Below, in pieces: positions 1-28,905 of a DNA stretch of 28,905 nt. A program made the position numbers and the translations under genes. The notes under the pieces were generated by a model. It ran no database searches and was not told where the DNA came from. It was given only the letters and a program-made list of their open reading frames with translations. The stretch covers positions 1-28,905 of the IMG/VR virus record IMGVR_UViG_3300015360_000151; one strand, written 5' to 3'. Position 1 is the stretch's first letter; each line of letters opens with the position of its first letter. Origin of the DNA: a virus.

Positions 1-678
1 CCAGCGAAGTCGCATAAACGCTTGAATCACTTCCTACGCCTCGGATGGGCTCTTGCCGATGCGTGCGAGGTCGTTCTTCAGAAGAATGGGCATTGGCAGG
101 TTCGAGTATTTGTCCAGAAGGAAGTCGCCAAGGCAGAGCCCAAGACCGAGTGCTTAGGTGTTGATGTGGGAATTACTCATTGCGTTTCTAGGTCGGATGG
201 ATACCTGGGAAGGGGTTTGTCGTCCACAATTCGCCGCGTACGGTTACAAGACGGCGAACGCCGCAGGCAGGGCCATGCTGTAAAGCGCCCTAAAACAAGT
301 GTAAAACAGCAGCTAGACATTGAAGCCCGTAGAGCGGTTGCACGTTGCAAGCGCGACGGGTTGGGTTTAGCGGTTGAAAACCCGAAACGATTGGCCAATC
401 TGAGAAGTGGAAAACTTCACGGGTGGGCTAGATCGTACTTTGCAAATCGTGCTGCATGTATAGCGGATGAGGAGGGTATCTGGGTTACACATGTAAACCC
501 AGCCTACACCTCTCAAACCTGCTCGGCGTGTGGTAATCGCGATAAACTTAGTCGAGTGAAATTAGTGTTTAAATGCACTACCTGCGGAAGCGGGACCCAT
601 GCGGATATAAACGCAGCGCGGGTAATAGCTCAGAGGGTCCGGAGTAAATCAGGCTCCGTTAATGAGGGTGCTTTATGA
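1..678 (+). CDS. tnpB: TnpB-like RNA-guided nuclease, IS200/IS605 OrfB family (5' end beyond window)
   Basis: The frame is open from base 1, so the start lies left of the window; the TTG at 22 is an internal codon. The three RuvC catalytic blocks are visible: LGVDVG (Asp), LAVENPKRL (Glu) and THADINAARVI (Asp). Between the last two lies a four-cysteine zinc finger, CSAC followed by CTTC. This is the C-terminal half of a TnpB/OrfB protein, the RNA-guided DNA nuclease of IS200/IS605 elements; all catalytic residues that should lie in this part are present. It is one of the few plus-strand genes and faces the phage portal gene, 40 bp from the portal stop. A TnpA transposase is not visible. In known systems the guide RNA overlaps the 3' end of tnpB and runs past it, so 600-760 is where it would lie. 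I could not define an element end. Confidence 0.9.
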   Translation, partial: PAKSHKRLNHFLRLGWALADACEVVLQKNGHWQVRVFVQKEVAKAEPKTECLGVDVGITHCVSRSDGYLGRGLSSTIRRVRLQDGERRRQGHAVKRPKTSVKQQLDIEARRAVARCKRDGLGLAVENPKRLANLRSGKLHGWARSYFANRAACIADEEGIWVTHVNPAYTSQTCSACGNRDKLSRVKLVFKCTTCGSGTHADINAARVIAQRVRSKSGSVNEGAL

Positions 679-718
679 GTGAGCGTGACGCGAACTCGTC
701 AGCATCTTTGTACCTGTG

Positions 719-2671
719 TTACCCGCCCCTTGACGACGAAAGAAGTTTTTCCATGTTTGAGCCGGTGTCAGCCGGCGCAAGTGATCCACCCATTGGCGCG
801 GGTTTTGGCCCGCCTAGTTTCATCTCACCTCCCGGCCCGCCTGGCCCTTCTGCCCCTGGCGGCGGTTGCATTGCCGCAGACCGGCGAGTTTTGTGCTGTT
901 CGGCGTGGTCAATGAAAGCTTCTTGCGCCCGCTTGTCGCGCTTTCTAAATTCAAAGCTGGCAATGACCTTGGTGATTTCATCCAAATGCACCTCGTCGTC
1001 GTCTTCGGTTCCGATTGGAACGGTCTGCCCCTTGCTGAGCAGGTCGTTTTCTTTTTGCTGGCACTGCGTGTTGATTTTCACCGACTCATAAGCCGGATCT
1101 GGGCTTGAGAGCTTGAGCATTTCGAGTGCCTGATTACGGTCTTTAATCAGCCCCTTTTCGATTAGGCTGCCAACTTGCTCAATCCTACCCGCTGCTGTCC
1201 ACCCGAGCGGGTTCGTGTCTTCTAGCCAAACGTCTAGAGGATTTGGAACCATCCCGCCGTGGAAGGTGAACGAGGAACTGAATGGCCCTTCGATTTTCAC
1301 AACGCGAGGATCTTCCTCGGTAAAATGCTGCGCCGCGAGACCGAATATTCCCATGTAGGTATCTTGCAGCCCCTGGTTAATGGCTTTGATGAAAGGCGCG
1401 TACTGCGACCGATCTTGTTCAAGCACTAGCTGCAAGGCCAGTGCGGTTTTAGTTGCCTGCGGAATTTCACCGCGTGATGCGCCAGACATTCCCATGACGC
1501 TAGACAATGCGTTTCTCAGGTCGGCCTTGTGCGCGGCCATCTCAGCAAAGTTAAAGTTCGGCACTTCAAACTTCGGCGCGCCGCCGGCCATCGCATAGCG
1601 GATAATGTCACCAGGTCGGTCGGTAATCATCTGACTTGGAACTTTTGCCTCGTTTGAAATCATCACACGCGGTCGCGCAACTAGGTTTCTGGCCTCCACG
1701 ATGTAGCTCGCGGCGCGGTTAAGCTGCTCTTGCAGGTCCATTACCTGCTCAATGCTCGATACGCCGTAAAACCCAAGCGGCGGCTTATCAAACGGTAAGT
1801 GCTGAACGGGTAAAAGCCCGTCGTTATGTGGAAATGTTACGGCCTTACAGAGTGTTTTCCCTGCCCAGCAGGCATACATGCCCTTATCAAACCAGTTGGT
1901 TGGCTTGTGGTAATAGTGATGCAGCATGACAAGATCGTTATCTTTGCGAATCTCGCCCGTATAGGCGTTTAAGCCCTTAGCACCCTCGGCCTCAACGTCG
2001 CCGTATGTTGCCTCCAAACCAAACCTAGAAACAGGTTCTTCGTGGAAAAAATCATACATGTCGTCGATTTCTTCAATGCCAGGGCGGAACACAAGCTTAA
2101 ACGGATCGGCAACGGTTAGCTTAATGTCACCACGGTAAGAATGAATTTCCGGGTCGCCTGATTTTGTTTCAGACGCCTGTAGCTCCATTTTGCCTCCAGC
2201 GTCCGGGTCATAGCTGCGAACCAAAAACCCGTTACCGAAAATAAGGCCGTACTTGATCTTTTTTAGATAAACCTGCTCAATCTTTTTGGTGCGATGAAAG
2301 TATTTCCCGTATTTCTCGGTTTTCTCAGCAGCCTCAACGTCATCGTGTGAATCAGACGCCGGAAACACGCGCACAATCGGAAGGTTCTGAGAAACGATTG
2401 AAAGCATTCGGCTCGTTACGTTGTTGATATGGTTTTCACGAAGCCGAACCCGGTATGCGCCGCCAGACGCGCCAGTGTCTCGCACGTAGTGGTTGCCAGT
2501 GTAGAAAGCAACCTCATCGCGCCAATTTCTATCTTGAGTCATTTTGCGTTCGCCGTGCCAGGAATCGCGCTGCTTATTGAGTGCTGAAAGCAGGTTGCCT
2601 TTTTCGGCGTCCGGGTTTTTTACATACCGTTCGAAAATATCCCTGATCGAGTTCTTTTTTTCTTCGCTCAT
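719..2671 (-). CDS. Phage portal protein, P22-like
   Basis: 650 aa. The N-terminal third carries the usual portal pattern: WRDEVAFYTGNHYV, then NHINNVTSRMLSIVSQ leading into PIVRVFPAS, then a helical segment and KYGLIFGNGFLVRSYDPDAGG. The middle has GVSSIEQVMDLQEQLNRAASYI and a helical region with SRGEIPQATKTALALQLVL. The C terminus is low-complexity, rich in Pro, Gly and Met. Portals form the dodecameric ring through which DNA enters and leaves the capsid. The length fits the podovirus type (P22 gp1 is somewhat longer). The ATG overlaps the stop of the preceding gene (ATGA). It is the last gene of the structural operon, unusually far from the terminase genes. The family call is firm; the P22-like subtype is inferred. 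Confidence 0.85.
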   Translation of the reverse strand: MSEEKKNSIRDIFERYVKNPDAEKGNLLSALNKQRDSWHGERKMTQDRNWRDEVAFYTGNHYVRDTGASGGAYRVRLRENHINNVTSRMLSIVSQNLPIVRVFPASDSHDDVEAAEKTEKYGKYFHRTKKIEQVYLKKIKYGLIFGNGFLVRSYDPDAGGKMELQASETKSGDPEIHSYRGDIKLTVADPFKLVFRPGIEEIDDMYDFFHEEPVSRFGLEATYGDVEAEGAKGLNAYTGEIRKDNDLVMLHHYYHKPTNWFDKGMYACWAGKTLCKAVTFPHNDGLLPVQHLPFDKPPLGFYGVSSIEQVMDLQEQLNRAASYIVEARNLVARPRVMISNEAKVPSQMITDRPGDIIRYAMAGGAPKFEVPNFNFAEMAAHKADLRNALSSVMGMSGASRGEIPQATKTALALQLVLEQDRSQYAPFIKAINQGLQDTYMGIFGLAAQHFTEEDPRVVKIEGPFSSSFTFHGGMVPNPLDVWLEDTNPLGWTAAGRIEQVGSLIEKGLIKDRNQALEMLKLSSPDPAYESVKINTQCQQKENDLLSKGQTVPIGTEDDDEVHLDEITKVIASFEFRKRDKRAQEAFIDHAEQHKTRRSAAMQPPPGAEGPGGPGGEMKLGGPKPAPMGGSLAPADTGSNMEKLLSSSRGG

Positions 2672-3015
2672 AGACCTTCCACGTGGTCAAAAGATTGCGC
2701 CGCCTGCCTCTTGTAAGCGGTCACCAGGGCAAATTCGCCCTTGAGATAAGCCAAATCCTGCTCTGCTTTTTGCGCGAACTCGGCAGACTTTTCGCCGCCC
2801 TCTTTCAGCTGGCCCATGCCCTCGAACACCGTGCCCAGTTTCTCAGCAAAAGACGAAATGGCCGCAGCGGCCCGCGCCTGCTCTGTTCTGATTTGAGAAA
2901 GCCCACTTTCAATGCCAGCCTGGCGCACGCTTGAAACGTACTCACGCCACACGGCAAGGCCAAAGAGCAAGATCAGGGCTAAAAACATGATGATTAGAGC
3001 AAGGTAGGTTTCCAT
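2668..3015 (-). CDS. Small membrane-anchored coiled-coil protein
   Basis: 115 aa. Residues about 4-23 form a single hydrophobic helix (LALIIMFLALILLFGLAVW). The rest is Ala/Glu/Gln-rich and predicted helical, with heptad-like spacing (RTEQARAAAAISSFAEKLG and FAQKAEQDLAYLKGEF). The ATG directly follows the TAA of the 677-aa gene, and its own stop overlaps the portal start, so it is translated between an ejection-like protein and the portal. It could be a minor virion or ejection component that sits in the host membrane. No known family was recognised. Confidence 0.7.
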   Translation of the reverse strand: METYLALIIMFLALILLFGLAVWREYVSSVRQAGIESGLSQIRTEQARAAAAISSFAEKLGTVFEGMGQLKEGGEKSAEFAQKAEQDLAYLKGEFALVTAYKRQAAQSFDHVEGL

Positions 3016-5049
3016 TTAATCCTCAAGGGCTTTTAAACGTGCCCTTTTTCGTTCTGCCGCAGCCTTGTCGCTATCGATAATCATATCAGGAAATGCGACG
3101 GACATGCCTTGCAGTGCCTTTAACCGGCGAGACATAGGGTCTGTGCGGTATCCGGCCATGCGTGCCAAGTATTCCCCGTCTATTGCCCCCGTTTGACCGC
3201 CTGGATTTGGTTTTAGTGATTTTGGTGTGCTGGATGATTTGGGCACACCCGGCGCAGTGCGCGCCTTCTTTTTTAGTTTTTCAACTATTCCGCGATTTAT
3301 CAAGCCCTCAGAAACACCGCGCTTAATGTCTTTAAAAAGGCTGCTCGCTCCCGTTCCAGAAGACGAAAGAATGGGTGAACCGTAGTCTCGCCCAAGGCGA
3401 AGAACCTCCGCCACGTCAACCAACTCCTGCGACGTGAAAACAGACTTCATAACCGGCGAGTTTGCCTTGAAGTTTTTCAGAGTCGAATCAAAGAGAATGT
3501 TTCCGGCGCCGTCCGTCTTAAGCAGCGTGCGCATGTAAGCGCCCTTGAGTGCCTGGAAATCTTCTGGTGACAGGATTTTTTTAAGATTACCCACCTGCAG
3601 GGTGTTAGAGAACAGCCTGGTAAATACCCTTTCGTCTGGAACATTGCCGCCCAAAACGTCTTTTACAAGATGCGAGTTGTCGTTAATGAATCCGGTCATT
3701 TTTTTGTTGTTTGCTAGAATCTCATCGGCAAAGGCGGGGTTGACGTGCTTCCTTACGGTCTTTTCAAGAGCGTCGTTAATCGTGCCGTAAAGATCGCGCA
3801 TCTTTGAAACGTCCGGCGGTATTGCCCCGAGCGGGGTTTTGTCTGAGAAAGCATATTTGCCAATCCATTGACGCTGCTCGTTTAGTTGTTTGAAACTGCC
3901 ATTAGAATTTTTCAGCGCCTCGGTTGTTCTGAGCAAGTGCCTGCCCTGAGCTCGTTCGGCATCGGTTCCGCGCTTAACCAAGCCCTTTGCGTATTTTTCA
4001 ATTCCGCTTAGCTTTGATTCAAGCGTTGCCATGGCTCCGCGATCAACGAGCCCGCCCGGGAAATACTTTTGAACCGAATCATAGGTAAGATCTATATCCT
4101 TGAAAAACTTACCAACCGCAGTATTGTGGGCCTCGCGAATAAGCTGCCCGGCTTCGGCGGTATCCGCTGGTATTTTACCGCCGCCGATCTTCTCGACCTG
4201 GCGCCCAGCCGCTTCGTTGATTTGCCCTAGTCCCTTGGCGTGTCTTTCGAGTTCCTTTGCGCCTGCCGGACCCTCGGCAACGTTTCTTGTCGTTCTGGAA
4301 ATTGTCGAACCTGGGCCGAACTCAATGGCCTCAGATAAAAGGGCAGGGTCAATGCCGTTTTTCTTGGCAATGGCAGCTCGTTGAGCCCAATCAGCGGCTT
4401 GCCTTGGTTTAGTCACCGACGAAACCGAGTCCATCACCGCGTTACCGGCGCTTTTCGTGATACCAAGCGCATGGCTGGTGCCCCTGGTGCCTGTCGCTAC
4501 GTCAACAGCCTTAGCAGCAAGCGTAGCGCCCACATCAGCGGTCTTTGTGCCAACTTTAACGCCGAACTTGGCGAGCGCAACAGGTGGAATGAAATTGGTC
4601 CAATCCACAGCGAAGTCAGCACCAAGCCCGACTGCTCCGCTCGCCGTTGGATCAAGTATACCGCCCTTTTGAAGCCGCCAACCTTCCCCACTTTGATTGT
4701 AAATACCAGGAAACGCATCGCTCAAGGCACTATCACCAACTCCGGCCTTTTGAACTATTTCTTTACCAGTTGGCGCACTGTCAGGGTCTTCGGCGAACTG
4801 CCTGGTAAACGCCGAAATAGGGTTCTGGCCCTTTTGCGCAGCTGAGACAGCCGCGCGCGTCGGTGCGCCGGTAACACTGTCAGCAGCGCGGCCAATAGGA
4901 ACCAAAACGTTCTCAACTGCGCCCATTCCTAATTCCTTGATGCGTTTGAGAAGCGTCTTTTTCTCTAGTTGATCCATTTGGTCGTCTGTTAGGCCGTTCT
5001 CGTTGGCCTCAAGAGCCGACATTTCCGCGTCTGTTAGTGGTTTTGACAT
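3016..5049 (-). CDS. Large Ala/Lys-rich virion protein, probable internal (ejection) protein
   Basis: 677 aa from the ATG at 5049. That start overlaps the stop of the preceding gene (TAATG) and has GAGGTGA six bases upstream; an in-frame ATG 18 bases earlier lacks such a site. The N terminus resembles a modular start (KPLTDAEMSALEANENGLT), followed by a hydrophobic Ala/Gly-rich stretch near residues 130-180 (SGAVGLGADFAVDWTNFIPP). A long helical body rich in Lys, Ala, Asn and Leu follows. The last 80 residues are basic and Pro/Ser-rich, then again helical. No catalytic motif was seen. Size, composition and place between the tail-hub genes and the portal fit the injected proteins of podoviruses, but this is by context only. 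Confidence 0.7.
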   Translation of the reverse strand: MSKPLTDAEMSALEANENGLTDDQMDQLEKKTLLKRIKELGMGAVENVLVPIGRAADSVTGAPTRAAVSAAQKGQNPISAFTRQFAEDPDSAPTGKEIVQKAGVGDSALSDAFPGIYNQSGEGWRLQKGGILDPTASGAVGLGADFAVDWTNFIPPVALAKFGVKVGTKTADVGATLAAKAVDVATGTRGTSHALGITKSAGNAVMDSVSSVTKPRQAADWAQRAAIAKKNGIDPALLSEAIEFGPGSTISRTTRNVAEGPAGAKELERHAKGLGQINEAAGRQVEKIGGGKIPADTAEAGQLIREAHNTAVGKFFKDIDLTYDSVQKYFPGGLVDRGAMATLESKLSGIEKYAKGLVKRGTDAERAQGRHLLRTTEALKNSNGSFKQLNEQRQWIGKYAFSDKTPLGAIPPDVSKMRDLYGTINDALEKTVRKHVNPAFADEILANNKKMTGFINDNSHLVKDVLGGNVPDERVFTRLFSNTLQVGNLKKILSPEDFQALKGAYMRTLLKTDGAGNILFDSTLKNFKANSPVMKSVFTSQELVDVAEVLRLGRDYGSPILSSSGTGASSLFKDIKRGVSEGLINRGIVEKLKKKARTAPGVPKSSSTPKSLKPNPGGQTGAIDGEYLARMAGYRTDPMSRRLKALQGMSVAFPDMIIDSDKAAAERKRARLKALED

Positions 5050-6056
5050 TATTTCACCTCGTACCATTTGCCGTCGGTCGGGTTCTTCTCATATGTCACG
5101 CCGTCAACTTGTCTTTGTGCACGCGGCGCGGGCCCGCCCGCGCCCGCGCCCGACCTTCTAAACCCGTAGGCCCTAACGGTCGCATCGTGCCGCACCTCGG
5201 AGTCTTTGCGGGCAGACTCGAGCACTTTTAGATAACCGGCATTGCCAAGATATGCCGTGCCGGCACTTGTCGGGTCGCCTATGGCGGCTAAAATCAAGTC
5301 CATGTCTGGCCCGGCAAGCGCCCCAAGGTTCGCAGCCTCTTTACCCTCGATGACCACGTTACTTGCTGCTTTTTCAATCTGTTTTCGGCCCTCCGAATAA
5401 GGCATCGAACGCACGCCGTGTGTTTTAATAACATCCCGAAGCGAGTTCATTGCAATGTTAAATTTAGAATATGCTGCGCTTGATGATTTAACTTTTTTCA
5501 AATCGTCGTCGGTTGGCATGGCGCCATCTAAGAGTTCGTAGCCGTATACGCTGACAGGACCGGACTTACCTTTGGCTGCCTTTACGGCCTTGTCGTAATT
5601 TAAGTCCTGCCCGCGCCTGGTCGTTGAGTCGGATCGGGTTCTCTGCGAATCTTCGAACGCTTGGCGCATACGCAACAAAGTTTCTTGTTTGCCACCTGCT
5701 GCCCGCGCAAGCGCCATTTGATTTTCAAGCTGAAGCCGCATTTTTTGAGGAAGCAACTCGCGCTCTTGTTTCATCTTGGCAAGCGAGGTGATCGCGCTGA
5801 GTTCGCCCTTGTCGTCGAGAGCGGCAAGCCGACTTTTCATGTTCGCATCACGCGCGGCCATGTGTTTCCGGTATTCGTCGGCACCATTTCCGCCGCTGAT
5901 ACCCGCAGACCAGCCGGTTGCAAGCGCGGTCAGCGCCTTTCCGATGGGCGATAGGTCGTTGCTTTGAACCTGCTCCGCGCGTTCTTTTATGCGCCTGCGA
6001 TGTTCGGCAATCGCAGTTTCAAGGTCAAGATCAGAGTTGTCGGTTTCATCGTACAT
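5049..6056 (-). CDS. Virion protein of unknown function, possible ejection protein
   Basis: 335 aa from the ATG at 6056, chosen because AGGAGA lies seven bases upstream and the start falls just after the stop of the upstream gene. The longer in-frame reading from 6095 would overlap that gene and has no such site. The protein is acidic at the N terminus (YDETDNSDLDLETAIAEHRR) and then mostly helical. A Gly/Ala hydrophobic patch lies near residues 40-55 (ALTALATGWSAGISGG), and Met/Gln/Leu-rich segments follow. The C terminus is Gly/Pro-rich and ends KNPTDGKWYEVK. Its stop is fused to the start of the 677-aa gene. No family was recognised; position suggests an internal virion protein. Confidence 0.7.
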   Translation of the reverse strand: MYDETDNSDLDLETAIAEHRRRIKERAEQVQSNDLSPIGKALTALATGWSAGISGGNGADEYRKHMAARDANMKSRLAALDDKGELSAITSLAKMKQERELLPQKMRLQLENQMALARAAGGKQETLLRMRQAFEDSQRTRSDSTTRRGQDLNYDKAVKAAKGKSGPVSVYGYELLDGAMPTDDDLKKVKSSSAAYSKFNIAMNSLRDVIKTHGVRSMPYSEGRKQIEKAASNVVIEGKEAANLGALAGPDMDLILAAIGDPTSAGTAYLGNAGYLKVLESARKDSEVRHDATVRAYGFRRSGAGAGGPAPRAQRQVDGVTYEKNPTDGKWYEVK

Positions 6057-6066
6057 TCGAGGTCTC

Positions 6067-6867
6067 CTAGAGCCGGTATTTGCGCTGGCTTGCATATGGT
6101 TGGCTCATGCCAAAGTCTTCGCTTGATGGAATCTGGCCGAAACCATGATCCACCGGAGCCCCCGAGGACGTTGGAATAGACCCACTAGAACTAGATTTCG
6201 CTGCGCCCGCACTAGACATGCCTCCGGTTGCGGCTGCAACGCCCGTATTTATAAGCTGCGTCCCAAGTTGCCTTTGATATGACGTAATCTTTTCTTTTGC
6301 ATCAAATGCCTGCGCAAGTGCCGCCTGAGACGCCGCCGCATCGCCTGATTCAATGGCCATCTGTGCGCGAATGAATGCGGATTCTTGAGCGCGCCGTAAA
6401 TCAACCATATGTTGACGGGATTCGGCAACGCGGTCAGCCTTCTGTGATTTCAGGTTGGCAGAATCTTGAGCAAGACCCGCCAAGCGCCCGCTTAATCGGT
6501 CATAAACATCTTGGATTGAGCCTTGATTGGAAAACCCGCCAGACGTGCCGTATGCGCCCTGATGGTTCTGAACGCCTGACAACGCCTGTTGACCGCCTTG
6601 CACGGCTATCGCGCGCTGGCCCTGAAAGTATGGGTCTTGGGATAATTCACCCGGCGCCGATTCATCTTGGAGCGCCTTAAGCCTTGTTTCCATCTCCGGG
6701 GAAAACGTAGGCATTGTTGAGCTGCGCAGCGTGCGGTTTAATTCAAGTTGCTTTTCTTTGGCTTTCTTGCGGTCTTCTCCTGCGTCCCACTGATATTTTT
6801 CCGCGCGTTTTTTGCCTTGATTTGGAACCCCGAAGTAATCGCCCAAGTCTTCATCAAAAAAGCCCAT
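6067..6867 (-). CDS. Gln/Ala-rich virion protein, possible ejection protein
   Basis: 266 aa. An AGGGG site lies about six bases before the ATG. The N terminus (MGFFDEDLGDYFG) is followed by a charged helix and by a Gln/Gly-rich middle (GGQQALSGVQNHQGAYG). Next comes a long helix with many Ala, Gln and Arg residues (residues about 125-200). The C terminus is a Gly/Ser-rich hydrophobic segment (GVAAATGGMSSAGAAKSSSS). Proteins of this type, with a helical body and a Gly/Ala hydrophobic patch, are common among podovirus internal proteins. The function is inferred from place and composition only. Confidence 0.7.
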   Translation of the reverse strand: MGFFDEDLGDYFGVPNQGKKRAEKYQWDAGEDRKKAKEKQLELNRTLRSSTMPTFSPEMETRLKALQDESAPGELSQDPYFQGQRAIAVQGGQQALSGVQNHQGAYGTSGGFSNQGSIQDVYDRLSGRLAGLAQDSANLKSQKADRVAESRQHMVDLRRAQESAFIRAQMAIESGDAAASQAALAQAFDAKEKITSYQRQLGTQLINTGVAAATGGMSSAGAAKSSSSGSIPTSSGAPVDHGFGQIPSSEDFGMSQPYASQRKYRL

Positions 6868-6876
6868 GGTTTTCCC

Positions 6877-7173
6877 CTAAATAAGTATGAGCGTGCAAAC
6901 GCCCGCAGTTGACCGCTTCAAAAACAGGCGGTTTAAGTCAGATGGTTTTGTAAAATTTATTTCCGCCGTCCCGTTGGGATAGGATGCTACGGGTATGACG
7001 TAGCGTGGAACTCTGCCGAGTGAATGGCCGACCTCAGTCTCTGCAACTCCAATGTTAACAGTAAGGATTTGACAGTCAATGTTGTCGTCAAACGTGATTT
7101 TCTTTCTGCTCCACTGCAAAACCTGCTGAAACCAAGAGCGCGGCGCATTTTCACCGTAATCAACGAGGTTCAT
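6877..7173 (-). CDS. Small beta-rich tail-associated protein of unknown function
   Basis: 98 aa. The ATG overlaps the stop of the 701-aa tail-hub gene (ATGA). The predicted structure is mainly beta, with ILTVNIGVAETEVGHSLGRVPRYVIPV and a closing STAGVCTLILI. The pattern V-G-H-SLG-RVP-x-x-V-x-P is often seen in small phage structural proteins, but I cannot name a family. It probably belongs to the tail or head-tail complex. Confidence 0.65.
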   Translation of the reverse strand: MNLVDYGENAPRSWFQQVLQWSRKKITFDDNIDCQILTVNIGVAETEVGHSLGRVPRYVIPVASYPNGTAEINFTKPSDLNRLFLKRSTAGVCTLILI

Positions 7174-9275
7174 GCGTAATTTCCTCGGTTTCTCAGGATT
7201 ACGGCGTCTTGTTCAAGCCCCTGAAGGCTAACATCCTGCCGCAGCACGGCGTTTGCGAACTTGTAGCTCACCGAGCGGCATTTTCTGCGAGATATCGACA
7301 CGTTTCTAGCCGTAACGCCAGCCGCTGCGGTCGTAATCGATATGGATTGTGAATCACTATAAGAATTGACCCAATCATAAGCCGAGGTCATTGTTGTTGA
7401 GACCGCGCCGCTCGATGCGTCCACATTCAAAAGAATGGAGGGCTTCATGAGTTTCTTAACGCGCGCAGGAGATCCGAAGTTAAACCAATTCGTTATGTAA
7501 AATGCGTTGATCGGAACATAGGTCAGCAACGAAATTGTTCCGGTTCCCTGAGTAGTCAAGTCAATGGCCGCGCCGCCAGCAGTCGCCGCAACTTTAATGC
7601 TCGTTGCGCTAATTCTGATCGCAAAATACGGGATATTGTCGATGAGGCCAGTCGGTACGGCGCCCGTACTTCTAAAAGTGATTATGTCGTTGGTCTGGTA
7701 GCTGTTTACGACCGTAATAATATCGGTCCCGGTAGTCACCGAAGCTGGCGCCACATACTCAACTTGAATATCTTGGAAGTTTACATTGGTGCCAAGCCCG
7801 GTTGCCGCCCTCTCAGACGCGCAAAACCCAGTGTAAGAGCCCCACAAGAAGCGGTCGCCGTCCCATGCCACGCATTTAGCATTTAGGGCCTTGCGCTGAA
7901 ACCATCCGACAAGCGTGCCCTGGTCTTCTCGAATATCTAGAACCCATGCGATGCGCGCGGTTGGCCCCCCGGTGAAACAGTAGTATAGCCCAAGCTTTTT
8001 ATGATGAAACGCAACCGAAGTTAATTGCAGTGCGACAGATTCGGAGTTGACAGCGCTTTCAATTTTCTCACCAATACGCACGGGTTTGTCGCCGTTGGTC
8101 GCATAGAACCCGGACTGCGAGCGGTATACCATATAGTTTTTGGTTTCGTCGCCAACAACTACAGCAGACTTTGGAGCAGAGCACCCGTTGCCGTTGGTTT
8201 CCACTCGACGAAATGAGTAAGCATTGTTTCCCGTGTCGTCTGGGCCGATGCCGCCAAAAACAGCAAGCTTAGTTTTCTTGAACACAAAAAGAGATTCAAG
8301 GTAGCTCGCACAAACCTGAACGCCTTCACCGTCGCCAACCCCGAACCCGTAAACGAATGCCTCTTTTTGCGCCTGGTCGGACGGCCAAGAGTGCGGGTTA
8401 GAGCTCTTTGAGTTGTAAACCCGGTCACCCTTCCACGCCACAAGCCGCCCGTAGTGCTCAATTAGCCCAACAAATGCCGTTGGCGCGGTAACGTTGAGCG
8501 CAAGACCCAACTCCGAATATAGTTGACTCTGAGTGTCCGAAATCGCAACCGTAACAACATCAGAGAACCCAGCCGTTACGTCTGCGGCAAGCCATGTGTA
8601 AGTCTTTACTAACTTTGACGCTGCGGCAATCGTGTCAGCCCTCGAATAGATCCGCACCACGTCGCCGGCAATAAGCGTCTGAGGTCCGGTGTTTCCGGTC
8701 ACTCGAATGGTTGCAGCTGAAACGATAGACGGCAAAAGAGTTGCGACAGCCGGGCTTTCCCCTCGCCCATTATCGACCGTGTAAATGTAGGTGAACGCGC
8801 CAGCGCCGCTTGCCGAAGTCAGAGCAACGGTTGGCCGCGCGTAAATCGCGCTTGCAACAACATTTGTTCCGTCGAAATATCTGAGCACGTTTGTACCGTC
8901 GACAAAAAACAGCTTGCTATCTAGCACCGCAAACCAAATCAAATTGATTGTAGAGATTGCAGGGCTTGGGGTTATGACCGTAACCACGTCAACAAGTGAT
9001 GTTGCGTAGCTGAATACGCCATTAGAGAACTTGAAATAATACTTCGTGCTGCCAAGTGTAGCCGATCCGATTTCATCAATCGTAATAGATGCAGTTTCGT
9101 CGGCACTAAACATAGATTCGCTGCCGGCAAACTTTGAAATTGTGCCATTGCCGTTTTGAAAGCAATTTTCCGCGCCGATCGAAACTCCGTCTCTCACGTC
9201 GGAAAGATTGGTCTTTAGATCAAGACCGAAAAAGCGCGGTATTCTAAGACGCGAATTACCTGCCATAGCGGTCAT
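7170..9275 (-). CDS. Tail hub / DNA-stabilisation protein, P22 gp10-like beta-propeller
   Basis: 701 aa. Repeating beta blades are visible along residues 20-480: a start with SRLRIPRFFGLDLKTNLSDV, then DSKLFFVDGTNVLRYFDGTN, GDRVYNSKSSNPHSWPSD, LESLFVFKKTKLAVFGG and WDGDRFLWGSYTG. Phrases of the type 'V-Y-x-S-x-x-x-N-P-x-S-W-P' and 'L-F-V-F-K' are typical of podovirus tail-hub propellers, which plug the portal tube. Residues about 510-585 form an inserted module that also occurs in the neighbouring adaptor protein. A C-terminal beta domain follows. ATG at 9275 or 9266 could be the start; GGGGGC lies upstream of both. The start overlaps the end of the adaptor gene. Confidence 0.75.
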   Translation of the reverse strand: MTAMAGNSRLRIPRFFGLDLKTNLSDVRDGVSIGAENCFQNGNGTISKFAGSESMFSADETASITIDEIGSATLGSTKYYFKFSNGVFSYATSLVDVVTVITPSPAISTINLIWFAVLDSKLFFVDGTNVLRYFDGTNVVASAIYARPTVALTSASGAGAFTYIYTVDNGRGESPAVATLLPSIVSAATIRVTGNTGPQTLIAGDVVRIYSRADTIAAASKLVKTYTWLAADVTAGFSDVVTVAISDTQSQLYSELGLALNVTAPTAFVGLIEHYGRLVAWKGDRVYNSKSSNPHSWPSDQAQKEAFVYGFGVGDGEGVQVCASYLESLFVFKKTKLAVFGGIGPDDTGNNAYSFRRVETNGNGCSAPKSAVVVGDETKNYMVYRSQSGFYATNGDKPVRIGEKIESAVNSESVALQLTSVAFHHKKLGLYYCFTGGPTARIAWVLDIREDQGTLVGWFQRKALNAKCVAWDGDRFLWGSYTGFCASERAATGLGTNVNFQDIQVEYVAPASVTTGTDIITVVNSYQTNDIITFRSTGAVPTGLIDNIPYFAIRISATSIKVAATAGGAAIDLTTQGTGTISLLTYVPINAFYITNWFNFGSPARVKKLMKPSILLNVDASSGAVSTTMTSAYDWVNSYSDSQSISITTAAAGVTARNVSISRRKCRSVSYKFANAVLRQDVSLQGLEQDAVILRNRGNYA

Positions 9276-10200
9276 TGCCCCCGGTGTCAGTAATTACCAT
9301 CTGGTCGGGTTGCTGATCGCGGTTGACCGAGGTTTCGTTGAGAAGACCGTTTTCAACTTCAAACAGTTTCATGCGCTCGCCGAATATAGGTTCTCCAGAC
9401 GTTCCGAGAAGGTCAATGGCGGCTAGTTCACACGCCAGCTCGCAATAATCCTCATCGAAACCAGGAACGTCGGTTGTGCCAACAAGTTTTTTAAAGAGAG
9501 GCACGTCCCAAATGCGAACGGCATAGGCTTGTGATGGCACCGGCTTAAAGATGACTTGGTTTCCAACCATCGCATAACCAAACTCAGGCAAATACCCCTC
9601 ACGCAGCGGGTAATAATTGCTGCCGTCATCGCTTGAAATGTTTAAATGCGGCACCTTGCGCCAATCGTTGTCAGACGTGGAACCAGATTGACGGTATTCA
9701 ATCCTGACTAATTTCATCATTTCAGGCGGCAGGTCATAGGCTTGCGTGCTTGCCACCGTGCTGAACCGTCCGCGCGAAATGGAGTGAGTGCCTGCGCCGG
9801 CTGATGTTATGTCAATGGCGGTACCGGAAAGCGATAATTCAAGGGTCGCTGCAAGCTTAATTGTCGTTGCCGTTACACGAATGGCGTAATACGTGGAAAG
9901 AGAAGTTAGGCCAGCCGCAACCGTAGTGCCAGCCGTGTAAACAACCGGGTCGCCAGATGCGTAGCTCCGCGCCACGGTGATAACGTCGGTCGCGGTATTG
10001 ATTGACGCGGCTGCGATATCCTCGGTGAACCCGATCTTGATGAATAGGTTTTCAAACTTCTGAGAAAGACGCCGATAGACGAACCGACACCCCTTATTGA
10101 TCGATAGATCAAGCTGGGCATCGGTAACAAAACCAGCGGCCGAAGACTCATCGGCCTTAAATCTGGTGCGTGTTCTCAGGTCTGAAAGCGACAGGCTCAC
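9256..10200 (-). CDS. Head-tail adaptor (connector) protein with inserted module
   Basis: 314 aa. It starts with GTG, overlapping the stop of the preceding gene (GTGA). The N terminus (SLSLSDLRTRTRFKADE) with TDAQLDLSINKGCRFVYRRL and the C-terminal block EDYCELACELAAIDLLGTSGE have the helical pattern of head-tail adaptors of podoviruses and siphoviruses (gp6/gp4-like). Residues about 67-142 (9775-10002) are a beta module with TDVITV, YYAIRV, TIKLAAT and GTAIDITSAGAGTHSI. This module also sits in the 701-aa tail-hub protein and probably explains why the protein is longer than simple adaptors. It should bind under the portal. Confidence 0.7.
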   Translation of the reverse strand: MSLSLSDLRTRTRFKADESSAAGFVTDAQLDLSINKGCRFVYRRLSQKFENLFIKIGFTEDIAAASINTATDVITVARSYASGDPVVYTAGTTVAAGLTSLSTYYAIRVTATTIKLAATLELSLSGTAIDITSAGAGTHSISRGRFSTVASTQAYDLPPEMMKLVRIEYRQSGSTSDNDWRKVPHLNISSDDGSNYYPLREGYLPEFGYAMVGNQVIFKPVPSQAYAVRIWDVPLFKKLVGTTDVPGFDEDYCELACELAAIDLLGTSGEPIFGERMKLFEVENGLLNETSVNRDQQPDQMVITDTGGNDRYGR

Positions 10201-10472
10201 ATTTCATCCGATTCGGCTGGTGCAGGGCCGGCGCCAGACATCAAACCCTTGCGCATGTTTAAGATCAGCTCTTTTTCTTGCGGGCTAACCATGAACTGCT
10301 CGTAACCCTCTTGTGGGTCGCCTTCCTCTTGTTCTGATTCGCCGCCGTCCTGCATTTCCTCTTGTGGCGCGCCCTCTTGCATCATGGGTTTACGTGGCTT
10401 AATGCTCATTGGCTTAGATTCTTTTACCAGCTGGTCAACGGCCTTTTTTCTCATCATAAATTTAGGGTTCAT
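10197..10472 (-). CDS. Small acidic Glu/Gln/Pro-rich protein, unknown
   Basis: 91 aa. AAAGGA lies five bases before the ATG. The first 30 residues are basic and Met-rich (MNPKFMMRKKAVDQLVKESK). The middle is very acidic and Gln/Gly-rich (QEEMQDGGESEQEEGDPQEG), and a short helix follows (KELILNMRKGLMSG). It is probably disordered. It is coupled to the adaptor gene. No function is suggested by the sequence. Confidence 0.65.
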   Translation of the reverse strand: MNPKFMMRKKAVDQLVKESKPMSIKPRKPMMQEGAPQEEMQDGGESEQEEGDPQEGYEQFMVSPQEKELILNMRKGLMSGAGPAPAESDEM

Positions 10473-10481
10473 ACGGTCCTT

Positions 10482-10946
10482 TCAGGTAATTTTTCTGAGG
10501 TTGTTTAAACTTTTGTGGACTTTATCGACGTAGGTCTGATTTTCGTACATGCCGCCCGGTGTTTTTCTCGCGCTGCCTTGGTTGTATGCGGAAATAACTT
10601 CTGATTCGTCGTTGTACTTTTCAAAAAGCTTTTTTAGTTTCGATACACCGTAGCGAATGCCTAGTTCTGAGTTGGTCAGGCGTGGAAGTTCGGCATCAAA
10701 ACCCAACTCCCGAGCAACGGACCCCATGACCTGCATAGGACCCCACGAGCAGGCTTGCAGCATTTGTTCTGTCTCAACCGTAATCATGAGTTTGTCCGCG
10801 TACTCTCTAACAAAGTAAAAGTAGCGCCATTTAGGTTCATAGCGCACGGCCCAAGGGTTCCATGAACTTTCAACCGCAGCAATCGCACGAGATAGGTCTG
10901 GATCAATGCCGACCGCTTTTGAAAGGCGAACTAGAATTTCATCCAT
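10482..10946 (-). CDS. Lytic transglycosylase, SLT / goose-lysozyme-like fold
   Basis: 154 aa. It carries the three marks of soluble lytic transglycosylase domains: AAVESSWNP with the catalytic Glu at residue 26, WGPMQVMG at about 68-75, and SAYNQGS at about 119-125. These enzymes cut peptidoglycan between MurNAc and GlcNAc, leaving 1,6-anhydro ends. No signal peptide or membrane segment is visible, so release would need a holin or delivery with the virion. It lies at the end of a run of small membrane proteins, which favours the endolysin role. A tail-borne wall-opening enzyme is the alternative, since it directly precedes the adaptor and tail genes. The start overlaps the stop of the lipoprotein gene by one base. 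Confidence 0.85.
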   Translation of the reverse strand: MDEILVRLSKAVGIDPDLSRAIAAVESSWNPWAVRYEPKWRYFYFVREYADKLMITVETEQMLQACSWGPMQVMGSVARELGFDAELPRLTNSELGIRYGVSKLKKLFEKYNDESEVISAYNQGSARKTPGGMYENQTYVDKVHKSLNNLRKIT

Positions 10947-11212
10947 CAGTCGCCCTTTCTTCGGTCATCAAGACCCCACTTAATCAGACGCTCGTAATCA
11001 ATCGACGGATGGCAGACCAGGTCGCCAATTTTTGGGTCTTTAAACTCAATGAAATAAAACGTTTCACCGTCGGCAGCCAAACACACGGCATGTTTGGTTT
11101 CGGCTACCGGCTGGCACCGTGCAAGATTAGGTATCGTGCGCTTTGGCCCATACGCATGGGCGCAGCCGCTAACGAGAGTGCCAAAGCTTAAGAGCATCAA
11201 TAGCTTGCTCAT
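10946..11212 (-). CDS. Small lipoprotein, possible outer-membrane spanin-like subunit
   Basis: 88 aa. It has a lipoprotein signal peptide: MSKLLMLLSFGTLVSGC, with the lipobox VSGC and acylated Cys at residue 17. The mature part is about 70 residues with two more Cys. Its start lies inside the 3' end of the 70-aa gene in another frame (44-bp overlap). Partially nested lipoprotein genes next to a lysis enzyme recall the Rz/Rz1 spanin arrangement, but the Pro-rich composition usual for Rz1 is missing. Another possibility is a surface-exclusion lipoprotein. Confidence 0.7.
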   Translation of the reverse strand: MSKLLMLLSFGTLVSGCAHAYGPKRTIPNLARCQPVAETKHAVCLAADGETFYFIEFKDPKIGDLVCHPSIDYERLIKWGLDDRRKGD

Positions 11213-11381
11213 CAGTCAGCGCCTTTCTGTGCGCGTCAACCGCGCCTTCGGTTTTTTCATTCTGCTCGCGGTAATGCTTCTCAGCCAACGCCGCTGCAAT
11301 GGTCTTAATCCAACCCTCGACCATGGCGCCGATCCTTGGAACAGCGATTACAGCTTGCAGTATGGCCAAAAAATATTGCAT
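11169..11381 (-). CDS. Small membrane/amphipathic protein in lysis cluster
   Basis: 70 aa. The ATG overlaps the stop of the 55-aa gene (TAATG). The first 35 residues are hydrophobic to amphipathic (MQYFLAILQAVIAVPRIGAM then WIKTIAAALAEKHY). A charged helical tail follows and ends DALKLWHSR. It overlaps the downstream lipoprotein gene by 44 bp. Together with that gene it could form a spanin-type pair, or it could be part of a holin set. The sequence does not decide. Confidence 0.6.
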   Translation of the reverse strand: MQYFLAILQAVIAVPRIGAMVEGWIKTIAAALAEKHYREQNEKTEGAVDAHRKALTDEQAIDALKLWHSR

Positions 11382-11548
11382 TACTTGAGGCTTAACTTTT
11401 TCAAGAAATCAACTGCGCCCTGCAATAACTTGTCTGGCTGTTCGCCAGGGATGAGCAGCGCAATCACCAATACCGCGCTTAGAAGACCAACGATTGACGA
11501 AATAATAATTGCGTAGTTTGCTATTACGTATGCGATAAATGCCGCCAT
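11381..11548 (-). CDS. 55-aa holin-like membrane protein
   Basis: The protein begins MAAFIAYVIANYAIIISS and has one or two hydrophobic segments (residues about 3-33, ending VLVIALLIPG). A short charged tail follows (VDFLKKLSLK). An AGGAG site lies six bases before the ATG, and the TAA overlaps the next ATG, so the gene is well supported despite its size. Small proteins of this shape next to a lytic enzyme are commonly holins or holin antagonists; that role is inferred from context. Confidence 0.65.
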   Translation of the reverse strand: MAAFIAYVIANYAIIISSIVGLLSAVLVIALLIPGEQPDKLLQGAVDFLKKLSLK

Positions 11549-11557
11549 TTTATTCTC

Positions 11558-11746
11558 CTATGTACTTTTTAAAATTACTTCTACAACCAACCCTGCCGCC
11601 CCGCCCGCTACCAATGCCATTCCAAGTAACTTATTTTTGAATGCCTGAATGTCTTGCAGCTCAAGGCGAAGCACTTTTATATCTTCACGGATGCGCGTTT
11701 CCATATCGCTTATGTAGCCCATAAGAAAACGCGTGTTCTCATCCAT
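11558..11746 (-). CDS. 62-aa XhlA-like protein (coiled coil plus C-terminal membrane segment)
   Basis: Residues 1-40 form a charged coiled coil (YISDMETRIREDIKVLRLEL). Residues about 41-58 are a membrane helix rich in Gly and Ala (LGMALVAGGAAGLVVEVIL). This shape matches small phage lysis-associated proteins such as XhlA, which partner with holins. AAGGGG lies seven bases upstream of the ATG. It stands directly upstream of the 55-aa holin-like gene in the same operon. The family assignment is by shape, not by a diagnostic motif. Confidence 0.65.
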   Translation of the reverse strand: MDENTRFLMGYISDMETRIREDIKVLRLELQDIQAFKNKLLGMALVAGGAAGLVVEVILKST

Positions 11747-11761
11747 GGTCGCACCCCTTTG

Positions 11762-11992
11762 TTATTTAGCAGCGCACTCCGCGATAACCTCCGCGTCGTT
11801 CTTCTGAGCGCCGCCGCTGTCATCCATGCACTTCTTGCCCTCTTTGGTGCCCGGCCCGTAGCATTTCAATACGCGCACCTTGTCCGAAGACTTCTTAGTG
11901 TCGTGGCAGGACACCATACTTTTATGACAAAGCTGAGTATCGACGGACCCGACACACAAAGTGATAATTAGATTCAAAATTTCCAAGCTCAT
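11762..11992 (-). CDS. Small cysteine-rich, possibly exported protein
   Basis: 76 aa. A GAGGAG site precedes the ATG by seven bases. The N terminus is a short hydrophobic stretch (LEILNLIITLCVGS). The remainder is polar with five further Cys (LCHKSMVSCHD, LKCYGPG, KKCMDDSG, AECAAK). Such spacing suggests disulfides and therefore a periplasmic or extracellular product. No family was recognised. It sits between the signal-peptide proteins and the lysis cluster. Confidence 0.6.
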   Translation of the reverse strand: MSLEILNLIITLCVGSVDTQLCHKSMVSCHDTKKSSDKVRVLKCYGPGTKEGKKCMDDSGGAQKNDAEVIAECAAK

Positions 11993-12002
11993 ATAATTCT
12001 CC

Positions 12003-12614
12003 TCAAGGTGAAGCGGTTACTTCGTAGATATCCGCACAGTATTCGTAAACCTGTCCGGCAGTTCCAGTCTGAATCCATGGGAAGCTGCTGGCAGGATATT
12101 GCTTCTTGTACGGCACATATACGCGCTGGGTGGCTGATCCAGTGTTAAAAGTCTGGTAGAGGTTCGCTGCTCCAGAGAAATACACGGGTCCTGTCGGCAC
12201 CGTAGCAGTGTTTAAACTCGCAGGCACGGTGGTCGAATACCCGAAAGACACGGTATGCGTATTGGCCGCGACTCCTGAAAGGGAGTAGTAGCCGCACATG
12301 AATGCGACTTTGCCCGATGAAACTTGGTAGAAGGAACCGCTCGTTCCCTGGCCTATCGAGTTAGCACCCTGCGGACCTTGAACCACACCGCTTAAGTAGT
12401 GGTTAGCGGTAGCGCCCCCTGTACCTGTCGAGAAACATACCGTCGCCGTGTGCGTCGTGAACGGGATGTTGCACTGAAGACCTTTTACTCCAGCTAAACC
12501 GCCGTCAAGATTTGAGTTACCGCCCATCCCGACGGTGTTTGCCGCCTGCGGAACATTGGACGCATGGGCGAATGTGCAAAGCAGTAATACTAAGAACGCA
12601 GTTTTATAGAACAT
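12003..12614 (-). CDS. Secreted beta-rich protein with signal peptide, unknown
   Basis: 203 aa. A Sec-type signal peptide is plain: MFYKTAFLVLLLCTFAHA, with probable cleavage after AHA. The mature part is Ser/Thr/Gly/Ala-rich and beta-like, with a Cys pair in LQCNIPFTTHTATVCFSTG and others at FMCGYYS and YEYCAD. The composition recalls phage fibre or adhesin domains, but the signal peptide implies export from the cell. GGAG lies eight bases before the ATG. The start overlaps the end of the next upstream gene, which also encodes a signal peptide. It could be a host-surface modifying protein made from the prophage. Confidence 0.7.
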   Translation of the reverse strand: MFYKTAFLVLLLCTFAHASNVPQAANTVGMGGNSNLDGGLAGVKGLQCNIPFTTHTATVCFSTGTGGATANHYLSGVVQGPQGANSIGQGTSGSFYQVSSGKVAFMCGYYSLSGVAANTHTVSFGYSTTVPASLNTATVPTGPVYFSGAANLYQTFNTGSATQRVYVPYKKQYPASSFPWIQTGTAGQVYEYCADIYEVTASP

Positions 12615-13218
12615 GCCAATTACTCCCGTCTGAAACGATTGTGATGGACACCAGAGGGTCCGTTATGTCTAGGGTAAGGTCGCCGTCTATGGTCTGTGAT
12701 CCGTTGGCGTCGACCGTTACGATGTTTGTGGTGGTGTCTGACTTCTTTAGATGGTGAACGACACCAGAATTTCCTACTGCGGTTTCCAGAGTAACCGTGA
12801 ACCCGCCCGCTACTGCGTTGCAGATAATGGCGTTGTCGGTGTTTACCAGTGTGGTATTGGCGGTTATTGTCGTTACCGAAAGCGAGCTGCCGGACGCTGG
12901 TGCCGTACTCTGCCAGGTCGTGCCGTTACTAGTCAGAATATTGCCGCTGGTGCTTGGAGCAACGAAAAGAGGCGTGCTAGTCCCGTTTCCAAGAACTACG
13001 CTGTTTAGAGTGAGCGTTCCCAGTCCAGTGCCGCCGCCAGCAACGGAATTTACTCCTAGTGAAATTAGAGTTCCGGTTCTGGTCCCCGCGAAGTTCGGAA
13101 ACCGAAACTTGAATGTTGTTGAGTCTGCGACCTCGCCGCTGATGCGCGATACTGTTGGTGGTAGGCCAGCCAAAGAAACCTGAGAAATCAACAGCAGTCC
13201 GACTACCAACCATCTCAT
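12604..13218 (-). CDS. Tail-fibre-repeat protein with signal peptide
   Basis: 204 aa from the ATG at 13218, which overlaps the stop of the fibre gene (ATGA). A longer in-frame reading would start inside that gene. The start gives a clean signal peptide, MRWLVVGLLLISQVSLAG. It is followed by the repeat common in phage tail fibres and some bacterial surface proteins: VAGGGTGLGTLTLNSVVLGN, FVAPSTSGNILTSNGTTWQS. The C-terminal half is beta-rich (TLVNTDNAIICNAVAGGFTV, VDANGSQTIDGDLTL) like fibre-tip domains. A fibre-like body plus an export signal is unusual for a virion protein. Confidence 0.75.
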   Translation of the reverse strand: MRWLVVGLLLISQVSLAGLPPTVSRISGEVADSTTFKFRFPNFAGTRTGTLISLGVNSVAGGGTGLGTLTLNSVVLGNGTSTPLFVAPSTSGNILTSNGTTWQSTAPASGSSLSVTTITANTTLVNTDNAIICNAVAGGFTVTLETAVGNSGVVHHLKKSDTTTNIVTVDANGSQTIDGDLTLDITDPLVSITIVSDGSNWHVL

Positions 13219-14129
13219 TGCAGCACCCAATTGATGTGTACTGTCTGAGTGCCGCTTACTGAAATCGCGCGGACGTTTGCGGCGCACGGGAAATATCCAG
13301 TGTCTTGTCCTGGTGCCAGCCCCTGCCCGGCTGAAGCGGTTGGGTCAACGCCTTGACGCCATCGAACGTTAGCCGTGTTGGCATCGTCGGCTTGGAGTGA
13401 AAAACCAACCGCGTTTGCAGGCGCGGTTAGTGTGATCACTGCACCAGCGCCTACTGCGGCATTTGTGGCCGCGTCACCAGTCGTATTGATGGGCGTCTTT
13501 GCTTGCAGCGCGGCGGTGGCGGCGCCCGCTGGCAAGGGTAACGATGCCGCCGAAACTGGCACCGCGCTAGCCCTAAGCTGCACGTCTGTTACCGGCCCTG
13601 ACACCGGAACGGCGGATTGATCGGAAGCCAGGACAACAGCCATGCTTGCGGCCATCGTCTTTTGACCAAGCGTTGCCGGAAGTTTCGCACTTGCGGCTGC
13701 TAGCGTGGTTTCAGTTGCCGCACCAGTTGGGAGCGATGAACTCAGCACGTCAATTTGAAGCTCACCGTTGGTGTCGGTGCGCAGTGCTTGGGTATTGCCT
13801 ACACCGTCAACGCCGCCGGCAACTTTCACTAACGCAGGCGCAGCGGCCCCATCAGCAGCAACGGCACTTTCAGTAAGTGAAGCCGCAACGCGAAGGTTAC
13901 CAGACGCATCAGTTGAAAGAGGAATATAGTCGCCATCGCCGGCCAAGGCTGCGCCCGCGTCATTCCGTACCGCTAGCGCCATCTGGCCCTGATCGCCTGA
14001 AACGTGCAGCGCGTCTTCGGTTTGTGTTCCGCCGCCGCCGCCAGCAACGAAAACGTCAAGCGCCTGCTTTGTTCCTACCGTTGTTCCGGTTACCGCTTTT
14101 TTTATACTGTTTAACCAAAGCATGTTCAT
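13215..14129 (-). CDS. Tail fibre / receptor-binding-type virion protein
   Basis: 304 aa, rich in Ala, Val, Gly and Thr, with short repeats such as LPTGAATETTLAAASAKLP and VVLASDQSAVPVS that are characteristic of phage structural and fibre proteins. The C-terminal 80 residues form a beta-sandwich-like domain (AVITLTAPANAVGFSLQADD, ANVRAISVSGTQTVHINWVL). No signal peptide. The ribosome site before the ATG at 14129 is weak; the ATG at codon 3 is an alternative start. It is coupled to the next gene by ATGA. It probably forms part of the adsorption apparatus or a capsid fibre. Confidence 0.7.
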   Translation of the reverse strand: MNMLWLNSIKKAVTGTTVGTKQALDVFVAGGGGGTQTEDALHVSGDQGQMALAVRNDAGAALAGDGDYIPLSTDASGNLRVAASLTESAVAADGAAAPALVKVAGGVDGVGNTQALRTDTNGELQIDVLSSSLPTGAATETTLAAASAKLPATLGQKTMAASMAVVLASDQSAVPVSGPVTDVQLRASAVPVSAASLPLPAGAATAALQAKTPINTTGDAATNAAVGAGAVITLTAPANAVGFSLQADDANTANVRWRQGVDPTASAGQGLAPGQDTGYFPCAANVRAISVSGTQTVHINWVLQ

Positions 14130-14199
14130 GTGAGTTGTCCGGTTTTATTTGATGAATTAATTTTGTGTCTCATGGTTTTTTGGCCTCAAAATTTTGAAA

Positions 14200-14406
14200 T
14201 TATTCTTCAGTTAAAATTATCCGATACGTTTGAATGGCAAACCCAGCGGGAAGGGCCTCGTCGTTCTTTTCAAAATTCAACCACTGACTTGTTCCTCTTA
14301 GCGTGTACGGTTTGAAAGTGTTTCCGCCGTAGTCCTCGCCATGACCACGGACCATGTCCACGCAGCCGTTTTCAACGGTGGTTCCAGCGGTGATCCCGTA
14401 GAACAT
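14200..14406 (-). CDS. Small protein of uncertain start, unknown
   Basis: 68 aa from the ATG at 14406. The reading frame stays protein-like upstream of that ATG (about 15-20 further residues including SAAGTLVGALQSRW), but no ATG, GTG or TTG occurs in this frame before it runs into the preceding gene. The true start may be a rarer codon, or the gene may be cut or frameshifted there. The visible part is Gly-rich and beta-like (FYGITAGTTVENG, TYRIILTEE). No family was recognised. Confidence 0.45.
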   Translation of the reverse strand: MFYGITAGTTVENGCVDMVRGHGEDYGGNTFKPYTLRGTSQWLNFEKNDEALPAGFAIQTYRIILTEE

Positions 14407-14447
14407 CCATCTGGATTGAAGCGCCCCGACAAGGGTCCCCGCCGCAC

Positions 14448-14825
14448 TTAGAACCTCCCGATCAAAAACCCAACCAGCGACGACGCTGCGCCAATGGCCA
14501 ACTCAATTTTGATGTGTCGGACGTTAACCAGTCTCTCAACTTCGACTTCTTTGACCTTCTCAACCTCAACAGTTCTGGGCGCCAGCTGGTGCTTTCTCAG
14601 TTCCGCATTTTCCCGATACTGCTCGTTCAAACGTTTAAGTAATTCCGGGTCATCAACTTTTACCTCGACAAACTTCTCAATAATCTTTTCCACTACTCGG
14701 GCAGGCTTTGATTTCTCAACGGCAAGTTCGGCAACGAGCAAATCAATCTTTCGATGGCTTTCCGGGCTATCGACGTAAATGATTTTTTCACCGATGATTT
14801 GCCCGGTTGGAACGAGCAGCTTCAT
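14448..14825 (-). CDS. Coiled-coil protein with C-terminal membrane anchor
   Basis: 125 aa. The middle is a long charged helix rich in Glu, Lys and Val (VVEKIIEKFVEVKVDDPELL, then VEVEKVKEVEVERLVN). The end is a membrane-like segment (IELAIGAASSLVGFLIGRF). The start overlaps the preceding stop (ATGA). It lies among capsid and fibre genes. The shape suggests a tail-anchored protein, but no function can be named. Confidence 0.65.
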   Translation of the reverse strand: MKLLVPTGQIIGEKIIYVDSPESHRKIDLLVAELAVEKSKPARVVEKIIEKFVEVKVDDPELLKRLNEQYRENAELRKHQLAPRTVEVEKVKEVEVERLVNVRHIKIELAIGAASSLVGFLIGRF

Positions 14826-15112
14826 TTAAACTCCGCAAAGCCAACGGCCTGGTCTACGCCGCTTGCAAGTTTGCCGAATATTTGACCCTGAAATAGCGTT
14901 CCGTCATTTTCACCGAACTGAACGGTTACGCTTGGCGGAACAAAAAAACCCGTCCCGACTACCGCATCCGTCCCGAAACCAAGCCAAAGCCCAACGGTGG
15001 CGTGCCCGCCAATGGCGATAGCCTTGCGGCTGGCATTGGCGGTCACGATTGAAGTAGACGTTGCAGAAGACATTGTCGCGGTCCCATGACCAACGAGCTT
15101 AATGACGCGCAT
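14822..15112 (-). CDS. Small beta-sandwich virion protein
   Basis: 96 aa. The pattern TANASRKAIAIGGHATVGLW, then GFFVPPSVTVQFGENDGTLF and a closing VDQAVGFAEFK is that of the small beta domains found at fibre tips or as capsid decoration in many phages. Starts and stops on both sides overlap with neighbours (TAATG and ATGA). The exact role is unknown. Confidence 0.6.
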   Translation of the reverse strand: MRVIKLVGHGTATMSSATSTSIVTANASRKAIAIGGHATVGLWLGFGTDAVVGTGFFVPPSVTVQFGENDGTLFQGQIFGKLASGVDQAVGFAEFK

Positions 15113-15597
15113 TAGTTGCTTACGTCTTTCACGGTGATTTCAAAGTAGAAACCAACGTTATCAGCTAAGATGCCGTCCTGAAGGTCAAGCGCGGTCAGGA
15201 TTTTTGCAGTGATCGCGGTCATTGCGTCGTCAATAGCGGCCTTTACAGCCGCATCGGTGTAGGTGTTGGCAGTTGAAAGGGTTGCAGCCGTTGCAGAAAG
15301 AGTAGCAGCCGCGCCGCCTACCTTGTAAACATTGAACACAACGCTTGATGCTTCAGTAACGGCGTCTACTTTAACTAGGTGACCCGTGGCATCAGTGGTC
15401 TGAAGTGGAGTTGCAACTGCGCAAAGAATCGAACGACCTGGCTTTGTGAGTGTAACGGTCACCTGCCCTGGGGCAGTGTCAGCGATGGTAAAACCTGCAC
15501 CAGCGCCGATGCTTGGTGTTCCGCCCGATACGTCAACGCGGCCCAAAATCTTGCGAACTCTGCGCTGTTTTTCAGCTTTGATTAATCCGGTAGGCAT
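15112..15597 (-). CDS. Virion structural protein, decoration-like (paralogue of the 122-aa protein)
   Basis: 161 aa. The first 25 residues are basic (IKAEKQRRVRKILGR). A beta domain follows with GGTPSIGAGAGF, APGQVTVTLTKPG and ASSVVFNVYKVGG, then Ala/Thr-rich helices and a closing beta strand (FYFEITVKDV). The core matches in order and spacing the protein encoded at 15716-16084 (GTPS, then a D-x-G/P-x-G-x-(V/L)-T-(V/L)-T strand, then a D-A block), suggesting paralogy. It follows a terminator, so it may be made at a lower level than the capsid protein. Confidence 0.6.
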   Translation of the reverse strand: MPTGLIKAEKQRRVRKILGRVDVSGGTPSIGAGAGFTIADTAPGQVTVTLTKPGRSILCAVATPLQTTDATGHLVKVDAVTEASSVVFNVYKVGGAAATLSATAATLSTANTYTDAAVKAAIDDAMTAITAKILTALDLQDGILADNVGFYFEITVKDVSN

Positions 15598-15647
15598 GTA
15601 TCCCTATCTTTCTTGATATGGGTGACCGATCTCGGCCACATGTGGTT

Positions 15648-15697
15648 AAAAAAGACGGCGCGCATGGAAAAACGGAGGTAAACCCACACGCGCCGTC
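15648..15697 (-). terminator. Rho-independent terminator with large loop
   Basis: On the minus strand a 9-bp perfect stem, GACGGCGCG pairing with CGCGCCGTC, closes a 26-nt loop and is followed by six T. It lies between the 122-aa decoration-like gene and the 161-aa gene, so it may lower expression of the genes downstream. The loop is longer than usual. Confidence 0.65.
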
Positions 15698-15715
15698 GCG
15701 CTATCGCTCAATCCC

Positions 15716-16084
15716 TTAAGCGATTACGTATTTTGCAATGAGCAGGTTCACAGAAACCGGGTCGGTTTCCGTTGCGCCGTCGGCACCGCTGTTGAATACG
15801 ATCTTTAGAACTGTCGTGGTAGCCGTGCCGTCGATATTGCACTCCAAAGAAAGAGTGTTTGCGTCGGCAACCGCGATCATGTGACCCAACACTTTCAACG
15901 GAACAAGCGATGCAGTATCGAAAGTCAGAGTCAAATCACCAGCGCCCTCATCGGTTAAAACGATACCTTCGTTTTCTGGGTTCCAACTTACTGATGGTGT
16001 ACCAGCAGCCCACGTAACCGTGATCGGGATCAGTTTCAAAACTTTGTTTGAGTAGCCTTCGGCCTGAATTGAATTATTTGGCAT
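15716..16084 (-). CDS. Capsid decoration-like protein
   Basis: 122 aa, almost entirely beta-like: KLIPITVTWAAGTPSVSW, AGDLTLTFDTASLVP, NTLSLECNIDGTATTTVL, VSVNLLIAKYVIA. AAGGA stands about ten bases before the ATG. It directly follows the major capsid gene and is flanked on both sides by terminator hairpins, which is typical for a highly expressed minor capsid or decoration protein. It resembles the 161-aa protein downstream. The role is inferred. Confidence 0.6.
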   Translation of the reverse strand: MPNNSIQAEGYSNKVLKLIPITVTWAAGTPSVSWNPENEGIVLTDEGAGDLTLTFDTASLVPLKVLGHMIAVADANTLSLECNIDGTATTTVLKIVFNSGADGATETDPVSVNLLIAKYVIA

Positions 16085-16101
16085 GTGATTTTTTCCTTAG
16101 T

Positions 16102-16135
16102 AAAAAGAGTGCGGCGGGCAGACTTCACCCGCCGC
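16102..16135 (-). terminator. Rho-independent terminator after the capsid gene
   Basis: On the minus strand GCGGCGGG pairs with CCCGCCGC over a 9-nt loop and is followed by ACTCTTTTT. It starts just after the stop of the major capsid gene. Partial read-through would set the ratio of capsid to downstream proteins. Confidence 0.75.
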
Positions 16136-16142
16136 TAATGAT

Positions 16143-17393
16143 TCAGACCGTGAAGCCGCTCAGGCGGCCAACAGAGTTTGGTTTCGAGCAGAACAGTTCG
16201 AAGTAACCGCCGTAACGGGCGCCGTACACGTCTTTATTCTGATCGCGCAGCATGAAAATGCCGTCATCTTCAAACCAGCCAAAATCTTCGCGCATCACAA
16301 GCTGCAGATACTTCGTGTTGACGAAATAAATCTCGTCATCAGGTATCATCTGGCTTGAAATCATCGGGAAGGCGCCCTCATCAGACATCAGTTCGATGCC
16401 CTTGAATCCAACCTTCACGTTGCCGGTCTTGATTTCTGACACGCTGTATCTCTTGGCGTCTTCAGCCTGGTTTTTAAACAGGGCCTTAGCCGAGTGCGAG
16501 CAGATAGCAAGGTCAGGGCTTCCGATTTCTTCCTCAAGATCCGAAACCAAATCATTTAGGTCGTCAAAAGCAATCGTGCCGGTGATCGAAGTACGAGTGC
16601 CGCGCATCTGAGGGAAAGTAGTCTGAGACAGACCATACAGCGTGCCTGCCGAAGCCGGGGCAAGTTGGGCCAGACCAACACATTCGCCGTCTTTGTTGCC
16701 TTCCCAGTAAATCACGTCGGCGGCAACCGGGGTTGCAACGTTACCAGTGGCGAGGGTCGTGCAAGTCAGGGTCGTTGAACTTGCCGACACAACAGCAACC
16801 GTCATCTGATAGACGCCGGCAGTCGTGAACAGTTCAAGCCGCGCGCCAGCAGGGTAGTTGCGTTTCTTGTGCTTAGGGCCGTTGGTGCCAGTCGTTGCAC
16901 CAGTGATAACCCAAGGCGACGCAGTCGTTCCGGCGCCCGACACGGTAGAAACTTCACCGATCTTACCAGTGCTGTCAGAGAACAAAGCCCGCTCAATCAT
17001 GTGCAGCATAAATCCTTCTTCAACTGCCTCAACGTCGGCAACAGTCACCTTAGCAAAGGCGCCCTTGTCGTTTCGTGACGCCTTGATTGCTTCGCGGTCA
17101 AACTCAGCCGAGCCATAGGCGCGCTTGGCCTGAAATATCGCCTTGCCACGGGGTGCGGCAACCGGGGTTGGCAGGTTCTGGCCTACCGAACGGTAGCCCA
17201 GACCAACAGCCGAACCGAAACGAACGGGAGCAACGAACTGGTCACCCACGAAGTCGGCCTTCTTATTTTTCATGATGATTGATGCGAGCGGGCTTTTAAC
17301 ATTGAGCAGCGCGTTGTCTTCGCTCGATCCGTACATTTCTTTAAAGAGCGAGTTCTCTGAGTGCGTAGCGCTGAGTGCGGTATTTCTTGCCAT
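16143..17393 (-). CDS. Major capsid protein, HK97 fold type
   Basis: 416 aa, the usual size for HK97-fold capsid proteins. Recognisable parts are the N-terminal arm with SPLASIIMKNKKADFVGDQF, the long helix region VADVEAVEEGFMLHMIERAL, and a late domain with DLNDLVSDLEEEIGSPDLAI, then VGFKGIELMSDEGAFPMISS, QMIPDDEIYFVN and the closing YGGYFELFCSKPNSVG. Residues about 155-235 form a Thr/Ala-rich beta insert (YPAGARLELFTTAGVYQMTV) of the kind inserted in many capsid proteins. AAGGGA lies seven bases before the ATG. It follows the scaffold gene and is followed by a strong terminator. Confidence 0.85.
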   Translation of the reverse strand: MARNTALSATHSENSLFKEMYGSSEDNALLNVKSPLASIIMKNKKADFVGDQFVAPVRFGSAVGLGYRSVGQNLPTPVAAPRGKAIFQAKRAYGSAEFDREAIKASRNDKGAFAKVTVADVEAVEEGFMLHMIERALFSDSTGKIGEVSTVSGAGTTASPWVITGATTGTNGPKHKKRNYPAGARLELFTTAGVYQMTVAVVSASSTTLTCTTLATGNVATPVAADVIYWEGNKDGECVGLAQLAPASAGTLYGLSQTTFPQMRGTRTSITGTIAFDDLNDLVSDLEEEIGSPDLAICSHSAKALFKNQAEDAKRYSVSEIKTGNVKVGFKGIELMSDEGAFPMISSQMIPDDEIYFVNTKYLQLVMREDFGWFEDDGIFMLRDQNKDVYGARYGGYFELFCSKPNSVGRLSGFTV

Positions 17394-17427
17394 GGTTTAT
17401 CCCTTCGTCGAGTTGACCCACCCGCGT

Positions 17428-18261
17428 TTATGCAGGGGGTAGCCCGGCGAGCTTTCTGACATCATCGCGGCTCATGCCCTTTGACTGGCCTGATCCGCCG
17501 GATGGCAGCCCGCTAACCGTAGCGTTTTGTTTTGTTTGCGCATGGCGTTTGACGGCCTCTTGCGCCTGTTTGGTTTTTTTGTCTTTTTGGTTTTGCGCGA
17601 GGGTGAAAGCAACGTCATCGATGCTCACATTGAAAACGCCTGAATTGAGTAGCTTGCGGTATTCCATCTTCACCTTGTCGGTGAAGTATTCTGGGTCGTC
17701 TTTAAACTCAGGGTATGCACCGATTGCGGTTTTTAGTTCGCTTGCGATGGCGGCCTTTTCCTCGGCCACGCCCCTTTGTTCGTAACTGCCCTTTAAGCGC
17801 TCAACGTCGGCCTTAAGCTCTTTGATTACGGTGTCCCTTGGATCGCCGCTTGCGTCTTCGTCTTGATCGTCTTGCGACTGACCACGGCTTTGTTCGCCTG
17901 CGTAATCCGGGTTAAACATGCGAATCAATCCCTTTGGGTCTGACTTCGCGAGTTCAAGAATCTGCTGATATGTGGCGTTTGCTTTTTTCTCGATATCAAC
18001 AGCGCGTTCCATAGCGGAATGGCCTGCTCTACCGAGAGAAGCGAACCGCTTCATTTCTTCAAAAGTAAGCTCGACCTCTTGGCCGTTTACTCTCAGACGC
18101 TCTTTACCGTTTGCAAAATAACTTGGAGTTTTCTCTTGCCCTGCTTGTTGAGCCGCGTCGCTTTGTGAATCGTTCAGAGTCGAAGTTGTGTCCTGGCTTT
18201 TGCTTGAGGCTTCGGTATCTGCGGATTCAACGGACTTGGTATCAACGCCTTCTATTTCCAT
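17428..18261 (-). CDS. Capsid scaffolding protein
   Basis: 277 aa. The first 45 residues are acidic, Ser/Thr/Gln-rich and disordered. A small folded part follows (RLRVNGQEVELTFEEMKRFA), then a highly acidic stretch (SQDDQDEDASGD) and a long charged coiled coil (VIKELKADVERLKGSYEQRG). The C terminus is basic and Gly/Ser-rich and ends DVRKLAGLPPA. This composition and the place between large terminase and major capsid gene are typical of scaffolding proteins that drive prohead assembly. No protease motif was seen. Confidence 0.75.
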   Translation of the reverse strand: MEIEGVDTKSVESADTEASSKSQDTTSTLNDSQSDAAQQAGQEKTPSYFANGKERLRVNGQEVELTFEEMKRFASLGRAGHSAMERAVDIEKKANATYQQILELAKSDPKGLIRMFNPDYAGEQSRGQSQDDQDEDASGDPRDTVIKELKADVERLKGSYEQRGVAEEKAAIASELKTAIGAYPEFKDDPEYFTDKVKMEYRKLLNSGVFNVSIDDVAFTLAQNQKDKKTKQAQEAVKRHAQTKQNATVSGLPSGGSGQSKGMSRDDVRKLAGLPPA

Positions 18262-18317
18262 GATGACTCGCTTTCTGATGAGGTCAATATGTGGTGCTTG
18301 TTTTTATTGCGGACGTT

Positions 18318-20621
18318 TCAGTCGCCAAAACTTTGGCGATGAAAACCTTGATCGCTTTTGGTTGTGTAAAATCCTACGGCCGGTTCAGTCGGTAGTTCGG
18401 GGATGACTGCGTTATTATAAACATAATTCATTGCGTCAATTAAGTGATCATTGCCGTCTTGCTCCCACTCATAAGACGACATTTCTTCTAGTAGCTGCGT
18501 GCAGTTCTTGGCGATCTTAAGCCGTCCTGTGCGAAGAGCGTTCACCAGGCGCAAGATGCGCGCTTGCTTATCGGCTTTGGCGGCGGGTTCAAGGGTCAGC
18601 CCTACCTCGCCGTATTCAGCTATGAGCTGCGGGTCTATGTCAGAGAAGTTTGAAATGGCAGGGTATGGCTCGCAGTTCTTAATTACGTCCGCGTGCTGTT
18701 TGATTAGCAACTCTGAGTGCTTGTACTCGTTATAAATGAGAAAGCATTTCTTTCGGCGGTTATACGCCATCCAAAGACACGCCGTTGGATCTGGCGAGTA
18801 CCCGTGGTCAACGCCCTTCCAATGGTAGGCGTGGTCAAGATCGGCTGGGTCCCAGCGGTCACAAGTGTAGTCTTCGACCGCAAGAGCAAACGCCATGCCT
18901 TCAAACACAATGTATTCGGCAAGGATTTCTTGGCGGTAAAGAGGGTCAAGCGGGCCGTCGTACTCTGATATTAGCTTGTCTCTGCCCTCAGGGCTTATAA
19001 ATGGGTTTTCAAATACCGTGCAGTGCGATGTGTAGAATTTAAGTTGATCGGCAAGCGCGCGCTTCTTTAACCGCCAAAAGTGATTTTTGCCCTTGGGGGT
19101 TGAACCGTAAATCAACTGCCCATTGAAGTCGGCAAGCTGCGGTACGAGCACGTCTTTGACAATTGTCGGGTCTCGAAAGAACGCGAACTCATCGGGCGCA
19201 ATCAACCTCTTGGCGTTACCGCGAAGCTTATCTTTACCGAGGTCCGCACCTTTTAACGATATCACCGCGCCGCTTGGCGTATGCTTCCACTCTAGGCGTG
19301 ATTCGTTTGACTTCCACTCACGCGCGCGGTCTTTCAACCGCTGATAGAACTTGTCCCACATAATTTCACGCGCCTGGCCCTGCGTTAGCGCGATATACAT
19401 GCAGTCTCTGCCATGGTCTTCGATATCCTCGATAAATGTTTCGGCGATAAATTCTGAATTATGGGTCACCAGGCCCGTTGCGGTCAGGTAAAGATGAGTG
19501 GGGCTGTCCACCTCTATGTCCCAGCATTTCTCAACTCGCTCATTCCTAAACGTAACGCCGACGTGGTCAACATTCCCGTTGTTGGCCTTAAGCCTGCCCC
19601 ATTCGCGGCAATATTTTCTCTTTGGATTTACTAGATAGGGGTTCAATTCTTTAAGAATGACCCTATTAAACAGAATGTTCTTCACGCCGATCCGATGAAT
19701 CGGGCCGTTTTTGTATCTTGGCCTGTCGTCTATGTCGGCTGTCGCCCTGCACTGCCAAAGGGCAAGAAGCGCGTACTGAAGCGCCTCGATGCAGGACTTT
19801 GACTGCATCGCAAGCCTTAGATTGATTTCCTTGCCGTTGAAGGTGACGCTGCCGTCTGTGTCTATGAGGCCAGCGACAAACTCAAGGAGCGACCGGCGGT
19901 CCCACGTCTTGATCACTTCTAGATCACAGAACTTTTCATGAGCAAGCTTCCCCTTGCACCATTCCTCATAGTGATTACAGTGAATCGGCTTTGTATGCTT
20001 CCCGCTCCCGGCCTCCGTACCAAGAGAGTAGGTGTAATTTTTACCTCCGTTTTTGAATAGCTTCAGTCCAATTATCTTTGCAATCTTATGGGGCGTGTGC
20101 GGAGATTCAGAAGAAATATACCATTTATTGCCCGCGGCGGTGCTGCATCCGTTGCCGAGCATCGCTCCGAGCACATAGGCGTGCGGTTCGTGAACCTTTC
20201 CGAGCGGGGCTTTGACCCAAAGGCGTTCGATGGCCAGTGCTTTATACCATTCCTTCGGCGCCCTAAGCTTCTTGAATCCGTGCTCCCGGTGAATGGTCAT
20301 CCAACGATGATCAATCGTAGCCGTCTCGTAAACGGTTCCGTTGTTACAGAGATCCACTACGCGCTTCTTGCCCTGGTATTTTACATGCTTTACGCGGATC
20401 GGTTCGCCACGTTCAGAATAGACAAGATCGCCTGGTTTCAGGTCTTCGATTCGCTTCGGTCCACATGGAGTTATTATCATGGAACCCTCTACCAGACACT
20501 TGCCGCTGCGCCTACCCCAATCAAGCACAACGTCTCGCCCAGACTTATAGGCAAGCCACGCGCGCTCTTGCTTGTCGTGAAAACGGTTAACGTAATATTC
20601 AAGCGGGCGCGTGAAGGGCAT
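18318..20621 (-). CDS. terL: Terminase large subunit interrupted by an intein
   Basis: 767 aa from the ATG at 20621, chosen because it overlaps the stop of the 24-aa ORF upstream (TAATG) and begins right before the conserved region. Removing the 347-aa intein leaves 420 aa, a normal TerL length. The ATPase part has Walker A GRRSGK|S (split by the intein), Walker B LIAPDEFAFF and the coupling motif YGSTPKG. The nuclease part has VDHGYSPDPTACLWM, SDIDPQLIAEYG and HLIDAMNYVYNN, whose Asp residues fit the RNase H-like active site. The enzyme pumps DNA into the prohead and cuts it. Protein splicing is needed to restore the ATP-binding loop. Upstream in-frame ATGs as far as 20750 overlap another gene and are less likely. 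Confidence 0.9.
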   Translation of the reverse strand: MPFTRPLEYYVNRFHDKQERAWLAYKSGRDVVLDWGRRSGKCLVEGSMIITPCGPKRIEDLKPGDLVYSERGEPIRVKHVKYQGKKRVVDLCNNGTVYETATIDHRWMTIHREHGFKKLRAPKEWYKALAIERLWVKAPLGKVHEPHAYVLGAMLGNGCSTAAGNKWYISSESPHTPHKIAKIIGLKLFKNGGKNYTYSLGTEAGSGKHTKPIHCNHYEEWCKGKLAHEKFCDLEVIKTWDRRSLLEFVAGLIDTDGSVTFNGKEINLRLAMQSKSCIEALQYALLALWQCRATADIDDRPRYKNGPIHRIGVKNILFNRVILKELNPYLVNPKRKYCREWGRLKANNGNVDHVGVTFRNERVEKCWDIEVDSPTHLYLTATGLVTHNSEFIAETFIEDIEDHGRDCMYIALTQGQAREIMWDKFYQRLKDRAREWKSNESRLEWKHTPSGAVISLKGADLGKDKLRGNAKRLIAPDEFAFFRDPTIVKDVLVPQLADFNGQLIYGSTPKGKNHFWRLKKRALADQLKFYTSHCTVFENPFISPEGRDKLISEYDGPLDPLYRQEILAEYIVFEGMAFALAVEDYTCDRWDPADLDHAYHWKGVDHGYSPDPTACLWMAYNRRKKCFLIYNEYKHSELLIKQHADVIKNCEPYPAISNFSDIDPQLIAEYGEVGLTLEPAAKADKQARILRLVNALRTGRLKIAKNCTQLLEEMSSYEWEQDGNDHLIDAMNYVYNNAVIPELPTEPAVGFYTTKSDQGFHRQSFGD
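19458..20498 (-). mobile_element. LAGLIDADG intein in terL
   Basis: 347 aa, starting at Cys (CLVEGSMIITPCGPKRIEDL, block A) and ending LTATGLVTHN followed by Ser as +1 residue. Block B is TIDHRWMTIH. The two homing-endonuclease motifs are HAYVLGAMLGNGCS (block C) and FVAGLIDTDGSV (block E); the second keeps the acidic residue of the active site, and the first has Asn at the matching place. Block F is EKCWDIEVDSPTHLYLTATG. Splicing residues (Cys1, His in TxxH, penultimate His, Asn, Ser+1) are all present, so splicing should work. The insertion point lies between Lys and Ser of the Walker A loop. Confidence 0.92.
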
Positions 20622-20695
20622 TATCTGGGGCCGCGCCCTGCGCCAACAATAAATAACAGAGCAAATAGAAACCCTGCGAGGCACGCGGTCATCAT
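20621..20695 (-). CDS. 24-aa hydrophobic micro-ORF between terminase-region genes
   Basis: It begins ATGATGACC, overlapping the stop of the 97-aa gene (ATGA), and ends TAA overlapping the terL ATG (TAATG). The product, starting MMTACLAGFLFALLFIVGAG, is essentially one membrane helix with a short basic tail. AAGGA stands three bases before the second ATG. Two exact overlaps make it likely to be translated, at least as a coupling peptide that carries ribosomes to terL. Whether the peptide has its own function is unknown. Confidence 0.5.
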   Translation of the reverse strand: MMTACLAGFLFALLFIVGAGRGPR

Positions 20696-20985
20696 TCCTT
20701 GTCTCGCTTTGCGGTCTGCTCTCGATATTGACGGTCGTAATCCAAAGCACTCATAATCTCGAAATGGATCATCTCGTTACCGAGCCTAATGGTTACCTCG
20801 CCTTCTTTTTTCAGGTGATAAACTTGCTCGCCGGTTAGGCCTGGAACATCGCACGCGGCCTTACCTGGCGGATCGGGATATCTGATTTGATCGCAGATGG
20901 GGGAGCCCACTTTAACGGGATTACCGTTTCCATCGATAAAGAACTTTTGCTTGATGCGCGTGAGAACAGAACCAATATGCGTCAT
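20692..20985 (-). CDS. 97-aa protein between small and large terminase, unknown
   Basis: The ATG overlaps the stop of the small terminase gene (ATGA). The protein has a KQKFFIDGNGNPVKVGSPIC segment, a Pro-rich middle (RYPDPPGKAACDVPGL) and a beta-like LGNEMIHFEIMS. The C terminus is charged. No family was recognised. Its place inside the packaging operon suggests a packaging accessory protein, by context only. Confidence 0.65.
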   Translation of the reverse strand: MTHIGSVLTRIKQKFFIDGNGNPVKVGSPICDQIRYPDPPGKAACDVPGLTGEQVYHLKKEGEVTIRLGNEMIHFEIMSALDYDRQYREQTAKRDKE

Positions 20986-21527
20986 TTCTTTTCTTCCTTT
21001 TCTTTCAGAAGTTCAGCGGCTCGCTCTTTGGTCATGGCGGGGTAGACATCGGCCTTTGCTTCAGTGGCGGCTGGCGCGTCGTCTGGCTTGTCTCGGAACA
21101 TGTTTAGGTGGCGACCTATGAGCTCCAGGGCTTTGATCTTGTCGTGGTGCTTGATTGTGGTTCGTCCGCCCGCTTCTGTTACGGTTTCCGAAATTTCTTT
21201 GATAACTGCAGTTTTACCGCGGCTAAGAGCGTCGCTATCTTTGAGGTTGATCGTGTTGCCGTCCCAGCGCGCGAAATCGGCCATGTTTGAAAACGCGATT
21301 CGTTTTAGTTCCTGGATAACCCTGTCTTGAGTAACGTTTGCCTTGTTCGCGCGTCGCTCAAAATCTTTATAGATTACCGCTTGTATGGCGGGTTTAGTCA
21401 GGTTTTCACTGCCGATACTTCTCGCGCTGTCTTCGCTGTAACCGGCAAGTATCGCGGCCTTCTTTGCGTTCAAGCATTTGAGATATTCGCGAACGAATGA
21501 CTCCTCTTTGCGTGTAAGTTTCCTCAG
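20982..21527 (-). CDS. terS: Terminase small subunit (Terminase_2-type), apparent CTG start
   Basis: 181 aa if read from CTG at 21527. The family's N-terminal helix-turn-helix is present only in that longer reading: LTRKEESFVREYLKCLNAKK followed by AAILAGYSEDSARSIGSENL. The first ordinary start in frame, TTG at 21473, would cut the first helix away. GGAG lies eight bases before the CTG, a good distance. An in-frame TAG lies upstream (about 21543-21545). The rest is helical with DFARWDGNTINLKDSDALSR and HDKIKALELIGRHLNMF, also typical. The protein recognises the packaging start on viral DNA and recruits TerL. Confidence 0.85.
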   Translation of the reverse strand: MRKLTRKEESFVREYLKCLNAKKAAILAGYSEDSARSIGSENLTKPAIQAVIYKDFERRANKANVTQDRVIQELKRIAFSNMADFARWDGNTINLKDSDALSRGKTAVIKEISETVTEAGGRTTIKHHDKIKALELIGRHLNMFRDKPDDAPAATEAKADVYPAMTKERAAELLKEKEEKK

Positions 21528-21583
21528 ATGGTTAGCTCCAAACTAGGATTAATAGTAAAAAGACGGCGCAGGCAACGACCAGG

Positions 21584-21802
21584 TCAGCCACGGTCTGATA
21601 GGGCTTTTTTGCGATCACCCTCGAGAAAGGGTGGCAGCGCGTAAATGTCGTTTCCTGTTCGCCATGCTTCGGATTTCTTGCATTCTTTGCAGGTTTTATT
21701 GAATTTGGATTTCGGAGCAAACGGCAATTCGCACATTCCGCAAGGGCGGGTTGGTAGTGTTTTGGATCGCTTACCAAATACGAAAGGTCTTACAGCGTTC
21801 AC
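21584..21802 (-). CDS. Small CxxC/CxxC zinc-finger protein (copy A)
   Basis: 72 aa from GTG. The core is CGMC-x3-PF-x8-CKEC (RPCGMCELPFAPKSKFNKTC then KECKK), a four-Cys zinc-binding site. The same core, with PF, Phe and Lys-Lys at matching places, occurs in the protein at 22469-22687. Its start sits in the sequence CCGGTGAA, as does the start of copy B. No Shine-Dalgarno site is apparent. It diverges from the RHH-like gene at 21932. It may be a DNA-binding regulator; the function is not known. Confidence 0.65.
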   Translation of the reverse strand: MNAVRPFVFGKRSKTLPTRPCGMCELPFAPKSKFNKTCKECKKSEAWRTGNDIYALPPFLEGDRKKALSDRG

Positions 21803-21857
21803 CGGACTAATTAAGCGGCAGTATGAAATGGATTTCTACACGATTTCCGTTTACGAT

Positions 21858-21930
21858 TGTGAATCACATTAACTAATTGTTTTAAAATATTGATTGATAG
21901 TTGTCCGCCCGCCGTTCACAATAATTCACA
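21858..21930. promoter_or_regulatory. Divergent promoter/operator region
   Basis: The stretch between the two divergent genes has an imperfect palindrome with core TGTGA-A-TCACA (21858-21868) and two further TTCACA copies at 21915-21920 and 21925-21930, ten bases apart. A possible plus-strand promoter is TTGATA (21894-21899), 17 bases, CACAAT (21917-21922), which would start transcription almost at the ATG at 21932. The repeated TCACA half-sites could be binding sites for the adjacent RHH or zinc-finger protein. All of this is inferred from sequence. Confidence 0.4.
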
Positions 21931-21931
21931 G

Positions 21932-22150
21932 ATGGTTGCACAAATTCCCAAGAAAAAGGTTCTCTCAAAAGACAATGTGGCCTTTCGCCCCTACCGTGAG
22001 GACGCTGAAGAATTTGAGAAGCTTCTATCCGAGACAAACGGCGACCGTTCCGAAATACTCCGCGAAGCGTTTCGCGAGCATATCCGAAAACTCCGCGCTT
22101 CGTTCAATCCGCAGGAAACCGCAGTCCTGGCACATTCCATCCTTGGCTAA
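21932..22150 (+). CDS. Ribbon-helix-helix-like regulator (copy A)
   Basis: 72 aa from the ATG at 21932; an in-frame ATG at 21890 is possible but lacks a ribosome site too. KKVLSKDNVAFRPYREDAEE is a beta strand and first helix, and GDRSEILREAFREHIRKLR is the second helix. Together they match the short ribbon-helix-helix DNA-binding fold. The gene diverges from the zinc-finger gene and is followed by a strong palindrome. It probably represses its own promoter region, by analogy with Arc/CopG-type proteins. Confidence 0.6.
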   Translation: MVAQIPKKKVLSKDNVAFRPYREDAEEFEKLLSETNGDRSEILREAFREHIRKLRASFNPQETAVLAHSILG

Positions 22151-22155
22151 ATTAA

Positions 22156-22177
22156 GCCCCGGTGCGCGCACCGGGGC
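22156..22177. terminator. Perfect 22-bp GC-rich palindrome after the RHH gene
   Basis: A perfect inverted repeat with no loop, arms GCCCCGGTGCG, begins five bases after the stop of the RHH-like gene. There is no T-run, so it is not a standard Rho-independent terminator. It could still stop transcription as RNA hairpin, or be a protein-binding palindrome. Confidence 0.4.
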
Positions 22178-22224
22178 GCGCCCTGGTGGTGCCGCCGTGG
22201 CACTTCGTCTGATAGGATTGAACT

Positions 22225-22458
22225 ATGGGTTTCCCAACCGAATCAGGGTTCATGCTGCAACTCGAATACGTGTTTGCCGACGTGCTGGGATTAACGCGCG
22301 AGAACTGGTCAGACATTGAAAAGATCCGGGCCGAAATGCTGAGTGTAAGGCTGTTTGGCGGCGATGCGTTCAAATGTACGGTTGCGGCGTTCGTAATATA
22401 CTTCGATCAGACGGGTTACCTAGAAGATGACCGGGTTTCAGACGCTGGGCTAAACTAG
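22225..22458 (+). CDS. 77-aa acidic protein, unknown
   Basis: AGGA stands about eight bases before the ATG. The protein is helical and acidic (LQLEYVFADVLGLTRENWSD, then IRAEMLSVRLFGGDAFKCTV, AAFVIYFDQTGYLEDDRVSD). No motif was recognised. It lies between the two zinc-finger/RHH pairs and runs toward the second zinc-finger gene, ending ten bases from that gene's end. Confidence 0.5.
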   Translation: MGFPTESGFMLQLEYVFADVLGLTRENWSDIEKIRAEMLSVRLFGGDAFKCTVAAFVIYFDQTGYLEDDRVSDAGLN

Positions 22459-22468
22459 CCGTCGTGCC

Positions 22469-22687
22469 TCACTCGCACCACATATCAACGGACGATCCGA
22501 GCGATAAAAAATCATTGTCCACGCTCCACCGCTTTTTACACACGTTACAGACGCGCATGAACCTGCCATCGGCCTTAAACGGTCGGTCGCAACGCAAGCA
22601 GCTGCGCGCGACCGTCTTTGATGTGGGCCGGCCAGCGCCTTCGCTGGCGCCGTCCTTGGCGTTCTTTGAACCATCCTTGTTCTTCAC
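22469..22687 (-). CDS. Small CxxC/CxxC zinc-finger protein (copy B)
   Basis: 72 aa from GTG, in the context CCGGTGAA. The first 28 residues are Lys/Gly/Ser-rich. The core is SCLRCDRPFKADGRFMRVCN followed by VCKK, the same C-x2-C-x3-PF...C-x2-C-K-K arrangement as copy A at 21584-21802. After it comes DNDFLSLG, which parallels NDIYAL of copy A. It diverges from the RHH-like gene at 22790. It is probably a DNA- or RNA-binding regulator; no target is known. Confidence 0.65.
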   Translation of the reverse strand: MKNKDGSKNAKDGASEGAGRPTSKTVARSCLRCDRPFKADGRFMRVCNVCKKRWSVDNDFLSLGSSVDMWCE

Positions 22688-22754
22688 CGGTCATAATTAC
22701 GCCGCACGTTTGCGTGGAATGATATGGCGCGCGAAATAATACTTTAGGTTGAAT

Positions 22755-22783
22755 TTGACATGAATTGCGCTTGTAATTAATCT
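22755..22783 (+). promoter_or_regulatory. Sigma-70-type promoter giving a possibly leaderless transcript
   Basis: TTGACA (22755-22760) is a perfect -35 box; 17 bases later stands TAATCT (22778-22783), a weak -10 box. The predicted start of transcription falls at or within a few bases of the ATG at 22790, and no ribosome site precedes that ATG, so the messenger could be leaderless. Confidence 0.5.
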
Positions 22784-22789
22784 GCCCGG

Positions 22790-22978
22790 ATGAGGCTCGC
22801 ACACAAAGACGAAAACTCTTATCTCAAGCGGTCGCCGGATGATTCGCTGATTGAAAAGCGCTCGGTTCCGGTCACCCAAAACATGAAGAAAAGAATCAAG
22901 GCGTGCTCAGAAAAGTATGATGTAAACGGCGCGGTCAGAGAGTTTTTTGAGCAGTTTTTGAAGGCTAGGGGTTTTTAA
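22790..22978 (+). CDS. Ribbon-helix-helix-like regulator (copy B)
   Basis: 62 aa. After a polar N terminus comes RSVPVTQNMKKRIKACSEKY, then VNGAVREFFEQFLKARG, which reads as strand, helix, helix of the RHH fold. It is shorter than copy A but lies in the same relation to a divergent zinc-finger gene. There is no Shine-Dalgarno site. It is followed by hairpins and converges with the gene at 23100-23351. Confidence 0.6.
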   Translation: MRLAHKDENSYLKRSPDDSLIEKRSVPVTQNMKKRIKACSEKYDVNGAVREFFEQFLKARGF

Positions 22979-22994
22979 TCGTTTTCTACAGCAG

Positions 22995-23091
22995 TCTCGC
23001 GTGTGCTCTCACCCACGCGAGATAAATGCGGCGGGTTGCATGGCGTCTCAGGACAGCCGCGCAGGTAAGGCTCTCGTAGGGTGCCCGCCGC
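22995..23091. other. Structured intergenic element between convergent genes
   Basis: Two nested or consecutive structures are seen. The first is a perfect 9-bp stem, TCTCGCGTG with CACGCGAGA (22995-23022). The second is an 8-bp pair GCGGCGGG (23028-23035) with CCCGCCGC (23084-23091) closing 48 bases that can form small inner hairpins. It fills the space between a plus and a minus gene and may be a two-way terminator. A tRNA was considered and rejected. Confidence 0.45.
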
Positions 23092-23099
23092 TTTATTCA

Positions 23100-23351
23100 T
23101 CACGCTGCTTTGATGTTTCGAGCCATCGACTGCCCGACCACTGCAAGTTGGCCGACGCCGATTAGGTTTTGCAATGTCATGTTGCGATATGGGCCGGCCG
23201 GGATAGCTGATATGAACTGCCCTGCGAGGGTTGTTACGTGATCGCCGAGCTCGGTCACCTGATCAGCGTTGGCTCGCACGTCGCCGCCCAGATCGCTTAC
23301 GCACTTTTGCCATTCGCTTTTAAATTCATCGATGCTTTTGAATGTTGTCAT
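23100..23351 (-). CDS. 83-aa helical phage protein, unknown
   Basis: The start is the ATG at 23351, five bases after AGGAG; the longer reading upstream runs into structured noncoding DNA. The protein is mostly helical (TFKSIDEFKSEWQKCVSDLG, then ADQVTELGDHVTTLAGQFIS) with a hydrophobic C-terminal half (LQNLIGVGQLAVVGQSMARN). No family was recognised. It has its own long structured leader. Confidence 0.6.
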   Translation of the reverse strand: MTTFKSIDEFKSEWQKCVSDLGGDVRANADQVTELGDHVTTLAGQFISAIPAGPYRNMTLQNLIGVGQLAVVGQSMARNIKAA

Positions 23352-23407
23352 GTGGTCTCCTTTCGGAAACTCAAGCAAGCGGTGTGCCCAGGGGTGTGAG
23401 ACGGGGC

Positions 23408-23532
23408 GGTGCCACTGATGATTTTGGCAGATCATCAGCGACACCTATTGCCCGCATTAAGCAATTCCCAGCTGCCCCAGTTGAACTGAATTGCTTACGC
23501 GGCAGTTTAAAAAAGGATTTAACAAACTGCCG
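23408..23532. repeat. Three back-to-back inverted repeats
   Basis: Hairpin 1 (23408-23445): CTGATGAT and ATCATCAG around 8 bases, with outer GGTG/CACC. Hairpin 2 (23458-23497): TAAGCAATT and AATTGCTTA, with a smaller CAGTT-G-AACTG inside. Hairpin 3 (23500-23532): CGGCAGTTT and AAACTGCCG around an A/T-rich loop. All named arms are perfect. They fill most of the 196-bp gap between two minus-strand genes. Possible roles are replication origin, regulatory leader RNA, or repressor/initiator binding sites. Confidence 0.7.
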
Positions 23533-23547
23533 GGCGCGGCTAATCGC

Positions 23548-23889
23548 TTAAAATTCTTCGCTTGACGTTGCCGTGGCTGCGTCGTCGGGCCACTGGACGT
23601 TACGACTGTTCAGATCGTCGCACAGCAATTGATAGTTAGTTTCGCTGATTTCGATCACGCGAAAACCGCAATTTTCAGCCACTGCGTCGTATGCCGCGCG
23701 TATCGCCCGGCAGTCAGGGTACCCAATTTGACTGAGTCCGTGGGCCAAAACCTGGCCCAGCGAGAAACCACCGTCGCGGCTGAACGCAGAGACACCCAAA
23801 CAAACCACCTGGATGGTCCGGCCACGGGCGACGTTTTCGATTTTGAAAAACCTAAAGAGGGGCGAGTTCATATTTGTTTTCATGTTCAT
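23548..23889 (-). CDS. 113-aa protein, unknown
   Basis: GGAG lies eight bases before the ATG. The N terminus is Met/Asn-rich (MNMKTNMNSPLFRFF), followed by beta-like segments (ARGRTIQVVCLGVSAFSRDG) and a helix (GLSQIGYPDCRAIRAAYDAV). ENCGFRVIEISETNYQLLCD and an acidic tail close it. It is separated by two bases from the preceding gene. No family was recognised. Confidence 0.6.
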   Translation of the reverse strand: MNMKTNMNSPLFRFFKIENVARGRTIQVVCLGVSAFSRDGGFSLGQVLAHGLSQIGYPDCRAIRAAYDAVAENCGFRVIEISETNYQLLCDDLNSRNVQWPDDAATATSSEEF

Positions 23890-23891
23890 TT

Positions 23892-24164
23892 TCAGGACTC
23901 CAAAAACTTGCTCTCAAAATCGTGGTAAAATGTGTTGCTATCAAGAGTACCGGCATCGCTAGCGAACTGGAACGCTACGCATAACTTTCTAACAAATTCC
24001 GCTTCAGCGTCAGTGATGTGCAATTTGAGTCCGAATTCGGCATACTGAGACACACCATCGGCGTCTTTCACGGTATCCTCAAAATATTCGTCGATAGCGG
24101 GGTCTATAATGCCATCAAATACGCGACGCAAGTCACTCATTTTTGTTTGCTTTTTTGTTTTCAT
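23892..24164 (-). CDS. 90-aa acidic protein, unknown
   Basis: The start is the ATG at 24164, with AAGGGA about eight bases before it. The first residues are basic (MKTKKQTKMSDLRRVF); the rest is acidic and helical (IDPAIDEYFEDTVKDADGVS, then ITDAEAEFVRKLCVAFQFAS). It ends two bases before the next gene in the same operon. No family was recognised. Confidence 0.6.
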   Translation of the reverse strand: MKTKKQTKMSDLRRVFDGIIDPAIDEYFEDTVKDADGVSQYAEFGLKLHITDAEAEFVRKLCVAFQFASDAGTLDSNTFYHDFESKFLES

Positions 24165-24259
24165 TTTTGAATCCCTTGTTAAAGATGCGTTCAATTGCAT
24201 CACGAGCGCCGCGAGCTATTAACTCGCAGCGCTTTGATAAAATCGACTAGCCGCTGGTA

Positions 24260-24559
24260 TCAGGGAGCAGCGCGCTTAAGAGCGCAGGTATCGCATAGGC
24301 ACGCTCCCGAGCCATCGGCGTCATATGCTCCGACGCTAACGGGAGTTTTTGCAGTCCATCGGACATTTTCGAGCATCGTATCGTCTTGAACAGCGATGTC
24401 ATTCACACTCCCGAGCGTGCCGCAATCCTCGCATCGGGCGCATGTCGCGAGATAAATGCGGAAGGTGGCGGCTTTTATCCACAGGAATTCTTCGCCGTCT
24501 TTAATGTCCCGGCCCGGAATTCTGTTATCAGGGGAAAGATCAATGGTTTTTGTAAGCAT
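24260..24559 (-). CDS. 99-aa protein with two Cys clusters, possible zinc binder
   Basis: Cysteines lie in ATCARCEDCGTLG (residues about 39-47) and in GACLCDTCALKR near the C terminus. The pattern C-x2-C-x2-C and C-x-C-x2-C could bind zinc, and treble-clef proteins often look like this. The N-terminal half is beta-like with VSxxDGEEFLW-type features (DIKDGEEFLWIKAATFRIYL). AAAGG stands about ten bases before the ATG. No named family. Confidence 0.55.
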   Translation of the reverse strand: MLTKTIDLSPDNRIPGRDIKDGEEFLWIKAATFRIYLATCARCEDCGTLGSVNDIAVQDDTMLENVRWTAKTPVSVGAYDADGSGACLCDTCALKRAAP

Positions 24560-24709
24560 ATTGTAAATACCTTTTATTTAGAAGTGGACGCATTGAAATG
24601 TTCAAATCTCGTTGCGTTGACACAGATCATAGCACGCTGTGCCGCATCGCGTCAAGCTGTATTTAGGCCGGCCCATGCTTTTGTGCGGTGTGCTTATAAG
24701 TACGCGCAT

Positions 24710-24925
24710 TCATAAGGGGTTTCCCAGGTCATGCGTTCGCCTGGGATTAGGTTGTATTTTATCTAGTAATGAGTTTATGAATTGAAGTCGACCTTCATTC
24801 ATATATTGATCTTTAGATTTATCATTATCTATAAGTTGAGTGTAGAGAGATTGTAATTTAAGACACAATACTCTTTGCTCTTTGAGGAGGGATACTATTT
24901 GACTCTTATCCATTAGTTTATCCAT
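24710..24925 (-). CDS. 71-aa helical protein in AT-rich patch, unknown
   Basis: The protein is Leu/Lys/Asp/Gln-rich and predicted as two helices (SQIVSLLKEQRVLCLKLQSL and GRLQFINSLLDKIQPNPRRT). The local DNA is far richer in A and T than the rest of the window, and so are the codons, which suggests separate origin. Two in-frame ATGs (24925 and 24913) could be the start; neither has a clear ribosome site. About 135 bases of noncoding AT-rich DNA separate it from the nuclease gene. Confidence 0.5.
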   Translation of the reverse strand: MDKLMDKSQIVSLLKEQRVLCLKLQSLYTQLIDNDKSKDQYMNEGRLQFINSLLDKIQPNPRRTHDLGNPL

Positions 24926-25060
24926 GAGAGATAGGAATAACTCATTAAGTCCACTCCATCGTCGCAGTGATTGCAGTCCATCTTTCCCCCAAATATTTGT
25001 TGTTCGCTTTGCTCAAGCTCTCGATTATTTCTCGTCGTTTTCTTGATGATAGTTGCGGCT

Positions 25061-25477
25061 CTATTTCAGACTGTCTAACTCAAGATCAATGGCGTCGAGC
25101 CAATCCAAAAGAACTTGTTTGAACGGATCAACCGCGTTCACAACATCCGACCGGTAGCCCTTAGCGCGCGCGTCAACCTGGAACGCCTTTTGCTCAACGG
25201 ATACCACGCCGCCCTTGGTGCGCTTGAGTTCCACGAACCGCAGCCGCTCGCGATAGGCCAAGATGGTGTCAGGGAAACCCGGCAGGTACCAGCGACCATG
25301 AATCCGAACGTGGAACGTGCGCCCTGCCTGTTTGCGGAGCGTTGAGCCATTAAAATACGGTATAACCATGCCCCACTTTCTGAACCGTGGCAGCGAGCCA
25401 AGCCAGCAATATAAGTGATTTTTAACTGTTTGTTCGTCGTATTCGGGCGTCTGGTCGGGCGTGAGTTTGAATGTCAT
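25061..25477 (-). CDS. VRR-NUC domain nuclease
   Basis: 138 aa. The nuclease core is PGFPDTILAYRERLRFVELK, with Asp 70, Glu 83 and Lys 85, followed by Gln 96 in SVEQKAF. This is the G-x-P-D...E-x-K...Q pattern of VRR-NUC (PD-(D/E)xK) nucleases, which in phages often act as structure-specific or Holliday-junction-cutting enzymes in replication and recombination. The start overlaps the stop of the 51-aa ORF (ATGA). It ends the replication operon. Confidence 0.8.
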   Translation of the reverse strand: MTFKLTPDQTPEYDEQTVKNHLYCWLGSLPRFRKWGMVIPYFNGSTLRKQAGRTFHVRIHGRWYLPGFPDTILAYRERLRFVELKRTKGGVVSVEQKAFQVDARAKGYRSDVVNAVDPFKQVLLDWLDAIDLELDSLK

Positions 25478-25629
25478 GGAATGCCCATCAGTTCGCGAAT
25501 GGTTTCGTCTTGCTGCTTTACCTGAGCCGCGAGCAAAAACAGCTTGGCTTCAGACACCCTTAACGCGCGGTTTAATGTTTTGATCATATCTGCCAGATGC
25601 TCGGCGTGATTGTTTTCAATCGTGGTCAT
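25474..25629 (-). CDS. 51-aa coiled-coil protein between helicase and nuclease
   Basis: The product begins MTTIENNHAEHLADMIKTLN and is one long helix with heptad-like spacing, ending ETIRELMGIP. Its ATG overlaps the helicase stop (ATGA), and its TGA overlaps the nuclease start (ATGA). The two exact overlaps make it a real gene. It may be a small adaptor between the two enzymes; that is inference. Confidence 0.65.
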   Translation of the reverse strand: MTTIENNHAEHLADMIKTLNRALRVSEAKLFLLAAQVKQQDETIRELMGIP

Positions 25630-26576
25630 AGCATTTCTCTTTCGATGTAGCAGGTCCCGAAATTCTCAAACATGATCCGCCGCCCGACGTAGTTTCCTCG
25701 GCGCCTCAGTTTTGCAAACCTGAGTTCTCGAAAACGCTGCGAGGGGTACTGGGCCTGGTCCTCTTCTGCGGTGCGGTTAAACAGCAGCACGTTGTGTGCC
25801 TCTTGAACTGCGGTGCTCGAGCCTTTGATATCGAACTCTGATTCAACCCGCCCGTTTTCGGTCTTCTTTGGATGCATGACCATGATCAAGTGCATGTCGA
25901 TGCGTTTGCAAAACATGATCAGCTCGTGGACCGTCTTATCCATTTCCACTACCGCATTGCGTTCGGCAGTTACCTCCATAAAAAAGTTCAGATTATCCAG
26001 CATCGCAATCTGGCAGCCGTGCACGTCGTGGGCTGATTGCAGTTCGGCGATAAGCTGCTGACAAGAGATCCGGTTATCAAACAGTGACAGCATCAGCGTG
26101 TCTGTGTGCAACAGATGGTCGAAGTCGTGCTTGATTTGCGCAATGCGTTCAAAACTCAGTGACTCGCCCGTGTTGATGTCTTCGCTGAGCATTGCTGACA
26201 TAGTGCGCTTCACGAAATCGGTTGCGCCGGTTTCAACGCTTGCGACAAAGTGCTTTGTCTTCTGCATCAAGAGCTGAAAACTTAGGTTTGCTAAAAACGT
26301 GGTCTTGCCGGTTCCGGTCGCCCCACAGAGTATCGTAAATTCGCGCGCACGTAGGCCGCCAGTCGCTTTTGTGAAGTTCGGCCATAGTCTGACCGGGGTT
26401 GATGGATAAGGGCTCAGCAGCTCGCTGTGGGCCTCAAATGCGATATCTCGAATTGGACGCATGTGTCCGTGAACGCTTTCTGCTGCTAAGGGTTCTGGCT
26501 CTGGTGGCTCTGACACGACGCATCCCTGGCCCGCGAGCGTGTTGAGCGCGAAGTCCTCAAATGTTTTTTGCGGCAT
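25626..26576 (-). CDS. DnaB-like replicative helicase (RecA-type ATPase domain)
   Basis: 316 aa. Walker A is GATGTGKTT (residues 85-93), a Glu in ASVETGATD fits the catalytic Glu of DnaB-type proteins, and Walker B is IAMLDNLNFF (Asp 194). LIMVMHPKK and DIKGSSTAVQEAHNVLLFNR with KLRRRGNYVG match the H3/H4-type motifs of hexameric DnaB/gp4 helicases. There is no room for a full DnaB N-terminal domain or a primase domain; the first 60 residues are Pro/Glu-rich. It unwinds DNA at the fork. The gene overlaps the upstream replication gene by 20 bp. Confidence 0.85.
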   Translation of the reverse strand: MPQKTFEDFALNTLAGQGCVVSEPPEPEPLAAESVHGHMRPIRDIAFEAHSELLSPYPSTPVRLWPNFTKATGGLRAREFTILCGATGTGKTTFLANLSFQLLMQKTKHFVASVETGATDFVKRTMSAMLSEDINTGESLSFERIAQIKHDFDHLLHTDTLMLSLFDNRISCQQLIAELQSAHDVHGCQIAMLDNLNFFMEVTAERNAVVEMDKTVHELIMFCKRIDMHLIMVMHPKKTENGRVESEFDIKGSSTAVQEAHNVLLFNRTAEEDQAQYPSQRFRELRFAKLRRRGNYVGRRIMFENFGTCYIEREML

Positions 26577-27252
26577 TGATCATCTCGTCTCTTTTGCGGC
26601 GGAACTCTTCGACGTGGGTTTGGTCTGCCTTGAACGCATCCAGTTCGGGCTGCGGCAGCCCTTCGTCTGCGTAGTCGGTCCATCGGCCCATGAAAGTTCC
26701 GAATTGGAGCGTGTACTTTTTCTCGGTCTTATCTTTGCGACACATGGCGGCGTATTTGTCGACCGCTTTTGAAAGGCGATCGAAGTCGGCCTGCGAGAGG
26801 ATTTGGTTTCCGCAGATTTTCATCCCCAGGGTCTTTCCCTCCTTGCGGGGGTATTTTTTGTAGAGAGTTTCAAAATCAAAATCATGTTCTGTCTGTCTGT
26901 CTGTCTGTCTGTCTGTAGCCGCGGATTCCAGGCAATGCCTGTCATTGCCTGGCAATTCCCGCGGATTCCAGGCAATCAGATTTGAGTTCGCCAACTCCGC
27001 TATATCTTTGTCGATTTTGTCAGCGCTCTTTTTACGCAGCAAGACAAGGTAATCTTGACGCAACGCAAACTCCCCGCCGCTGCATTTTGATGCCTCGCAA
27101 AGCAAAAACACGAACGTGAGTTGTGCTGATTCGCTCAACCCAAATACCGATTGATCGAAGAAAAAGCTGTTCTGAAAGCGAAACCAAACGAAATTACCGC
27201 GATCAGCCCGCTCGTTATATTTATCCCAGTTAAGAACCTTAATCGTGTACAT
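26557..27252 (-). CDS. Replication organiser / helicase-loader-like protein with repeat-encoded linker
   Basis: 231 aa. The N-terminal half looks like a winged-helix domain (MYTIKVLNWDKYNERADRGN, SESAQLTFVFLLCEASKC, VLLRKKSADKIDKDIAELAN). The C-terminal half has YKKYPRKEGK, then RLSKAVDKYAAMC and LQFGTFMGRWTDYADEGLPQ, the pattern found in phage replication organisers and DnaD-like loaders. Between them residues about 93-122 are encoded by short DNA repeats (TDRQTDRQTE). Translation appears to start at the ATG after a run of G (GGGGCGGGG). The gene is followed directly by the helicase gene, which it probably loads at the origin. Confidence 0.7.
   Translation of the reverse strand: MYTIKVLNWDKYNERADRGNFVWFRFQNSFFFDQSVFGLSESAQLTFVFLLCEASKCSGGEFALRQDYLVLLRKKSADKIDKDIAELANSNLIAWNPRELPGNDRHCLESAATDRQTDRQTEHDFDFETLYKKYPRKEGKTLGMKICGNQILSQADFDRLSKAVDKYAAMCRKDKTEKKYTLQFGTFMGRWTDYADEGLPQPELDAFKADQTHVEEFRRKRDEMINAAKNI
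26889..26916. repeat. Tetranucleotide tract, seven copies of CTGT
   Basis: 28 bases of pure CTGT repeat (ACAG on the coding strand) lie inside the replication organiser gene and encode TDRQTDRQT. Gain or loss of one unit would shift the reading frame. Confidence 0.95.
26919..26976. repeat. 18-bp direct repeat with internal inverted copy
   Basis: CCGCGGATTCCAGGCAAT occurs at 26919-26936 and again at 26959-26976. An inverted copy of its last nine bases, ATTGCCTGG, stands at 26944-26952, so a perfect 9-bp hairpin with a 7-base loop forms at 26928-26952. The two direct copies are read in different frames (IAWNPR and HCLESAA) within the same protein. Confidence 0.95.
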
Positions 27253-27357
27253 CCCCGCCCCCCCAAACTACGCGCATCCCCCGACACGCGGCAAAGCCAG
27301 ACAAAACCACTTTTGTATCTGACCCAAAATCATCTCATTGCGCCATTTATTCCTGCG

Positions 27358-27645
27358 TCATTCTAAAACTCCGCTGCCGGAGCCGGAGCAGGAGCCGTAG
27401 CCGAATCCGTAGCCGATGCCACCGCCGATGCCTCCGCCGAATCCACCACCAAATCCGCCGCTGCCGCCGATGCCGCCTCCACCACCGAATCCATCACCAT
27501 CGCCGCCTCCGGAGCCGACGCCATCACCATCACCAATTCTGCCTATGCCTCTGCCGTCGCCGCAACCAAAACCATTGCATGTGTTGAATCCGTCGCCGAA
27601 TCCGCCGCCGAATCCGCTGCCGCCACCCTCTATTGCGCCGGTCAT
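27358..27645 (-). CDS. Gly-X repeat protein 1
   Basis: 95 aa. It begins MTGAIEGGG and ends GSGSGVLE. Between them Gly is found at nearly every second residue, alternating with Phe, Ile, Asp, Tyr, Ser and Gly (FGGGFGGGIGGGIGYGFGYG); an NTCNGFGCGDG segment breaks the pattern. Gly codons vary in the third base (GGT, GGC, GGA), which argues for selection on this frame. The ATG overlaps the stop of the Gly-X gene upstream (ATGA). There is no signal peptide. The function is unknown; the sequence looks disordered or polyglycine-helix-like. Confidence 0.65.
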   Translation of the reverse strand: MTGAIEGGGSGFGGGFGDGFNTCNGFGCGDGRGIGRIGDGDGVGSGGGDGDGFGGGGGIGGSGGFGGGFGGGIGGGIGYGFGYGSCSGSGSGVLE

Positions 27646-27818
27646 TCTAAAACTCCGCTGCCGGAGCCGGAGCCGTAGCCGTAGCCGAATCCGCTGCCGG
27701 AGCCGGAGCAGGCGCCGGAGCCGGAGCAGGCGCCGTAGCCGTCGCCGTAGCCGGAGCCGGCTCCGGAGCCGCTGCCGGAGCAGGAGTAGATGCCGCCACC
27801 CTCTATTACGCCATTCAT
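27642..27818 (-). CDS. Gly-X repeat protein 2
   Basis: 58 aa. It begins MNGVIEGGGIYSCSG and ends SGSGSGVLE. The body is alternating Gly with Ser, Tyr, Asp, Ala or Phe, with Cys in YGACSGSGACSG. Its ATG overlaps the stop of Gly-X protein 3, and its TGA overlaps the start of protein 1. The opposite strand cannot keep a constant kind of product over this block, since its frame changes character at each boundary. The function is unknown. Confidence 0.6.
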   Translation of the reverse strand: MNGVIEGGGIYSCSGSGSGAGSGYGDGYGACSGSGACSGSGSGFGYGYGSGSGSGVLE

Positions 27819-27961
27819 TCTAAAACTCCGCTGCCGTAGCCGGCTACGGAGCCGGCGCCGAATCCGAATCCGCTGCCGGAGCCGCTGCCGTCGCCGGAGC
27901 CAACGCCGTCGCCGGAGCAGGAGTAGGAGTAGGTGCCGCTGCCGTCTATTACGCCATTCAT
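27815..27961 (-). CDS. Gly-X repeat protein 3
   Basis: 48 aa. It begins MNGVIDGSGTYSYSCSGDG and ends GYGSGVLE, so both ends match the other Gly-X proteins. The ATG overlaps the stop of the 145-aa HicB-like gene (ATGA). This links the Gly-X series to that gene by translation. The function is unknown. Confidence 0.6.
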   Translation of the reverse strand: MNGVIDGSGTYSYSCSGDGVGSGDGSGSGSGFGFGAGSVAGYGSGVLE

Positions 27962-28395
27962 TCTAGTTTCCGCTCAAGAGCGTCAGCCCATTGACCACCG
28001 CCTGCGTCTCTAAATTCGCGTAGCGTCATCGTACAAGTATCATCAAGCCCACGCTCGTCTAGCCACGCCCTTACGCCGCTACGACACGCCCGTGTTAGTC
28101 GTTTGAACAGACTGACTGAAAACCGAAAATGTTCAGCCCGATATTCCAACTTTTCTTCGGCTGTTAGCGGCTGGGATTGCCCCAACTTTTCGCGGGCAGC
28201 ATCGATAGCCTCGACCACGCTATCGCCGTGGGCACATGCTGGTACTCCGGGCAGCTCCACAAAGTAAGATTTTTTTCCTGCCGCATCATAGAGTATTTCG
28301 ACAATCTCTCCGCCTGGTGCTGAGAAATTTTCGCCCTCGGTCCACGAATTTAAACCATCGCGATATGCGGGAATGCGATTTTTATTTGCGGTCAT
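27958..28395 (-). CDS. 145-aa protein with HicB-like motif
   Basis: The start is the ATG at 28395, overlapping the stop of the 111-aa gene (ATGA). Residues about 30-75 contain YFVELPGVPACAHGDSVVEA then IDAAREKLG, which follows the order of HicB-type domains (V-x-L-P-G...H-G-D-S/T-x-x-E-A...A-R-E). The C-terminal half is helical and charged (EYRAEHFRFSVSLFKRLTRA, ARGLDDTC-like end). No HicA partner is visible. It is coupled to the Gly-X ORFs downstream. Confidence 0.65.
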   Translation of the reverse strand: MTANKNRIPAYRDGLNSWTEGENFSAPGGEIVEILYDAAGKKSYFVELPGVPACAHGDSVVEAIDAAREKLGQSQPLTAEEKLEYRAEHFRFSVSLFKRLTRACRSGVRAWLDERGLDDTCTMTLREFRDAGGGQWADALERKLE

Positions 28396-28727
28396 TTTAT
28401 AGGCCCGTAGTTCAGCACTGACTGCCACGCGCCATCCGTCATTTCAGCGATCTCTAGCCCGGGCGGGTTTACGATCGTGACAGCCGGCAACACAGCCCCG
28501 ATGCTGTGTTCTGCGTCAGGGTTCAAACCGTTTGCCGCAACGTCGGAAATCGAACCAGTGCTATCTCTAGTGTACACGCGCCACAGCCTGCGAGCTGACT
28601 TTAACTGGATCGTGCTCGTCATAAAATCAACCGCGACAACAATCCCGGCGTGTACCCCGGCTACGTTTGCGCGAACAATTACAGATTTACCTACGATGCT
28701 GTCTTGCAGACTATTTTTAGTTTCCAT
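28392..28727 (-). CDS. 111-aa protein resembling DUF6948
   Basis: GGAGG stands about nine bases before the ATG. The sequence has GKSVIVRANVAGVHAGIVVA, then STIQLKSARRLWRVY, ISDVAANGL and a C-terminal beta part (GAVLPAVTIVNPPGLEIAEM). I associate the order 'VIVR-x-x-x-AGVH-x-G...L-x-x-ARR-x-W' with the phage family DUF6948, whose function is not known. The match is by memory of the family pattern. It is the first gene of a coupled series that includes the Gly-X ORFs. Confidence 0.65.
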   Translation of the reverse strand: METKNSLQDSIVGKSVIVRANVAGVHAGIVVAVDFMTSTIQLKSARRLWRVYTRDSTGSISDVAANGLNPDAEHSIGAVLPAVTIVNPPGLEIAEMTDGAWQSVLNYGPIK

Positions 28728-28786
28728 TAGTGACCGCCTCCTTTGACGGTTTTTGTTTGTTATTCATTTCGGTCCATGTGCCTGGG

Positions 28787-28905
28787 TCATTCTAAAACTC
28801 CGCTGCCGTAGCCGTAGCCGGAGCCGGAGCCGGAGCCGAATCCGTAGCCGGAGCCGGAGCCGGCTCCGGAGCCGCTGCCGGAGCCGGAGCCGTAGCCGGA
28901 GCCGG
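28787..28905 (-). CDS. Gly-X repeat protein 4 (5' end beyond window)
   Basis: The C-terminal 38 codons are visible. They encode alternating Gly with Ser, Tyr, Phe and Ala, ending GYGYGSGVLE, the same end as the three other Gly-X proteins. The ATG after it (ATGA overlap) opens only an 8-codon frame starting MTQ. It lies upstream of the DUF6948-like gene, so the Gly-X genes flank that gene on both sides. Confidence 0.55.
   Translation of the reverse strand, partial: GSGYGSGSGSGSGAGSGSGYGFGSGSGSGYGYGSGVLE

Follow-up and report, generated by a model that had tools for sequence, protein, structure and literature searches.

What are the short genes with a glycine at every second residue that crowd one end of a phage genome fragment, are they translated, and how do they relate to the genes among which they lie? 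The window analysed here is the whole 28,905-base phage fragment, the end of which falls inside one such gene, designated Gly-X gene A. In the order of minus-strand transcription, the cut gene A is followed by a DUF6948 gene, a gene of 145 amino acids and Gly-X genes B2, B1 and C. The features of this region are as follows.

28787–28903, minus strand: Gly-X gene A, partial, its 5' end lying past the contig end; the complete counterpart is L009:1719–1901
28392–28727, minus strand: DUF6948 gene coding for 111 aa with a predicted Sm/LSm fold; PF22253 match; AGGAGG-type ribosome-binding site upstream
27958–28395, minus strand: free-standing C1-domain gene, 145 aa; its start codon, ATG at 28395, shares an ATGA with the DUF6948 stop
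27815–27961, minus strand: Gly-X gene B2 of 48 aa, overlapping the C1 gene at ATGA
27642–27818, minus strand: Gly-X gene B1 of 58 aa, overlapping B2 at ATGA
27358–27645, minus strand: Gly-X gene C of 95 aa, overlapping B1 at ATGA
27826–27829, minus strand: GGAG ribosome-binding site of B1 within the GVLE end of B2, from the sequence
27653–27656, minus strand: GGAG ribosome-binding site of C within the GVLE end of B1, from the sequence
26557–27252, minus strand: neighbouring gene for a replication-initiation-like protein (PHROG 270, E 4.5e-8)
25626–26576, minus strand: neighbouring gene for a DnaB-like helicase (Pfam DnaB_C, E 5e-14; PHROG 239, E 7e-35)

Four ATGA overlaps link the DUF6948 gene, the C1 gene, B2, B1 and C in a chain, confirming the initial annotation, which had placed Gly-X genes in a row, coupled to the middle gene and through it to DUF6948. 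The cassette contains no Rfam element and no promoter-like or terminator-like site. The three complete Gly-X genes start with MTGAIEG, MNGVIEG and MNGVIDG, and all four end in SGVLE. The GVLE end is coded GGA GTT TTA GAA TGA, in which GGAG sits 7 nt upstream of the next ATG. The GVLE codons thus contain the ribosome-binding site of the next gene, a DNA-level reason for the common gene ends, which we read from the sequence as translation signals at least partly. Since the C-terminus doubles as the next gene's ribosome-binding site, a duplicated unit would be a ready-made translated copy. A search with the gene ends of the window as an exact DNA pattern found no match.

Runs of (GX)6 number 18 in the cassette and 0 in the rest of the window, and none arose in 200 base shuffles of the window. 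The genes described as having glycine at every second residue are real (three complete, one partial), and the alternation is strict only in part: at the best parity glycine fills 95% of positions in the partial gene A, 76% and 71% in the two B genes and 60% in the 95-aa gene C, whose X positions also take G, I, F and V. The proline frame of the plus strand had been said to be broken by TAG; this holds in the Tyr-rich tracts, but a 135-aa plus-strand reading frame at 27416–27823 stays open, so that the broken proline frame alone is a weak argument for coding.

A close relative, locus L009, has a DUF6948 protein 98% identical to that of the window and the order A, DUF6948, 145-aa gene, single B, C, versus two B copies in the window. 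The gene C proteins are identical; the A and B tracts differ strongly between the two loci while their flanks are near-identical. In L009, gene A has an unusual Val at X, and the contig end (L009:1–120) carries GGC-GTN hexamers on the strand opposite the module genes, which may be an inverted copy, a Thr-Pro coding repeat or an assembly end artefact.

Other features of the window were noted by the way. A terminase-like large reading frame (18318–20750, minus strand) has, by eye, an apparent intein at the Walker A motif, with ...GRRSGK preceding CLVEGSMIITPCGPKRIEDLKPGDLVYSE... at one junction and ...LYLTATGLVTHN preceding SEFIAETF at the other. The contig start (1–678, plus strand) holds a partial TnpB/OrfB-like transposase, recognized by eye (CSACG...CTTCGSGTHADINAARVI), and a (TGTC)n tetranucleotide repeat at 26880–26920, within the replication-initiation-like gene, reads TDRQTDRQTE.

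The gene upstream of the 145-aa gene had been called DUF6948-like, correctly, as it matches Pfam PF22253 with E 8.4e-11 and 42.3 bits against a curated cut-off of 27. A scan of IMG/VR for the Gly-X DNA pattern found at least 120 loci, 90 of them evaluable, and among the matches listed a gene of the DUF6948 superfamily adjoins the Gly-X tract in 78 of these 90. This first set was selected by Gly-X, so that a reverse test starting from DUF6948 was needed. In the reverse scan of IMG/VR and GTDB genomes, about 66 of 70 distinct DUF6948 loci among the matches listed, including Neisseria gonorrhoeae prophages, have Gly-X directly downstream. The exceptions are L145, which lies at a contig end, L208, where a GGG-rich tract was masked, L216, with none, and L218, with a short degenerate tract only. 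Profiles built from canonical DUF6948 and from shorter 'WGTTKGLGEL' proteins retrieved 113 and 111 reading frames with 111 in common; the two seeds thus converge on one DUF6948 superfamily. A Gly-X tract lies within 500 nt of 110 of the 113 superfamily reading frames, in a set selected by Gly-X.

In an annotated phage collection DUF6948 occurs in 16 records, and all of those read, namely the 16 less a duplicate record of Iodobacter phage PhiPLPE, have the pair, with Gly-X on one or the other side of DUF6948. DNA similarity to the window cassette was found in 98 phage records, the genera of which we compared with the results of the DUF6948-superfamily searches; at genus level, only the three Xanthomonas filamentous phages fall in genera that those searches missed. 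DUF6948 was found in 0 of 14 control genomes and, within the family of the gonococcus, in 2 of 83, a sparseness as expected for prophage genes. Two complete N. gonorrhoeae records of a plasmid collection bear three copies each; these 2.17-Mb records (NZ_CP119142.1 and NZ_CP119140.1), listed as plasmids, are evidently chromosomes. We define the module as Gly-X beside DUF6948 and translationally coupled to it; the window has this arrangement, with the coupling running through the interposed C1 gene. Its anatomy, a DUF6948 gene coupled to coding Gly-X genes with or without C1, can be read from the sequences with near certainty, and by the same comparisons the module is widespread among phages, the window cassette being one copy of it and no local curiosity. 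The open-licence literature that was searched contained no description of the function, fold or partner of DUF6948, of a phage Sm-like low-complexity system or of gonococcal glycine-rich prophage genes, and with respect to that literature the module is apparently new to description.

Gly-X genes are easily missed. That of Iodobacter phage PhiPLPE (L006, 3499–3744) was left unannotated, that of Chlorobiaceae phage CV-1-33 (L132, 1836–2102) was annotated in the wrong frame (gene 25), and one spring-phage homologue is annotated 'lamprin'. Some loci hold further variants. Five tandem Gly-X genes at L041:1659–2971 have the common start MGLKAFLKFG and the common end GEPNLTSAGATVVEE, an independent expansion like the window's; at a contig end, L036:1–962 has at least five consecutive Gly-rich, Gly-X-like reading frames with broader X usage. 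A second C-terminal domain (~116 aa, end GALEREILGE) is fused to Gly-X tracts in four loci (L043:392–742, L064:13010–13360, L117:11162–11512 and L118:1205–1546), and gave no Pfam or PHROG match in the three scanned (L043, L064 and L117).

The view that the tracts are a coding, expanding family tied to DUF6948 was upheld by tests of frame, start, indels and codons. Among 155 non-redundant loci, from which identical loci only had been removed, the Gly-X frame differs from the DUF6948 frame in 151; the Gly-X start precedes, and so overlaps, the DUF6948 stop in 138, and lies at most 20 nt past it in 13 more. The comparison of synonymous and non-synonymous change that had been proposed favours coding as well. 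In 47 tracts found without any Gly-X bias, glycine positions show 17 deviations at codon positions 1 and 2, which are non-synonymous, against 50 at position 3, where a ratio of about 2:1 is to be expected of unconstrained DNA; this argues that glycine is kept at the protein level. X is Y, S, D or N at more than 90% of positions, with a third base that is nearly always a pyrimidine, so that Tyr codons are kept from turning into stops. K and R are absent from the tracts. In the unbiased tract set GGG makes up about 2.5% of Gly codons, and a G-quadruplex role was rejected on account of this rarity. Gly codon choice does not follow the GC3 of the neighbouring DUF6948 gene.

Relatives differ by indels whose lengths are nearly always divisible by six. 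Locus lengths in Rheinheimera Barba phages, taken from 60 of 115 matching genomes, are 745, 751, 775 and 787, i.e. steps of 6, and five Rheinheimera phage alleles read intact. Eight Pectobacterium-type phages have Gly-X genes of 162–270 nt with the constant start MSKLIKPE and a mostly constant end. Of about 17 distinct Neisseria alleles nearly all stay in frame through hexamer indels; L191 reads into an assembly N. Relatives with a broken frame and a surviving repeat had been named as the finding that would speak against coding; the frame is intact almost everywhere, the exception being Neisseria allele L181, in which a stop lies inside the tract and the repeat goes on beyond it. Between relatives the tract sequences diverge while their neighbours remain 92–100% identical.

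The middle gene had been described as HicB-like. It matches no Pfam family at E ≤ 1 (27958–28428), and homology identifies it instead as a C1-domain gene. C1 is our name for a ~155-aa domain at the C-terminus of many Gly-X proteins; most Gly-X proteins are without it. The 145-aa gene matches the C1 domain of a Gly-X protein by blastp (E 3e-8) and by hhalign (probability 97.3%, E 2e-11), and by these alignments is a free-standing copy of the domain elsewhere fused C-terminally to Gly-X tracts. Most relatives that have C1 carry it fused, whereas it is a separate gene in the window. Of the 80 loci listed by a C1 scan, nearly all have the domain behind a Gly-X tract, and those with enough DNA usually have DUF6948 upstream; a Monoglobus plasmid has the full pair of DUF6948 and Gly-X-C1. 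Among 296 Bacteroidota genomes there was one true C1 match and a spurious match to GlmS.

C1 is also found behind other repeats: leucine-rich-like ones in Tetrasphaera phage TJE1 (L310), BspA-type LRR_5 (Pfam E 9e-9) in Riemerella phage CRP6, and decapeptide (pentapeptide-type) repeats in Dulem virus 31. The lead to these proteins came from a C1-like query sequence, and HMM E-values for C1 in them run from 2e-10 to 7e-21. The Gly-X tract thus takes the place of other repeat scaffolds. No DUF6948 gene was found beside C1 of the LRR and pentapeptide-type proteins in the stretch searched (L311–L313, with longer context). One Gly-X-C1 protein bears an N-terminal DUF7666 (E 2.6e-27). For a structural model of C1 (pLDDT 79, pTM 0.60) Foldseek finds nothing confident in the PDB, the best E being 0.67; VIA gives weak dsRBD-type fold matches for residues 27–75 (Z ~4), which are not evidence by themselves.

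The AF2 model of DUF6948 (104 sequences; pLDDT 88, pTM 0.82) runs in the order helix, five strands, terminal helix. Its best 50 Foldseek matches in the PDB (E 1.7e-3 to 1.6e-2, prob 0.98–1.00) consist almost entirely of Sm/LSm chains or of spliceosome/snRNP entries containing them, the LSm-like subunit of NatC included. VIA-align likewise places Sm/LSm proteins at the top, with Z up to 9.1, and 129 chains reach Z ≥ 8. A search of BFVD puts DUF6948 proteins and their Rheinheimera phage counterpart at the top, in support of the superfamily. DUF6948 is thus predicted, from the model, to adopt an Sm/LSm fold. A sequence profile search of the PDB does not reach Sm proteins, weak Pfam matches to Sm-type domains were seen (LSM14, E 0.17; SM-ATX, E 0.24), and there is no evident conservation of the canonical Sm1/Sm2 residues that contact RNA. 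Given this lack of sequence-level reach, RNA binding by DUF6948 is suggested by the fold; Sm-like barrels can be without RNA binding.

The module neighbours Sak4-like annealing proteins, SSB, DnaB-like helicase, HNH endonucleases and DNA methyltransferases, with Erf, RecE/Bet or exonucleases nearby in several isolates; in Pectobacterium-type phages the pair adjoins tail genes. Apart from these last, the setting is mostly early, of replication and recombination, and not structural. PADLOC, which barely covers anti-defence families, gave no match for the four window proteins scanned.

We infer from these observations that DUF6948 binds nucleic acid, that Gly-X proteins assemble multivalently and that the two act together in the cell. 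The module would be intracellular and made early, next to replication and recombination genes. Its Sm-fold DUF6948 protein, which would probably form a ring, would bind RNA or single-stranded nucleic acid. As its multivalent low-complexity partner, with Tyr as stickers and Gly, Ser, Asp and Asn as spacers, the Gly-X protein would cluster the Sm-fold protein into an assembly or condensate that may protect phage nucleic acid or sequester a host factor. Y, S, D and N, the residues at X, are the composition of known Tyr-based low-complexity domains. We favour this mechanism over its rivals, tentatively, as a plausible reading that may well be wrong.

The main rival, possible though on the doubtful side, is that Gly-X serves as a fast-changing scaffold or decoy for binding, flexible or rigid, like the other C1-bearing repeats. 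Its target in the host would be variable (a defence protein, for example), rapid tract change would reflect an arms race, and DUF6948 would be a partner or regulator. The succession of Gly-X, LRR-like, LRR_5 and decapeptide repeats in front of C1, the DUF7666 fusion and the divergence of tracts between conserved neighbours all speak for it; yet C1 is absent from most Gly-X proteins, a near-binary alphabet with few hydrophobics besides Tyr makes specific binding hard, and the PADLOC scan, with its scant cover of anti-defence families, was empty. The occurrence of C1 behind LRR and pentapeptide-like repeats without DUF6948 nearby fits a scaffold as well as a condensate. That the proteins are silk-like exported or virion fibres or adhesins is improbable: the alternation resembles fibroin and the Pectobacterium-type pair lies near tail genes, but no export signal was noticed in those N-termini that were read by eye and most contexts are those of replication and recombination (Sak4, SSB, Erf, RecE/Bet, DnaB, methyltransferases), so the adhesin suggested by the initial annotation finds no support.

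That function resides in the hexamer DNA itself, as a G-quadruplex, recombination or packaging signal, with an incidental reading frame, is very improbable. The near-uniform GGC-NNY hexamers, a Gly codon choice independent of neighbouring GC3 and the gene-A-like hexamers on the opposite strand of L009 would agree with such an element; it is already largely refuted by the overlapping starts and choice of frame, indel steps of 6, glycine kept at the protein level, the preference for Tyr, Ser, Asp and Asn at X, the scarcity of GGG and the in-frame fusion of C1 behind the tract. A toxin-antitoxin-like cassette with a HicB-type antitoxin hardly deserves consideration. The first part of C1 is beta-rich and then helical, a HicB-like outline, but no HicB family is matched, the neighbours are DUF6948 and Gly-X genes with no HicA or toxin partner, and the usual place of C1 is at the C-terminus of repeat proteins.

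If the assembly of Sm-fold and low-complexity proteins is taken further, tailed phages and prophages would have a two- or three-gene system in which an Sm-fold protein and a coupled Tyr/Gly protein form nucleic-acid-containing condensates in the infected bacterium. We regard this as rather unlikely as it stands; if true, it would be a viral, prokaryotic counterpart of LSm/low-complexity granules. The question raised is whether phages build Sm-based low-complexity assemblies. DUF6948 and Gly-X are among the tightest gene partnerships in this analysis, hidden by low-complexity filters and wrong-frame gene calls, and the reported hosts of module phages and prophages include Pseudomonadota, Bacteroidota, Chlorobi and Bacillota. 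DUF6948 gains a predicted fold, a partner and a testable role, and Gly-X offers a natural system in which a near-binary sequence is under selection while its length and order shift quickly.

Among known systems, silk fibroin, lamprin and sulphur globule proteins have Gly-alternating low complexity like Gly-X; the likeness is of composition only, Gly-X being Asp/Asn-rich and without shown homology to them. Phage LRR, pentapeptide-type and DUF7666 repeat proteins have C1 or DUF7666 in common with Gly-X proteins, but the type of repeat differs and DUF6948 is not beside three of them (L311–L313). Eukaryotic Tyr/Gly/Ser low-complexity domains (FUS, hnRNP A, Lsm4 tails) also set Tyr spaced by Gly, Ser, Asn or Asp beside an RNA-binding-type domain, an analogy of composition; in contrast to them, the phage module has strict Gly alternation, a separate coupled gene and no homology. 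With Sm, LSm and Hfq proteins DUF6948 shares the predicted fold and the order of elements (helix, five strands), and differs in having an extra helix between strands 3 and 4, no sequence match and no evident RNA-contact motifs. The upstream gene of the window is a member, above cut-off, of DUF6948 (PF22253) itself; to the family as known, the present analysis adds a model-predicted Sm fold, a near-constant partner in Gly-X and a sister subfamily.
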